From: Photobacterium pectinilyticum
Lineage (GTDB): Bacteria > Pseudomonadota > Gammaproteobacteria > Enterobacterales > Vibrionaceae
Length of the DNA: 64,000 bases
Assembly: GCF_024357955.1 (NCBI RefSeq)
Contig: NZ_JANEYT010000004.1
Span: 1-64,000 of the forward strand
Direction: 5' to 3'
The notes below the pieces were generated by a model that did no database searches, was not told the DNA's origin, and saw nothing but the letters and a program-made list of their open reading frames with translations. Position numbers and translations under genes: made by a program. Below are positions 1 through 64,000 of this stretch, piece by piece (the stretch's first letter is position 1; each line of letters starts with the position of its first letter).

Positions 1-85
1 AGCCACTAGTTACTGCAATATCTGCCTTGATAACAACGATTTTTCCAGTGCAAATACTTGATCAACTACTTATCCAGGTTGGTAT
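1..85 (+). repeat. Palindromic 162-bp repeat family, right part (cut by window edge)
   Basis: These 85 bases match positions 78-162 of the full-length copies at 11268 and 13949, starting just before the central ACTAGT and ending in the terminal AGGTTGGTAT. The remainder of the copy presumably lies outside the window. It is non-coding and sits just upstream of a rho-independent terminator. Confidence 0.85.
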
Positions 86-92
86 TATAAAG

Positions 93-121
93 AAGCCTTG
101 CTAGAAATAGCGGGGCTTTTT
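93..121 (+). terminator. Rho-independent terminator of an upstream gene outside the window
   Basis: An 11-bp stem (AAGCCTTGCTA paired with TAGCGGGGCTT, two G-U pairs) with a GAAA loop is followed by a T-run. It should end a plus-strand transcript entering from the left. The rest of the stretch 122-311 holds no gene; it must contain the promoter of the SorC-type regulator, but I cannot pick out convincing -35/-10 boxes. Confidence 0.75.
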
Positions 122-317
122 CGATTGACGATTTTGGTCCGCATTGTATAGCCTTTCTTGTTATTGGAACATAATGTCTAAAAAGCGGTTCGCACAAGCA
201 GGGTGAAGGCTTAAGTCTCATTTCGGCGGGCTGTCTGAGGTTGGGACTCGCTGTCTTTTCCGATAACGGCTAAAATAGCCCTTTAGTTTTAACCCTATTT
301 GTAACAAAGGTATGGCC

Positions 318-1298
318 ATGACAGCGCCCCAGAATGACACCACCCATGTTGACAGCGACAAGCTTACCGAGATAGCCATCGCTTATTATCAGGATGGGGC
401 AACGCAGGAAGAAATTTCCAAGATGTTCGGGATGTCGAGGGCCAAAGTCGGCCGTTTACTACGCCGTGCCAGAGATGAAGGGGTGGTTGAAATCACCGTG
501 AAGTATCACCCGGTATTCAGTGAGAAACTGGAGCAGCAGTTGGTCGAGCGTTTCAACTTGAAGAGGGCGCTGATTGCCCTTGACCAGCCTGATGATGAAA
601 GCCAGCGCCTGCAGGTGGCCAGTCTCGTGTCTAGCTACCTATCCTCGATATTGACCGATGATATGGTAGTGACCGTAGGGCAGGGACGTAACATTGCTTC
701 CATTGCCAGCCATGTTGGGGTTGTTCCCCACCGCAAGTGTCGCTTTGTTTCAGGTATTGGTGGTACTCATCGTTCCGGTAACGCGATTAACGCTGATCAT
801 ATCTGTCGTCTGCTGGCAAAGAAATACGATGGGATCAGTGAAACTCTCTATGCACCGGCCTACGTGGAAGATATCAAGGTAAGGGAAGCCTTTATGAAGA
901 ATGGCACAGTGAAGGAGACCCTTGATCGTGCACGCCGCGCTGATGTGGCTTTGGTCGGTGTCGGGGACATGAATGAAAACAGTCATATGGTTAAGCTGGG
1001 CTGGTTTACCCCGCAGGAAATTGTCGAGGCGAGGATCCGCAAAGGCGTAGTTGGCGATATCGCTGGTTATGACTTTTTCGATAGCCAAGGCCGACGTGCC
1101 GATACCATGATGAGCGACAGGGTGATTGGGCTCAGTATGGAAGAGCTCAGGCATATACCGACTGTGGTGGTTACGGCGGCGGAGAACAGTAAGGCGTTGG
1201 CTTTGCTCGGCGCTCTGCGCTCTGGGGTTGTTGATGTGCTGGCAACCAGCGTCAGTAATGCCCTGACCATTTTGAATTTGGATCAGCAAATGAAATAA
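318..1298 (+). CDS. SorC/DeoR-type sugar-binding transcriptional regulator
   Basis: Probable cytoplasmic DNA-binding regulator of the SorC family. An N-terminal helix-turn-helix lies around residues 20-55 (TQEEISKMFGMSRAKVGRLL), followed by the long sugar-phosphate-binding domain typical of SorC, DeoR and LsrR proteins, with glycine-rich stretches (VTVGQGRN, GVGDMNENSH). The 326-residue length is normal for the family. I chose the ATG at 318 because AAAGG (306-310) is seven bases before it; the in-frame ATG at 312 is too close. It stands alone between two terminators, so no adjacent operon reveals its ligand. The effector and target genes are unknown; the family assignment is firm. Confidence 0.85.
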   Translation: MTAPQNDTTHVDSDKLTEIAIAYYQDGATQEEISKMFGMSRAKVGRLLRRARDEGVVEITVKYHPVFSEKLEQQLVERFNLKRALIALDQPDDESQRLQVASLVSSYLSSILTDDMVVTVGQGRNIASIASHVGVVPHRKCRFVSGIGGTHRSGNAINADHICRLLAKKYDGISETLYAPAYVEDIKVREAFMKNGTVKETLDRARRADVALVGVGDMNENSHMVKLGWFTPQEIVEARIRKGVVGDIAGYDFFDSQGRRADTMMSDRVIGLSMEELRHIPTVVVTAAENSKALALLGALRSGVVDVLATSVSNALTILNLDQQMK

Positions 1299-1334
1299 CG
1301 ATCGTATTTTGTTTTTTTTGATCCCAATGATCAA

Positions 1335-1357
1335 GCTGCCTGCGGGCAGTTTTTTTA
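1335..1357 (+). terminator. Rho-independent terminator after the SorC-type regulator
   Basis: Stem CTGCC/GGCAG with a TGCG loop is followed by seven T. It lies between the regulator and mepA. That argues against the long upstream extension of the mepA reading frame, which would have to translate through it. Confidence 0.8.
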
Positions 1358-1407
1358 TTGCTTGCTATGCTGAAGAGAGCAAGAAAATAAAGACAAAAGG
1401 ATCAGTC

Positions 1408-2247
1408 ATGAGGTACTTTTTTGTGCTGTTGTTGGGGTTAGCACTGAGCTTGCCGGTAGCCGCCAGCCCATGGGAACAAGTAAAAGCGCCGACACAAGGC
1501 CAGTCGGAGTCTATCGGTACTTACAATAATGGTTGCTTGGCTGGGGCTGAGCCTCTGCCGCTGGCGGGAGATGGCTATCAGGTAATGCGCTCCCAGCGAG
1601 GGCGGTTTTACGGTCATGAATCGATGATCCGCTTCCTGCATGACTTGTCGAAGAGTGTCCACCAGCTAGAGCTTGGCCAATTGCTGGTCGGTGATATTGC
1701 GATGCCGCGTGGTGGGCGTTTTTCGTCTGGCCATGCCAGTCACCAGACCGGGCTAGACGCCGATATTTGGCTTAAGCTTGGCGAGCGTCCACTTAATGAG
1801 TCGGAGCTGATTGATGTCCAGCCATTGCCGATGGTGCATATCAAACAGTATAAGATCAACAAGAAGAACTGGAGCGATAAACAAGCCCTGATGGTACAGC
1901 TGGCAGCTGCCGACGAGCGGGTTGCACGAATATTTGTCCACCCAGTGATCAAAGAACAACTATGCCAGCGCGAGTGGACCGATCGGGCATGGCTGCAAAA
2001 AGTCAGACCATGGTGGGGGCATTATTACCATTTCCATGTCAGGCTCCATTGCCCAGATGGCGACAGTAACTGTAAAGCGCAACAATCACCGCCGCCGGGT
2101 GATGGGTGCGGGGCAGAGCTTGCTTCCTGGAAGCCGAAGCCAAAACCGAAGAAAGAAAAAGTCGCCAAGATGAAGAAAAAGCCTAAACCTAAACCTGTTC
2201 CGCCGGCGCAATGTTTGGCCTTGCTGCGGACACCGGTAGAGGGATGA
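1408..2247 (+). CDS. mepA: Penicillin-insensitive murein endopeptidase MepA
   Basis: Periplasmic metalloendopeptidase that cuts D-alanyl-meso-diaminopimelyl cross-links in peptidoglycan (LAS family, M74). The ATG at 1408 is preceded by AAAGG and begins a clear signal peptide ending near PVAAS. Zinc-site signatures are visible: GHASHQTGLDAD at about residues 108-119 and HYYHFHVRLHC at about 205-215. The 279 residues are close to the E. coli protein. The C-terminus carries a Lys/Pro-rich stretch (repeated KPKPKP), possibly a flexible wall-binding tail. An in-frame extension to 1309 is rejected because it crosses the preceding terminator. It converges with yfhL, sharing a terminator. Confidence 0.93.
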   Translation: MRYFFVLLLGLALSLPVAASPWEQVKAPTQGQSESIGTYNNGCLAGAEPLPLAGDGYQVMRSQRGRFYGHESMIRFLHDLSKSVHQLELGQLLVGDIAMPRGGRFSSGHASHQTGLDADIWLKLGERPLNESELIDVQPLPMVHIKQYKINKKNWSDKQALMVQLAAADERVARIFVHPVIKEQLCQREWTDRAWLQKVRPWWGHYYHFHVRLHCPDGDSNCKAQQSPPPGDGCGAELASWKPKPKPKKEKVAKMKKKPKPKPVPPAQCLALLRTPVEG

Positions 2248-2265
2248 TGCTCAGTGTGAAGATAC

Positions 2266-2293
2266 AAAAAAAAGCGCCCATCGGCGCTTTTTT
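2266..2293. terminator. Bidirectional terminator between mepA and yfhL
   Basis: Stem AGCGCC/GGCGCT with a CATC loop, an A-run on the left and a T-run on the right. It can terminate the convergent mepA (plus) and yegQ-yfhL (minus) transcripts. Confidence 0.85.
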
Positions 2294-2296
2294 CGT

Positions 2297-2551
2297 TTAA
2301 GCCAATCCCTGAAGGGTGACAAACTTTTCGAACAGAGCTTCGTCTGTTTCGATATTGTCAGGATCGGTAATGATACAGTTGGTGATAGGACATACCGACT
2401 GGCAAGTCGGCTTGTCGTAGTGTCCTTTACACTCGGTGCATTTGTCCGGGTCGATCTCGTAGATTTCGGCCCCCATGATGATCGCCTCGTTTGGACACTC
2501 GGGATCACACATGTCACAGTTAATGCACTTTTGGGTGATCAATAACGCCAT
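2297..2551 (-). CDS. yfhL: YfhL-type 4Fe-4S dicluster ferredoxin
   Basis: Small cytosolic ferredoxin of 84 residues with two [4Fe-4S] motifs: CINCDMCDPECP near the N-terminus and CTECKGHYDKPTC plus CP in the middle, the spacing of the YfhL/FdxN-like family. It starts five bases after the stop of the U32-family hydroxylase gene yegQ and is surely co-transcribed with it. As established knowledge, U32 proteins of this group hydroxylate RNA in an iron-sulfur-dependent manner, and YfhL has been linked genetically to RNA hydroxylation in E. coli. The tight linkage here suggests it is the electron donor or cluster partner of YegQ; that pairing is inference. Confidence 0.92.
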   Translation of the reverse strand: MALLITQKCINCDMCDPECPNEAIIMGAEIYEIDPDKCTECKGHYDKPTCQSVCPITNCIITDPDNIETDEALFEKFVTLQGLA

Positions 2552-2556
2552 GGCGA

Positions 2557-3948
2557 TTATTTACCGTCTTTAGGTGCGTGTGGGTTACGGGTGTTCTCAC
2601 CTGAGTTTAGGTTACGCATCAACAATGCGTATTCTAGATCCATGTCTTGTGGGACAGGAATGAACACGAAGTGGCCGTTACCTTTGGCATCATCAATCAC
2701 TTCAGACTTGCGGTTCTCCATCGCTTCAAGGGTGAAGATCACGTTGCCCTGCGGGGTCATGACTTCTAGGCTGTCACCCACGATGAACTTGTTTTTCACT
2801 TCGACTTCGGCCAAGTCACCACGGCGTTTGCCGGTGAACTCGCCCACGAACTGCTGGCTGTCAGAAATTGAGTAGCCGTAGTCATAGTTCTGGTAAGCAT
2901 CGTGCGTGTGGCGGCGCAGGAAGCCTTCGGTGTAACCGCGGTGAGCCAAGCTCTCCAAGGTACCCATCAAGCTTTCGTCAAATGGCTTGCCGGCAACCGC
3001 GTCATCAATCGCTTTGCGGTAAACCTGTGCAGTACGTGCACAGTAGTAGAAAGATTTGGTACGGCCTTCGATTTTCAGAGAGTGGACACCCATCTTGGTC
3101 AAACGCTCAACGTGCTGGATAGCACGCAGATCTTTCGAGTTCATGATGTATGTGCCGTGCTCGTCTTCGAAAGCGGCCATTTTTTCTTCTGGGCGGTGTG
3201 CTTCACTTAGGAGTACGACTTCGTCAGTTGGCTTGCCAAGACCCAATGTATTGTCTGGGCGCTCTTCAGCTTCTTGCACCTGAACCGTTGCATCTTGTAC
3301 TTCGACAATCTGACCGGCATCGTTTTCAGTGGCTTTCTCTGTTTTGTATTCCCAACGGCAAGCATTGGTGCAGGTACCCTGGTTAGGGTCACGCTTGTTG
3401 ATGTAGCCAGATAGCAAGCAACGACCAGAGTAAGCCATGCATAGCGCGCCGTGAACGAAAATTTCCAGCTCGGTTTCCGGGCAGTGTTCACGGATCTCTT
3501 CGATTTCTTCTAGCGAAAGTTCACGAGACAGGATGACACGCTCGACACCTTGCGTTGACCAGAATTTCACGGTAGCCCAGTTAACGGCATTAGCCTGAAC
3601 GGATAGGTGAATTGGCATCTCTGGGAAGTTTTCGCGAACCATCATAATAAGGCCAGGATCTGACATGATAAGTGCGTCAGGGCCCATTTCCACGATCGGT
3701 TTCAAATCGCGGATGAAGGTTTTCAGTTTAGAGTTATGTGGCTGAATGTTACATACCACGTAAAGCTTTTTGCCTTGAGCATGAGCTTCGTCGATACCGA
3801 TTTTCAGGTTCTCGTGGTTGAACTCGTTGTTACGGACGCGAAGGCTGTAACGTGGTTGGCCGGCATAGACAGCATCTGCACCATAGGCGAATGCGTAACG
3901 CATGTTCTTAAGGCTGCCCGCAGGCGATAACAATTCAGGTTTAAACAT
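2557..3948 (-). CDS. trhP: tRNA 5-hydroxyuridine synthesis protein TrhP (YegQ), U32 family
   Basis: Member of the peptidase-U32-like family that makes 5-hydroxyuridine at tRNA wobble U34, the precursor of cmo5U/mo5U, probably using prephenate. The 463-residue length is usual. The sequence opens with the characteristic FKPELLSPAGSLKNMRYA, has the U32 signature region around LEIFVHGALCMAYSGRC, and conserved cysteines in GRCLLSGYINKR and GTCTNACRWEY that probably hold a cluster. It is first in a two-gene minus-strand unit with yfhL. The gene was long annotated as a collagenase-like protease; that is an outdated name for this subgroup. No signal peptide, so cytosolic. Confidence 0.92.
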   Translation of the reverse strand: MFKPELLSPAGSLKNMRYAFAYGADAVYAGQPRYSLRVRNNEFNHENLKIGIDEAHAQGKKLYVVCNIQPHNSKLKTFIRDLKPIVEMGPDALIMSDPGLIMMVRENFPEMPIHLSVQANAVNWATVKFWSTQGVERVILSRELSLEEIEEIREHCPETELEIFVHGALCMAYSGRCLLSGYINKRDPNQGTCTNACRWEYKTEKATENDAGQIVEVQDATVQVQEAEERPDNTLGLGKPTDEVVLLSEAHRPEEKMAAFEDEHGTYIMNSKDLRAIQHVERLTKMGVHSLKIEGRTKSFYYCARTAQVYRKAIDDAVAGKPFDESLMGTLESLAHRGYTEGFLRRHTHDAYQNYDYGYSISDSQQFVGEFTGKRRGDLAEVEVKNKFIVGDSLEVMTPQGNVIFTLEAMENRKSEVIDDAKGNGHFVFIPVPQDMDLEYALLMRNLNSGENTRNPHAPKDGK

Positions 3949-3983
3949 AGCTCTTAAATTCCAGTGTCTGATTGCAAATCAGG

Positions 3984-4004
3984 CCGTATCGCAGGGGGAT
4001 ACGG
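3984..4004 (-). other. Hairpin in the leader of yegQ
   Basis: CCGTATC pairs with GATACGG about 36 bases upstream of the yegQ start. There is no T-run, so it is not a terminator. It could be a 5' leader stem or an operator half-site pair; function unknown. Confidence 0.3.
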
Positions 4005-4152
4005 AGTTGAGGCGGGATTTTACTGTGATCTACCCCTCAATAGCAATGCTAACCCAGTAAACAGGGGAAGTATTCATTGTTTGCTGGTGTAAACAGGCAA
4101 GAAAAGAGAGAGCGTTACTAGCTTGAGGCAAGGTTAAGTACAGCAATAGAAA

Positions 4153-4180
4153 AAGGTGGCACCAAGATGCTTAGTGCCAC
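4153..4180 (-). terminator. Terminator of rdgC
   Basis: Read on the minus strand, GTGGCAC-TAAG and CTTG-GTGCCAC form a stem with a CAT loop, followed by CTTTTTCT. It lies just downstream of the rdgC stop codon. Confidence 0.75.
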
Positions 4181-4198
4181 GATACTCAATACCGCCTG

Positions 4199-5113
4199 TT
4201 AGGCTTTGGCTTCAAGGCCGCCAAGCACTTCGAACAGGTTCGGTAGGAAAGCTGAAAATTCACCCGCCATCAGAGAAAGATCGGCATCAATACGCACAGC
4301 CATCTCGTCACGGTCGATGTCTTCATTTTGATCTTTCAGCTCGTCAGAGAACTTAAGGCGCTTGATTGACAGGTCGTCGCCCAGGACGAAATCAATGCGG
4401 TCCTGCCAGTTTATCGACAACTTGGTTACCAGCTTATCGGCTTCGATGTGAGCCATGATTTCATCGCTCGACAAGTCCTGCTGCTTACAGCGGATCACAC
4501 CGCCATCTTCCAGAATTGCTTTCAACTCGGCCTCTTCACCGATAGTGAAGCCGTCTGGAGATGTGTTCGAGCGAACCCACTCGGTCATGGTCAGCTCTGC
4601 AGGCTTCTCTGGGGTTACCGGAATAACAGGTAGGCTACCGATAGACTTACGTAGCAGTGCCAGCATGTCTTCGGCTTTTTTAAAGCTACCCGCATCAACC
4701 AAGACGTAGCCTTCTTTTGGCATGATCAGCGCGTAGGTTTGGCTCTTGCGGCTGAAGGCGCGAGGTAGCAGATCCATCACGATTTCATCTTTGATGGTGT
4801 CTTTTTCACTTTTCTTTAGCTTGCGGCCTTGCTCAAGTTCTTGGGCTTCCACCTTCTCATTCAGTGTTTCTTTGATCACTGACGCTGGCAGCATTTTTTC
4901 TTCTTTACGCGCACAAATCAGGATGTTGTCACCAATCACATGGGTGAACATATCGCCGTGCTTACCCAGAGCATGGACCCAACCAAATTTTTGCTGATCC
5001 TGGCTGCCACAAGGGGTGAACCGGAATTCTTCAAGCTGCTTTTCTAGTTGGTCAGGATTGAGGTCGATCTCGCGGCTGAAGCGATAGGTAAGTACGTTTT
5101 TAAACCACATCAT
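4199..5113 (-). CDS. rdgC: Recombination-associated protein RdgC
   Basis: Ring-shaped, non-specific DNA-binding dimer that restrains RecA and is associated with the nucleoid. The start is the ATG at 5113 giving [16 protein letters not shown], which aligns with the E. coli start MLWFKN, and yields 304 residues, the family length. An in-frame upstream extension to 5551 runs antisense through sbcD and is not real. Conserved RdgC segments such as [18 protein letters not shown] and the C-terminal [17 protein letters not shown] are evident. It diverges from sbcDC across 150 bp, a usual neighbourhood for this recombination gene set. Confidence 0.95.
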
Positions 5114-5263
5114 GGCTGTTACAAATCCTTGGTTGTGCATTTGGCTGTCAATCTTATTGCATTGGTTGGCTTTTGTCTTAAGTTTTCGTGCTCTGCTGCT
5201 TGGGCTCATCATAAAGTGCGGTACAATCTTGAACAGTTTTTCCAGAACGGCATATCGACCGCA

Positions 5264-6538
5264 ATGAAGATCCTCCATACCTCCGATTGGCACCTGGGTC
5301 ACCAGCTGCACGGCTATAACCGCGATTTCGAGCATCAGGCATTTCTTGACTGGTTGGCGCAAACCCTTGAGCAAGAGCAGGTCGATGCCCTGCTGGTTGC
5401 GGGTGATATTTTTGATACCGCCAACCCCCCGGCGAGTGCCTGGCGAATGCTGTACCGCTTCTTGGCGCGGATGGCGAAAAGCATGCCGGCCTTGAACGTG
5501 GTGATGATTGGTGGCAATCACGACTCGCCAAGTAAACTTGATGCCCCGCATGAGCTACTCAAGGCGTTTGACTTACATATCGTCGGTGGTGTTCATCGCC
5601 TGCCTGATGGAGAGCTGGATACCGAGCGGATGATGGTTCCGCTGACTAACAAGGCGGGTGAGCAAGCCGCTTGGGTGCTGGCGGTGCCTTTCTTGCGCAG
5701 TGCCGATCTTCGCACCGAAGATTTGGACGAAGAGGATGACCGCCTAATTAAAGGCGTCGAAACCCTGTATGGCGAGGTAACTGCTGCGGCGCGTCAGTTG
5801 CAGCAACCGGAACAAGCCTTGATCGGAATGGGCCACGCTTACATGGCATCGGGCAAGTTGTCGGAAATGTCCGAACGCCGGGTGCTCGGTGGTAACCAGC
5901 ATGCCTTGCCGGCCACGATTTTTGCCGAAGAGATTCATTATGTTGCGCTGGGGCATTTGCACCTGGCGCAGATGGTGACCAAACAGGATCATATTCGCTA
6001 CAGCGGCTCGCCGTTACCACTGTCGATGTCTGAACGTCGCTACAAGCACCAAGTCGTTTTGGTTGACTTCGAGGGTCAGCAGGTAACAGCGATTAAGCCG
6101 TTATTGATCCCTCGTGTGGTTGATATGCTCAAAGTGCCAGCTAAGCCTGCCTCGTTGGACGCGGTGTTAGCTGAACTTGAGGCCTTGGAAGTAGAAGATG
6201 TACCGCGTGAGCAGCAGCCTTTCTTGGAAGTGCATGTACTGCTTGATAAGCCTCAGGCATTGCTGCGTGAAAAAGTCATGCAGGCTATTGAGGGTAAAGC
6301 GGTGCGCTTAGCCAAAATCACCCCGCATTATCAGCAGCAAGAGCAACAGGATGGCTTGAACCACCGTCGTTTATCGGAGGTTTCCCCTGAGCAAGTGTTT
6401 GCGCTGAGTTGGGCTAAAAAATATAACGGGGAGCCGGATGCTGCAATGGCATCGGCTTTTGAACAGCTATTGATCCAGGTTGAGGATGAGGCGGGTAATG
6501 AGCCTGATGCTGCGTCACGAGAGGGAGAAAAACAATGA
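5264..6538 (+). CDS. sbcD: Exonuclease subunit SbcD (Mre11 homologue)
   Basis: Mn-dependent nuclease subunit of the SbcCD complex, which cleaves hairpins and palindromic DNA and processes double-strand ends. The ATG at 5264 gives [20 protein letters not shown], the classic phosphoesterase motif I; further motifs [23 protein letters not shown] and LGHLHLAQ supply the two-metal site. The 424 residues are slightly longer than E. coli (400). The frame is open upstream but that part overlaps rdgC and lacks similarity. The stop overlaps the sbcC start by four bases (ATGA), so the subunits are translationally coupled. Note the window also carries long palindromic repeats, the kind of substrate this enzyme attacks. 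Confidence 0.95.
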
Positions 6539-9500
6539 AAATTCTAGCCTTACGTGGTGAAAATCTGGCGAGCCTGCAGAGCCATTTTGAAATAGACTTT
6601 GCGGGCGGGCGCTTGGGAGACGCTGGTTTGTTTGCGATTACCGGTAAAACCGGGGCAGGCAAATCGACCTTGCTTGATGCCATTTGTCTGGCGCTGTACG
6701 ACCGTATTCCCCGTTTGCAATCCAACAAGAAAAACGATGCGGAGATCGGCCGTGACGGTGACAGCAGCCGCATCAAAGCCAACGATGTGCGCAGCATTTT
6801 ATCGCGCGGTAAAGCTGAGGCTTACACGGAAGTCGACTTTGTCGCCAATGACGGTAGCCATTGGCGAGCACACTGGCATGTCCGCCGTGCGCGGGGTCGG
6901 GCAGAAGGCCGTGTGCAGGCCGCTGAGCAGTGGTTGGAAAATATCGATACTGGCCAACGGTTTGCAGGGAAAAAGCAAGAGCTTCAAGCCGAGATTGAGC
7001 GTTTGATTGGCTTGACCTTCGAGCAGTTTCGCCGGGCGGTGATGCTCCCCCAAGGTGAATTTGCGGCCTTCCTCAAAGCGGGCGCCGACGATCGTGCTGC
7101 CTTACTGGAGCGCATGACAGGCGGCGAAATCTACGGCCAGCTTTCGGTTGCCACTTATGAACGTGCTCGCGAAGAAAAGCTAGCTTTAACGCAATTGCAA
7201 GACAAACTGGGCGATATTGTGCTGCTGTCTGATGAAGAAAAGCATGCTTTATTGACCCAAATAGCAACCTTGAAACAGCAGGTGGAACAACTTGATAGCC
7301 AGCTGCAAGCATTCAAACAGCATAAGCAGGCATTGCAGACCGCAGCTATGTTGGCGACGCGTGTCGAACAGGCGAAGACTCAGTCTGTTGCAGCGAGCCA
7401 GCAAAAAGCCGAGGCGGAGCCACGTTATACGCAATTGACCTTGATTGAGCAGGTACAACCCGCTCAGCGCGATTTTTCATTGTTGCAGCAAGCGCAGACA
7501 CAGCTCAAAAAAGTCACTGATGGCTTAACGACTGCGACAGTGGCTTTGGCGACAAAAAACCAAGTTCATCAGACGGCTGAGCAGCAGATGGTGGCAGCGC
7601 GAGGTGCGCTCAAAGAGGTGGAACAACAGTGGCAGGCTGTTGAGCCCAAGTTAAAAGACGCTGCCAAGTGGGATCAGAAAATATCGGGGTTACACGATCA
7701 GTGGCGTGAGCTCGATGTGCAATGCCAGCAGCATCGCCATACCCAGCAAGAACAGCAGCTGCTTGTGACGCAACTGCAACACGCGCAACAGCGCTACCAG
7801 CAGCAAGCCGAACAGTTACAGGCCTATTTTGCGCAGCATCCCGATGTAAAGCGTTTGGCTGAGCAAGCCTCATCGGTTGAAGACAATGTGAAACGCTATC
7901 TTGCCGCTCATCGGGCCAATAGTGATTTGCGTAAAGAGCAGCAACAGATCGGACATGAGTTACAGGTTCATGCCGAGGCTAAAGTCACCCTAGATCAAAA
8001 GGTTAAAGATCTACAACAGCAGCAACAGGCGTGCGAGGCACAACGCCAGAGTCTTGACGTCGTGGCTCTGGAAGCACAGCAGAGCCAAGAGCGGGGGCAT
8101 TACGCAGACAAGCTGCAATGGCGTGATACCTTGCGCCAAGGTATTTCTGGTTCGAAAGAATGGCAATCGCTATTGGTGCAACAGGATAAGGCTGATGGGG
8201 AATGGAAAGACACCACCAAACGCGTTGCCGATGCCACAAAGCGTTTAACAACCTTGATGCCTCAGTTGGCGACTTTGTCGATACAGCACAAAGAAGCTGA
8301 AGGCATGCTACAACAAAGCCGTGCGGTAATGCAGCTCGACGATTACCGGGCCGAATTAAAAGGCGGTGAAGCTTGCCCATTGTGTGGTTCGCTCGAACAC
8401 CCCTATGCCACAGACAATCCTGTTGTTGAAGGGCTGCTGCAGGCCCAGCAACTGCGAGTGTCTGAGCTGGCTGAACAGAAGTTGGCAGCAGAAGTGCAAA
8501 TAAAGCAACTGCAGCAGCTACAGGCAACTGAGCAGCCGCGTTTGACTGCTCTAGAGGCTGAACGGCAGTTGCTGGGGAAGCAGATTGCGCAGGTCTACCA
8601 GCAATATGAAACGGTCTTTTCGGCCCTGTGCCAGAGCATGGTTTCGGAGAAAACGGCTTCGGAGAGAACCACTTCGGAACTAACCGCTGAATCGGATCTG
8701 GCAGGGGTAACCGCGTTGTTTGAACAGTGGCAAGTGGATGTCGCACAGGTGGATATGGCCTTGAAGCAGCTGCAACAAGCTGGTGAAGAGCGTCAGCGCC
8801 GTATTGATCAAGGGCGTCAGCTGGAGCGACAGTGGCAGCAGTTACAACAGGCCCAGAGCCTGCTTGTTGATCAGCAGCATAGTCATGCTCAGAAAGAGAC
8901 GCAATGGCAATCCCGCTTGCAGTCACTAGAGCAACAGCAAGCAACCCAAACGGAAATCTTGACGGCGCGCGCAGAAGCACTGAATGGCCAGTACGGTAAT
9001 GATGCGTGGTTAGTGCAGCTGAAAAATGTTGGGGAAGAAGCTTTCTTTACCCAACTCCATACCCAGATACAGCAGTTTTCGGTCAATCAAACCGCATTGG
9101 CTGAGGCGGAAAAACAGTTGGGGCTGTTGGCACCGCAACTGGCAGAAGTACAAACGGCGCTGCGTAATACGGAGCAGCGTAGTGCGGAAATTACGGCGGC
9201 AATGACGTTGCTGACTAAGGAGAAAGAACAACTGTGGCAGCAACGTGTCGCCCTCATTGGCGAGCAGGATCTCCCGGCGGTTGAAAGCTTGCACAAGCAG
9301 GCCATTCATAGCCAGCAGCTAGCCTTGGATCATGCCCAGCAGCAACAGCGCCAATCGGGTGAAGCCATGGCAGCGGCAGATGCCGCCTTGAAAGCGATGC
9401 AACAACAGCATGGTGATGCCACGCAGGTGTTAACTGAGTTGCAAGCCCAGTGGGCGCAATGGCTGATGCAATTTGATCTGACTGATGAGGCTCTGACAGC

Positions 9501-10377
9501 CTTGCTGGCTCATAACGAAGGATGGCTAGCGCAAGAGCGTGAAGCCTTGAAGCAGTTGGAGCAAGCGCTGGCCGCGGCGAACACAGTATTGTCCGAGAGA
9601 GAGTTGGCGGTGGTCGAACATCAACCGGTGTTGGCTATCGCTCAGCAATGGCTGACTGCGCATAGCATCGATATTGACGATAGCGGCATTCAACCTGATC
9701 AGAGTGGCGCGGCACAGCCTGTTGCCTCACCGATTGTTTCGGGCTGGGAAACGGAGAAGGCAGCGTTGGATGAACAAATCTTCCAGGGTCGGCAGCGCTT
9801 GGCACAGGCCGAGCAAGCCGAGTTGCAGTCCGGGGCGTTGACCGAACAACTCAAAAGCCAGCAAGCTACCACTGAACTGTGGATCCAGATGAATGAGCTG
9901 ATTGGCTCGGCGACGGGCAACAAGTTCCGTACCTTGGCGCAGGGACTGACCCTGCAGCAATTGGTGGTATTGGCCAACGAGCATTTGCATGACTTGGCGC
10001 CGCGCTATGCCTTGCAGCCCGTACCGGGCAGCCCGTTGGCGCTGCAGGTGATTGACCATGATATGGGCGATGAAGTGCGCAGCGTGGAGTCACTGTCCGG
10101 TGGTGAAAGTTTCCTGGTTTCCTTGGCTCTTGCACTGGCATTGGCGTCACTGGCGGCAGATACTCGCCAGCTTGGCTCGCTGTTTATTGATGAAGGGTTC
10201 GGTACCCTCGACCCCGATAGCCTGGAAATGGCACTAGCTTGCCTTGATGCCTTGCAGGCTGATGGGCGCCAGATCGGGGTTATTTCCCATGTCGGGACGC
10301 TGGTTGAACGTATTGGTGTACAGGTTGCAGTGGAGGCTCAAGGAGGAGGCCGGAGCCAGATCACAGTGAGGGGGTGA
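6535..10377 (+). CDS. sbcC: Exonuclease subunit SbcC (Rad50 homologue)
   Basis: SMC-like ATPase partner of SbcD. Walker A GKTGAGKST lies near residues 36-44; a very long Gln-rich coiled coil follows; the zinc-hook CPLC is near residue 615, almost exactly mid-protein; a second coiled coil returns to the ABC signature LSGGESF near residue 1187 and Walker B LFIDEG near 1216. The 1280 residues exceed E. coli SbcC (1048), the surplus being in the coiled-coil arms. The coiled coil is unusually rich in Gln (many CAG/CAA runs), which creates long spurious antisense open frames. Four-base overlap with sbcD indicates one operon. Confidence 0.96.
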   Translation: MKILALRGENLASLQSHFEIDFAGGRLGDAGLFAITGKTGAGKSTLLDAICLALYDRIPRLQSNKKNDAEIGRDGDSSRIKANDVRSILSRGKAEAYTEVDFVANDGSHWRAHWHVRRARGRAEGRVQAAEQWLENIDTGQRFAGKKQELQAEIERLIGLTFEQFRRAVMLPQGEFAAFLKAGADDRAALLERMTGGEIYGQLSVATYERAREEKLALTQLQDKLGDIVLLSDEEKHALLTQIATLKQQVEQLDSQLQAFKQHKQALQTAAMLATRVEQAKTQSVAASQQKAEAEPRYTQLTLIEQVQPAQRDFSLLQQAQTQLKKVTDGLTTATVALATKNQVHQTAEQQMVAARGALKEVEQQWQAVEPKLKDAAKWDQKISGLHDQWRELDVQCQQHRHTQQEQQLLVTQLQHAQQRYQQQAEQLQAYFAQHPDVKRLAEQASSVEDNVKRYLAAHRANSDLRKEQQQIGHELQVHAEAKVTLDQKVKDLQQQQQACEAQRQSLDVVALEAQQSQERGHYADKLQWRDTLRQGISGSKEWQSLLVQQDKADGEWKDTTKRVADATKRLTTLMPQLATLSIQHKEAEGMLQQSRAVMQLDDYRAELKGGEACPLCGSLEHPYATDNPVVEGLLQAQQLRVSELAEQKLAAEVQIKQLQQLQATEQPRLTALEAERQLLGKQIAQVYQQYETVFSALCQSMVSEKTASERTTSELTAESDLAGVTALFEQWQVDVAQVDMALKQLQQAGEERQRRIDQGRQLERQWQQLQQAQSLLVDQQHSHAQKETQWQSRLQSLEQQQATQTEILTARAEALNGQYGNDAWLVQLKNVGEEAFFTQLHTQIQQFSVNQTALAEAEKQLGLLAPQLAEVQTALRNTEQRSAEITAAMTLLTKEKEQLWQQRVALIGEQDLPAVESLHKQAIHSQQLALDHAQQQQRQSGEAMAAADAALKAMQQQHGDATQVLTELQAQWAQWLMQFDLTDEALTALLAHNEGWLAQEREALKQLEQALAAANTVLSERELAVVEHQPVLAIAQQWLTAHSIDIDDSGIQPDQSGAAQPVASPIVSGWETEKAALDEQIFQGRQRLAQAEQAELQSGALTEQLKSQQATTELWIQMNELIGSATGNKFRTLAQGLTLQQLVVLANEHLHDLAPRYALQPVPGSPLALQVIDHDMGDEVRSVESLSGGESFLVSLALALALASLAADTRQLGSLFIDEGFGTLDPDSLEMALACLDALQADGRQIGVISHVGTLVERIGVQVAVEAQGGGRSQITVRG

Positions 10378-10501
10378 TGGGCTGCTTGCTCATTAAAAGT
10401 GAGGCAGTCCTAATCACGTTTTTTATCAATATGTTGCTGTTATGTGCTACAAAGTGCTATATGACAGTATGATATACGTTCAGTTACGTATTTCTCCATG
10501 A

Positions 10502-10535
10502 AAGTCACAAAAGTGTCATACTTAACACACATAAT
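10502..10535 (+). promoter_or_regulatory. Candidate Pho box and -10 of phoB
   Basis: AAGTCACAAAAGTGTCAT (10502-10519) contains two GTCA half-sites 11 bp apart and matches 14 of 18 positions of the PhoB-binding consensus. A CATAAT -10 box (10530-10535) begins exactly ten bases after it, the spacing of PhoB-activated promoters. This implies autoregulation of phoBR. Confidence 0.65.
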
Positions 10536-10572
10536 GGCGCCGAAAGACAGCAATTAATAGGTATTGACTACG

Positions 10573-11262
10573 ATGGTAAGACGGATTCTTGTTGTAGAGG
10601 ATGAAGCTCCAATTCGCGAGATGCTTTGCTTCGTTCTTGAGCAGAAGGGATATCAGGCTGTTGAAGCTGAAGATTATGACATGGCGCTTGAGAAACTGTG
10701 CGAACCTTATCCCGAGCTTATTTTGCTCGATTGGATGTTGCCAGGTGGCTCAGGAATTAATCTTATCAAGCACTTGAAGCGTGATGAAATGACTCGTCAG
10801 ATCCCGGTTGTTATGTTGACAGCCCGTGGCGAGGAAGAAGATAAGGTACGTGGTCTGGAAGTGGGTGCGGATGATTACATCACCAAACCATTTTCCCCGA
10901 AGGAGTTGATGGCACGCCTGAAGGCGGTAATGCGCCGCGTTTCACCGACATCTCTTGATGACGTGATTGATGTTCAGGGCCTGAAGCTTGATCCGGTATC
11001 CCATCGCGTAACCTCTAACGAACAACCATTGGACATGGGGCCAACCGAGTTCAAGATGCTTCACTTCTTCATGACTCACCAAGAGCGCGTATACAGCCGC
11101 GAGCAGCTGCTGAATAACGTTTGGGGTACCAACGTGTATGTTGAAGACCGAACCGTTGATGTTCACATCCGTCGTTTGCGTAAAGCACTAGAGACTGGTG
11201 GTCATGATAAATTGGTTCAGACGGTGCGTGGAGCGGGTTACCGTTTCTCGACCCGAGTTTAG
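10573..11262 (+). CDS. phoB: Phosphate regulon response regulator PhoB
   Basis: OmpR/PhoB-class DNA-binding response regulator that activates phosphate-starvation genes when phosphorylated by PhoR. The receiver domain (about residues 1-125) has acidic pocket VVEDEAP, phospho-acceptor Asp in [10 protein letters not shown] (about D53) and Lys in [10 protein letters not shown]; the C-terminal winged helix includes [13 protein letters not shown] and [12 protein letters not shown]. The ATG at 10573 gives 229 residues, equal to E. coli PhoB; the TTG three codons earlier is less likely. A Pho box precedes it. A 162-bp palindromic repeat separates it from phoR. Confidence 0.97.
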
Positions 11263-11267
11263 TAGTA

Positions 11268-11429
11268 ATACCAACCTAAATAAGTATTTGATCAGTTTTA
11301 CTGGTTAAAATCGCTGCTATCTATGTTAGAGATTTTGTAATTAGAGCCACTAGTTACTGCAATCTCTGCCTTGATAACAACCATTTTTCCTGCGTAATAC
11401 ATAGGTCAATTACTTATCCAGATTGGTAT
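11268..11429 (+). repeat. Full-length palindromic repeat between phoB and phoR (162 bp)
   Basis: Begins ATACCAACCT five bases after the phoB stop and ends AGATTGGTAT. It is the same length as the copy at 13949 and clearly homologous throughout, including the central ACTAGT. The two arms are roughly reverse complements, so the transcript should fold into one long imperfect hairpin. It is inserted inside the phoBR operon, before the phoR ribosome-binding site. Confidence 0.9.
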
Positions 11430-11480
11430 CAGTAACAATCAAGCAGGCGCACTGCGGGTAACGTGGTGACGGAGTTATAA

Positions 11481-12785
11481 ATGGTAGAGCGGCTTTCGTG
11501 GAAAAAGTTAGTCTGGGAACTACTCTTTTTCTACTTGCCTTGGATCGCACTGGGGTGGGTATTTGGTTATATGCCCTGGTTTTTGCTGGTCGCAACATGG
11601 ATCCAGTTGATTTGGCATTTTCATAATTTGTTGAAGATGTCTAATTGGTTATGGAAAGAGCGGAGTCTGACGCCTCCTTCGGGATCGGGCAGCTGGGAGC
11701 CTCTTTTCAATGGTATTTACCGTTTGCAGCAACGTAACAGACGTCGTCGCAAAGAGCTGGCAACCTTGATCCGACGCTTTAGAAACGGTGCGGAATCCCT
11801 TCCTGATGCTGTTGTTGTCTTTCGCAGCGAAGGGAATATAGTGTGGTGTAACAAGCTAGCCCAGCACCTGCTTGGCTTCCGTTGGCCGGATGATGCCGGT
11901 CAGCCAATCAGTAATTTGCTCCGGAGTCCGGACTTTGTTCGTTACCTGAGTAAGCAATCTTTTGAGGTTCCGCTCGAAATTACATCGCCGCTCAATTATG
12001 ACCGTACTCTTGAGCTACGGGTCATGCATTACACCGAAGGTGAATACTTGATGGTGGTGCGGGATGTTTCTCAGGTGAAGCAGCTTGAAGGTATGCGCCG
12101 CAATTTCTTTGCTAACGTATCTCACGAGCTGAGAACACCAATGACGGTGCTGCAAGGTTATCTGGAAATGTCGAAAGACCCAGAAATGCTGGTGGGCCCG
12201 ATGTGGAATAAAGCCCACGGGGTGATGACCGAGCAGCTGATCCGAATGAACTCTTTGGTTGAGCAGCTGTTGACCTTGTCAAAGATCGAGGCGGCACCGA
12301 ACATCGAACTCGAAGAGACGATTGATGTTCCGGCAATGTTGGATGTGTTGGAAAAAGAGGCCATTTCTCTCAGCGGTGGTAAAGAGCAGTTATTTACCTT
12401 TGAAGTGGATTCCTCGCTCAAAGTGTTGGGTGATGAAGACCAACTGCGTAGTGCGATTTCCAACTTGGTCTACAATGCGGTTAAGCATACGCCGCCGGAT
12501 GCAGAAGTGAAGGTGCGTTGGTTCCTGACGTCGGCAGGCCCGAGACTGGAAGTCACTGACCAAGGGCAGGGTATCGAGCCGCAGCATATACACCGTCTGA
12601 CCGAGCGTTTCTACCGGGTTGATAAGGCACGATCACGTGAGACTGGTGGCAGTGGGTTAGGTTTGGCGATTGTTAAGCATGCCTTGAGCCACCATGATTC
12701 ACACCTTGAGATCGAGAGTGAAGTGGATGTCGGCAGTACGTTCGCATTTACTTTGCCACAGCGCTTGATTGCAAACGCGGCATAA
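11481..12785 (+). CDS. phoR: Phosphate regulon sensor histidine kinase PhoR
   Basis: Inner-membrane kinase/phosphatase acting on PhoB and gated by the Pst transporter with PhoU. Two hydrophobic segments near residues 10-50 lack a sizeable periplasmic loop, as in E. coli PhoR; a PAS domain follows (about 95-195); the HisKA box [16 protein letters not shown] carries the phospho-accepting His at about 215; ATPase boxes [13 protein letters not shown] (N box), [10 protein letters not shown] (G1) and [14 protein letters not shown] (G2) complete it. The ATG at 11481 is preceded by GGAG. Length 434 residues, usual. The distance from phoB (218 bp) is unusually large because of the repeat insertion. 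Confidence 0.96.
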
Positions 12786-12828
12786 GTACAAAACACGCCG
12801 AATTGGCGGTGAAACATGCTAAAGTATT

Positions 12829-12858
12829 CAGCGGCCTAAGGGCCGCTGTTGTCGTTTT
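12829..12858 (+). terminator. Hairpin between phoR and pstS, probable terminator
   Basis: Perfect 8-bp stem CAGCGGCC/GGCCGCTG with a TAAG loop, followed by TTGTCGTTTT. The weak T-run allows partial read-through into the pstS-like gene, whose start lies only 20 bases downstream. Confidence 0.55.
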
Positions 12859-12877
12859 AAGGAGTTACAATAACCGA

Positions 12878-13873
12878 ATGATTAATCGGATCTGGCAAGC
12901 CATTAGCCGATGGCAGAAAATAGCAATCACTCTTGTTTTTCCTCTGTCTGCCTTTGTCGCAGCTGTCCCCGCTCATGCAGATCATAGCCCGTTGCCTCAT
13001 TACGAAAAGGTGAAAGGGATCTCCGGTAATTTGTCCTCGGTTGGTTCGGATACCTTTGCCAATTTGATGACCTATTGGTCAGAAGAGTTCAAGCGCACCT
13101 ATCCGAGTGTGCATATTCAGGTACAGGCGGCTGGATCGTCAACGGCACCTACTGCTTTGATTGAGGCTACCGCCCAGTTTGGGCCGATGAGCCGGCGGAT
13201 GAAGGCAAGGGAAATTGCGACCTTTGAGCAGGAGTACGGTTACAAGCCAACGGAGATCCGAGTTGCTATCGATGCGTTGGCGGTGTTTGTCAACGAGGAT
13301 AATCCGCTGCAAGGCCTGGACTTTACTCAACTTGATGCCATTTTTTCGCAAACCTTGCGCTGTGGTGGTAACCAATCAATTACCCGCTGGGGGCAGTTGG
13401 GGCTAACAGGCAGTTGGGAAACGCGGGGGCTCCAGCTCTTCGGCCGAAACTCGGTCTCCGGCACCTATGGCTATTTCAAGCAAAAAGCCCTGTGCCAAGG
13501 GGATTTTCGCAATAACGTCAACGAGCAGCCGGGCTCGGCCTCGGTCGTGCAATCTGTATCGACGTCGCTTAATTCTATCGGTTATTCCGGTGTCGGCTAC
13601 CAAACCACCGGGATCAGGGCGTTACCCATCTCCCGCAAAGGGAGTGATTATGTTGCGCCGACCATAGAGAATGCGGCCAGTGGCCGTTACCCATTGGCGC
13701 GCTACCTGTATATCTATGTTAATAAACATCCTGAGCGGCCATTGCCACCGCTTGAGAGTGAATTTATCCGCTTTATCCTGTCGTACCAGGGCCAGGATTT
13801 GGTGAAGAAGGATGGTTATGTTCCCTTGCCTGCCGAGGCGGTGAAGCAAACACTGATTGAGCTGGGCCTTTAG
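12878..13873 (+). CDS. pstS: Phosphate-binding periplasmic protein, PstS family
   Basis: Solute-binding protein delivering phosphate to the PstCAB transporter. The ATG at 12878 follows an AAGGAG 13 bases upstream and starts a signal peptide with cleavage near VPAHA-DHS. Typical PstS features: GNLSSVGSDTFANLM at the mature N-terminus, phosphate-contact segments QAAGSSTAPTAL and GRNSVSGTYGYF, and SIGYSGVGY. At 331 residues it is of the PBP-like subgroup common in Vibrionaceae, distinct from the E. coli type. It sits apart from pstCAB, downstream of phoR. No lipobox, so it is expected to be a soluble periplasmic protein. The longer frame from 12803 begins inside a terminator-like hairpin region and is rejected. 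Confidence 0.88.
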   Translation: MINRIWQAISRWQKIAITLVFPLSAFVAAVPAHADHSPLPHYEKVKGISGNLSSVGSDTFANLMTYWSEEFKRTYPSVHIQVQAAGSSTAPTALIEATAQFGPMSRRMKAREIATFEQEYGYKPTEIRVAIDALAVFVNEDNPLQGLDFTQLDAIFSQTLRCGGNQSITRWGQLGLTGSWETRGLQLFGRNSVSGTYGYFKQKALCQGDFRNNVNEQPGSASVVQSVSTSLNSIGYSGVGYQTTGIRALPISRKGSDYVAPTIENAASGRYPLARYLYIYVNKHPERPLPPLESEFIRFILSYQGQDLVKKDGYVPLPAEAVKQTLIELGL

Positions 13874-13888
13874 CGGGACAATTGATGA

Positions 13889-13920
13889 TAAAAAAGCCGG
13901 AGATGACCTCCGGCTTTTTT
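13889..13920. terminator. Terminator after pstS
   Basis: AAAAAGCCGGAG pairs with CTCCGGCTTTTTT around a short loop. A-run and T-run flank it on both sides, so it can work in either direction between pstS and the oppositely oriented ppx. Confidence 0.9.
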
Positions 13921-13948
13921 ATCGATTCAGGAAAGCTGGAGGCTATTC

Positions 13949-14110
13949 ATACCAACCTACATAAATATTTGATCAGTCTTGCAAGTTAAAATCGCTGTTC
14001 TCTGCGTTAGATATTTTGTAATTAGAGCCACTAGTTACTGCAAAATCTGCCTTGATAACAACGATTTTTCCAGTGCAAATACCTGATCAACTACTTATCC
14101 AGATTGGTAT
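13949..14110 (+). repeat. Full-length palindromic repeat overlapping the 3' end of ppx (162 bp)
   Basis: Reference copy of the family: ends ATACCAACCT and AGATTGGTAT, TGATCA near both ends (13970-13975 and 14084-14089), centre ACTAGT at 14030-14035, and arms such as AAAATCGCTGTT versus AACAACGATTTT. The last 20 bases lie inside the ppx reading frame on the opposite strand and supply its stop codon. Confidence 0.93.
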
Positions 14111-15614
14111 CACTATCAGGGGTTAGCGCTAACTCCCAACCGGCTTTACGCCAGTAATCCTGCTCTTTGCGCAAATCTGCGGCCAGTAAGCGGTTACTCT
14201 CCTCCCAACCCTCAGGCAAGGTTAGTTGCCACTTCTCTTTATCGGCATCGACAGTGATCGTCGGTAGTGGGTCATCACTGCGTTGGCCATTGAGAGCGAC
14301 CGCTAACCGAAGGGTACGGATCAGCGGGTAGAGGTGTTTGCGCTTATAGATACTCAGCTCCGGCATTTCCTCTAGCTTTAAGCTCTTGCGCTGGAAGCGA
14401 ACCAAAGTTGCCAGGACTGTTTGCTGCTCGAGGTTGAACCCCGGCATGGTACTGAAGCGAAGCAGGTAGGCTGAATGTCGGTGGAATCCGGGGTAGCTGA
14501 TGCTCAGCCCCACTTCGTGAAGCAATGCCCCCCAGTTGAGCAGGGTCGCCAGCTCGACCTTGGTGAGCCCCGGTTGCGGCTCTACTTGGTTGTAAAGCAG
14601 CTCGGCGGTTGCTTTAACCCGGTTGGCCTGGGCGATATCGACGTTGTACTGTTTGGCCATCGATGTCGCGGTTCTGACTCTAATATCACTGTGGCGGAAA
14701 CGCTCTTCCATTTCATACAGTAAGCCTTCGCGTAGGGCACCGTCTGAAAAAATCATCTCATCGATATTCAGCGACTTGAAAACGGCACTGAGAATGGCGA
14801 CCCCGGCAGCAAAGACCGGTTTGCGGTCTTCGCTAAGACCGGCAAAATCGAGTTCATCCGAATGTTTGATGGTGAGGGTGGCATCATAAAGTTGCTGTAG
14901 GCGCTTAGCCGTGATCACGCCATCACTGTGTCCTTGGCCTATCAGGACTTCCCGAATCGCTTTGATGGTGCCTGAAGAGCCGATTGCGGTCTGCCAGCCT
15001 TTGCGAATGTACTGGCTGGCGATGCTCTCGAGCTTTTGCTGGGCGGCAAGTTGCGCTGTTGCCATGTTTTTGTTGCTGATTTTACCTTTGGCAAAATAAT
15101 GCTTGTTGTAGCTGACACAGCCCATGTGTTTGCTGTAAGCCAGTTGAGGGGTAAAGCCATCGCCAATAACGAGCTCTGTACTACCCCCTCCGATATCCAC
15201 AATCAGTTTTTGCCCACTGTCCGGTTGGGTATGGGTGACACCAAGGTAAATCAAGCGAGCTTCTTCAGTACCGGGTATGATTTCTATTGGGTAGGGAAGC
15301 AGGGCTTCAGCGCGCTTGAGAAACACATGGGCGTTGTTAGCCTGACGTAAGGTGTAAGTGGCGGCAATGCGAACATTTTCCGGTTCAAATCCTTGCAGGC
15401 GCTCAGCAAACATCGCTAAACAATTTAAACCGCGCTGAATGGCGGCCTGATCGAGGTTTTGGTGTTTATCTAGCCCAGAGGCTAAATGAACACGCTGCTT
15501 GTGGCGGCTGATGATTTGTAGGCTTTGCCCGACAATACGGGCAACCACCATATGGAAACTGTTCGATCCAATATCTATCGCAGCGATTTCTCTTGGGCGT
15601 ACAGGCTCTGTCAT
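14091..15614 (-). CDS. ppx: Exopolyphosphatase Ppx
   Basis: Processively hydrolyses inorganic polyphosphate (ASKHA-fold Ppx/GppA family). Motifs: [18 protein letters not shown] at the N-terminus (phosphate 1 loop), [15 protein letters not shown], and [17 protein letters not shown] (phosphate 2), with the C-terminal HD-like part [18 protein letters not shown]. It overlaps the ppk stop by four bases (ATGA), so Ppx rather than GppA is the right name. Length 507 residues. The final residues TNLDK and the stop codon are encoded by the end of the palindromic repeat, so the native C-terminus was replaced or extended when the repeat inserted. Confidence 0.95.
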
Positions 15615-17701
15615 GTATTACTTTCGCTCTTAATTTTTTTCTTAAGCTGTTTTTCTGATTGTTTGAGGTAGTCGTAGATCGCTAACTGGGAGCGGATCTT
15701 GCGTTTATTACCTCGTGGAACGTATTTATTGGACATTTCTTTATCAATAATACGGGCCTTAACGGTATCAGAAAGCTGGATATTGAGTATGTCGATAATC
15801 TTCTTTTTCAGCGTTGAATCATAAATTGGGCAGCCAACCTCAATTCGGTTGTCGATGTTTCGTGTCATCCAATCGGCAGAAGAAATGTACACATCAGGTT
15901 CGCCGTTATTCTCGAAGACGACAACCCGGGGGTGTTCGAGGAAACGGTCAACAATACTGATCGCCGTGATGTTCTCGCTAATCCCTTTGATCCCCGGGAT
16001 CAAAGTACACATGCCGCGAACAATCAGCTTGATTTTCACACCGGCATTACTGGCTTGGTAAAGCAGGTTAATCAGGCCTTTATCGACAAGGTTATTCACC
16101 TTTAGTGTAATACCGGATGGTAAGTTTTGCTTGGCATGGGCAATTTCTCGGTCGATCGAGTCATAGAGGCGTGAGCGGGAGTTGCGCGGTGAGACAATCA
16201 AATGGTTGAATTTCACCGGACGGTAAGGGTTTTGAATGTAGTTGAAGACCATCCTGACTTCATCGGTGATTTCCTTGCGGCAGGTCATCAGCGAGAAATC
16301 GGTATAGATCCGTGCTGTCTTTTCGTGGAAGTTACCGGTACCGAGATGGGCATAGCGCACCAGATCATCGCCTTCCTTGCGGGTAATGAGGCAAAGTTTG
16401 GAGTGGATCTTGAGCCCCGGCACGCCAAAGAGCACCTGTACACCCGCCTCTGTTAGACGGCGGGCCCACTCGATATTGGCTTCTTCGTCAAACCGAGCCT
16501 GAAGCTCGACCACTACCGTGACTTGTTTACCGTTGTTAGCGGCATCGATCATCGATTCGATGATTTGTGAGTTTTTTGCCACACGGTAGATATTGATTTT
16601 TATACTGCGTACTTTCGGATCATAGGAGGCCTGGCGAACCAACTCAGTCATATGGCCGAAGGTGTGGTACGGGTAGTACAGCAGGATATCTTGTTTTTTG
16701 ATCGCATCGAAGGCATTGCGGGCATTTACAAACTGGGCGCTTTCGAGTGCTGGTAGTTGTTTGTTCTCAAGGTAGTCCCGGCCTACATTCGGAAATCCGA
16801 TGAAGTCCTTGAAGTTATGATAGCGCCCGCCCGGAATGATACTGTCGTAGCTTGAGACTTTCAGTAAACCACAGAGTACGTCGACCATATCGGCAGGCAT
16901 ATCCCGCTGATAGACAAATCGGACCGGCATGGCGGTCAGGCGCTGGTCCAAACCTTCAGACATCTGCTCGAGCAGGCTGTGCTCAACTTCCAGGTTCAGG
17001 TCGTACTCGGCATCGCGGGTCATCTTCATCGCATAAGCAGACAGCTCATCGTATTCGAACAGGCCACTGAAGATGTCGTCCAGACAGAAGCGGATGATGT
17101 TATCAAGAAATATGAGAGTCTTGCGTCGCTTTCCCTTGGCCTCAGGCAACTGGATAAACCGCGGTAGCTGATCGGTTGGGATTTCAATCAGGGCGTAACG
17201 CTTGCTATTGCCTTGGCGCATTTCTACAGCAAGGTACGAGTATTCGTCTTTGAGGAACTGGAGCAGGTCGATGTCGTCGGTCAGCAAGATAGGGGTGACA
17301 TGAGGCAGAATACGGGTGCGGAAATGCTTTCTCAGCCAGACTTGCTGGTGGTCATCAAGTTGCTGCTCGTTGACCAGGAAGATATGGCGCCTCGCCATTT
17401 CGAGCAGGATTTCATTGTACAGGGTATCAAAATCCTGATTTAGCTTGAGTACCCGGCTTTGGATCTTGCTTAATAGATCCTTGGCCCGGTCACTGCTGCC
17501 TTGCTCCTCGTTGATCAATATACGGCGTTTGACATCCGCAAAGCGCACTTTATAGAACTCATCGGTATTACTCGAGTAGATACCGAGGAAGCGGACCCGC
17601 TCAATCAGTGGGACAGACTTATCCGCGGCTTCTTGCAGCACGCGCTCGTTAAAAGATAGCCAACTCAGTTCTTTGTCGGTATAGAGAGGTTCAGCGCTCA
17701 T
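15611..17701 (-). CDS. ppk: Polyphosphate kinase Ppk1
   Basis: Reversibly polymerises the gamma-phosphate of ATP into polyphosphate; membrane-associated tetramer. The N-terminal domain begins [20 protein letters not shown]; the phospholipase-D-like catalytic domains hold the autophosphorylated His in [10 protein letters not shown] (about residue 430), the nearby [20 protein letters not shown], and a second catalytic His in [13 protein letters not shown]. The 696 residues match the family. It is followed by ppx with a four-base overlap and preceded 32 bp upstream by gcvR in the same direction, so gcvR-ppk-ppx may share transcripts. Confidence 0.97.
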
Positions 17702-17733
17702 TGTCTTCCTACTTGCTATGGGGCATTGAGGGA

Positions 17734-18237
17734 TCAGTTATCGTCGATATCTACAGTGAGATCATCGGCGATCTTCTCCAGCTCTTCTTGTACGTACTCA
17801 ATACTCAGACTGCTAGGCAACTCTAATTGGAAACGGGCAGAAAAAATGGGGTAGCCCCAGTTGGGTGCACTGTCAGAATGTGTTTTGAGTTTATGAATAT
17901 TTATCCCAAGCTGGTTGAGCTTGGTCGTGACGTCTTTGACAATACCTGAGCGGTCATTACCTGTGACCAATAGATGGTGCACAACCGAAGTTTGCAGGGT
18001 TTTGCTTTCTTCTTCGACCACCTGAACTTGAAGGGCATCAAGTTGTTTGAGCGCATTGCTGAGCACGCCGACATATTGGTCGGCGACTTCTACTTGCAGG
18101 ATACCGGTAAACTGACCGGCTAACTTACTGAGACTGCTTGAAAGCCAGTTGCCATGGTTTTGATAAACCGTGTCTGACAGCGTTTCTACTAGGCCAGGGC
18201 GATCTTGGCCGATGACAGTAATGATCAGATGCTTCAT
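17734..18237 (-). CDS. gcvR: Glycine cleavage system transcriptional repressor GcvR (ACT domains)
   Basis: Two tandem ACT domains, no DNA-binding domain: residues about 1-80 ([20 protein letters not shown]) and 90-167 ([19 protein letters not shown]). In E. coli GcvR binds glycine and antagonises GcvA at the gcvTHP promoter. The ATG at 18237 has AAGGA just upstream; an upstream TTG gives six extra residues and is unlikely. Length 167 residues. It is divergent from pstC, with the pst Pho box in the shared intergenic region, and lies upstream of ppk. Any link to phosphate control would be inference. Confidence 0.82.
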
Positions 18238-18434
18238 AACGATATCCTTATACAAGTGGCGTCATTGCCCGTTCTATATTGACTATTATGTGAGCATGAG
18301 CAGAACCTGTCTAGGCTTACAGGCCGATCAAGATATTGAATTTTTTACGAAATCACAGAAATGAATAATAAATATTTTTTATTTCACTTTTATGTCATTC
18401 AAGTCTAAGAGGTCGACATGACGGAAAAGGCGCC

Positions 18435-18468
18435 CTGTCATATAATTGTCATCTAAAGGAAATATTAT
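18435..18468 (+). promoter_or_regulatory. Pho box and -10 of the pstCAB-phoU operon
   Basis: CTGTCATATAATTGTCAT (18435-18452) is a near-perfect PhoB-binding site (two TGTCA half-sites 11 bp apart). TATTAT at 18463-18468 starts ten bases after it, the normal PhoB promoter geometry in which the Pho box replaces a -35 box. A further partial half-site, ATGTCATTCAA, lies about 45 bp upstream. Confidence 0.85.
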
Positions 18469-18498
18469 TAGTAAACGTGTAAATTTATTGAGGTAATG

Positions 18499-20718
18499 AT
18501 GGCAAAGGCCGGTGCGATATTGATGGGAGAGAGTCCTGGCCGTAAGGTAAAAGATAAATTGGTTCGTTATGGTGTGACGTCCGGTGGGATCTTTGTCCTT
18601 GTTACCCTCATTTTGATCTTTTTCTACCTCCTCTATGTGATCCTGCCGATCTTCTCATCGGTCAAGGTGACCTCCCTGCAGCAATTTACCACCGCTTTTA
18701 CCACCAAGGCTGCTGATATTCGTGTCAGTGACAGCAATGACCATTTGTTCCGTCTTGCTGGCGACGGCTCCCTGAGTGCGATAAGCCTTACCGGAACCGC
18801 TGCGGGAGACGTTGTTGGTACGGTTAATCTTCTCGACGATGTGGTCAGTATTGGCCGTACGCTCCCTGCCGATCAATTATATGCTTTGGGAGGCGAGTCC
18901 GGTGAGGTACTGATTGCCAAACCTTCCTTGGCTGTGACAAAGGGTAATAACGCCCTTTCATTGAGCTATCCATTAGGTCACGAGCGGATCCAATTAGACC
19001 CCAAAGGCCAGCCGATTGTGAGCTTAGCGGCGTCGGTTCGAGATACGCAGGCTATCATTCTCGGGATCACGGCTGATGGCCGGGCCAGAGCGGCGTTATT
19101 TTCTGAAACGAGCAATGTGCTGGGTGGGAATGGAACGAATTGGCAATCTTTTTCTTTTGCTATCAGCGGATTGCCAACTGAAGTCAAAGACATTGCGGTG
19201 ACACCTGATGCCCGTACAGCCTATGTTCTCGCGGGTGAAAAGGTATACGTTATCGCGTTTGGTAGTACTTCAGGCTGGGTTCGTGAAGTGGTTGAGATTG
19301 AACCTACAGGTAGCCAGGCGCAACAGCTGGCTTTGCTATCGGGTGCCAACTCTCTGCTAATCAGTCACAGTGATCAATCGTTGTCCCAGTGGTTTGAAAC
19401 CCGTAAAGGTGGTAAGCGTGAACTGGTCAGAACCCGCAATTTTGCCGTTGGTGATAGCCCGGTAACCGCTTTGATCCCTGAGTATACCCGCAAGGGCTTT
19501 TTTGCCCTGCAGCAGGATGGACAGCTATCGGCATTTTATACCACGGTAAAAGGGGCGATATACCGCGAACCGGTTTTTGCTGATGGCCCACCGCAGCAAA
19601 TTATGATTTCGCCACGGGCAGATCGCTTAGTCGCGCTAAAGGGCAATGATTGGCAGGTTTTTGATGTCGATAACCCTCACCCCGAGATAGGGTTCGCCTC
19701 TTTGTGGCAGAAAATTTGGTACGAGGGCTACCCTGAGCCGGATTATGTCTGGCAATCGACATCGGGCAGTGATGAATTCGAACCTAAGCTAAGTTTGGTA
19801 CCATTGATCTTTGGTACGTTGAAAGCCGCGTTATATGGCTTGATGTTTGCCGTTCCGTTAGCGCTGGCGGGGGCGATATATACGGCGTATTTCATGTCTT
19901 CGCGGATGCGCGGCATAGTGAAACCCACCGTGGAGTTGATGGAGGCACTACCGACCGTTATCCTCGGCTTTCTCGCTGGTATTTGGCTGGCGCCGATAGT
20001 GGAATCCCATTTAGTCGGCATGGTTGCTTTGGTCGTGATGTTCCCTGTAGGGATGTTGCTGGCCGGTATTGGTTGGTCTTTGCTGCCGGACAGTTGGCGA
20101 AGTCGGATCCCAAATGGCTTTCACGTCCTCATACTGATGCCGGTGATCGTCTTGATAGCCTATGCCTGTTTTGACCTTAGTCCTTGGCTTGAACAAATGT
20201 GGTTTGCTGGAGATGTCAGGGCATACCTGAGCGACGAGTGGGGGATTGGTTACGATCAACGTAATGCCTTAGTGGTAGGGATTGCGATGGGGATCGCTGT
20301 GGTACCGACCATTTTCTCTATCGCCGAAGACGCGATTTTTTCCGTTCCTGGCCATTTGACCAGCGGCTCATTGGCCTTGGGGGCAACCCATTGGCAAACG
20401 CTGACACGCGTTGTACTGTTAACGGCAAGTCCGGGGATCTTCTCGGCCATTATGATGGGACTTGGGCGGGCTATCGGTGAAACCATGATAGTGCTGATGG
20501 CTACCGGTAATACACCAATCATGGATTGGAACATTTTAGAAGGCATGCGCACATTGTCAGCGACAATCGCGATTGAAATGCCGGAAAGTGAAGTCGGAAG
20601 TTCTCATTATCGGGTCATGTTCTTGGCCGCTTTTGTACTGTTCGTTTTTACATTTATGTTTAATACCGTCGCTGAGTTAGTACGTCAGCGTCTACGTGAA
20701 AAATACAGCTCCCTGTAA
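18499..20718 (+). CDS. pstC: Phosphate ABC transporter permease PstC, long form
   Basis: Inner-membrane permease of the high-affinity phosphate importer. A first membrane segment (GIFVLVTLILIFFYLLYVI, about residues 30-55) is followed by a roughly 380-residue extracytoplasmic part with repetitive beta-strand character, perhaps a propeller. The MetI-like permease domain then covers the last 300 residues, with the EAA-loop region GSLALGATHWQTLTRVVL and GLGRAIGETMIVLMATG. At about 739 residues it is over twice the E. coli PstC (319). ATGs occur at 18496 and 18499; GAGG at 18490 favours the second. First gene of pstC-pstA-pstB-phoU, driven by the upstream Pho box. Confidence 0.93.
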   Translation: MAKAGAILMGESPGRKVKDKLVRYGVTSGGIFVLVTLILIFFYLLYVILPIFSSVKVTSLQQFTTAFTTKAADIRVSDSNDHLFRLAGDGSLSAISLTGTAAGDVVGTVNLLDDVVSIGRTLPADQLYALGGESGEVLIAKPSLAVTKGNNALSLSYPLGHERIQLDPKGQPIVSLAASVRDTQAIILGITADGRARAALFSETSNVLGGNGTNWQSFSFAISGLPTEVKDIAVTPDARTAYVLAGEKVYVIAFGSTSGWVREVVEIEPTGSQAQQLALLSGANSLLISHSDQSLSQWFETRKGGKRELVRTRNFAVGDSPVTALIPEYTRKGFFALQQDGQLSAFYTTVKGAIYREPVFADGPPQQIMISPRADRLVALKGNDWQVFDVDNPHPEIGFASLWQKIWYEGYPEPDYVWQSTSGSDEFEPKLSLVPLIFGTLKAALYGLMFAVPLALAGAIYTAYFMSSRMRGIVKPTVELMEALPTVILGFLAGIWLAPIVESHLVGMVALVVMFPVGMLLAGIGWSLLPDSWRSRIPNGFHVLILMPVIVLIAYACFDLSPWLEQMWFAGDVRAYLSDEWGIGYDQRNALVVGIAMGIAVVPTIFSIAEDAIFSVPGHLTSGSLALGATHWQTLTRVVLLTASPGIFSAIMMGLGRAIGETMIVLMATGNTPIMDWNILEGMRTLSATIAIEMPESEVGSSHYRVMFLAAFVLFVFTFMFNTVAELVRQRLREKYSSL

Positions 20719-20782
20719 TTTCTTACAAAGTAGGCACCCATGAATGATCTGGAAACAGTAATAACAATGAATTACGCATTTA

Positions 20783-22396
20783 ATGAATAGATGGTTAAAA
20801 TCAGGCGCACCTTGGATATGGCTAACCGCCGGTGCTGTTAGCCTTAGCTTGATCGTGGTGCTTGGCTTATTGCTATTGATTGGCTGGAAGGGGCTTGGCT
20901 ACTTCTGGCCTGCGCCTGTTTATCAGTTTGAAATCCAGCAAAACGGTCACCAAAGCACGGTTATTGGTGAGGTGTATGAGCGTAAAACGGTCCCTGTTGA
21001 GCAATTGACAGAAGCCGGTATCAATACCACGAGTTTTGATGGCGACACTGTTATCCGCTACGTTATCAAAACCGGTAACCGAGATGTGCTGGGTAGTGAC
21101 TTTGTAACCATACTGGGCCCGCATATTGTCAGCCAAGAGCCAGCAGCTGGTATTGCCGTGATAGAACGGCTGAAGAATGGGCGCTTCTATGGTTATCCGG
21201 TTGGCCTTATCGATAATGGTGAGGCGATCCCACTCGAAGAGCTTGAGCACAGCCTGGAGCAAGCTGATATTGTTCGTGATTTAATCCGTCAAATTGAGCA
21301 ATCGGATCTGGTTAAACTGAACCAGCAGTTTGAGTTGCTTAATGACAAGGCTCGTCAATACGATGATCCTTCTCAACTGATTGGTGAGCGACAGTTGCTC
21401 GAGCAGCGGTTCACCCACATTGAGCAACAATTGCTGACGTTACATCAGAAACTTAATCGTGACAGTTTGATTGTTCGGGAAATGACAGGGAAGGAAATTA
21501 CGCTGCCGCTCGAGCAGATTTTGGATTACTGGTATCCCAATGACTTTACGACTGCAGGTAAGCTAGGCCATTGGCTCAGCCAGCTAGGCCACTTTGTCAG
21601 CGATGATCCCCGTGAGGCCAATACCGAAGGTGGTGTGTTCCCGGCTATTTTCGGCACCGTGTTCATGGTGTTGCTGATGAGTGTAATTGTGACTCCGCTG
21701 GGGGTGTTGGCGGCGGTCTACCTTCATGAGTATGCCGGGAAAAGTATCTTTACCAAGTTGATTAGGGTTGCCGTGATTAACCTCGCGGGTGTGCCCTCGA
21801 TTGTTTACGGCGTCTTCGGCCTAGGTTTCTTTGTCTATATTGTTGGGGCGCAAATTGATGATGTGTTCTTTGCCGATCAGCTACCTGCACCGACATTTGG
21901 TACACCGGGTATTTTATGGTCAGCGTTGACCCTGGCGATTCTGACTTTGCCAGTGGTGATTGTATCCACTGAAGAAGGCTTGGCCAGAATACCCACGTCT
22001 ATCCGTCATGGTTCACTAGCACTGGGAGCGACGCAGGCTGAGACTCTGTGGCGAACTGTGTTGCCGATGGCAAGTCCGGCGATCATGACGGGCTTGATCT
22101 TGGCGGTTGCCCGGGCTGCTGGCGAGGTTGCACCTTTGATGTTGGTGGGGGTGGTGAAAATGGCCCCATCGTTACCGATCGACGGCCAATTTCCTTACCT
22201 GCATTTGGATCGAAAATTTATGCATCTCGGTTATCATATATATGATGTCGGTTTTCAAAGTCCGAATGTGGAAGCAGCACGACCGCTTGTGTATGCCACG
22301 TCATTTTTGTTGGTCACCGTTATTGTGGGTTTGAACCTGACAGCCATTGGGATCCGTAACCACTTGCGTGAAAAATTCCGCTCCTTGGAGCAATAG
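20783..22396 (+). CDS. pstA: Phosphate ABC transporter permease PstA, long form
   Basis: Second Pst permease. Signal-anchor segment at residues about 15-40, then a roughly 230-residue extracytoplasmic insert (FEIQQNGHQSTVIGEVYERK onward, with a predicted helical, Glu/Gln-rich stretch), then the MetI-like core: TVFMVLLMSVIVTPLGVLAA, EAA-loop GSLALGATQAETLWRTVLP, and ARAAGEVAPLMLVGVVKMAP. The 537 residues compare with 296 in E. coli. No clear Shine-Dalgarno precedes the ATG at 20783; a 16-codon open frame overlapping the start could couple translation. Co-transcribed with pstC (64-bp gap) and pstB (18 bp). Confidence 0.93.
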   Translation: MNRWLKSGAPWIWLTAGAVSLSLIVVLGLLLLIGWKGLGYFWPAPVYQFEIQQNGHQSTVIGEVYERKTVPVEQLTEAGINTTSFDGDTVIRYVIKTGNRDVLGSDFVTILGPHIVSQEPAAGIAVIERLKNGRFYGYPVGLIDNGEAIPLEELEHSLEQADIVRDLIRQIEQSDLVKLNQQFELLNDKARQYDDPSQLIGERQLLEQRFTHIEQQLLTLHQKLNRDSLIVREMTGKEITLPLEQILDYWYPNDFTTAGKLGHWLSQLGHFVSDDPREANTEGGVFPAIFGTVFMVLLMSVIVTPLGVLAAVYLHEYAGKSIFTKLIRVAVINLAGVPSIVYGVFGLGFFVYIVGAQIDDVFFADQLPAPTFGTPGILWSALTLAILTLPVVIVSTEEGLARIPTSIRHGSLALGATQAETLWRTVLPMASPAIMTGLILAVARAAGEVAPLMLVGVVKMAPSLPIDGQFPYLHLDRKFMHLGYHIYDVGFQSPNVEAARPLVYATSFLLVTVIVGLNLTAIGIRNHLREKFRSLEQ

Positions 22397-22414
22397 TGAG
22401 ATTCAGGAAAGAGT

Positions 22415-23233
22415 ATGTTTTCAATTAATTCCCCAATTGGCCTGTTTGAGCCTGTTGATTTGTCAGCGTTACCGGAAGAGAAAACGGCGCTGTCAATCGA
22501 GGGGCTGGATCTCCATTACGGTACCCATCAGGCCCTGTATGATATCAATATGCGGATTGCCAAAGGCCAGGTGACGGCATTTATCGGCCCGTCAGGCTGT
22601 GGCAAATCGACACTATTGCGCTGTATCAATCGAATGAATGAGCTCGTTGAAGGCTGTAAGGTTGACGGTAAAGTGATGCTGCACGGGCAGAATATCTACG
22701 ACGGCCGAGTTGATGTCGCTTCGCTGCGCCGCCGGGTTGGCATGGTGTTCCAGCGGCCGAATCCATTTCCTAAATCTATTTATGAAAATGTGGTTTATGG
22801 CCTTAGACTCCAGGGAATCAAGAATCGCCGGGTGTTGGATGATGCGGTGGAAAGCTCGCTCCGTGGTGCTGCTTTGTGGGACGAGGTTAAAGATCGTCTG
22901 CATGAAAATGCTTTTGGCCTTTCAGGTGGCCAGCAGCAGCGTTTGGTGATTGCACGGGCAATAGCGATTGAGCCGGAGGTTCTACTGCTTGATGAGCCGA
23001 CGTCGGCGCTAGATCCGATATCCACTCTGACTATTGAAGAGCTGATTAACGATCTGAAAACCAAATATACGGTGATTATCGTCACTCACAACATGCAGCA
23101 GGCTGCACGGGTATCCGATAATACCGCCTTTATGCACATGGGAGAGCTGGTGGAATACACCAGTACCAATGATATATTCACCACCCCGAAAGAAAAACGT
23201 ACCGAAGATTACATCACGGGTCGATACGGTTAA
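22415..23233 (+). CDS. pstB: Phosphate ABC transporter ATPase PstB
   Basis: ATP-binding subunit of the Pst importer. Walker [10 protein letters not shown] (about residues 54-62), Q-loop VFQRPNPFP, signature LSGGQQQRL, Walker [13 protein letters not shown] and switch His in [15 protein letters not shown] are all intact. The 272 residues include a somewhat longer N-terminus than E. coli (257). Ten bases separate it from phoU, whose Shine-Dalgarno overlaps the pstB stop, so both are in one operon. Confidence 0.97.
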
Positions 23234-23243
23234 GGAGAAAGTA

Positions 23244-23954
23244 ATGTTGGATAGTTTGAACCTTGGCCGTCATATCTCTGGCCAGTTTAATGCCGAGTTG
23301 GAAAGTATTCGTACCCATGTGTTGGCGATGGGGGGGTTGGTTGAACAGCAGTTGGCCGATGCGCTAAAGGCAATGCACAAGCAAGATATTGAATTGGCGC
23401 GCCGGGTTATCAAAGACGACCACAAGGTTAATGCAATGGAAGTGGCCATTGATGAAGCCTGCACTCGTATTATTGCCAAGCGTCAGCCGACGGCTAGCGA
23501 TTTACGTTTGGTGATTGCGATTATCAAAACCATCACGGATCTTGAGCGGATCGGCGATGTCGCTGAAAGTATTGCTAAAGTGGCGCTGGAAAACTTCACT
23601 AACAAGCAATATAACTTGTTGGTGTCGTTGGAGGCATTGGGTCAGAGTGCGGTACGTATGCTTCATGAGGTACTGGATGCTTTTGCCCGGATGGATGTGA
23701 AGGCGGCGATTGATGTTTATCAGGAAGATGACCGTATCGACCGTGAATATGAAGCGATAATCCGCCAGCTTATGACGTATATGATGGAAGACCCGCGTTC
23801 TATCCCGAATGTCTTGCAGGTAATGTGGTCGGCACGCTCGATTGAGCGGGTCGGTGATCGCTGCCAGAATATTTGCGAATACATTATCTATTTCGTTAAG
23901 GGTAAAGATATTCGCCATACCAGTCAGGAAGAGTTGGAAAATATCCTTAAATAG
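23244..23954 (+). CDS. phoU: Phosphate signalling protein PhoU
   Basis: Negative regulator that links Pst transport state to PhoR. All-helical, two repeats of a three-helix bundle with metal-binding E/DxxxD motifs ([20 protein letters not shown] in the first; [16 protein letters not shown] in the second), ending in [23 protein letters not shown] at 23244 has AAGGAG nine bases upstream and gives 236 residues, near E. coli's 241. The frame extends upstream into pstB, but that part is not conserved. Last gene of the pst operon. Confidence 0.96.
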
Positions 23955-23965
23955 CGGTTTCGAGG

Positions 23966-24001
23966 GGCTCGTCATACTCGGTGAATGGCGAGCCATTATT
24001 T
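23966..24001 (+). terminator. Candidate terminator after phoU
   Basis: GGCTCG pairs with CGAGCC across a 17-base loop, followed by ATTATTTAT. The stem is short and the T-run interrupted, so this is a moderate call. Confidence 0.45.
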
Positions 24002-24007
24002 ATCGAA

Positions 24008-24568
24008 CTAAAACCGGTAATTAATCCCCATTCCATAACTACGGTAATAGTTGTCTTCACCGAACAAATCAGCTTTTTGGTAATTGAAATAGCCAATGAT
24101 TTCAAGGTTGAGTGTGACTTCACGACCTACCTCGAAGCCATAGACTCCTGTCGTATCCTGATCGCGATCTTTTTGATATTCACCTCCCCCAACATAGTAC
24201 TTTCGGCTTTCCTCTATTCGGCTTACTCCCAGAACCGCAGCAACATAACCAGGTTGATGACCTAATGCCATAAAGTGGTATTTGGGCTTCAATACTGCAC
24301 TGTAGCTATAGGTTTTATAGTCGATTCCAGTAAAACCTTTGAAGAAAATACTATCTCCAAGCTCAGTGGCATTGAGTTCCATCCCCATTGTTACCCTTGG
24401 GGTAATGTCAAACGCATAGCCTGCCGTTAGGCCGTATTGGCCAGGTAGGGTTGACTTGCTGTAATCGGTAAATCCTAGCTTCAGACCTACATATGGCCCT
24501 GAAACCGAACTGGCAAAAGCACTGGTCGAGAGTAGTGCAGCAAGTAGCAATACAATACGTGATTTCAT
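24008..24568 (-). CDS. Small outer-membrane beta-barrel protein
   Basis: Signal peptide MKSRIVLLLAALLSTSAFAS, then about 165 residues of alternating strands typical of an eight-stranded OmpA/OmpW-like barrel, ending in aromatic Phe (MGINYRF), the usual signal for barrel assembly. It resembles the next minus-strand gene at 24693 in length, in the shared KPKY and GINY-type segments and in the terminal F, so the two are probably old paralogs. The ATG at 24568 is two bases from a half copy of the palindromic repeat, which therefore forms the whole proximal leader; a longer frame starting at 24625 would translate the repeat and is rejected. Function unknown. Confidence 0.8.
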   Translation of the reverse strand: MKSRIVLLLAALLSTSAFASSVSGPYVGLKLGFTDYSKSTLPGQYGLTAGYAFDITPRVTMGMELNATELGDSIFFKGFTGIDYKTYSYSAVLKPKYHFMALGHQPGYVAAVLGVSRIEESRKYYVGGGEYQKDRDQDTTGVYGFEVGREVTLNLEIIGYFNYQKADLFGEDNYYRSYGMGINYRF

Positions 24569-24569
24569 T

Positions 24570-24655
24570 CTAGTGGCTCTAATTACAAAATATCTAACGC
24601 AGAGAACAGCGATTTTAACCTGCAAGACTGATCAAATATTTATGTAGGTTGGTAT
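24570..24655 (-). repeat. Half copy of the palindromic repeat (86 bp)
   Basis: On the minus strand this equals positions 1-86 of the 162-bp element, from ATACCAACCT to the central CACTAG, where it stops. It lies directly upstream of the ATG at 24568 and carries the only visible Shine-Dalgarno-like bases (TAGAG). Confidence 0.88.
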
Positions 24656-24692
24656 GAGAGCTGACGGTATGCTACCGCCAGCTTGGAAAGAG

Positions 24693-25217
24693 TTAGAACT
24701 TGTAGTTGGCGCCGATGTAGAAGCTACCGTAGTCTGAATCGAGTGACTTGTAACCGCCTTTGACAGAAGCGTTGCGGTTGAAGTCGTAGCCAGCTTCTAC
24801 GCCAAGCGATAGGACAGTGTTGTTGTCCGAAAACTTTCCGCTATGCCCATCAATGGTAAGCTTTAGCTCTTCTTCTAGGTTGTGCAGACCTACTTGGGCA
24901 CCGGCATAGAAGTTGTCGTTGAAATAATATTTCGGTTTTACGTTGATACCGTATGAGTAAGCCTTTAGTTTTGCGGTGTCACCAAGGTAAGACTCGCTGT
25001 CCTCACCATAATGACGGTATTCACCTTCAACCCCAATTACGACGTCAGGAGACACTTGGAAGTCATAACCTGCGACTAAGCCAACGCCGGTATCAAATGA
25101 GTCACCATCTAGGCTGTTAGATGCCAAGTCAGCACCAATGTAGAAGCCTTCTTTCGATGCCAAAGCTGGAGCCGATAGAAGAGAAGCAATGGTTAGAGCA
25201 AAAACCGTCTTTTTCAT
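24693..25217 (-). CDS. Outer-membrane beta-barrel protein (OmpA-like barrel domain)
   Basis: Signal peptide MKKTVFALTIASLLSAPALAS followed by a barrel beginning KEGFYIGADL with repeated gly/aromatic strands (GVGLVAGYDFQVSP, YAGAQVGLHN, VEAGYDFN) and ending GANYKF with terminal Phe. The 174-residue size suits an eight-stranded porin-like or adhesin barrel. ATG at 25217 is preferred over the in-frame 25229, because GAGAC precedes it and it starts the signal peptide. Adjacent to a similar gene at 24008 and downstream of a LysR regulator in the same direction, which may control them (inference). Specific role not recognised. Confidence 0.82.
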   Translation of the reverse strand: MKKTVFALTIASLLSAPALASKEGFYIGADLASNSLDGDSFDTGVGLVAGYDFQVSPDVVIGVEGEYRHYGEDSESYLGDTAKLKAYSYGINVKPKYYFNDNFYAGAQVGLHNLEEELKLTIDGHSGKFSDNNTVLSLGVEAGYDFNRNASVKGGYKSLDSDYGSFYIGANYKF

Positions 25218-25365
25218 GTGAAGTCTCATAAAGTTAGTTAGATATGGTGCGTACAGATAAACGTGTTATCCCGTTTCGATAGCAATAATATTAAATTGAA
25301 CGCTGTACACAATCTAATTACTTTGGTTGATATCACTGATTAGTGGGTTTTATTGCATGGTGTTT

Positions 25366-26307
25366 TTATTGTTCGGCCGTTTTAGTTTTGAGGAGCAAAC
25401 TTTCGATAAGCTTAAATAACCATTGGGTTTTAGGATCATTTTGCTTTGATTGGTGATAATAGCAAACGGTGGTGTGATCAATGGGTGGGCCGTCGATGCG
25501 GGCTTTGAGTTTACGAAAGTCGGGGTGATCATCAGGTACCATTATATCGAGGGTCGGAAAGAGGAGATCAGACTGTTTAACCACTTGCAAAATTGACTCT
25601 GGTGAACTGGAACGAAAACCGATGTTGGCTGTTAGATTATGTTGGGCATAGTACTGTTCTACATCGGTCAGCAGTTCATTTCGCTCCGGCACGATTAAGC
25701 AAGCCCAGATAGCGCTGGCAGCATAGTCACTGGTGGCACCTAGTTCCGAGCCAGAGTAAGGATGATTTTTTCGGACAATAATGACGGGGTGACTTTTGGG
25801 GATTGGCTTTCGGAACAGCTCTTTGCTGGTGTTGGCAACATCATAATTAAGGGCTATATGGGTCTGGCCATTGAGCAGTTCGCTAAACGTCGCTTCATTC
25901 CAGGTAAATACTTCTATCTGGCAATTGGGGGCTTGTTGGTGAATGGCTAAATACACTTTACTGCCCAATGCGTAAAGAAACTGTGGTGCCAGCGCGATGC
26001 GCAATTTGCCAGTGAGCTGTTGTGGATCAAACTCCTGGTTGTTGTTCACTGCTTGGAAAAGCCCATCAAGTGCCGGTGCTAATACCTGGCAGAGTTGTTT
26101 AGCATAGGGAGTCGGAGTCAGCCCCGTACGGGTTTTGGTAAACAGATCGTCCTCGAAATGCAGCCGGAGTTTTTGCAAGGCATGACTGACGGCGGGCTGG
26201 GTAACGAACAGGCGCTCTGATGCCTTGCGCAGGTTTTGCTCCTGATAGATGACCAGTAGGGTTTTAAGCAAGTTTAAATCAAGATTTGCTGATAAATCCT
26301 TGGCCAT
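25366..26307 (-). CDS. LysR-family transcriptional regulator
   Basis: N-terminal winged helix-turn-helix (residues about 8-65; NLLKTLLVIYQEQNLRKASE and VTQPAVSHALQKLRLHF) and a C-terminal periplasmic-binding-like effector domain (from about 95; GKLRIALAPQFLYALG). The ATG at 26307 follows GGAG at a usual distance; the frame is open to 26358 without a better start. Length 313 residues. LeuO/NodD-like in its N-terminal helix pattern. Located between the outer-membrane barrel genes and the PPK2 gene, all minus strand; effector and targets unknown. Confidence 0.85.
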   Translation of the reverse strand: MAKDLSANLDLNLLKTLLVIYQEQNLRKASERLFVTQPAVSHALQKLRLHFEDDLFTKTRTGLTPTPYAKQLCQVLAPALDGLFQAVNNNQEFDPQQLTGKLRIALAPQFLYALGSKVYLAIHQQAPNCQIEVFTWNEATFSELLNGQTHIALNYDVANTSKELFRKPIPKSHPVIIVRKNHPYSGSELGATSDYAASAIWACLIVPERNELLTDVEQYYAQHNLTANIGFRSSSPESILQVVKQSDLLFPTLDIMVPDDHPDFRKLKARIDGPPIDHTTVCYYHQSKQNDPKTQWLFKLIESLLLKTKTAEQ

Positions 26308-26391
26308 GAGTGCAATTACTCCTTTACTACTGAATATCCGGAATAGTACATGAAACACAACAATTAAAACATTGTTTTATTGTTGGTGCAT

Positions 26392-27195
26392 TTACTCATC
26401 AGCAAACAAGTCGGGAACAAAGGTCTGGTTTTCTTCCGGTGCTCGAATGTAGCCTTCCTTGTTGACCTCTGGTAATTCTATATCTGGGTAGTGGATATCC
26501 TGATAGGGGATTTGGCTCAAGAGGTGGGAGATACAATTGATCCTGGCTTTCTTCTTGGTGTCGGCATCGACGACCCACCAAGGGCATTGCTTGGTATCGG
26601 TGTAAGCGAACATCCGATCTTTGGCGGCAGAGTAGGCAGCCCAGCGGCTACGGGACTCCAAGTCCATCGGGCTGAACTTCCAGCGCTTTATCGGGGTGTT
26701 GATGCGTTCCATGAAACGTTTTTCTTGCTCTTCGTCTGAGACGGAGAACCAGTATTTGAGTAAGATGATCCCGGAGCGTTTGAGCATCCTTTCAAACTCT
26801 GGGCAGGAGCGGAGAAACTCTTCGTATTCATCATCGCTACAAAATCCCATCACATGTTCGACACCGGCGCGGTTGTACCAGCTGCGATCAAACAGTACCA
26901 TTTCACCTTCTGCTGGAAGATGTGCGACATAGCGTTGGAAGTACCATTGAGTACGCTCTCTCTCGGTAGGCTTTGCCAACGCGACAATACGGCTTATTCG
27001 TGGATTGAGCTTTTCAGTGATCCGCTTGATGACTCCGCCTTTCCCTGCGGCATCTCGCCCCTCGAAGACCACTACGACTTTCAGACCTTCTTGCTTGATC
27101 CATTCCTGAAGCTTGACCAGTTCAATTTGCAGCCGTTCCAGCTCGGCGTCGTAATCGCTTTTTTTGAGTTTCTTCTTTGGTGGGACAAAAGGCAT
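26392..27195 (-). CDS. ppk2: Polyphosphate kinase 2 (PPK2 family)
   Basis: P-loop kinase that transfers phosphate from polyphosphate to nucleotides. Walker A GRDAAGKGG (residues 46-54), Walker B LFDRSWYNRAG (Asp at about 103), lid-region basic residues in ALAKPTERERTQWYFQRYV, and the conserved SPMDLESRSRWAAYSAAKD and PWWVVDAD. Single-domain of 267 residues, most like class I (NDP to NTP). The gene is about 9 kb from ppk/ppx, so this region encodes both families of polyphosphate kinase and an exopolyphosphatase. Direction of the reaction and nucleotide preference cannot be read from sequence. Confidence 0.93.
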   Translation of the reverse strand: MPFVPPKKKLKKSDYDAELERLQIELVKLQEWIKQEGLKVVVVFEGRDAAGKGGVIKRITEKLNPRISRIVALAKPTERERTQWYFQRYVAHLPAEGEMVLFDRSWYNRAGVEHVMGFCSDDEYEEFLRSCPEFERMLKRSGIILLKYWFSVSDEEQEKRFMERINTPIKRWKFSPMDLESRSRWAAYSAAKDRMFAYTDTKQCPWWVVDADTKKKARINCISHLLSQIPYQDIHYPDIELPEVNKEGYIRAPEENQTFVPDLFADE

Positions 27196-27297
27196 AGCGA
27201 GTCTCTATTTTAGCTTCAACTTGATAGAAAAAGAGTAACTCGGAAACTGGAATTTGACGAATGAGATGGCGAATTGCTTGAGGTAGATAGCACTATT

Positions 27298-27345
27298 TTT
27301 CCAATCTAGATAAATACGAGATCAACGACTTATCTAGATTGGTAT
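27298..27345 (+). repeat. 48-bp short form of the palindromic repeat
   Basis: CCAATCTAGATAA (27301-27313) and TTATCTAGATTGG (27330-27342) form a perfect 13-bp inverted repeat. It aligns base for base with the other 48-bp copy at 43980, though more diverged, and lies between ppk2 and cutC. The flanking 27196-27384 contains no gene. Confidence 0.75.
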
Positions 27346-27384
27346 GGACCAGTGGCCTCGAAAGACACACATAATCGCGGTGAT

Positions 27385-28131
27385 TTAAAGGGCGCTTAAT
27401 GCACGTATCACGTCAGCAATTTTCTCCGGTGCAGTGACCGGGATAGCGAAATCATCGATATCGGCATTGCCCATATGGGCAGAGTTGGCATAGCTGCGCA
27501 TCTTGGAAGGGCGGGTGGATTTACCCGATAAATGCACTTCTCTGATGCCTGCCTGTTGGACGATTTGTGCGACATTACCTGCATTGACACCGGCTCCCGC
27601 CATAATTGCGACATGTGCACCACAGTGCGCCACCATTTTGCGCAGCATTGGGATGCCGTCGAAGGCATTGGCTTCGAGCCCGGAAGAGAGTACGCGCTCG
27701 CAGTTATGCTTCATGATGATGTCCAAGGCAGCCATTGGATCCAGGCACTGGTCGATAGCACGGTGGAAGGTCAGTCCCATTCCGCTGGCTTGGCGCCGGA
27801 TCTCGGTAAGGAAATCCTCATCAACGGTACTGTCGTTGTTTAGCGCACCGATCACCAGCCCATCGAGCCCGGCCTGTTTTGCAGTATGGGCATCTGCCAG
27901 CATGATTTCCTTGTCTTGGCTCGAGAACAAGAAGTCACCTTGGCGTGGGCGGATCATGGCGTAAACCGGCACCTTGGCGTGTTTGGCGGCAAGTTGCATT
28001 AATCCGGCATTGGGGGTGAGCCCTCCAAGCGTGAGTGAAGAGCAGAGTTCGATACGGGTGGCACCGCCTTGTTGGGCAAGGTGGAGTGATTCAATGTTGT
28101 CGATACAAACTTCAATATGGTCAACGGTCAT
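27385..28131 (-). CDS. cutC: CutC family protein
   Basis: TIM-barrel protein of the CutC family, historically tied to copper homeostasis, though its biochemical role is unsettled. The N-terminal VDHIEVCIDNIESLHLAQQGG, RIELCSSLTLGGLTPNAGL, MIRPRQGDFLFS and the C-terminal IMAGAGVNAGNVAQIV are diagnostic. The 248 residues match E. coli CutC. It is a single gene on the minus strand between ppk2 and the peroxiredoxin gene; its neighbours do not reveal a partner. Confidence 0.93.
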   Translation of the reverse strand: MTVDHIEVCIDNIESLHLAQQGGATRIELCSSLTLGGLTPNAGLMQLAAKHAKVPVYAMIRPRQGDFLFSSQDKEIMLADAHTAKQAGLDGLVIGALNNDSTVDEDFLTEIRRQASGMGLTFHRAIDQCLDPMAALDIIMKHNCERVLSSGLEANAFDGIPMLRKMVAHCGAHVAIMAGAGVNAGNVAQIVQQAGIREVHLSGKSTRPSKMRSYANSAHMGNADIDDFAIPVTAPEKIADVIRALSAL

Positions 28132-28261
28132 AGCAACGACTGTACAAAGGGGGGGGTGTCAAGCAGTGTAGATGATATTGGGTTTTGAGACGCTTAGTCA
28201 GATCAAAAACCGAATGGAAGATGTAAGGTGGAAGGTGGGTAAAATGACATCGTCCAGATAC

Positions 28262-28290
28262 AAAAAGGGCCCGGTGTGTCCGGGCCTCAT
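28262..28290 (-). terminator. Terminator of the peroxiredoxin gene
   Basis: On the minus strand GGCCCGG and CCGGGCC form a stem with a five-base loop, followed by CTTTTTG. A second hairpin lies closer to the gene. Confidence 0.8.
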
Positions 28291-28344
28291 TCTATTTTTG
28301 CCTATTGGCTGACTTTGGCTTTACGCTATTGCGTTTGTTGCCTG

Positions 28345-28370
28345 ATTAACACCGTGAGCGTGGTGTTAAT
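28345..28370 (-). other. Stable 3' UTR hairpin of the peroxiredoxin gene
   Basis: ATTAACACC and GGTGTTAAT are a perfect 9-bp inverted repeat with an 8-base loop, seven bases beyond the stop codon. No T-run follows; it could protect the mRNA 3' end. Confidence 0.55.
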
Positions 28371-28376
28371 TGCTAA

Positions 28377-28985
28377 TTACTTAGCTAGGTCTGCAGTGTG
28401 CTCAGATAGGTAGTCAGCAACACCTTTTGGAGATGCGTCCATACCTGCTTTGCCTTCTTCCCACTGTGCTGGACAAACTTCACCGTTCTTCTGGTGGAAG
28501 TTTAGCGCGTCAACCATGCGTAGCATTTCGTCGATGTTACGACCTAGAGGTAGGTCGTTAACTACTTGGTGACGTACAAGACCGTCTTCGTCGATTAGGA
28601 AAGAACCACGGAAAGCAACGCCTGCTTCTGGGTGCTCAACGTCGTAAGCTTTACAGATTTCGTGCTTAACGTCAGCGATTAGTGGGTACTTAACCTGACC
28701 GATACCGCCGTTCTCAACAGCAGTGTTACGCCATGCGTTGTGAGAGAATTGAGAATCGATAGAAACACCAATTACTTCAACGCCTTTCGCTTGGAAGTCT
28801 TCAAAACGCTTGTCGAAAGCGATTAGCTCAGAAGGACATACGAACGTGAAGTCTAGTGGGTAGAAGAAAACAACAGCTTTCTTGCCTTTCGTGAATTCTG
28901 CGAAGTTGAAGTTATCAACGATTTCGCCGTTACCTAGAACAGCTGCAGCAGTAAAATCTGGTGCTTGACGACCTACTAGTACCAT
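28377..28985 (-). CDS. Typical 2-Cys peroxiredoxin (PrxA/AhpC-like)
   Basis: Thiol peroxidase reducing hydrogen and organic peroxides. Peroxidatic Cys50 sits in FYPLDFTFVCPSE and resolving Cys171 in NGEVCPAQW; the GGxGx segment ENGGIGQVKYPL and the C-terminal YLSEHTADL extension are of the eukaryote-like, overoxidation-sensitive PrxQ-independent 2-Cys type. The 202 residues are normal. Codon use is strongly biased to preferred codons, indicating high expression. Transcribed divergently from oxyR across 131 bp, so direct OxyR control is likely; I could not identify a convincing OxyR motif by eye. Confidence 0.93.
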   Translation of the reverse strand: MVLVGRQAPDFTAAAVLGNGEIVDNFNFAEFTKGKKAVVFFYPLDFTFVCPSELIAFDKRFEDFQAKGVEVIGVSIDSQFSHNAWRNTAVENGGIGQVKYPLIADVKHEICKAYDVEHPEAGVAFRGSFLIDEDGLVRHQVVNDLPLGRNIDEMLRMVDALNFHQKNGEVCPAQWEEGKAGMDASPKGVADYLSEHTADLAK

Positions 28986-29116
28986 TTTGGTGCTCCTAAA
29001 TATTCGGTTTGTCGCCTACCTTTCCGGTCGGCTCTCTGTTTGGACGAGACAAACTATAACGAAACTGATAAATTCAAAAAAGCGGAATAAATAGATTGAT
29101 GTAATCGAAATTTACG

Positions 29117-30013
29117 ATGAACAAGTTTCCTTCTCTAAAACAATTGCACTATTTAGTGACTTTATTTGAAACCCGGCATTTTGGTGACGCAGCCAAGCGT
29201 TGCTTTGTTAGTCAGTCGACGTTGAGCTCCGGGGTGCAGAATCTCGAAGAGCTGATAGGTTGTCAGCTGATTGAAAGGGACAATAAGTCTTTGGTCTTTA
29301 CCTCGACCGGCGAAGATGTCGTCGCCCGTAGCAGGGAGTTGCTAGCCAGAAGCCAAGATTTGATGGAGCTGTCAAATTGTATGGGAGATGGCATGGAAGG
29401 CCAGTTGCGGGTGGGGTGTATCCCGACAATCGCCCCTTTCCTGCTCTGCGATTTGGTACAGGAAGTGAACCGGTTGCACCCAAATCTCAACTTATTGTTG
29501 CGCGAAGATACTACGACTAATTTGCTGGCTGCTTTGCGCAGCGGCGAGATGGATGTCCTGATCTTGGCATTGCCGGTAGAGATTAAAGGCATGCATAGCC
29601 AAGTGGTCGGTCGTGATGCCTTCAAGATGGTGATCAGCCGCAATCAGGCTGAGCTGGTTACCACGCCATTACGCTATGCTGATTTACCTGATGAGTCAGT
29701 ATTCTTGCTAGAAAAAGAACATTGCTTGACTGACCATGCGGTTTCAGCTTGTAAACTGACTACCAAAGAGAAGATCAATCCGTTCACCGCGACCAGCCTC
29801 CATACGCTGGTGCAAATGGTCGCCAATGGGCTTGGAACGACCTTCATCCCGCAGATGGCTATTGATCATGGTTTGCTGCATAACCAAAATCTGGTTGTGG
29901 TCGAACCTCCGGGTCAGGAAGCGTACCGCGAAATAGGTTTAGTATGGCGGCCGACGTCCAGCCGGACCCGCACCTTCCATCAACTTGCTGATATTGTCGA
30001 AGAATTACTGTAA
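29117..30013 (+). CDS. oxyR: Hydrogen peroxide sensor OxyR
   Basis: LysR-type redox regulator. HTH at residues about 5-60 (LVTLFETRHFGDAAKRCFVSQSTLS). The redox pair is present: Cys203 in LLEKEHCLTDHA and Cys212 in SACKL, nine residues apart, as C199/C208 in E. coli. The 298 residues match family length. The regulated peroxiredoxin gene is divergent and adjacent. A terminator follows. All features indicate a functional sensor. Confidence 0.95.
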   Translation: MNKFPSLKQLHYLVTLFETRHFGDAAKRCFVSQSTLSSGVQNLEELIGCQLIERDNKSLVFTSTGEDVVARSRELLARSQDLMELSNCMGDGMEGQLRVGCIPTIAPFLLCDLVQEVNRLHPNLNLLLREDTTTNLLAALRSGEMDVLILALPVEIKGMHSQVVGRDAFKMVISRNQAELVTTPLRYADLPDESVFLLEKEHCLTDHAVSACKLTTKEKINPFTATSLHTLVQMVANGLGTTFIPQMAIDHGLLHNQNLVVVEPPGQEAYREIGLVWRPTSSRTRTFHQLADIVEELL

Positions 30014-30044
30014 GCACTTCATTCTGTCGCCATTTTTTAGTATG

Positions 30045-30071
30045 GAGCCGCAAGTTTTGCGGCTTCTTTGT
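30045..30071 (+). terminator. Terminator of oxyR
   Basis: AGCCGCAA and TTGCGGCT form an 8-bp stem with a short loop followed by TCTTTGTCTT. Confidence 0.75.
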
Positions 30072-30681
30072 CTTATTTCCCTTCTGAGAATTAAGTGCTT
30101 GGATAAAACCGTCTATCTCAGCACAAAATGCTAATTTCTTATCTCCTGTTGGTATTTTCCAATAACCCAATCTGATGAAACTGCCTTTAATTTGTAGGTT
30201 TATTATGTTTCGCTCTAAAAATAAATGAAACCTGTTGATTAAGGTACTATGCTTGCTGTGTATAAAAAATAGACATTTAGGTCTACTTTATGATTATTTT
30301 TTAAGCATATAACTGCTTTTAAAAAAATCAACGATGTTTGAAACGCAAATCAGGACAAGTGTTTGAATTATAGTTTTGTGTAATTTAATTACGTAAGTAG
30401 TTACGAAATGGCGGGAATTAAGATCCGGTCATGAAAACCGAGTTTTTGCCTAAAATTTGTTTCAATTCAGTGTTTTGAGTTATTGCTCTACTTTTAATAA
30501 GTTATTGTTTTTAATGGTTATGAGTGGGCTGTCACTAGCGAGCTCAAATTGTCATGTCTTGCAATTGGGCGTATGTTACGGCAACGTAAATAGGGCGTTA
30601 AAGTCAAGTTTGTTTGCGTGTAGACGAAAGCGTACTTGGTTTGGGTGGTGATTAAGTTACATTCGTAAGGGAGCGTGAGGA
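30072..30681 (+). promoter_or_regulatory. Long AT-rich leader/promoter region upstream of aceB
   Basis: About 600 bp without a credible gene; the small open frame at 30457-30651 has no start signal and no recognisable content. The region contains TTACG repeats: TTACGTAA at 30389-30396, TTACG at 30401-30405, and the inverted pair TTACG/CGTAA at 30576-30580 and 30585-30589. A small hairpin TAGAC/GTCTA lies near 30275. It probably holds the regulated promoter of the glyoxylate shunt genes, but I cannot assign the regulator. Confidence 0.4.
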
Positions 30682-32292
30682 ATGGAAAACGATATGTCTA
30701 CTAACCATGAAGTGAAGCTATCGCTACAGACACCGTTATCGGCAGAGCAGGCTGACATCCTCAATGATGAAGCGTTGGCTTTCTTAGAGGGGCTTGTACA
30801 GCGCTTTGCTGGCAGGGTTTCTGAGCTATTGGCGACCCGAGAGCACCGTCAGCTTGCTATTGACGCCGGTAGCCTACCCGACTTTCTGCCAGACACCGCT
30901 GAAATCCGAAATAGCGAGTGGACTGTACAAAATATTCCGCAAGACTTGCAGGATCGCCGTGTTGAGATCACTGGCCCTGTCGAGCGCAAGATGGTGATCA
31001 ATGCGCTCAACGCCGATGTCAAAGTCTTCATGGCCGATTTTGAAGATTCTTTCGCACCTGCTTGGGGAGAGGTACTCGCTGGGCAGCAGAATCTCAAAGA
31101 TGCCGTTAACGGCACGATTTCCTACACTAATCCCGAATCAGGCAAACAATATCAACTTAACGACGACCCTGCGGTGTTGATCTGCCGGGTGCGTGGTTTG
31201 CACTTACCTGAAAAACACCTGCTTTGGCAGGGGGAGCCCATTCCAGGTTGCCTGCTCGACTTTGCTTTGTATTTCTATCATAACTATCAGAAACTGCTAG
31301 AGAAAGGCAGCGGTCCTTATTTCTACATTCCTAAGCTACAGGCTTATCAGGAAGCTGCATGGTGGAGTGAAGTCTTCAGCTATACCGAGGATTCCTTTGA
31401 GCTGCCCAGAGGCACGATTAAAGCCACGGTTCTGATTGAGACTTTGCCAGCAGTATTTGAGATGGAAGAAATCCTCTACAGCCTCAAAGAGCATATTGTG
31501 GGTCTTAACTGTGGACGCTGGGATTATATTTTCAGCTACATCAAGACATTGCGCAATCATCCCGATCGCATTTTGCCGGATCGTCAAGTCGTGACGATGG
31601 AAAAGCCTTTCCTCAATGCTTATTCACGACTGCTGGTCAGAACCTGCCACCGCCGTGGGGCATTTGCGATGGGGGGAATGGCCGCTTTTATTCCATCCAA
31701 AGATCCTGAGCGTAATGAATGGGTACTTAACAAGATCCAAACCGATAAATCACTGGAAGCCAACAACGGCCATGATGGGACTTGGGTTGCTCACCCAGGG
31801 CTTGCCAGCACCGCCAGAGCGGTATTTGATGAGGTATTAGGATCGCGTACTAACCAACTGGATATCTCGCGCAGCGACGATGCTCCGATCACCGCTGATA
31901 TGCTACTTGAGCCATGCCAAGGGGACAGAACCGAAGAGGGGATGCGCCATAACATTCGTGTGGCCGTGCAATATATCGAGTCTTGGATTTCCGGTAATGG
32001 TTGTGTACCTATCTACGGTCTGATGGAAGATGCGGCAACCGCTGAAATTTCACGGGCTTCAATCTGGCAGTGGATCAAGCACGGTAAATCGCTAAGTAAC
32101 GGCAGTGTGGTAACCAAAGCGCTGTTTGAACAAATGCTGAAAGATGAGATGCAAGTGCTTGAGCAGGAGCTGGGCAGTGAGCATTTCCAACAGGGAAGAT
32201 ACAACGAGGCTGCGGTATTGATGTCACAGCTGACCACCAGTGATGAGCTGGTTAACTTCCTGACCTTACCGGGCTATGAGTATCTTTCATAG
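30682..32292 (+). CDS. aceB: Malate synthase A
   Basis: Condenses glyoxylate with acetyl-CoA to malate, second enzyme of the glyoxylate shunt. TIM-barrel with conserved segments VKVFMADFEDSFAPAW, RPRG-like PRGTIKATVLIETLPA, GLNCGRWDYIFSYIK and the catalytic-Asp region YGLMEDAATAEISRAS. Length 536 residues, isoform A. Of ATGs at 30682 and 30694, the first has GGGAG eight bases upstream. aceA follows 170 bp downstream; no aceK lies after it. Preceded by a long regulatory region. Confidence 0.96.
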   Translation: MENDMSTNHEVKLSLQTPLSAEQADILNDEALAFLEGLVQRFAGRVSELLATREHRQLAIDAGSLPDFLPDTAEIRNSEWTVQNIPQDLQDRRVEITGPVERKMVINALNADVKVFMADFEDSFAPAWGEVLAGQQNLKDAVNGTISYTNPESGKQYQLNDDPAVLICRVRGLHLPEKHLLWQGEPIPGCLLDFALYFYHNYQKLLEKGSGPYFYIPKLQAYQEAAWWSEVFSYTEDSFELPRGTIKATVLIETLPAVFEMEEILYSLKEHIVGLNCGRWDYIFSYIKTLRNHPDRILPDRQVVTMEKPFLNAYSRLLVRTCHRRGAFAMGGMAAFIPSKDPERNEWVLNKIQTDKSLEANNGHDGTWVAHPGLASTARAVFDEVLGSRTNQLDISRSDDAPITADMLLEPCQGDRTEEGMRHNIRVAVQYIESWISGNGCVPIYGLMEDAATAEISRASIWQWIKHGKSLSNGSVVTKALFEQMLKDEMQVLEQELGSEHFQQGRYNEAAVLMSQLTTSDELVNFLTLPGYEYLS

Positions 32293-32347
32293 CGGTGGAT
32301 AGGTCGCACCGAAAGAAATAAGTACACCAATTAGCAACATTAAAAAA

Positions 32348-32417
32348 GCCAATAACGAGAAAAGGCCCGTGACCGTTTAATCTTATCGGGCCAATAAAAA
32401 GTCAGTTTCGCCAATAA
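32348..32417 (+). promoter_or_regulatory. aceB-aceA spacer with GCCAATAA repeats and a hairpin
   Basis: GCCAATAA occurs three times (32348, 32390, 32410) and GGCCCG (32364-32369) pairs with CGGGCC (32387-32392). There is no T-run after the stem, so it is not a standard terminator. It may tune relative expression of aceA. Confidence 0.3.
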
Positions 32418-32462
32418 CAAAATGTGATGCGATTATCGCCAAATGAAACGAGGGACATCATT

Positions 32463-33770
32463 ATGACATTGACTCGCCAGCAACAAATTGAAGCATTGGA
32501 AAAGGACTGGGCGGAAAACCCACGTTGGAAGCATGTTAAGCGTACCTACACTGCGGAAGAGGTCATTAACCTACGCGGCTCTTTTGCCCCGGCCAACACC
32601 ATAGCCCAACGCGGTGCCGACAAACTGTGGGATCTGGTCAACGGTGACGCAAAAAAAGGGTACGTTAACTGTTTGGGCGCATTGACCGGTGGTCAGGCGG
32701 TACAGCAGGCCAAAGCGGGTATCGAAGCGATTTATCTTTCCGGGTGGCAGGTCGCTGCCGATAACAATACAGCCTCAAGCATGTACCCTGATCAATCGCT
32801 GTACCCGGTAGATTCAGTTCCGGCTGTGGTCAAGCGCATCAATAACTCGTTCCGCCGTGCGGACCAAATCCAATGGTCAACCGGTAGTTCACCTGAAGAA
32901 GGTATTGATTACTTCCTGCCAATTGTCGCGGATGCCGAAGCCGGCTTCGGTGGTGTATTGAATGCCTATGAGCTAATGCGCAACATGATTGACGCCGGGG
33001 CAGCCGGTGTGCATTTTGAAGATCAGCTCGCGTCTGTGAAGAAGTGTGGTCATATGGGGGGTAAAGTACTGGTGCCGACTCAGGAAGCGGTACAGAAATT
33101 GGTTGCCGCACGCCTGGCTGCGGATGTGGCAGGTACTACAACCTTGGTTATTGCCCGTACCGATGCCAATGCTGCTGACTTATTGACCTCAGACTGTGAC
33201 CCATACGATAAAGATTTTATTATCGGTGAGCGCTCTCAAGAAGGCTTCTACCGCGTGCGTGCCGGTATTGATCAGGCGATTGCCCGCGGCCTTGCCTATG
33301 CACCTTATGCCGATTTGATTTGGTGTGAAACGGCCACCCCTTGTCTGGAAGAGGCACGTAAATTTGCCGAGGCTATCCATGCCCAGTACCCAGACCAGCT
33401 GTTGGCTTACAACTGCTCGCCTTCTTTCAACTGGGAGAAGAATCTGGACGCAGAGACTATTGCTAAGTTCCAGCAGGAGCTATCGGATATGGGGTATAAG
33501 TACCAGTTTATTACTTTGGCTGGTATCCACAATATGTGGTTCAACATGTTCGAACTGGCTCACTCTTATGCTCAGGGCGAAGGCATGCGTCATTATGTCG
33601 AGAAAGTGCAGCGTCCAGAATTCGAAGCAGCTGATAAAGGCTATACCTTTGTCGCTCACCAGCAGGAAGTGGGTACCGGCTATTTCGATAAGATGACCAA
33701 TACCATTCAGGGGGGCAACTCGTCGGTGACAGCCTTGACTGGCTCGACTGAGGAAGAGCAGTTCAAATAA
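32463..33770 (+). CDS. aceA: Isocitrate lyase
   Basis: Cleaves isocitrate to succinate and glyoxylate. ATG at 32463 with a GAGGG upstream gives [20 protein letters not shown], aligning with E. coli, and 435 residues. The catalytic [10 protein letters not shown] (Cys near 195), Mg-binding [10 protein letters not shown] and the later YNCSPSFNW are intact. Codon bias is high. It forms the aceBA pair; the isocitrate dehydrogenase kinase gene aceK that completes the enterobacterial operon is not present here. Confidence 0.97.
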
Positions 33771-33819
33771 CTGGTATACCAAACCTCCTAGTATTTTTGA
33801 CAATCTATTTTTGATTTTT

Positions 33820-33846
33820 GAGCGCCTTATTGGCGCTCTTTTTTTC
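33820..33846. terminator. Terminator between aceA and acpH
   Basis: GAGCGCC and GGCGCTC with a TTATT loop, followed by TTTTTTT. It serves aceA; the T-run reaches the last codon of the convergent acpH. Confidence 0.9.
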
Positions 33847-34423
33847 AAGGTCGAAAGCGCTTTGCAGCCTGTTCGACTTGCGGGTAAATCGAAAAGAACT
33901 GTTGCTCTAACTCGTTATAGTTAATCATCAAAACGGCGGGAGTAAGGGCGAGTTGGTGGAGCCGTGGCCTACGGCTGGCCATCCGGGTTAAAGATGTTTC
34001 CAGTGACTCGGGGTACTGGTATTTAAAAAGCCAGTTTTGCTGCCACATCCGGTTCACTGTAAGGAGGTAGTTCTCTGGCATATTGTGTTGATATTGCTCG
34101 ACTTCGGCCCTGGCTTCGCGAACAAAATCAGGCAGTGTCTGAGGGTGGAATTGCTGCCAGTGACGAGCCAGAAAGTGGTCCCAGACCATATCGAGGGCGA
34201 TACCGCTGACCCGGCGGGTGTCCGCTCCAAACAGTTGCCGGCATTGGCGTACCTCCGGCATCGCATCGATATAGCTGTCGACGAAGCGGTGAAGCTTGAT
34301 GCCATCTGCGATGTCTTGTTCGAATTGCCGATAGGGATCACCCCTGACGAAATCGGCTAGCAGGTTACCTGCGAGGTGGCTATTGCACTGCTGGGCAAGG
34401 TGGAGGTGGGCCAGAAAGTTCAT
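33845..34423 (-). CDS. acpH: Acyl carrier protein phosphodiesterase AcpH
   Basis: Hydrolyses the 4'-phosphopantetheine group from holo-ACP; HD-like fold. MNFLAHLHLAQQCNSHLAGN, LLADFVRGDP, GIKLHRFVDSYIDAMPEV and ALDMVWDHFLARHW hold the conserved His and Asp metal ligands. 192 residues, as in E. coli (193). Single gene on the minus strand; its 3' end abuts the aceA terminator. Confidence 0.93.
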   Translation of the reverse strand: MNFLAHLHLAQQCNSHLAGNLLADFVRGDPYRQFEQDIADGIKLHRFVDSYIDAMPEVRQCRQLFGADTRRVSGIALDMVWDHFLARHWQQFHPQTLPDFVREARAEVEQYQHNMPENYLLTVNRMWQQNWLFKYQYPESLETSLTRMASRRPRLHQLALTPAVLMINYNELEQQFFSIYPQVEQAAKRFRP

Positions 34424-34472
34424 GCGCGGCTAAATATCGCTGGGCTTTCTGGCACAGTGCTTGGCTGATGTT

Positions 34473-34931
34473 TCAGTAGGTGGATGCAGAGTCGCTTTCA
34501 ATCGGTTCGACCTCTTCTTGCAGCTCCAGTAAATTGATGGCGATGGAGACAAAGTCAGTATCAGTGATGATCCCTACTAGTTTATTGTGGTCGACAATGG
34601 GTAAACAGCCAATCTGGTGTTTCTGCATGTAGAGTGCCGCTTCTTTCAGCCCAGCCGTCGGCTCGACGCTTCTCAGGTTACGGTGCATGGTTTGCTCAAG
34701 GGGGATATCTAGAGCTGAGATAAAGGTGCTTTTGGATATTTGCTCAAGACTAGACTCTTGCGCTGATAAGATATCTCGCTGGCTAACTAAGCCAATAAGG
34801 TGGTTGTCTTTGTCGGTAATAGGTACATGATGGATATGATGTTTTGCCATTATCCGCTTGGCATCGGCCAGAGTGTGGGATGCGGTCAAGGTATGGGGGC
34901 AGGGCGTCATCATGTCGGAAACGGTAAACAT
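34473..34931 (-). CDS. CBS-domain pair protein
   Basis: Two tandem CBS domains fill the protein: about residues 1-65 (TASHTLADAKRIMAKHHIHHVPITDKDNHL, split here by family pattern) and 80-140 (AALYMQKHQIGCLPIVDHNKLVGIITDTDF). Such proteins bind adenosyl ligands (AMP, ATP, SAM) and act as energy sensors; no catalytic domain is attached. AcuB-like in size (152 residues), but without the ACT domain. Partner unknown. It sits alone between acpH and the secreted protease. Confidence 0.82.
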   Translation of the reverse strand: MFTVSDMMTPCPHTLTASHTLADAKRIMAKHHIHHVPITDKDNHLIGLVSQRDILSAQESSLEQISKSTFISALDIPLEQTMHRNLRSVEPTAGLKEAALYMQKHQIGCLPIVDHNKLVGIITDTDFVSIAINLLELQEEVEPIESDSASTY

Positions 34932-35159
34932 AGAGCCTCCTCAATAACGGTGAGCTATTTGTTGTTATTGCCCGCATTGCAGGCTGTATAACTTTCTTTA
35001 TTTTGCTTTCTCTATGAATGTAGCTAATCCTGACTGCACGACCTATGACGCCAGTCAAAGAATGGCAAGTTATTTCACTGTTTCTCATTTGTTTCTCATA
35101 AGTTAAAAAAGAGATTGTGTCGTATACTCAATAAAATGATGCCGTAGAGGAATGAGTCG

Positions 35160-36257
35160 ATGCGTAAGCTGCTGTTTATTTTGCTGTCTTGGGCGATGTT
35201 GTTTCCATTCTCTGTTTACAGTGATGACCCCGAGCCGCAAGCCAAAATTATTGGTGGAATTGAGTCTGGAACGAATGAAATTCCTTGGCAGGCTTACCTT
35301 AATATGACTTTCGGCGAGGGATCGGACGAAAGGACATTTATCTGTGGTGGTGTTGTCATCAGTGCTGATGTTGTATTGACCGCCGCCCACTGCATGCGAA
35401 ACGGTAGCGAGACGGCCAAACCCGAAAATGTGCGGGTGTGGGCTGGCATTACCAGTATATTCAGTGCTGGCTCGCTAAATTCTGTGTCAGTGAGTGAAAT
35501 CGTACTCCACCCTAATTACAACTCTTCTCGGTTTGCCAATGATATGGCCATCCTCAAGCTATCCAGCACTTTACCGGACGACGCCTTACCTATTCGCCTC
35601 GCCTCTACGGCTGAGCAGCAGCGTGCTGACGAGGCTTTTGCCAATGGTTGGGTAACAGATGGTGAGCGTCAGCCTAACCTATTGGTATCCGGCTGGGGGA
35701 GCACCGATGCCAATGATTCCAGCTCCGGGGCAACCCGGCTTCAGCAAACCTTGCTTTCAGGGGTGCCGGATAATATCTGTCGCTCTAACTCTATGTGGGG
35801 GAGCAATATCAACAGTGGCGAATCTGAGATTTTTCTCTGTGCAGGCTCGGTATCGCCTACGCTTGGCAGAGACAGTTGTTTCGGCGATTCGGGAGGTCCT
35901 TTGGTGTGGCAGGATCCGCTTGCCGCTGGAGATAGCGACTTCGGTTTACGCTTAGTTGGGCTAGTCAGCTTTGGCGAAGGCTGTGCCGGGCGACTGCCTG
36001 GTGTCTATTCGGAAGTGGCGGGTCAAACGACCTGGCTGGAGGGAGAAATAGGCCAGGGCTTCCTCAATCAGATGACACCGGAGTTTGCCGTTGATCCCTT
36101 CCTCGCCAATTACGACGGGGCGGGTGATGCCGTCGAAGGCTCTCAGTCGGTCGCCAGCGGAGGTAATAGCAGTAGCGGCGGGGGGGGAATGATAGGGATC
36201 GGTAGTTTGGTATTGCTGAGTGTTGTTATCGGGTTACGCCGTCGCGTTGCGATTTAG
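35160..36257 (+). CDS. Secreted trypsin-like serine protease with GlyGly-CTERM tail (VesB-like)
   Basis: S1-family protease. Signal peptide over residues 1-21; zymogen activation site AK-IIGGIES (new N-terminus about residue 30); triad His77 (TAAHC), Asp128 (NDMAIL), Ser244 (GDSGGP); Asp238 six residues before Ser predicts cleavage after Lys/Arg. After the catalytic domain (to about 300) comes a linker, then a GlyGly-CTERM sorting tail: Ser/Gly-rich SSSGGGG, a hydrophobic helix and terminal RRR. As known for Vibrio cholerae VesB, such proteins leave by the type II system and are processed by rhombosortase. 365 residues. Start at 35160 has AGAGG ten bases upstream. Confidence 0.93.
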   Translation: MRKLLFILLSWAMLFPFSVYSDDPEPQAKIIGGIESGTNEIPWQAYLNMTFGEGSDERTFICGGVVISADVVLTAAHCMRNGSETAKPENVRVWAGITSIFSAGSLNSVSVSEIVLHPNYNSSRFANDMAILKLSSTLPDDALPIRLASTAEQQRADEAFANGWVTDGERQPNLLVSGWGSTDANDSSSGATRLQQTLLSGVPDNICRSNSMWGSNINSGESEIFLCAGSVSPTLGRDSCFGDSGGPLVWQDPLAAGDSDFGLRLVGLVSFGEGCAGRLPGVYSEVAGQTTWLEGEIGQGFLNQMTPEFAVDPFLANYDGAGDAVEGSQSVASGGNSSSGGGGMIGIGSLVLLSVVIGLRRRVAI

Positions 36258-36359
36258 CCTTTGCATCGACTCCAGCCCCGGCCTGTCAAGGTGATCTTTG
36301 CTTGATATTGCAGTGTGGCAGCCTATACTAGCTGCCTGCTGTAATTTAGGGCCCTAATG

Positions 36360-37412
36360 ATGCAAGTTTCCGATTTTGACTTTGACTTACCTGATGAGCT
36401 GATTGCTCGTTATCCACAACCTCAGCGTACTGCTAGCCGCTTGTTACAGTTGACCGGTAATACTGGTGAGCTGGCGCACAAAGGCTTTAAGGATGTACTG
36501 GATCTGGTAGAACCGGGTGATTTGTTAGTGTTCAACAATACCCGAGTGATCCCTGCGCGTTTATTTGGTCGCAAAGCATCTGGCGGTAAGATGGAAGTCT
36601 TGGTTGAGCGTATGCTGGATGACAAGAGTATTCTTGCCCACGTACGTGCGTCAAAATCACCTAAACCGGGTAATGAATTGTTCCTTGGTGAGAATGATGA
36701 GTATCAGGCAGAAATGGTTGCCCGCCATGACGCATTGTTCGAAATCCGCTTTAACAGCGACAAAACGGTGTTGGAAATCCTAGAAGAAGTAGGCCACATG
36801 CCGCTTCCTCCTTATATTGACCGCCCTGATGAAGACTCTGATAAAGAGCGCTACCAAACGGTATACAACGCCAAGCCGGGAGCGGTGGCAGCCCCAACGG
36901 CCGGCCTGCACTTTGACGATGAGTTGATGGCAGATCTCAAGGCGAAAGGGGTGAACTTTGCCTTTGTTACCTTGCATGTTGGCGCAGGAACTTTCCAGCC
37001 GGTGCGCGTTGATAATATCAACGACCACCACATGCATGCCGAATATGTTGAAGTGCCTGAAGACGTTGTTACGGCAATTAATGCCACCAAGGCCAATGGC
37101 AAGCGTGTCATTGCGGTAGGGACGACATCGGTACGCTCTCTGGAGAGTGCCGCCCAAGATGCTAAGCAGAAAGGCACAGAGCTGAAGCCATTTTTCGGCG
37201 ATACCGAAATCTTCATCTACCCAGGTTATGAGTACCAGTTGATTGATGTATTGATCACCAACTTCCACTTGCCAGAATCTACTCTGATCATGTTGGTGAG
37301 TGCTTTTGCTGGTTACGAGAATACGATGAACGCTTACAAGCAAGCTGTTGAAAATAAATACCGTTTCTTCAGCTATGGTGACTCGATGTTCATTACCCGC
37401 AAAACCGTGTAA
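36360..37412 (+). CDS. queA: S-adenosylmethionine:tRNA ribosyltransferase-isomerase QueA
   Basis: Transfers and isomerises the ribosyl group of SAM to 7-aminomethyl-7-deazaguanine in tRNA, giving epoxyqueuosine. Conserved [58 protein letters not shown] and [19 protein letters not shown]. Two adjacent ATGs at 36357 and 36360; the second is better spaced from AGGG and aligns with the E. coli start, giving 350 residues. tgt follows in the same direction after a hairpin, as in other gammaproteobacteria. Confidence 0.96.
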
Positions 37413-37445
37413 TCGTATTTTTCATTGACGAAGTCAGTGTTACTT

Positions 37446-37475
37446 AAGGCTGCATTTGTTAAAATGCAGCCTTTG
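37446..37475 (+). terminator. Hairpin terminator after queA
   Basis: AAGGCTGCATTT and AAATGCAGCCTT form a 12-bp stem with a short loop; the right arm ends in CTTTGT, so the T-run is weak. Bases 37476-37676 upstream of tgt must contain its promoter; no gene is seen there. Confidence 0.65.
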
Positions 37476-37577
37476 TACGTTTCATCTCTCGGCGAAAAGC
37501 CCAGACGATGACATATTCTTCCACTAGGCTTTAGGGCGGAGTGGAACACCTGCACTCTTATTGGCAGGTATGTTTAG

Positions 37578-38807
<1,230 letters not shown>

Positions 38808-38823
38808 TCGAGGACGTTAGTAA

Positions 38824-39156
38824 ATGAGTCTGATCTCTCAAGCACACGCGGCAGCGGAAGGTGCACCACAGGGCGGCGGTATGCAGCTATTTATCATGCT
38901 TGGCCTTTTTGCCGTAATCTTCTACTTCATGATTTACCGCCCGCAGGCGAAACGTGTGAAAGAGCACAAAACCCTGATGTCTTCTATGGGCAAAGGTGAT
39001 GAAGTGCTTACCAGCGGTGGCCTTGTTGGCAAAATCGCCAAGGTTTCTGAAGAAAACGACTACATTGTTATCGGTCTGAACGATACTACCGAAGTGACTA
39101 TCAAAAAAGACTTCGTTACTGCCGTTCTGCCAAAAGGCACAATGAAGTCTCTGTAA
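38824..39156 (+). CDS. yajC: Preprotein translocase accessory subunit YajC
   Basis: Small inner-membrane protein that associates with SecDF. One membrane helix (MQLFIMLGLFAVIFYFMIYRP, about residues 20-40) then a cytoplasmic SH3-like region (RVKEHKTLMSSMGKGDEVLTS). 110 residues, same as E. coli. GAGG lies 9 bases before the ATG. It lies 16 bp after tgt and 25 bp before secD, in one operon. Confidence 0.97.
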   Translation: MSLISQAHAAAEGAPQGGGMQLFIMLGLFAVIFYFMIYRPQAKRVKEHKTLMSSMGKGDEVLTSGGLVGKIAKVSEENDYIVIGLNDTTEVTIKKDFVTAVLPKGTMKSL

Positions 39157-39181
39157 AAATTTGCTTTGAAGGATCACTGCA

Positions 39182-41029
39182 GTGCTAAACCGTTATCCCT
39201 TGTGGAAGAACCTGATGGTAGTGTTCGCATTACTTATCGGTTTGCTCTACGCACTTCCCAATGTATACGGTGAAGATCCAGCAATTCAAATCTCCGGGGC
39301 GCGTGGCGCCTCGGCAGATATGTCCACGCTGGATGCCGTCACCGAAGATTTGGAACAAAATCAAATCTCTTATAAATCAGTCGCTTTCGAAAACGGTACT
39401 GTCCTGGTCCGCTTTAACGACACTGATACCCAAATCAGTGCTCGCGATATTCTTAACGAACAGCTTGGTGACGATTTCGTTGTCGCCCTCAACCTTGCCG
39501 CTTCGACTCCTGACTGGCTTGAATCCATCGGCGCTAACCCAATGAAACTGGGTCTTGACCTGCGTGGCGGTGTGCATTTCTTGATGGAAGTCGATATGGA
39601 CGCAGCAATGGAAAAATTGCTGGGCCAGCAAGAAGAAACATTCCGTACTGAATTACGTGAAGCGAAAATTCGTTATCGCGCAATCAGCAAAACCGATGAG
39701 GCTGTCGAAGTTCGTCTGCGTAATGTAGAGCAATTGGCAGAAGCCAAGCGTGAGCTACAGCGTCTTCATCCGGATATGTTGTTTACCGACACAACTAGCG
39801 GCTTCTTGCTAAGTGCGACATTCACCGATGCGCGCCTGCAGGAAATCCGTAATTACGCAGTCAACCAGAACATCACTATCCTGCGTAACCGTGTTAACGA
39901 ACTGGGCGTGGCCGAGCCATTGGTTCAGCGCCAGGGTGCCAACCGCATCGTAGTGGAGCTTCCAGGTGTTCAAGATACTGCCCGTGCCAAGGAAATCCTC
40001 GGTGCCACAGCAACGCTTGAGTTCCGTGAAGTGGATAACTCGGCTGACCTAGCGGCAGCGGCTTCTGGCCGTGTTCCTCCGGGTAGCGAAGTGAAGTTCA
40101 CTCGTGATAGCCGTCCTGTTGTGCTGAAAAAGCGTGTGATCCTATCGGGTTCTCACATTACTGACGCCAGCTCAAGTGCCGATGAATATGGCCGCCCTCA
40201 GGTAAACATTTCGCTAGACAGCGAAGGTGGTAGCAAGATGACAGCCTTCTCGCGTAATAACGTGGGCAAGCTGATGGCGACTGTCTTTACTGAATATAAA
40301 GACAGTGGCGAGCGTGAAGAAAGTGGCAAGGTTATCCTGGAAAAACACGAAGAAGTGATTAACCAGGCAACTATCCAGACTGCGCTAGGCCGTAACTTCC
40401 GTATTACCGGTATCGACTCGCAGGCTGAAGCCCATAACTTGGCGCTACTGCTACGAGCTGGTGCACTGATTGCTCCTATCTCAATTGTCGAAGAACGTAC
40501 CATTGGTCCATCAATGGGTCAGCAGAACATTGATATGGGTATCCAGGCGATGATCTGGGGTATGGTTGCAGTTATGCTGTTTACCCTTATTTACTACCGT
40601 CGCTTTGGTCTATTTGCCAATATGGCGCTATTGATGAACCTGGTACTGATTATCGGTGTGATGTCGATGATCCCGGGTGCAACCATGACCTTGCCGGGTA
40701 TTGCCGGTATCGTTCTGACGGTAGGTATGGCGGTTGATGCCAACGTACTGATTTTCGAACGTATCCGTGAAGAGCTTCGCGAGGGCCGCAGCCCGCAGCA
40801 TGCGATTCAGCAGGGTTATGCCAATGCCTTCAGTACGATTGCCGATGCCAACATTACCACCTTGATCACTGCAATTATCTTGTTTGCCGTGGGTACCGGT
40901 GCGATTAAAGGTTTCGCTGTGACGTTATCAATTGGTATTTTGACTTCCATGTTCACGGCCATTATTGGTACTCGTGCACTGGTTAACTTGGTTTACGGCG
41001 GTAAGCGCGTCGATAAACTGTCGATCTAA
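39182..41029 (+). CDS. secD: Protein translocase subunit SecD
   Basis: RND-fold membrane protein that uses proton motive force to complete protein export. GTG start at 39182 with AAGGA upstream, opening [20 protein letters not shown]. First helix, large periplasmic P1 domain, [18 protein letters not shown] motif, then five C-terminal helices with [23 protein letters not shown] (transmembrane Asp). 615 residues, identical to E. coli length. Followed by secF with 12 bases between. Confidence 0.97.
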
Positions 41030-41041
41030 GGAGACGCTGAC

Positions 41042-41989
41042 ATGTTTCAGATAATGAAAGCGGATAAGGTGATCGACTTTATGCGCTGGTCGAAAGTGGC
41101 ATTTGTCCTTTCGGTTCTTATGATTCTCGCGGCCATTGGTACCGTGACCACCCAGAAACTAAACTGGGGCTTGGATTTCACCGGCGGTACTCTGATTGAA
41201 GTGGGCTTTGAACAGCCTGCCGATTTAGGCCTGATCCGTGAATCGCTGGAAGATGCAGGTTTTGGTGATGCCATAGTGCAGAACTTCGGTACTGCACGGG
41301 ATGTCATGGTTCGCCTTCAGCCGCGTGAAGATGCAAAAGGCGAGAAGCTGGGTAACCAGATCATCGATGCATTGAAAGTGGGTACCGGTCAACCAGTAGA
41401 AATGCGCCGTATCGAGTTTGTTGGCCCGAATGTTGGGGACGAACTGGCCGAAGCGGGTGGCTTGGCGATCTTGGTGTCGCTGATCTGTATCTTGCTATAC
41501 GTATCCGTTCGTTTTGAATGGCGTCTGGCGGCTGGTGCAGTACTGGCATTGGCGCACGATGTGATTATCACCATCGGTATCTTTTCGTTTACTCAGATCG
41601 AGATCGACCTGACTATCGTAGCAGCCTTGCTGACGGTTGTTGGTTACTCGCTCAACGATACCATTGTTGTCTTCGACCGGATCCGAGAGAACTTCCGCAA
41701 GATGCGTAAGGGTGATGCCATAGAGGTCATGAATAACTCGGTGACTCAAACCCTGAGCCGTACCTTGATCACCTCGGCGACCACTTTGTTTGTGGTTATT
41801 GCGCTGTTCTTGAAAGGCGGTACCATGATCCACGGTTTTGCCGCAGCTTTGCTGATTGGTATCACTGTCGGTACTTACTCGTCTATCTACGTCGCTTCGG
41901 CACTGGCACTGAAGCTGGGTATTGTCCGTGAGCACTTGATGCCACCACAAGTAGACAAAGAAGGTGAAGAGTTTGATGCCATGCCTTAA
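41042..41989 (+). CDS. secF: Protein translocase subunit SecF
   Basis: Partner of SecD in the Sec accessory complex. Six-helix RND half: N-terminal helix, periplasmic loop with LDFTGGTLIEVGFEQ, then the helix bundle with LLTVVGYSLNDTIVVFDRIREN. 315 residues (E. coli 323). A terminator follows, then the IS200/IS605 element. Confidence 0.97.
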   Translation: MFQIMKADKVIDFMRWSKVAFVLSVLMILAAIGTVTTQKLNWGLDFTGGTLIEVGFEQPADLGLIRESLEDAGFGDAIVQNFGTARDVMVRLQPREDAKGEKLGNQIIDALKVGTGQPVEMRRIEFVGPNVGDELAEAGGLAILVSLICILLYVSVRFEWRLAAGAVLALAHDVIITIGIFSFTQIEIDLTIVAALLTVVGYSLNDTIVVFDRIRENFRKMRKGDAIEVMNNSVTQTLSRTLITSATTLFVVIALFLKGGTMIHGFAAALLIGITVGTYSSIYVASALALKLGIVREHLMPPQVDKEGEEFDAMP

Positions 41990-42016
41990 TGGTGGTGTGT
42001 TAACTCTTTGAATTAA

Positions 42017-42045
42017 AAGCGGAGCCAATGTGCTCCGTTTTTTTA
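42017..42045 (+). terminator. Terminator after secF
   Basis: GCGGAGC and GCTCCG(T) enclose a short loop, followed by seven T. The mobile element begins a few bases further on, so the insertion did not disrupt it. Confidence 0.85.
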
Positions 42046-42113
42046 TCCAAATACCCCGAGAAAACCCAGTGATCTCGAAGAGTCGCTGGGATGAATCGGG
42101 GTGCTCTTAAATA

Positions 42114-42509
42114 TCAACCTTGCTCCTGAATATAACGTCGAATAGTTTCTTCAGAAGCATTACCTATTGAGCAAGCAAAATACCCATCTGACCAGAAGGT
42201 TCTCTCCCTCCAGAAATGTCGATACAAAAATGGAAATTCCTTCCATAACGTTAACGTCGTCTGTTGCTTAATACGACGAACGTATTGAGATACAGAATAA
42301 CGAGGCGTGATCGCTATCAAGACATGCAGATGATCGCGGTCAACTTCCATTTCCTCAGTGGTGAACTCAGACCTATCAGCAAGTTCGGCAAGAGAAAGTT
42401 TTAATGTTTCTGTTACTTTTCCAATCAGCAGAGGTTTTCGATATTTTACCACTAGAATCACATGGATGAGTAAAAGAAACTTAGTATGTGAAGACGTTGA
42501 GTATTCCAT
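42114..42509 (-). CDS. tnpA: IS200/IS605 transposase TnpA (HUH Y1)
   Basis: Single-strand DNA transposase acting as a dimer on subterminal hairpins. ATG at 42509 preceded by CAGG gives 131 residues. The VVKYRKPLL segment, the HUH metal motif His60-Leu-His62 (DHLHVLI), and the C-terminal helix with Tyr126 (ETIRRYIQEQ), the likely nucleophile, are present, as is the FWRERTFWSDGYFACSIGN block. All catalytic residues are intact, so it appears functional. The open frame extends 13 codons upstream without similarity. It is divergent from tnpB with 37 bp between starts. Confidence 0.92.
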   Translation of the reverse strand: MEYSTSSHTKFLLLIHVILVVKYRKPLLIGKVTETLKLSLAELADRSEFTTEEMEVDRDHLHVLIAITPRYSVSQYVRRIKQQTTLTLWKEFPFLYRHFWRERTFWSDGYFACSIGNASEETIRRYIQEQG

Positions 42510-42546
42510 ATTGAAACCTGTATATTTAACCAGTAGCATACAGGCC

Positions 42547-43791
42547 ATGATAACCCAGACTCTCCGGTATAAATACCGACTCGACCCGTCCGAAGCACAA
42601 GCTGAACAGCTTGCGCAATTTGGCGCGTGGAACCGAGGCGTCTGGAATCTCCTCCTTTGTGAGACTACTCAACAATACGAGAAAGATAAAACTTTTCTTT
42701 TTTACAAACAGTTTGCAGATAAACTCAAAGAGCTTAAACCTCAAAGTGGCTTTGAGTGGCTAAAGTCTTTTGATTCGGCGGCGGCACAACAGGTCGCACG
42801 GGACTTAGATCAGGCTATCCGTGAAGGCACCGACAAGGTCAACCAGAAAGCTTTCCCGAAGCATAAAGTTACCTACCGTAAGAAAAAGTTAAATAATGAT
42901 AGCTTCCGGTGCGTAAATACTAATAACTCTGTTCGTATCGAAGATGGACGTTTAAGGCTTCCTAAGATTGGATTTGTACCAATCCGACAGCATCGAGCAT
43001 TGCCGAATTTAATCAAGTCATGCACAGTGATCTACCAAGCTGGTAAGTGGTACGCATCGTTTACTCAAGAGGTCGCTTGTCGTTCAGCAAAAGAGCTTCT
43101 TAAAGGGATCGTTGGTTATGACATTAACTCCGAGCACACAGTTGTTGGTTCGAACGGATACTACGTCCCAAACCCAAAGTTTCTCAAGAAATCAAAGGAT
43201 AAATTAAAACAGTTGCAGCGCCAGTTGAGTCGTCGCAAGAAAGGCTCCAATCGCTGGAATAAATCAAAACTCCGCTTGCAAAAACAGCACAAAAAGATCG
43301 GAAATCAGCGCCTCGCATTTGCGCACGAAGTGTCCTGCACGATAGCCAAGAGTAGTGATATTGTCGTTTTCGAAGATCTGAATGTGAAGGCTATGCAGAA
43401 GTGGAATGGACACATGATTAAGGATAATGTCATGGGTCTAATCACCAACCTGACTGAGTACAAGGTGGCTCGGCTAGGTGGTGTGTTTGAACAAATAGGG
43501 CGCTATGAGCGTTCGACAGGTGTTTGCCATGTTTGCGGTACGGAACATCGTCTGTCATTGAAGCAGCGACATTTTAAATGCCTGAATTGTGAAGAAGTGC
43601 AGATGCGTGATGAGGCTGCGGCAATAACCATTGAGCGTAAGGGCGAAACAAAATTAAGTGCGGCTGGGATAGTCGTGCATCAAGACGGGTTAACACCCGT
43701 AGCTCAGACGAAATTCTGCGGTAAAACGAGAGTCTTCACCCGTTCAGGTGTGAAGTTGCAGTTGGAACCTGAGCAAAAGAAAGCGGCATAA
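42547..43791 (+). CDS. tnpB: IS605 OrfB / TnpB RNA-guided nuclease
   Basis: TnpB, the RuvC-like RNA-guided DNA nuclease ancestral to Cas12. The ATG at 42547 gives MITQTLRYKYRLDPSEAQ, the typical N-terminus, and 414 residues. RuvC residues: Asp192 (VGYDINSEHT), Glu276 (VVFEDLNVKAM), Asp355 (MRDEAAAITIE). Zinc finger CHVCGTEH...CLNC sits between the last two. All are intact. The guide RNA (reRNA/omega RNA) is expected to overlap the tnpB 3' end and the right-end hairpin at 43806-43848. The frame upstream to 42358 is antisense to tnpA and not part of it. Confidence 0.93.
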   Translation: MITQTLRYKYRLDPSEAQAEQLAQFGAWNRGVWNLLLCETTQQYEKDKTFLFYKQFADKLKELKPQSGFEWLKSFDSAAAQQVARDLDQAIREGTDKVNQKAFPKHKVTYRKKKLNNDSFRCVNTNNSVRIEDGRLRLPKIGFVPIRQHRALPNLIKSCTVIYQAGKWYASFTQEVACRSAKELLKGIVGYDINSEHTVVGSNGYYVPNPKFLKKSKDKLKQLQRQLSRRKKGSNRWNKSKLRLQKQHKKIGNQRLAFAHEVSCTIAKSSDIVVFEDLNVKAMQKWNGHMIKDNVMGLITNLTEYKVARLGGVFEQIGRYERSTGVCHVCGTEHRLSLKQRHFKCLNCEEVQMRDEAAAITIERKGETKLSAAGIVVHQDGLTPVAQTKFCGKTRVFTRSGVKLQLEPEQKKAA

Positions 43792-43870
43792 GAATGCCGC
43801 CGAAGCCCTGTGATCTCGCTTCAGCGAGTCGCTGGGTAGTTCACGGGTAGAATTGGCTATTGGCTATTCG
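43780..43870 (+). ncRNA. Predicted omega (guide) RNA region of the IS605 element
   Basis: By analogy with characterised TnpB systems, the guide scaffold is the sense-strand transcript covering the end of tnpB and the structured right end. Here that contains CTCGC TTCA GCGAG inside the CCC...GGG stem, and the guide would be the flanking bases after the cleavage site near 43848. Inference from family behaviour; boundaries approximate. Confidence 0.4.
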
Positions 43871-43979
43871 GTTTTGCGCCTTTCTTGTCGGCTGAAGATC
43901 CTGTCATGGTAGCGTCTACGGCTTTACCGCAACCGCCTCATTGGGCATTGTTGGTACGCAGGAGAAGTGGCGTTGTTTA

Positions 43980-44027
43980 ATACCAACCTACATAAATACT
44001 TGATCAACTACTTATCCAGATTGGTAT
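43980..44027 (+). repeat. 48-bp short form of the palindromic repeat
   Basis: Starts ATACCAACCT, joins at TGATCA, ends AGATTGGTAT. It equals the full 162-bp element minus exactly 114 bp, the distance between its two TGATCA sites. The 43849-43979 stretch between it and the IS contains no recognisable gene. Confidence 0.88.
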
Positions 44028-44032
44028 AAATA

Positions 44033-44072
44033 TAAAAAAACGCCCCGGTGATTTTCATCACCGGGGCGTTTG
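44033..44072. terminator. Strong terminator downstream of suhB
   Basis: CGCCCCGGTGAT and ATCACCGGGGCG form a 12-bp stem with a TTTC loop; A-run on the left (T-run for minus-strand suhB), TTTGTTGTTTT on the right. Confidence 0.92.
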
Positions 44073-44092
44073 TTGTTTTGGCTTAGCGAGAA

Positions 44093-44893
44093 TTACTTCG
44101 CTAGTGCTTCGCTACCGTGTTCACGGATTTTGCTAAGCAGTGGCTTAACTACGCGAGCGTTACCAGCTACGATGTTGCCAGATACAAGGTAGTTAGTGTT
44201 GCCAGTGAAGTCAGTACAGATAGCACCAGCTTCGCGCGCGATTAGTTCACCAGCGGCAATTTCCCAAGGCTTAAGACCTAGGCGGAATAGACCGTCAACA
44301 CGGCCAGCTGCTAGGTAACATAGGTCTAGAGCTGCACAACCTGATTGGCGCATATCGTCACATTCAACGAATAGAGCGCTCTGAATCTTGAGGTAGCTTT
44401 CAGCGTGCTGTTTAGCATCAAACGGTAGGCCAGTTGCTAGAGTGGTGCCGGTAAGGTCACGAGGCTGAGAAGCACGTAGACGCTGGCTATTTAGCTGTGC
44501 GCCTGAGCCACGAGTAGCAGTGAAAAGCTCGTTACGCATAGGGTCGTAAACGGCTGCGACTTCAGTGCGGCCGCGCATGCGTAGTGCAACAGAGATTGCA
44601 TAGTGAGGGTAACCACGAACGAAGTTCTTGGTGCCATCCACTGGGTCAATGATCCATTGACATTCTTTGTCCTTGCCTTCAATCGTACCGCTTTCCGCTG
44701 CAATGATGCAGTGGTCAGGGTAAGACTTACGGATAGTGTCGATAATGATAGCTTCTGCTTCGTTATCGATGTTGGTAACAACATCATTGCCTTTATTGGC
44801 AACTTCAATAGCTTGTGATTTTTCTAGAGATTTAATGACATGGTCACCTGCCTTTCGTGCAGCACGAATGGCAATGTTCAGCATAGGATGCAT
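44093..44893 (-). CDS. suhB: Inositol-1-monophosphatase / NusG-associated factor SuhB
   Basis: Mg-dependent, Li-sensitive phosphatase fold; in E. coli it also binds RNA polymerase in the rRNA antitermination complex. MHPMLNIAIRAARKAGDHV, IAAESGTIEGK, metal motif WIIDPVDGTKNFVRGYP (DPxDGT), and C-terminal LKPWEIAAGELIAREAGA are conserved. 266 residues. Strong codon bias. Divergent from trmJ across about 230 bp, the usual Vibrio and E. coli arrangement. Confidence 0.96.
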   Translation of the reverse strand: MHPMLNIAIRAARKAGDHVIKSLEKSQAIEVANKGNDVVTNIDNEAEAIIIDTIRKSYPDHCIIAAESGTIEGKDKECQWIIDPVDGTKNFVRGYPHYAISVALRMRGRTEVAAVYDPMRNELFTATRGSGAQLNSQRLRASQPRDLTGTTLATGLPFDAKQHAESYLKIQSALFVECDDMRQSGCAALDLCYLAAGRVDGLFRLGLKPWEIAAGELIAREAGAICTDFTGNTNYLVSGNIVAGNARVVKPLLSKIREHGSEALAK

Positions 44894-45127
44894 AGGATCT
44901 TCCCAACGGATGTTAAAGAACTAAAAAGCGGCGGCGAGTATATCAGAGCTAGGGCAAAAGGGAAGTGGTTATTTTTTATTCGCGCAGTCGCTGTAAAGTC
45001 AACGGCCAGGATCCTCTCCACTACTGAGCTCGTTTAGGTATAAAGTTTTTACATGTTTTCACCATTTTTAAAATCTCTGTGTTAAAATCTGTCGGTTCGA
45101 TTGATAGAGTTGAAAGTTGCACCTCCT

Positions 45128-45859
45128 ATGTTAGATAAAGTCAGTGTAGTTCTTGTGGGAACATCGCATCCCGGAAATATTGGTTCTGCGGCCAGAGCGA
45201 TGAAAGTTATGGGATTGACCAACCTGATTTTGGTTGATCCAGCCTGTGAGGTTGATGAGAAAACCTACGCGTTGGCGGCGGGTGCAGCCGATATTGTTGA
45301 GCAAGCACGAATTGTCTCTAGCCTTGATGAGGCAGTTGCCGATTGTGGTTTGGTTATCGGCTCCAGTGCACGATCACGTACCCTTGAGTGGCCACAGCTA
45401 GACCCTCGCGAATGCGGTATCAAAACCATTGCTGAGGCGCCGTCCCACAATGTGGCTATTTTATTTGGCCGTGAGCGAACAGGGTTGACCAATGAAGAGC
45501 TGCAGCGCTGTCATTGCCACGTCTATATCCCTGCGAATCCAGAATACAGCTCGTTAAACCTAGCGATGGCGGTGCAAACTGTTAGCTATGAAGTGCGCAT
45601 GGCGTTTCTCGAGCAACAAAAACACGCCAACGATGGGTTGGTCGAAGAGTACCCGCGTGCCGCAGAGCTAGAAATGTTCTACGAGCACCTTGAAAAAGTG
45701 GCCAAGCAAACTCAGTTTATCAATAAGAAGCACCCTGGCATGGTAATGGCGAAGCTTCGTCGCTTATTTACCCGTGCTCGCCCTGAGTCCCAGGAGTTGA
45801 ATATTCTGCGCGGTATCTTATCCTCGGTTGAAAAATCGCTCGAACATAAAGACAAATAG
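45128..45859 (+). CDS. trmJ: tRNA (cytidine/uridine-2'-O-)-methyltransferase TrmJ
   Basis: SPOUT-class enzyme methylating ribose of position 32. The ATG at 45128 gives [20 protein letters not shown], aligned with E. coli TrmJ; 243 residues. Knot motifs: [35 protein letters not shown]-type segment [13 protein letters not shown], and [17 protein letters not shown]. An upstream TTG at 45101 has no support. The ATG has no obvious Shine-Dalgarno; CACCTCC lies directly upstream, complementary to a Shine-Dalgarno rather than matching one. iscR follows after the tandem IscR sites. Confidence 0.94.
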
Positions 45860-45880
45860 ACACATTAACTTTATGGTTAA

Positions 45881-45930
45881 AAACCTGACTAAAACAGTCA
45901 GGTAAATACTTGACCATTTTAGTCGGGTAT
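45881..45930 (+). promoter_or_regulatory. Two adjacent type 1 IscR binding sites
   Basis: Two 25-bp imperfect palindromes lie back to back: 45881-45905 with halves ACCTGACT and AGTCAGGT, and 45906-45930 with ATACTTGACC and AGTCGGGTAT. Both fit the type 1 IscR consensus with AGTC-type half-sites around an AT-rich centre. They overlap the expected iscR promoter, so holo-IscR should repress the operon. Confidence 0.85.
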
Positions 45931-45972
45931 GCGACACTCCCTCTCATAGACAAACGTGGGTAGCGGTGTGTT

Positions 45973-46479
45973 ATGAGATTGACATCAAAAGGAAGATACG
46001 CAGTCACGGCCATGTTAGATGTGGCTTTGCACTCTCAGGATGGTCCGGTTCCTCTCGCTGATATTTCAGAGCGACAGGGGATTTCGTTGTCCTATCTGGA
46101 ACAGTTATTTTCTCGCTTGCGCAAGGCTGGCCTTGTTGCCAGTGTTCGTGGACCGGGTGGGGGTTATCGCCTCGGCGAAGATGCCAACAATATCGCTGTA
46201 GGGATGGTAATTGCTGCGGTCGATGAGTCGGTAGATGCGACAAAGTGTCACGGCAAAGCTGATTGCCAAGGTGGTGTTCGATGCCTGACACACACGCTAT
46301 GGCGTGATTTAAGCTCCCGTATCAGCGGCTTTTTGAACAACATCACTCTTGGTGAGTTGATGCAAGATAATGACGTACAAGAAATATCAGATCGTCAGGA
46401 TCAGGTTCTAACTAAGTCGTCATTTGGACATAAAAATACACACGACAGCACCGTAATCGGTGTCGATGTTCGCTCCTAG
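45973..46479 (+). CDS. iscR: Iron-sulfur cluster regulator IscR
   Basis: Rrf2-family regulator. Winged helix at residues about 1-60 ([38 protein letters not shown]); [2Fe-2S] ligands Cys92, Cys98, Cys104 and His107 in [17 protein letters not shown]. 168 residues. First gene of the isc operon, immediately downstream of its own two binding sites. The C-terminal tail is variable among orthologs. Confidence 0.97.
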
Positions 46480-46510
46480 AGACCAGACGTCCGTGTTTTC
46501 GGAGATGAAG

Positions 46511-47725
46511 ATGAAACTGCCAATATATTTTGATTATTCCGCTACTTGCCCAGTAGATCCTCGCGTTGCAGAAAAAATGATGCAATGCATGACCATGGAT
46601 GGAAACTTCGGTAATCCGGCTTCTCGTTCTCACCGCTTCGGTTGGCAGGCTGAAGAGGCGGTTGATACCGCCCGTGAGCAAATTGCTGAACTGCTGAACG
46701 CCGATCCACGCGAAATCATATTTACTTCAGGTGCTACCGAGTCAGACAATCTGGCTATCAAAGGTGCGGCCCATTTCTACGGTAAGAAAGGCAAGCACGT
46801 CATCACCTGTAAGACTGAACATAAAGCAGTACTTGACCCATGTCGCCAGCTAGAGCGTGAAGGTTATGAGGTGACTTACCTTGAGCCGGAAGAAAGCGGT
46901 TTGATTGACATGGCTAAGCTGCGTGACGCGATGCGTGAAGACACGGTATTGATTTCAATCATGCACGTGAACAACGAAATCGGTGTTATCCAAGATATTG
47001 CCGCTATCGGCGAGCTATGTCGTGACAAGAAAGTGATTTTCCACGTTGATGCTGCTCAGTCAGCAGGTAAGCTGCCAATCGATGTTCAGGAAATGAAAAT
47101 CGACCTGATCTCTTTGTCTGCGCACAAAATTTACGGCCCTAAAGGTATTGGTGCTCTTTACGTTCGTCGAAAGCCACGTATCCGTTTAGAAGCACAAATG
47201 CACGGTGGCGGCCATGAGCGTGGATTCCGCTCTGGTACGCTAGCGACTCACCAAATTGTGGGTATGGGTGAAGCTTGCCACATTGCTAAAGTCGAGATGG
47301 ACAAAGATTACCAACACGCACTTGCTTTGCGTGAACGTATGCTGAAAGGTCTTGAAGGTCTTGAAGCGATGACTATCAATGGTGATCTTGAGCAACGTGT
47401 ACCGAACAACCTAAACATCAGCTTTGCGTTTGTTGAAGGTGAATCACTACTGATGGCACTGAAGGATCTTGCAGTATCATCAGGCTCTGCATGTACATCA
47501 GCCAGCTTGGAGCCATCTTATGTTCTTCGTGCCCTTGGCTTGAACGATGAACTGGCACACAGCTCAATTCGCTTCTCTTTCGGTCGCTTCACGACAGAAG
47601 AAGAAGTAGACTACGCAGTTTCACAGATCCGCGGTGCGGTAGAGAAACTACGTGACATGTCTCCGCTATGGGATATGTATAAGGAAGGTATTGACCTGAA
47701 CACGGTCGAGTGGGCACACCACTAA
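46511..47725 (+). CDS. iscS: Cysteine desulfurase IscS
   Basis: PLP enzyme that provides sulfur for clusters, thiouridine and other thio-cofactors. The start at 46511 ([20 protein letters not shown]) aligns with E. coli and gives 404 residues; an ATG two codons upstream is less likely. PLP-lysine in [12 protein letters not shown] and the mobile-loop catalytic Cys in [17 protein letters not shown] are present. Codon bias is high. Operon gene 2. Confidence 0.97.
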
Positions 47726-47761
47726 TCTTGCGGTCATCACCACGTATTCGAGGAAACTGTC

Positions 47762-48148
47762 ATGGCATATAGTGAAAAAGTTATTGATCATTATGAGAAC
47801 CCACGTAACGTAGGCTCATTTGATAAAGGCGACAAAAACGTAGGTAGCGGCATGGTAGGTGCACCTGCCTGTGGTGACGTTATGAAACTTCAGATCAAAG
47901 TGACTGAAGAAGGTATTATCGAAGATGCCAAGTTCAAAACGTACGGCTGTGGTTCTGCGATTGCTTCAAGCTCATTGATCACTGAGTGGGTTAAGGGTAA
48001 GACGCTGGACGAAGCTGCTAGTATCAAGAACTCTGCAATTGCCGAGGAACTTGAGCTTCCACCTGTAAAAGTTCACTGCTCAATCCTAGCGGAAGACGCT
48101 ATTAAAGCAGCAGTTAGCGATTACAAAAAGAAACACGAAGAACATTAA
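47762..48148 (+). CDS. iscU: Iron-sulfur scaffold protein IscU
   Basis: Assembly scaffold. Cys37 (APACGD), Cys63 (YGCGSAIA) and Cys106 (VHCS) are the cluster ligands, with His in VKVHC and Asp39. The HscA-recognition motif LPPVK is at about residues 99-103. 128 residues. Downstream of iscS by 36 bp. Confidence 0.97.
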   Translation: MAYSEKVIDHYENPRNVGSFDKGDKNVGSGMVGAPACGDVMKLQIKVTEEGIIEDAKFKTYGCGSAIASSSLITEWVKGKTLDEAASIKNSAIAEELELPPVKVHCSILAEDAIKAAVSDYKKKHEEH

Positions 48149-48166
48149 TTTTCTAAAGGTTGTTGT

Positions 48167-48490
48167 ATGGCCATAACGATTACTGAAGCGGCAGCCAGTC
48201 GCGTAGCTAGTTTCCTGGAAAACCGAGGGAAAGGCATCGGCCTACGGTTAGGTGTCCGGACCTCAGGTTGTTCGGGAATGGCCTATGTACTGGAATTTGT
48301 CGACCAGCTAGATGAAGGTGATCAGATCTTTGAAGAAAAAGGGGTGAAGATCATCATCGATGCCAAGAGTATGGTATATCTGGATGGCACCGAGTTGGAC
48401 TTTGCCAAAGAAGGTCTTAACGAAGGCTTCCAGTTCAACAACCCTAACGTATCCAGCGAATGCGGCTGTGGTGAAAGCTTCAACGTATAA
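48167..48490 (+). CDS. iscA: A-type iron-sulfur carrier IscA
   Basis: Carries or delivers clusters to apo-proteins. The three conserved cysteines are in TSGCSGMAY (about residue 35) and ECGCGESF (about 99 and 101). 107 residues, as in E. coli. A 94-bp spacer with a large hairpin separates it from hscB. Confidence 0.96.
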
Positions 48491-48504
48491 TCGCTGAGCC
48501 AATT

Positions 48505-48544
48505 GGACCTGATTGCTGCCTTTATTTAAGGGAGGATCAGGTTC
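48505..48544 (+). other. Intra-operon hairpin between iscA and hscB
   Basis: ACCTGAT (48507-48513) pairs with ATCAGGT (48536-48542) and inside it CCTT with AAGG. No T-run follows, so it is more likely a processing or stability element that separates iscRSUA from hscBA-fdx. Confidence 0.5.
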
Positions 48545-48583
48545 AGTTATTTTAGACTCAGTCTTTACAGAAACTCACGCGAT

Positions 48584-49099
48584 ATGAATCATTTCGAACT
48601 CTTTGGGCTACCTTTTCAGTTCCAGCTGGACGGTAGCCTTCTTGCAACTCAGTTCCGCGAATTGCAACGTCATTTCCATCCAGACAAATTTGCTACGGCT
48701 TCCGAGCGAGATCGCTTGTTGTCAGTCCAGAAAGCCGCGCAGATCAACGATGCCTTCCAGATATTGAAAAACCCTATCTCCCGTGCCGAGTACATGTTGT
48801 CGGTCAACGGTGTTGATATCCGCAGTGAGAACAAAACGCTGCAGGATCCGGCCTTTTTGATGCAACAAATGGAATTGCGTGAAGAGTTGGAAGAGATCCC
48901 TGAATCGAGTGATCCAGAAAGCGCGTTGTTTGATTTTGAGCAGCACGCCTCTACGCTCTACAAAGCACAGTTGACTGAGCTTGAACAATTACTTGTTGAT
49001 GAACGCTGGGAAGTGGCGGCTGACGCCGTGCGCAAGCTAAAATTTATTGTTAAGCTGCGGGAAGAAGTTGAGCGCTTGGAAGATAGCCTGCTTGATTGA
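48584..49099 (+). CDS. hscB: Co-chaperone HscB
   Basis: J-domain protein that brings IscU to HscA. J-domain at residues 1-75 with [16 protein letters not shown] (HPD motif), then the C-terminal three-helix IscU-binding part ([17 protein letters not shown]). 171 residues, same as E. coli. hscA starts 38 bases downstream. Confidence 0.96.
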
Positions 49100-49137
49100 T
49101 TTTATCCAAGCCCGGTATAAACACCACAGGAACGAAA

Positions 49138-50988
49138 ATGGCACTGTTACAGATTGCTGAACCCGGTCAAAGCGCTGCGCCGCACCAACATAAATTGGCG
49201 GTGGGTATTGATCTGGGGACTACTAACTCTCTCGTGGCTGCAGTACGCAGCGGCGTTCCGGAAACCCTGAAAGACGACCACGGCCGGGCGATTTTGCCAT
49301 CGGCGGTTCACTACAGCGAAAGCGGCATTGTTGTCGGCCATGAGGCCCGCGAGATTGCCCAGCAGGATCCGGTCAATAGCATCATTTCTGTTAAGCGTAT
49401 GATGGGTCGCTCGCTGGCTGATATTCAAACGCGTTATCCACATATGCCATACCAGTTCAGTGCAACTGATAACGGGTTGCCACAGCTGATCACCCGTGGC
49501 GGTGATGTTAATCCTGTGCAAGTGTCAGCGGAAATCTTGAAGACGCTCAATCAACGTGCTCAAGACACCCTTGGCGGTGAACTTGAAGGTGTGGTGATCA
49601 CTGTCCCTGCTTACTTCGACGATGCTCAGCGTGCCGGTACAAAAGATGCCGCCAAACTGGCTAGCCTTAATGTACTTCGTTTGCTCAACGAGCCAACAGC
49701 CGCTGCGATTGCCTATGGTTTGGATTCAGGCCAAGAAGGGGTGATTGCCGTTTATGACTTGGGTGGCGGTACGTTTGATATTTCCATTCTTCGATTGTCG
49801 AAAGGCGTATTCGAAGTGTTGGCAACAGGTGGTGATTCGGCTCTGGGTGGTGATGATTTTGATCACCTATTGGCGGATTGGCTAGCCGAGCAAGCCGGTA
49901 TTACAGAACGTGATGCGATTGTACAGCGTAAACTGCAAGATGCGGCACAGGCAGCCAAAGAAGCATTGTCTGATGCTGACGAGGTCGCGGTTGATGTGTT
50001 GGGTTGGCAGGGGAATGTGACTCGTTCGCAGTTCAATGCCATGATCCAACCGCTGGTTAAAAAGACCTTGATGTCATGCCGTCGTGCGTTGAAGGACGCC
50101 GATGTGACAACCGATGAGGTGATTGAAACTGTCATGGTCGGTGGTTCGACCCGCGTGCCTTTGGTTCGTGAAATGGTGGGCGGCTACTTTTGTAAAGATC
50201 CGCTGACATCGATTGACCCTGACCAAGTCGTGGCAATTGGCGCAGCGATTCAGGCTGATATCCTTGCGGGTAACAAGCCAGATGCTGATATGTTGCTATT
50301 GGATGTGATCCCGCTGTCTTTGGGTATCGAAACCATGGGCGGCATGATTGAAAAGATTATCCCGCGAAACACCACTATCCCTGTTGCCCGTGCCCAAGAA
50401 TTCACGACTTTCAAAGACGGTCAAACTGCGATGTCAGTCCATGTGGTACAGGGCGAGCGTGAAATGGTCAGTGATTGTCGTTCGTTGGCACGGTTTACCT
50501 TGCGTGGTATCCCGGCGATGGCTGCAGGTGCTGCACACATTCGTGTGACCTATCAAGTTGATGCCGACGGCTTGCTGTCAGTAACCGCGATGGAGAAGAG
50601 CAGTGGCGTACAATCTTCTATTCAGGTTAAGCCGTCTTACGGCCTGAGTGATGATGAGATCGCGACGATGCTCCGCGATTCAATGACTTTTGCCCAGGAC
50701 GATAAAGACGCCCGCGCACTTGCCGAACAACAAGTGGAAGCGGATCGTGTTCTGGAAGGGTTGATTGCAGCGCTGGCTCAGGATGGTGAATCCCTGCTGA
50801 GCAAAGAAGAGCGCGACGAGCTGGAAGCCGTCATGATGGAGCTGGTTCAGCTGCGTCAGGGTACTGACCCTTACGCGATTGAAGTCGGAATTAAGAAAAC
50901 AGATAAGGCGAGTCAGGAATTTGCATCACGCCGGATGGATCAGTCTATCCGCCGTGCACTGGCTGGTCAGTCGATAGATGAGGTTTAG
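49138..50988 (+). CDS. hscA: Fe-S assembly Hsp70 chaperone HscA
   Basis: Specialised DnaK homologue releasing clusters from IscU. ATG at 49138 gives [20 protein letters not shown] and 616 residues, exactly the E. coli length; the frame upstream overlaps hscB only. ATPase motifs [42 protein letters not shown] and [14 protein letters not shown]; substrate-binding domain from about 385. fdx begins two bases after the stop. Confidence 0.97.
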
Positions 50989-50990
50989 GC

Positions 50991-51329
50991 ATGCCTAAAA
51001 TTGTTGTATTACCCCATGATGAGCTTTGCCCGGAAGGGGCAGTGCTAGAAGCGCAAGAAGGCGAAACTATTCTTGACGTGGCACTGCGCAACGGTATTGG
51101 CATTGAACATGCGTGTGAAAAATCCTGTGCGTGTACCACGTGTCACTGTATTGTGCGCGAAGGTTTTGATTCACTAGAAGAAAGTGATGAGCTGGAAGAT
51201 GACATGCTGGACAAGGCATGGGGACTGGAGCCTGAATCACGCTTGGGCTGCCAGGCTAAAGTAACCGATGAGGATTTGGTGGTGGAAATTCCGAAATACA
51301 CGTTGAACCTAGCGTCGGAAAATCACTAA
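50991..51329 (+). CDS. fdx: ISC-type [2Fe-2S] ferredoxin Fdx
   Basis: Adrenodoxin-type ferredoxin supplying electrons for cluster assembly. Ligands in GIEHACEKSCACTTCHC and the distal GCQAKV. 112 residues. Two bases from hscA. A terminator-like hairpin follows before iscX. Confidence 0.97.
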   Translation: MPKIVVLPHDELCPEGAVLEAQEGETILDVALRNGIGIEHACEKSCACTTCHCIVREGFDSLEESDELEDDMLDKAWGLEPESRLGCQAKVTDEDLVVEIPKYTLNLASENH

Positions 51330-51348
51330 TACCCACGGATATGTATTG

Positions 51349-51384
51349 AAAGCCCTGATGGTGAATTTATCAGGGCTTTTTTTA
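51349..51384 (+). terminator. Terminator between fdx and iscX
   Basis: AAAGCCCTGA and TCAGGGCTTTTTTT form a strong stem and T-run. It should stop most isc transcripts, so iscX needs read-through or its own promoter in 51385-51469. Confidence 0.88.
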
Positions 51385-51469
51385 TGTTACTGCTTTGCGG
51401 TTAGCTACACTAATACCAAACTAAAATTATTCTGGCTAAAGGCTATGGACGGAAGAATAGGAGGTCGTT

Positions 51470-51670
51470 ATGGGCTTGAAGTGGATTGACTCGCGGGAGT
51501 TGGCGATCGAGCTGTCCGAGCAACACCCAGATGTTGATCCGGTGACACTACGTTTTACTGATTTAAGGGAATGGATCCTGGCACTGGAGGCATTTGATGA
51601 TGATCCCGAGCATTGCAGCGAGCGGGTGCTCGAAGCCGTACAGATGTACTGGATTGAAGAGGCGGATTAA
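51470..51670 (+). CDS. iscX: Fe-S assembly protein IscX
   Basis: Small acidic protein that binds IscS and iron and tunes cluster synthesis. MGLKWIDSRELAIELSEQHPDVDP, TLRFTDLREWILALEAFDDDP and CSERVLEAVQMYWIEE are characteristic. 66 residues. AGGAGG lies just upstream of the ATG. Separated from fdx by a terminator, unlike the compact E. coli arrangement. Confidence 0.96.
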   Translation: MGLKWIDSRELAIELSEQHPDVDPVTLRFTDLREWILALEAFDDDPEHCSERVLEAVQMYWIEEAD

Positions 51671-52037
51671 CCCGCTTTCTTCCAAACGCCCTTCCCACTA
51701 ATTCCCCCGCCATGATCTTGCTCCTACTCTCGTTGTAAACAGCTTGTTTCTTGACATTAACCAAGGCAGAGTAAGATAAATCCTGAAAATTGGATCAATG
51801 GCCTTATTTTCATCTGTCATGTCTTGTCTTGCTAGGGAAGACAGCCCGGAACGTGCTGAAACCCCTTGTAATGCCGAAATGCGCCCCAATAACATCTGTT
51901 ATAACGGGTAACGCCATTGTCATGTATTTGTTATCTAAATGCGTGCAAGATAATGTATTCAGGCGTTAGGTTCGTCCTATCACATCCCGTTACTGCGCCG
52001 TAACATGGTGGAGTAACAACAATCCAAGGAGTCTTTC
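51671..52037 (+). other. Intergenic region upstream of pepB
   Basis: 367 bp without a gene. A possible sigma70 promoter is TTGACA at 51751 with TAAGAT at 51772 (15-bp spacer, short of ideal), which would give a leader of roughly 250 bases. AAGGAG at 52026 is the pepB ribosome site. No clear operator seen. Confidence 0.35.
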
Positions 52038-53333
52038 ATGTCTGCCAAAATGAGTGTGCTACTGTCTACGGAAGCAGCTGACGCTAAATGGGGCGAAAAT
52101 GCCCTAGTAACCTTCGAAGCTGATGGTGCGGTAGTCCACCTGACAGAAGAAAATGCATTGCCTGCCATTCAACGTGCTGGCCGTAAACTGGATGCGCAAG
52201 GTATCAAGAACATCGAGCTAATTGGTGACGGCTGGGATCTGGAATGTATCTGGGCCTTTGTGCAGGGACACCGCAATGCCAAACCGGGGAATGAGATAAG
52301 CTGGAGCGGGCTGTCAGATGCTGATGAAGCTGAGCTGCAGGCACGCCTAATGGCAACCAACTGGGTTCGCGATATTATCAATCAGTCAGCAGAAGTGGTT
52401 CGTCCTTCGCAACTGGCATCCCGAGCTGGGGAGCTGATCAAGTCACTAGCGCCGGAGCATGTGACTTACAAAATTATCAAGGGCAACGACCTGTTGGATG
52501 AGGGCTGGAACGGTATCCATACCGTCGGCCGTGGTTCTGAGCGCTCACCAGCAATGCTGCGCCTTGACTACAATCCAACCGGTAATGCCGATGCGCCTGT
52601 ACACACGTGTGTGGTAGGTAAGGGTATTACGTTTGATTCAGGTGGCTACAGCATGAAGCCTTCTGCCGGTATGATTGCGATGAAGGCTGATATGGGGGGC
52701 TCGGCGTTGGCTACCGGTGCGCTGGCACTGGCTATTGCCCGTGGTACCAACAAGCGAATCAAGCTGATCCTGTGTTGTGCCGAAAATATGGTATCAGGTC
52801 GCGCGTTCAAGCTGGGCGATATCATTACTTACAAGAATGGCAAAACCGTTGAAGTGCTCAATACCGATGCCGAAGGCCGTTTGGTACTGGCTGACGGTCT
52901 GATCTATGCGAGTAGCCAGAACCCAGAACTGATCATTGACTGTGCCACTCTGACCGGTGCGGCGAAGAATGCACTGGGCAATGACTACCATGCGCTGTTC
53001 AGCTTCGATCACGGTTTGGCCCAGAAAGCCCTGATGGCAGCCAGTGATGAAAATGAAGGTCTATGGCCGTTACCGCTGGCTGAACAACACCGCGCGATGA
53101 TGCCGTCGAATTTTGCAGATCTGAGCAATATCTCACAGGGTGAATTCCTTCCGGGAGCCAGCACTGCTGCGGCTTTCCTGTCTTACTTTGTTGAAGATTA
53201 CCAGAATGGCTGGATGCACATTGATGCCAGTGGTACCTATCGCAAATCTGCCAATGATAAGTGGGCGGCAGGAGCGACAGGGATGGGGGTCCGCACCTTA
53301 GCAAATATCCTGTGTGACCACGAACAAGACTAA
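52038..53333 (+). CDS. pepB: Peptidase B (M17 leucyl aminopeptidase family), copy 1
   Basis: Mn/Zn aminopeptidase, hexameric, cytosolic. Catalytic segments [27 protein letters not shown] and [16 protein letters not shown] provide the two-metal site and catalytic Lys/Arg. 431 residues, start [19 protein letters not shown] as in E. coli PepB. It follows the isc operon as in enterobacteria. The next gene is a second, diverged copy. Confidence 0.95.
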
Positions 53334-53386
53334 AACTAAAAATATAATGCTGCTGCCAATGAGCGGCAGTTTTTCAGGAAGAAAGA

Positions 53387-54664
53387 ATGTTAAAGATTTC
53401 ATTATCGTCAGTCCCACACTCGGGAGTATGGGGAGAAAAGGCATTGGTGGCGTATGAAGCCGAGGGTGCCGTTGTACATTTTGCTGGTGAGTACCCGCTA
53501 CGCCGTATTCAACAGGCTGCTCGTCAGCTACAGTCGCAAGGGATCACGCAAGCTAGCCTTGACGGTGAAGGTTGGAGTTATGAGCGCCAGTGGGCGTTTT
53601 ATTGTGGTTTCGCAACACCGAAAGCCGAGGTCCAGTTGCGCTGGGCCTCTATCGATGAGGACGAACTGGAGTTGCTCAACGCTCGCCGTCGTAGTGCCGA
53701 CTGGGTGCGCAAGGTGGTAAATGCTACGCCGGAAGACATGTATCCGGAGAAGTTGGCGGATGAAGCGGTATCCTTCTTGTCGTCGATTGCTGGCGAAGCC
53801 CTTTCTCACGAGGTTGTCGTTGGCGATGCCCTAGCCGAACAAGGCTGGATTGGTACCCACAGTGTGGGCCGAGCCAGCAGCCGTCCACCGGTCATGCTGA
53901 CTGTGGACTTCAACCCAACAGGGGATACCGACGCGCCAGTATCGGCGTGCTTGGTCGGCAAGGGGATCACCTTTGACTCGGGCGGCTATAGCATTAAGTC
54001 GAGCGCCGGCATGGTGACCATGAAGTGCGACATGGGCGGTGCCGCCACGGTAACCGCAGCGTTGGGCTATGCGATAGAGCAAGGTTTACGTCAACGTGTG
54101 AAGTTGATCTTGTGTTGTGCCGAAAACATGATTGCCGGAAACGCCTATAAACTAGGTGATGTGCTAACGTACAAGAATGGCCAGACCGTAGAAATTGTGA
54201 ATACCGATGCCGAGGGACGTTTGGTACTGGCGGATGGTTTGATTGCTGCCAGTGAAACCAAAGCGCCACTCATCATTGATGCGGCGACCCTGACCGGCGC
54301 TGCGATGATGGCGGTGGGAACTGACTATAATGCGTTGTTTGGCTTGGACAAGGCGCTGGTATTCAAAGCACAGCAGTTGTCTGACTTGGTCAATGAGCCA
54401 GCATGGCCGTTGCCGTTGGAGAGCTGGCATCAGGCCAACTGCCCGTCATACTACGCAGATACCGCCAATAGCCGGGTGCAGAAAGGTGGCGGAATGGGTG
54501 GTGCATCCAATGCGGCTGCCTTTTTGTCGCGTTTTGTTGATACTGACAATTGCGGTTGGGTTCATTTTGATTTGGCGGCTTGCTTCCGAGATAGCGCGGA
54601 CGCCCGCTGGGCGGCTGGTGCGACGGGAGTTGGGGTTGCCAACATTGCAGCGATGCTGCTTTAG
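53387..54664 (+). CDS. Peptidase B-like aminopeptidase (M17), copy 2
   Basis: Tandem paralog of the preceding pepB. 425 residues; same architecture and all catalytic segments: [44 protein letters not shown]. The N-terminus (MLKISLSSVPHSGVWGEKAL) and C-terminal third differ clearly, for example SRVQKGGGMGGASNAAAFL versus the [14 protein letters not shown] of copy 1, so it is an old duplication rather than a recent one. 53 bp after copy 1 and 31 bp before ndk, so all three may be co-transcribed. Likely active with altered specificity (inference). Confidence 0.9.
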   Translation: MLKISLSSVPHSGVWGEKALVAYEAEGAVVHFAGEYPLRRIQQAARQLQSQGITQASLDGEGWSYERQWAFYCGFATPKAEVQLRWASIDEDELELLNARRRSADWVRKVVNATPEDMYPEKLADEAVSFLSSIAGEALSHEVVVGDALAEQGWIGTHSVGRASSRPPVMLTVDFNPTGDTDAPVSACLVGKGITFDSGGYSIKSSAGMVTMKCDMGGAATVTAALGYAIEQGLRQRVKLILCCAENMIAGNAYKLGDVLTYKNGQTVEIVNTDAEGRLVLADGLIAASETKAPLIIDAATLTGAAMMAVGTDYNALFGLDKALVFKAQQLSDLVNEPAWPLPLESWHQANCPSYYADTANSRVQKGGGMGGASNAAAFLSRFVDTDNCGWVHFDLAACFRDSADARWAAGATGVGVANIAAMLL

Positions 54665-54695
54665 CCGTAGATTTTAGCCAGAGGGAACTATAATA

Positions 54696-55124
54696 ATGAC
54701 AATTGAAAGAACATTCTCAATCGTAAAGCCAGATGCTGTTAAGCGTAATCTGATTGGTGCTATTTATAACCGAATCGAAAAGGCGGGGCTACATGTGGTC
54801 GCCGCCAAGATGATCCGCATGGATGCCGACAAGGCCAAAGGCTTTTATGCCGAGCATGAGGGTAAGCCGTTTTTTGATGATCTGGTGGCTTTTATGACGT
54901 CGGGGCCGGTGATGGTTCAGGTGCTGGAGGGTGACAATGCCGTGGTGCGATATCGTGAGCTGATGGGCAAGACCAACCCGGAAGATGCGGCATGCGGTAC
55001 CCTGCGTGCCGACTATGCACTCAGCCTGCGTCATAACTCGGTACATGGTGCAGACAGCCCAGAGTCTGCTGCACGTGAGATTGCCTACTTCTTTGCTGAT
55101 GACGAGATTTGTGCTCGCGATTAA
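54696..55124 (+). CDS. ndk: Nucleoside diphosphate kinase
   Basis: Transfers phosphate between NTPs and NDPs through phospho-His. [20 protein letters not shown], and the active-site His in [21 protein letters not shown] (the family NxxHGSDS motif, here NSVHGADS). 142 residues. Followed by a terminator. Functionally related to the PPK2 enzyme of this window, which can also regenerate NTPs. Confidence 0.97.
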
Positions 55125-55147
55125 GCGACGAGGTTAAGCCTTAAGTA

Positions 55148-55180
55148 AAGAAACGGGAAGCCAAGGCTTCCCGTTTTTAT
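55148..55180 (+). terminator. Terminator after ndk
   Basis: AAACGGGAAGCC and GGCTTCCCGTTTTTAT form a stem with a two-base loop. The stretch 55181-55443 before rlmN has no gene; it includes a small hairpin ATACCG/CGGTAT at 55381-55397 in the rlmN leader. Confidence 0.9.
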
Positions 55181-55443
55181 TTGTCCGCGATACCCCTGCC
55201 GAGTGAACAAGTGGCATCTCACTGCCAAAGCCTGTACAATTTCGCGCCTTATACTCAGGGGCTTCAGGTAATCTTCGCTGAAATAGGCACCTTGCAGTTA
55301 CCCGGGTATAAAACCAAACTGACAACAGGTGGGTTATTTCATAGCGCATGACCACAGTTTGGGCTTAAAGGTCCTGTCGTATACCGTGCACCGGTATGCC
55401 CAAGGCACAGATAACGTCACGTAATTTAAAGAGGCAACAACCG

Positions 55444-56565
55444 ATGACAACTGTTAAAACAAATCTGCTGGATTTTGATCGCAAGGGGCTGCGTAAGTAT
55501 TTTGCCGATGAACTGGGTGAAAAAGCCTTCCGCGCTGATCAGATAATGAAGTGGATTTATCATTTCGGTTGTGATGATTTCGATCAGATGACGAACATCA
55601 ACAAGAAATTGCGTGAAAAACTCAAACGAGTGGCAGAAATTCGTGCGCCATATGTCGCAGAGGCCCAGCACTCGAGCGACGGCACTATTAAGTGGGCGAT
55701 GAAAGTCGGTGATCAGGATGTGGAAACGGTCTACATTCCTGATGAGGACCGTGCGACATTGTGTGTGTCCTCTCAGGTAGGTTGTGCTTTGGAATGTAAG
55801 TTCTGCTCAACGGCCCAGCAGGGTTTCAACCGTAACCTACGCGTGTCGGAAATCATTGGTCAGGTTTGGCGTGCTGCTAAAGAGATCGGTATCGAGAAAG
55901 AAACCGGTCGTCGCCCTATTACCAACATTGTCATGATGGGTATGGGTGAACCGCTGCTGAACATGAAGAACCTGATCCCAGCACTTGAAATCATGCTTGA
56001 TGACCTTGGTTTTGGTCTTTCTAAGCGCCGCGTTACGGTATCAACATCAGGTGTTGTATCAGGCCTTGACCAGATGACGGGCACTATTGATGTGGCACTG
56101 GCGATCTCTTTGCACGCACCAACCGATGAGTTGCGTTCGCAAATCATGCCAATCAACGATCGTTGGAATATCGAAGATTTTCTCGCGTCGGTTCGCCGTT
56201 ACATTGATTCATCCAATGCAAACCGTGGCCGTGTGACCGTGGAATACGTACTGCTTGATCATGTTAATGATGATATGGAACATGCGCGTCAGTTGGGTGT
56301 GTTATTGAAAGATACGCCGGCCAAGGTGAACTTGATCCCATTCAACCCTTATCCAGGTTCTCCGTACAAGAAACCGAGTAACTCTCGTATTGACCGTTTC
56401 ATGAAAACGTTGATGGAATACGACTTTACGGTAACCGTTCGTAAGACCCGTGGCGATGATATCGATGCGGCATGCGGACAATTGGTAGGTGATGTGATTG
56501 ACCGCACGAAACGCACGCAAGCTAAGGCTCAAAAAGCTGAACAAATCCCGGTAAAATCAGTCTAA
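55444..56565 (+). CDS. rlmN: Dual-specificity RNA methyltransferase RlmN
   Basis: Radical-SAM enzyme methylating C2 of A2503 in 23S rRNA and A37 in tRNAs. ATG at 55444 gives [20 protein letters not shown]; 373 residues. Cluster motif CALECKFC (Cys114, 118, 121), and the mechanistic C-terminal Cys in [22 protein letters not shown] segment [13 protein letters not shown] binds SAM. First gene of the rlmN-pilF-rodZ-ispG-hisS-yfgM-bamB-der run. Depends on the Isc system encoded upstream. Confidence 0.96.
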
Positions 56566-56642
56566 TAGAAAATTACCTAGCCAAGGCGGAGAGGATATCT
56601 GCTTTGGCTGCACATTAATATGGATATTAAGGTGAGATTGGG

Positions 56643-57401
56643 ATGGTGCGATGGACGATGTACCTATTATTGTGTAGTTTTATGGCCGGTTGTGTTACCG
56701 TCGACGAGTCTGGCAATGTTCCCCAGAGCATGAACAAGATTGAGGCTTCAGAAGCCAGAGTCACTCTTGGGCTGGGGTATTTAGAGAAAGGACAATGGCA
56801 GCGGGCGCGTGATAATTTTGAGCTCGCCCTGCGCTATGCGCCACGTTATTACCGGGCGCAAAATGCGATGGCTTATTACTACCAGCGGGTGGACGAACCT
56901 GAATCAGCTGAAACCATGTATCGCCAGGCGCTGAAAGATTCGCCAAAAAATGGCGATGTAAGAAACAACTATGGTGTATTCTTGTGTAGTCAGGGGCGCT
57001 ATGATGATGCGATCAATGAATTTGAGCGTGCTATCAAGCAACCATATTACTACCTGACTTCGGCCAGTTATGAAAATGCAGCACTGTGTAGTCTAGAGCA
57101 AGGCAACCAACCACAAGCTCGCGGCTACTTTGAAAAGGCCTTGTCTTACGATCCATACCGGGCAAGGTCGATGCTGAATCTGTCGAAGTTGGACATTGAG
57201 ACGCAGAACTTCAAGGAAGCCCGCGTCAGGCTGTTTAAATTTAACAAAAGATACGGGTATAAAGCCGACAGCCTTTGGCTGTTGATCCAGCTAGAGCAGC
57301 TGGCTGGCTCTGATAGCCAAGCGGATAAATACGCTGGTATTCTCAAAGCCCAATACCCAAACTCTCAGCAATATCAAAAATATCTAGCCAATGAATACTG
57401 A
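56643..57401 (+). CDS. pilF: Type IV pilus biogenesis/stability lipoprotein PilF (PilW)
   Basis: Outer-membrane lipoprotein helping the PilQ secretin assemble. Lipobox FMAGC (Cys about residue 17) after a short signal sequence, then about six TPR units (ARVTLGLGYLEKGQWQRARD, NAMAYYYQRVDEPESAETMY and so on). 252 residues. Last 11 bases overlap rodZ, suggesting translational coupling. The gene is often annotated as PilW/PilF depending on the species. Confidence 0.92.
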   Translation: MVRWTMYLLLCSFMAGCVTVDESGNVPQSMNKIEASEARVTLGLGYLEKGQWQRARDNFELALRYAPRYYRAQNAMAYYYQRVDEPESAETMYRQALKDSPKNGDVRNNYGVFLCSQGRYDDAINEFERAIKQPYYYLTSASYENAALCSLEQGNQPQARGYFEKALSYDPYRARSMLNLSKLDIETQNFKEARVRLFKFNKRYGYKADSLWLLIQLEQLAGSDSQADKYAGILKAQYPNSQQYQKYLANEY

Positions 57402-58368
57402 ACAGAACGAAGAACGATCAACAGAAGATATCATTCTTCCAGGGGATATGCTGCGTCAGGCTCGAGAGAAGCTAGGCTATTCACAGAAGGATGTTGCAAG
57501 CCGATTGAGGCTCCGCCTCTCGGTTGTCAGTGATATCGAAGATAACCATTTCGAAGAAGCGCAACTGGCCACGTTTACTCGTGGTTATGTGCGTTCCTAT
57601 GCCAAATTTGTCGGCCTTGATGAGGCTGAGATACTGGCCAAACTTGACCAGCAAGGTCACGCTCAACCTCAAGAGCAGGAGATGCAGAGCTTTTCACGCC
57701 GTACCAAGCGTGAAGCGCACGATAGCCGTATCATGCGATTGACCTGGGCTCTGGGCGCCCTGTTTGTCGGCTTGACCGGGATCTGGTGGTGGCAGAGCTT
57801 GCAGATGACCCCAGAAGCAGAGCTTACCGCCGATCCTGCAGAGGTGCAGGCGCTGGATGAGGCGATTGCCAATGCTGGCAACGGCAGCAGTACAGCAGTG
57901 CTGACGGCAGTCACCGAGCCGGGTTCGGACGATAATGCGAGTATCGTGAGTACGGTCGATGCCGAGCAACAGGTACAGCTACCATCGATCGAACCTGAGC
58001 CTCAGGCCAGCTTCGAAGACAGCTTTACCGAACCACAAGAGCAGGCAGATGCCGATGTAGACAGCGCTGACAGCTTGGCTGCCGAGCAGTTGAACGAGGT
58101 GGTCTCTGAAGAGGAAACCGTCGTCGCCAGTTCTGATCTTGAACTGAGCTTTACCGGTGATTGCTGGATCGACATCCGTGATGCCAATGGTCGCCGCTTG
58201 GATACTGGTATTAAGAAAGCCGGTGATGTCCTGAAGCTTGATGGCAGTGAGCCTTTCCGTGTGGTGCTAGGTGCACCGAGCGTCGTCACCATGAGCTATA
58301 AAGGTAAACCTGTTGATCTTAGCAGGTACCCTGCAGGTAAAGTGGCGCGATTGAAACTGCCGCAGTAA
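57391..58368 (+). CDS. rodZ: Cytoskeletal protein RodZ
   Basis: Bitopic membrane protein linking MreB to the elongation machinery. Cytoplasmic helix-turn-helix domain (residues about 15-85; MLRQAREKLGYSQKDVASRL), membrane helix about 115-135 (LTWALGALFVGLTGIWWW), an acidic Glu/Ala-rich linker, and a C-terminal periplasmic beta domain (LELSFTGDCWIDIRDANGRR). 325 residues. Overlaps pilF and lies 12 bp before ispG. Confidence 0.95.
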   Translation: MNTEQNEERSTEDIILPGDMLRQAREKLGYSQKDVASRLRLRLSVVSDIEDNHFEEAQLATFTRGYVRSYAKFVGLDEAEILAKLDQQGHAQPQEQEMQSFSRRTKREAHDSRIMRLTWALGALFVGLTGIWWWQSLQMTPEAELTADPAEVQALDEAIANAGNGSSTAVLTAVTEPGSDDNASIVSTVDAEQQVQLPSIEPEPQASFEDSFTEPQEQADADVDSADSLAAEQLNEVVSEEETVVASSDLELSFTGDCWIDIRDANGRRLDTGIKKAGDVLKLDGSEPFRVVLGAPSVVTMSYKGKPVDLSRYPAGKVARLKLPQ

Positions 58369-58380
58369 AGAGTAGATGTA

Positions 58381-59496
58381 ATGCATAACGAGTCTCCAAT
58401 TAAACGCCGTCAGTCCACCCGTATTTATGTCGGTGATGTGCCAATCGGTGATGGTGCACCTATTGCGGTGCAGTCAATGACCAATACTCGCACCACCGAT
58501 GTGGCAGCGACCGTCGCGCAGATCCAAGCATTGGAAAATGTCGGTGCTGATATCGTCCGTGTTTCGGTGCCAACCATGGACGCGGCTGAGGCGTTTAAGC
58601 TAATTAAGCAGCAGGTGAATATTCCTCTGGTGGCTGACATTCACTTTGATTACCGTATCGCGCTTAAAGTCGCCGAGTACGGTGTTGATTGCCTGCGTAT
58701 CAACCCGGGTAATATTGGTCGTGAAGATCGTATCCGTGCGGTTGTAGACTGCGCCCGTGACAACAACATCCCTATTCGCATCGGGGTGAACGGTGGCTCG
58801 CTGGAAAAAGATATCCAGCAGAAATACGGTGAGCCGACACCAGATGCCTTGGTGGAATCGGCGATGCGCCATGTCGATATACTGGACCGTCTGAACTTCG
58901 ACCAATTCAAGGTCAGCGTGAAGGCATCTGATGTCTTCTTGGCGGTAGATTCTTACCGCAGGTTGGCCCAGCAGATCAGACAGCCACTCCACTTGGGGAT
59001 CACCGAAGCCGGTGGTGCACGTGCTGGTTCGGTGAAATCCGCTGTTGGCTTGGGTATGCTGCTAGCTGAAGGTATCGGTGATACTTTGCGTGTTTCTTTG
59101 GCAGCCGATCCGGTTGAAGAAATCAAAGTCGGTTTTGATATCCTCAAATCCCTGCGTATCCGCTCTCGCGGTATTAATTTTATTGCCTGCCCAACGTGTT
59201 CACGCCAAGAGTTTGATGTAATTGGCACTGTGAACGAGCTGGAGCAGCGACTTGAAGACATCACAATACCTATGGATGTCTCGGTTATCGGTTGTGTGGT
59301 CAATGGCCCGGGTGAAGCAGAAGTGTCACACCTTGGTATTGCTGGTGGTAACCGCAAAAGTGCGTTTTATGAAGACGGCCTGCGCCAGAAAGAGCGTTTC
59401 GATAACGATAACGTGATTGAGCAGCTGGAAGCTAAAATTCGCGCGAAAGCATCGATGCTGGATACAGCAAACCGCATAGATGTGACAGAAAAATAA
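58381..59496 (+). CDS. ispG: 4-hydroxy-3-methylbut-2-en-1-yl diphosphate synthase IspG (GcpE)
   Basis: [4Fe-4S] enzyme of the MEP isoprenoid pathway, reducing MEcPP to HMBPP. TIM barrel beginning [20 protein letters not shown], and cluster ligands in [11 protein letters not shown] and [11 protein letters not shown] with the catalytic Glu in the latter region. 371 residues (E. coli 372). In the usual rodZ-ispG-hisS order. Confidence 0.97.
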
Positions 59497-59598
59497 CGAA
59501 ATTAGCAAGAATCGTCCCTACACGTGTTGGGGCGGTTCACTATTTGCGTTATAACCTATATATTCAACTCCATTCCCCATCGGTTAACGAGAATAAAC

Positions 59599-60867
59599 GT
59601 GGCGAAACAAATTCAAGCAATTCGAGGCATGAACGACTGCCTTCCAACCCAGTCTCCACTTTGGCAGAAAGTGGAATCGACCATTAAACAAGTTGTAAGC
59701 GCTTACGGTTACAGTGAAGTCCGTATGCCTATCGTCGAGTCGACGCATTTGTTTAGTCGGGCAATCGGTGAAGTAACGGATGTTGTTGAAAAGGAAATGT
59801 ATACGTTTGAGGACCGCAACGGCGATAGCCTGACTTTGCGTCCGGAAGGAACGGCTGGCTGTGTACGTGCCGGCATCCAGAATGGCCTGCTATACAACCA
59901 GGAACAGCGTCTGTGGTACACCGGCCCTATGTTCCGCCACGAGCGTCCTCAAAAAGGTCGCTACCGCCAGTTCCACCAGTGCGGTGTGGAAGTCTTTGGT
60001 CTAAATGGCCCGGACGTTGATGCAGAACTTATTATGATGACTGCTCGCATGTGGCGTGAGCTGGGCATTGATAAGCATGTTCGCCTTGAGCTGAACTCTA
60101 TCGGTTCGCTTGAAGCCCGTGCTGACTACCGCCAGGCATTGATTGCTTTCCTTGAGCAGCACATCGATATTTTGGATGAAGACTGCAAGCGTCGTATGCA
60201 CACTAACCCGCTGCGTGTACTTGATACCAAAAACGCGGCCATCCAGACTGTGTTGGTTGATGCTCCTAAGCTGTCTGACTACCTAGATGACGAGTCAAAA
60301 CAACATTTTGCCGGTTTGTGTGAACTATTGGACGCTGCTGGTATCGAATACCAGGTAAATGAACGTCTTGTACGTGGTTTAGACTATTACAACCGTACAG
60401 TATTTGAGTGGATCACCGAGAGCCTTGGTGCGCAGGGTACGGTATGTGGCGGTGGCCGCTATGATGGCTTGGTTGAGCAACTTGGCGGCAAAGCGACACC
60501 GGCCGTTGGCTTTGCTATGGGTCTAGAGCGTCTGGTATTGATGATGGAAACCCTAGAGCTGACTGATGTACGCCGTCCGGTTGACGTGTACATGGTAACG
60601 GCGGGCGAAGGCACCATGATGGCAGGCATGAAGCTGGCTGAGAAGCTACGCGAAGAAGTTGTTGGCCTGCGTGTAATGAGCCACTTCGGTGGTGGTAACT
60701 TCAAGAAGCAATTCAAGCGCGCTGACAATGTCGGCGCAGCAGTAGCATTGGTACTGGGCGAAAACGAAATCGCTGAAAATACCGTGGTAGTTAAAGATCT
60801 TCGCGGCGGTGAGCAAACCACGATGGCGCAAGACGAAGTGGCAGCGAAGCTGGCCGAATTGATTTAA
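59599..60867 (+). CDS. hisS: Histidyl-tRNA synthetase
   Basis: Class II aminoacyl-tRNA synthetase. GTG start at 59599 gives [20 protein letters not shown], matching E. coli; 422 residues. Motif 2 [19 protein letters not shown], His-[16 protein letters not shown], motif 3 [12 protein letters not shown], and C-terminal anticodon-binding domain. The open frame runs upstream to 59524 without similarity. Confidence 0.97.
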
Positions 60868-60880
60868 GAGAGGACAGGAA

Positions 60881-61492
60881 GTGGACGGCAATATCACAGA
60901 AGAACAACAAGTTGAACAGATAAAGGCTTGGTGGAAAGAAAACGGTAAAGCCGTTGTTCTCGGTACTGTGATTGGTTTGGGGGGGCTGTTTGGCTGGCGT
61001 TACTACCAGTCGGAAGTTCAGTCAGCCAAGGAGCAGGCATCCGATGCATATACCCAAGTGGTTAACCGCCTGGAAAGTGGTAATGAGTCAGCCATTGCAG
61101 ATGTACAAGCATTTATCGCAGCCCATGAAAGCAGCCAGTACTCTGTTTTGGCTGCACTTCAACTAGCGAAAGCGCAGGTTGATAGTGGTGACTTGGATGG
61201 TGCCGCCGAGCAGTTGAGCTGGGCTATCGCCAATACCAAAGATGTTGCGATCTTGCCAATTGCTCAAACCCGCTTGGCACGTATTTACGCCGAGCAGGAT
61301 ACTTTCGATAAGGCCTTGTCAGAGCTGGACAAAGTGACAGCTGAAAGCTGGCAGGCCAAAGTGGCTGAGCTACGTGGTGATGTTCTGTTGCAAAAAGGTG
61401 ATGCTGAAGCGGCACGTGAAGCTTATATTAGCGCACAGCAGCTTGGTGCATCTCCGGCCTTGCAGATCAAGCTAGACGACTTGGCACAGTAA
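60881..61492 (+). CDS. yfgM: YfgM, ancillary SecYEG translocon subunit
   Basis: Bitopic inner-membrane protein; periplasmic TPR-like domain contacts PpiD at the translocon in E. coli. GTG start with AGGA upstream. Membrane helix AVVLGTVIGLGGLFGWRYY (about residues 22-40), then helical repeats. 203 residues. 13 bp after hisS and 10 bp before bamB. Confidence 0.94.
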   Translation: MDGNITEEQQVEQIKAWWKENGKAVVLGTVIGLGGLFGWRYYQSEVQSAKEQASDAYTQVVNRLESGNESAIADVQAFIAAHESSQYSVLAALQLAKAQVDSGDLDGAAEQLSWAIANTKDVAILPIAQTRLARIYAEQDTFDKALSELDKVTAESWQAKVAELRGDVLLQKGDAEAAREAYISAQQLGASPALQIKLDDLAQ

Positions 61493-61502
61493 GGTAGAGC
61501 GT

Positions 61503-62660
61503 ATGCAGAAGGTGTTGAAGCAAGCAGTGTCGGTCGCATTGGCCGTCGGTTTACTTGCCGGTTGTGCCAGTGAGGAAGACACTATCCAGATGGCACCGTT
61601 GCCTGTGGTTGAAAGCACGTTTACCCCAGTGCAGGGATGGAGCAGCAAGGTAGGGGATGGTGTTGGCCATTTCTTTTCCAAGCTGAGCCCGGCAGTAGGT
61701 TACGGTAAGGTGTTTGTTGCTGACCGTAATGGTTTGGTCAAAGCGCTGGAGCCTGATACAGGGAAGGAAATTTGGCAGCAGGATCTTGAAGGAGATATAC
61801 CCGCAAGATTGGCTGGCGGTATGACCTTGTCTTACGGCAAAGTGTTCATTGGCTCGGAAAATGCCGAGGTTATTGCCCTCGATGAAGAAACCGGTGAAGT
61901 CATTTGGCGTCAGACGGTAGAAGGCGAGGTATTATCAAAGCCATTGGTCGATGAAGGCTTGGTGGTGGTTAATACCAGCCGTGGCATTTTGCAGGCACTG
62001 GATGCAGACAGCGGTGAAAGCCGCTGGCAGCTAGGTAGTGAAGTGCCCACCTTGACTCTGCGCGGCGACAGCTCGCCAGTGTCGATCTCTGGTGGTGTAT
62101 TCTGGGGACAGGCCAATGGGCGTTTGGCGGGAGCCCTGATGGGCAATGGCCAGATGCTATGGCAACAGCCGATTGGTTCGCCAAAAGGTGGTACCGAAAT
62201 TGACCGTCTGGTTGATGTCGATGCGACCCCAGTTATTGATGGCGAGCGCCTGTTAGCCCTTGGCTTCAATGGTAGCTTGGTATCGATTGATTTGCGTACC
62301 GGTCAGCCTGCATGGAAACGCAACTATTCTTCGGCCACTGATTTTGCTATTGACGGTAGTCAGCTATATTTGATCACAGATAAAGACCATGTTGTTGCGG
62401 TAGATACACGCAGTGGCACGGAGCTGTGGTCGAATAGCCAACTGGAGCACCGCTTGCTTAGCGCCCCCGCTGTGATTGGTGGTTACCTGGCTGTGGGTGA
62501 TAGTGAAGGTTACTTGCACTGGCTTGACCCTTACAGCGGTGATTTTGTTGCCCAGCAGGAAACTGACGGCAGCGGTATTGCGGTACCACCGGTCCGGATG
62601 AGTGATGGTTACTTGGTGATCACCCGCAATGGACGTATTAACAAAATGCAAATGCCGTAA
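61503..62660 (+). CDS. bamB: Outer-membrane protein assembly factor BamB
   Basis: Lipoprotein of the BAM complex. Lipobox LLAGC (Cys about residue 21) followed by an eight-bladed PQQ-like propeller with repeated W/G signatures (GKEIWQQDLEG, GEVIWRQTVEGE, GESRWQLGSE, TELWSNSQLEH). 385 residues, near E. coli's 392. Co-linear with yfgM and der. Confidence 0.96.
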   Translation: MQKVLKQAVSVALAVGLLAGCASEEDTIQMAPLPVVESTFTPVQGWSSKVGDGVGHFFSKLSPAVGYGKVFVADRNGLVKALEPDTGKEIWQQDLEGDIPARLAGGMTLSYGKVFIGSENAEVIALDEETGEVIWRQTVEGEVLSKPLVDEGLVVVNTSRGILQALDADSGESRWQLGSEVPTLTLRGDSSPVSISGGVFWGQANGRLAGALMGNGQMLWQQPIGSPKGGTEIDRLVDVDATPVIDGERLLALGFNGSLVSIDLRTGQPAWKRNYSSATDFAIDGSQLYLITDKDHVVAVDTRSGTELWSNSQLEHRLLSAPAVIGGYLAVGDSEGYLHWLDPYSGDFVAQQETDGSGIAVPPVRMSDGYLVITRNGRINKMQMP

Positions 62661-62840
62661 TTTGCCGTTATAATACGCGCCATTATTATTTTCGGCTCCT
62701 GCTGTGGACACAGTCAGGAGCCGTTGTTGTTATATCCGTTCGCGATATTATTGTCGGATGAAGGTACAGGCCGCTGGCCTGGCTGGAGGCAAGAATGAAT
62801 GGAAATATGTCATTATGACTATGAAAAGTAAGAGGTACTT

Positions 62841-64000
62841 ATGATTCCTGTTGTTGCCCTTGTCGGGCGCCCAAACGTGGGTAAATCGACGTTATTTAAC
62901 CGTCTTACCCGTACAAGGGATGCGCTGGTAGCTGACTTTCCTGGCCTAACAAGGGATCGTAAATACGGTAAGGCTGAGCTCGAAGAGCATGAATTTATTG
63001 TGATTGATACCGGCGGTATCGACGGAACTGAAGAAGGCGTCGAAACCAAAATGGCCGAGCAGTCACTGGCGGCGATTGAAGAAGCGGATGTTGTTCTGTT
63101 TCTGGTAGATGGTCGTGCTGGCCTGACTTCGTCAGATGAAGCGATTGCTAAGCACCTGCGTAGCCGCGAAAAACCGACTTTCTTGGTGGTAAACAAGATT
63201 GACGGTGTTGATGGCGATAGCGCATGTGCTGAATTCTGGAAGCTGGGTATGAACGGCATGTACCAGATCGCTGCGGCGCAAAACCGTGGTGTGACGGCAT
63301 TGATGGAGCGTGCACTGGCCCCGTTCGCAGATAGCCTGAACGAGTCAACAGATGAAGAAAGCGATGAAGTGTTCATCGAAGATCTTACGTCGGTTGAAGA
63401 TATCGAGAAAGCCAATCTGTCTGAAGCGGATGCGGAAGCAGCGTATAAGCGTTTGCAAGAGCAGCCAATTAAGTTGGCAATTATTGGCCGCCCGAATGTG
63501 GGTAAGTCGACACTGACGAACCGTATTCTGGGTGAAGAGCGTGTTGTTGTATACGATATGCCGGGTACGACCCGTGATTCCATCTACATTCCGATGGAGC
63601 GCGAAGGCCAAGAGTATGTTCTGATTGATACGGCAGGGATCCGTCGTCGTAAGAACATGAGTCAAGCGGTAGAAAAATTCTCGGTGATCCAAACGCTAAA
63701 AGCGGTGGAAGATGCCAACGTTGTTCTGCTGGTCATCGATGCGCGTGAAAACATTTCTGATCAGGACTTGAGCCTGCTTGGTTTTGCCTTGAACGCCGGT
63801 CGTTCACTGGTTATTGCCGTGAATAAGTGGGATGGCTTGGATAACGAAGTCAAAGAGCGTGTGAAGTCAGAACTGGACCGTCGCTTGGGCTTTGTCGACT
63901 TTGCCCGTATTCACTTTATCTCGGCTTTGCATGGTACTGGTGTTGGTCACCTTTACGAATCAGTACAGGAAGCCTACCAGTCTGCGACCAAACGTATCAG
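62841..64000 (+). CDS. der: Ribosome-assembly GTPase Der (EngA), 3' end outside window
   Basis: Double-GTPase needed for 50S maturation. The ATG at 62841 gives [20 protein letters not shown]. First G domain: P-loop [26 protein letters not shown]. An acidic linker (about residues 165-200) leads to the second G domain: [11 protein letters not shown] near 214, [21 protein letters not shown]. The reading frame stays open through the window edge, so 386 residues are visible of about 490-500; the KH-like C-terminal domain is missing only because the window stops. Confidence 0.96.

Follow-up and report, generated by a model that had tools for sequence, protein, structure and literature searches.

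Palindromic Elements in the Window

The window, that is, the whole 64,000-nucleotide stretch that was analyzed, comes from the draft genome of Photobacterium pectinilyticum (5.7 Mb in 200 contigs; G000) and carries related palindromes at six places between positions 1-85 and 43980-44027, all of which had been listed in the initial annotation and are indeed present. Two are full elements on the plus strand. The first (11269..11428, flanked by TAA and TCA) lies between a 232-aa open reading frame (10564-11262), identified as phoB by eye only, and phoR (11481-12785), recognized by NF008235 with 765.7 bits. The second (13950..14109, flanked by TCA on both sides) lies 3' of a hairpin (13887-13923), and the segment 13949-14110 has a fold z-score of -5.70. 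The full element, TACCAA...TTGGTA, is self-complementary along its whole length. Both copies had been described as exactly 162 bp; they are whole palindromes as stated, but the element itself is 160 bp because the same TNA triplet flanks both sides of most copies, the outer A/T being part of the target duplication.

The remaining four are shorter. The plus-strand copy at 1..84, followed by TTA, is the right half of a 160-bp element truncated by the contig start; the edge cut noted earlier for 1-85 falls near the middle of the palindrome, where both the window and contig C145 begin. The minus-strand copy at 24570..24654, which had been taken for an exact half (24570-24655), comprises 85 of the 160 bases and stops slightly past the center, at CTAG, with a minus-strand ATG 1 bp from its end. 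As for the two 48-bp copies reported at 27298-27345 and 43980-44027, each is a 46-bp element plus one outer base per side, on the plus strand. That at 27299..27344 is a diverged form, which starts with TTCC and lies between TTT and TGG without target duplication, while that at 43981..44026 has a TAA duplication and adjoins a terminator-like hairpin (44038-44071). Allowing one mismatch, ATACCAAYCT, the end motif, is matched 18 times, against a mean of 6.06 in shuffled sequence (0 of 100 shuffles reach 18). Across the P. pectinilyticum genome the strict end pattern was counted 101+111 times, against 0+0 for the reversed pattern.

Two Size Classes and a 3-bp Target Duplication

A blastn search of the P. 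pectinilyticum genome returned at least 40 copies at 94-100% identity, counting the best 40 of 207 first-look candidates. When 59 copies were fetched, 30 from this genome and 29 from others, 51 had an identical TNA triplet on both sides (TTA 27, TAA 23, TCA 1). We then took a census of 15 long contigs of P. pectinilyticum (1,654,041 bp), scoring ends at no more than 5 mismatches in 26 and setting apart 13 unpaired ends and one 7.3-kb chance pair. This yielded 148 element ends, against one in the reversed control, and two dominant size classes: 33 copies of 46 bp and 29 of 159-161 bp, of which 27 are exactly 160 bp. Five other deletion forms measure 63, 72, 73, 101, and 148 bp. Identical 3-bp flanks border 52 of the 67 census copies (p=3e-6 against 0.5), namely 26/33 of the 46-bp class, 21/29 of the 159-161-bp class, and 5/5 of the other deletion forms. 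The target triplets recorded for the family are TTA, TAA, TCA, or TGA. Coding capacity is absent, with one of the 33 46-bp copies and none of the 29 full copies inside a called open reading frame.

The 46-bp form consists of 23+23 bp joined at TGATCA, a site present in both arms. If such copies arose only by deletion within resident full copies, by slippage at TGATCA, and were themselves immobile, the junction would be expected exactly where it is, and the existence of further deletion sizes would be expected as well. This origin is nevertheless unlikely, since one size dominates (33 copies, against five of all other deletion sizes) and since the class carries a base of its own: a C at position 19 in 17 of 33 46-bp copies, against 2 of 29 full copies (p=2e-4). 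The same base is found in two of three 46-bp copies, and neither of two full copies, in Photobacterium lutimaris. The simplest reading of these sequences is that the 46-bp form spreads as a lineage of its own.

Sites Without the Element in a Related Genome

For comparison we used genome G137, taken to be P. lutimaris. Thirty empty-site queries were prepared and 20 of them searched (16 for 46-bp copies, 4 for copies of 159-160 bp); 18 found a match and two did not, three of the matches did not span the site, and 15 aligned across it. None of the 15 aligned sites holds an intact element, although one has a possible remnant and several are too diverged for base-level reading. Moreover, no element end was found at up to 6 mismatches in 26 in the 18 matching P. 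lutimaris loci (about 2-3 kb each). The P. lutimaris gap before phoR, where the window has its copy at 11269..11428, is without element, and so is the orthologue of the 43981..44026 site. A single site, C111:62656, is clean to the base: P. pectinilyticum reads GGAT-TTA-[46 bp]-TTA-CTCAG where P. lutimaris reads GGAT-TTA-CTCAG. Had TA been duplicated instead, with the terminal TA lying outside the element, the empty site would read TTATATTA; this alternative is excluded unless a deletion came later.

The reverse comparison concerned five P. lutimaris copies. One sits at the same place in P. pectinilyticum, a site therefore common to both species; at a second site, P. pectinilyticum seems to have lost the sequence between TAGGTT repeats; the third lies where the region is diverged and the element absent; the fourth site was not spanned; and the fifth has no match in the portion of the genome searched. 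One shared site together with sites lacking the element indicates that the family was active both before and after the two species split.

A Fold Conserved Across Lineages and Broken Within Copies

To examine the palindrome we aligned 21 of 82 copies, thinned below 92% identity and drawn from three Vibrionaceae genera and Psychromonas (alignment A1). The 82 comprise 30 copies from P. pectinilyticum, 29 from other genomes, and 23 from named contigs; named-contig copies entered the alignment only if they measured 155-163 bp and started with TACC, which left out the longer Psychromonas forms. RNAalifold gave a structure of 45 pairs for the 21 sequences, in which 94.2% of cells are paired. Changes on both sides occur at 20 pairs and in 100 cells, against 2 one-sided cells and against 3-12 both-side cells in slid controls, a comparison favored by the fact that the structure was derived from the same alignment and the sequences are related. 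In 500 shuffles, none reached the observed value on four of five measures, and 173 did so on the fifth, further pair types. Across 37 distinct copies from P. pectinilyticum itself, paired sites show 106 departures, and 99 of these destroy the Watson-Crick pairing. Pairs broken within one genome's copies yet kept across lineages imply that it is the propagating lineage, and not every single copy, that maintains the fold. From this we infer that the fold more likely serves propagation, or reflects repair templated by the opposite arm, than a host function.

The second of these would be a mutational process, in which compensated changes in a quasi-palindrome are produced by arm-templated repair and not by selection on the fold. 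The near absence of G-U intermediates among the covarying cells is just what templated correction predicts. Only 7 of the 106 paired-site departures in P. pectinilyticum, however, go from one Watson-Crick pair to another, so correction is not fast within copies, and we regard this process as a possible but doubtful cause of the covariation.

A further alternative is that the element, although spread by transposition, is kept for its transcript fold, as an RNA element of 3' untranslated regions acting on stability or termination. The strong stem covariation is compatible with it, and so is placement: copies lie mostly in gaps at gene 3' ends. With simple open reading frame calls (at least 90 aa, ATG starts), convergent-gene gaps hold 22 of 32 46-bp copies (p=4e-11) and 13 of 29 full copies (p=2e-4), although such gaps make up 16% of intergenic bases. 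In a structure restricted to Watson-Crick pairs, variable A.C cells, which are G.U on the other strand, exceed G.T cells by 53 to 11 and would fit an RNA read from the minus strand; the two fixed U.G pairs, however, favor the opposite strand. Orientation relative to the upstream gene has no clear bias (same:opposite, 13:15 for full and 11:20 for 46-bp copies), the interior is missing altogether from the 46-bp copies, and the window has no match in Rfam 15 at gathering scores; a search of the six loci at E<=0.1 gave two matches, both far below the gathering score. One-sided G-U intermediates, moreover, are nearly absent, and single copies drift out of pairing. Maintenance as an RNA element is thus quite improbable, and we favor a fold that serves propagation. 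That the interior is conserved from Photobacterium to Psychromonas yet missing from the 46-bp form makes the purpose of the fold a testable question.

Distribution of the Family

Matches to the 160-bp element occur in 62 of 150 genomes of the host family, in 4 of 13 genera; of the genera in this set, g10 and g12 are taken to be Aliivibrio and Vibrio. Among the listed matches, identity goes as low as 72%; the majority cover 161-163 bp and a few 179-180 bp. A 26-base pattern from the center found 35 stretches with 36 copies in Photobacterium, Aliivibrio, and Psychromonas. The 25 Psychromonas copies include 13 of 158-159 bp with recognizable ends, 4 of 182-183 bp, 7 with several small hairpins strung together near the apex, and one of doubtful form. 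Viral contigs have no match to the end pattern and phage records none to the family; plasmid records gave one match, in Photobacterium sp. GJ3, at three places.

An IS630-Family Element With Similar Ends

An insertion sequence (IS) with ends like those of the palindrome emerged only from the short contigs, since contig ends are where its copies lie. Its left end, TACCAATCTAAGTAAAAATATGATC..., occurs 13 times in the P. pectinilyticum genome, each time directly after TNA, and 12 of these lie no more than about 75 bp from the end of a contig. The thirteenth extends about 505 bp inward and codes for the N-terminal half of a transposase of the IS630 type, which scores 99.3 bits for NF033545, just below the cut-off of 100. 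The palindromes and this IS mark contig breaks in the draft genome.

Copies with both ends were found in relatives and mostly measure 1110-1113 bp (~1.11 kb), with ends such as TACCAATCTAAGTAAAAATATGATCT and TACCAATCTGGAAAATTAACTGGTCA. The transposase is encoded in two frames (HTH and DDE_3) that overlap at an A-run. In copy L273, from genome G133, NF033545 IS630 (cut-off 100) recognizes the two frames with 104 and 157.5 bits, and the second frame also matches PF13358 DDE_3 with 100.1 bits; compared with solved structures, this second frame has Sleeping Beauty as the sole relative found (E 7e-5). Plasmid records with relatives of the IS number 40, of which Vibrio accounts for 26.

The flanks of the IS fit the same target less sharply than those of the palindrome. 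In 39 unique pairs, TNA stands on both sides in 35 and the same TNA in 22, the latter barely above chance, close to the expectation for two free T/A choices, and weaker than for the palindrome. Recombination between IS copies could account for the unequal pairs. Both L273 and a related Aeromonas IS (L299) lie between TCA and TCA. These flanks, together with the single TTA at the empty site of the palindrome, speak for TNA as the likely target duplication of this IS, in place of the TA expected of IS630, and suggest that some members of the family in bacteria duplicate 3 bp and not TA.

When hand-picked representative ends are compared, palindrome and IS agree at 20/26 positions left to left and 21/26 right to right, against 18/26 crosswise. 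For the Psychromonas ends the better match is a second IS subgroup (L293, L295), with 19-22/26 as opposed to 14-18/26 for the first, and there is no clear left/right specificity. The likeness is confined to about 26 bp per end; beyond this, the interior has no evident likeness to the IS by eye, so that a simple internal deletion within these IS copies would not give the palindrome. A search of the 150 genomes with the P. pectinilyticum transposase half found matches in 49 at E<=0.001, weak and partial matches counted. With kinship between genomes ignored, the IS is present in 28 of the 62 genomes with the palindrome and in 21 of the 88 others (p=0.008); the remaining 34 of the 62, P. lutimaris included, have no match to the IS transposase.

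Other candidate partners were rejected. The Harbinger-type domain PF13359 occurs in one of the 150 genomes, with three internal stops. The P. pectinilyticum genome has 10 transposases with PF01609, and the 10 loci lack family ends beyond partial matches at chance level. Of six IS-sized end pairs listed from 2.22 Mb, one (C22:56023-60021) encloses ordinary-looking reading frames, four (L138, L031, C77, and C11) involve, by their coordinates, ends of copies of the palindrome itself, and one (L124) is weak.

Discussion

Taken together, these sequences indicate that the repeat is a MITE family most likely mobilized in trans by a ~1.11-kb element of the IS630 family, a reading to which we give a probability of about 0.82. 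The transposase of this IS most likely moves the MITE, judged from the similar ends and the same target triplet. An IS630-family transposase, with HTH and DDE_3 in two overlapping frames, would be supplied in trans and would insert the element at a TNA triplet, with a 3-bp duplication as the result. Deletion between the two TGATCA sites would give the 46-bp form, which keeps only the ~23-bp ends and appears to transpose itself. The fold would serve propagation and not the host.

The initial annotation had proposed a non-coding, MITE-like or REP-like hairpin family of no familiar name, shaped by selection on structure or by repeated mobilization. The MITE-like reading has gained most: the 160-bp and 46-bp elements are non-coding, with inverted repeats and target duplications, sites in a relative are free of the element (one to the exact base), and an IS630-type IS has similar ends. 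The two suggested causes both find support, repeated mobilization and a structure kept over evolutionary time, the latter through the stem covariation. No named element matched in Rfam or in the literature searched, and the copies are many and covary. The REP-like alternative fits poorly because the elements have target duplications and a DDE-type partner.

How the fold might act is a more speculative matter. The folded-back strand, as hairpin or cruciform, may be what the transposase synapses, a TNA-duplicating IS630 subgroup thereby driving a MITE superfamily across marine Gammaproteobacteria. We put this forward tentatively, as a proposal with the odds against it. If true, it would explain why the whole 160 bp stays self-complementary through compensated changes, why Psychromonas copies have hairpin-like inserts, and how a 46-bp element, among the smallest mobile DNAs, could transpose, a 46-bp duplex being too short to loop because of DNA stiffness. 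Two size classes in one genome constitute a natural experiment on the least DNA that a DDE transposase moves, and the family itself gains a likely transposase and a target rule.

Several known repeats resemble the family in part. Like REP sequences, it is intergenic, palindromic, and numerous. REP palindromes moved by a RAYT/Y1 transposase, however, are units of 20-40 bp without target duplication that go with a RAYT gene, whereas the elements here are 160 or 46 bp with 3-bp duplications and an IS630-type DDE partner, and we consider this origin extremely improbable. Correia, NEMIS, and RUP are short non-autonomous repeats, some with internal-deletion forms, and differ from the family in sequence and host. 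ERIC is palindromic too; its core motif has no match in the window at up to three mismatches, and we rejected this identity. ERIC is reported to be an intergenic MITE-class repeat in Enterobacteriaceae and Vibrionaceae whose copy number varies by taxon (PMC10969869). The literature searched, mostly non-subscription, holds no published description of the repeat family, for which an ISfinder entry may exist.

The closest likeness is to IS630 and ISY100, with which the partner shares transposase family NF033545, PF13358, and short inverted repeats. PMC2170065 reports TA (2 bp) as the duplication of both ISY100 and IS630, and regards the 24-bp inverted repeats of ISY100, similar in length to the 23-bp ends here, as its likely minimum cis requirement. 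The family described here differs in duplicating TNA (3 bp), with the terminal TA inside the element. A 3-bp duplication, TAA, is given for most Fot elements (pogo/Fot, of the IS630-Tc1-mariner group) in PMC7386202; those elements are eukaryotic, whereas ours is bacterial and uses TTA, TAA, TCA, or TGA. The repeat is thus a MITE family of the IS630 group whose unusual features are the 3-bp TNA duplication (ISfinder may list a TNA clade), a 46-bp form with its own diagnostic base, and a conserved interior for which derivation from the IS is not evident.

Frame overlap in the IS630 transposase and variants of the MITE

In the IS630 copies, for example those at loci L273 (genome G133) and L295 (a copy of the second IS subgroup), the overlap between the two frames of the transposase falls on TTTTAAAAAAATT, which is likely to be a programmed frameshift site. 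At the far end of the contig that holds the window, C145:145166-145240 gives a 100% match to the IS630 transposase query over residues 124-148, and contig C145 thus also terminates in an IS copy or fragment.

Two kinds of insert distinguish MITE copies in Psychromonas. Seven copies, on stretches L113, L119, L122, L124, L136 and L139, carry, near the apex, an inserted chain of small hairpins with units such as AACATCCTGTT, CCACTTCGTGG and CAGCTAAAGCTG; a similar chain occurs on its own in another stretch, L134. Four copies of 182-183 bp (L110, L133, L140 and L144) have instead an insert of ~23 bp in the left arm, which by eye appears self-complementary.

Surroundings of individual copies

In the window, a minus-strand ORF has, as the sequence upstream of its in-frame ATG, a half element (24570-24654) broken just past the hairpin centre, and the start of this ORF resembles, by eye, a signal peptide. 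Elsewhere in the P. pectinilyticum genome, the flank adjoining the element at 173077 of contig C111 contains a tandem array of the 7-mer GCGATAG. In G113, another Vibrionaceae genome, the 3' part of a second element lies a few bases downstream of a full one (C79:206-472). Finally, at ~60000-60050 of P. pectinilyticum contig C22 (L152/L153), the right-end-like fragment CCAGATTGGTATAACAAACGCTTCAAG directly adjoins a sequence resembling the motif of a Vibrio superintegron attC site.
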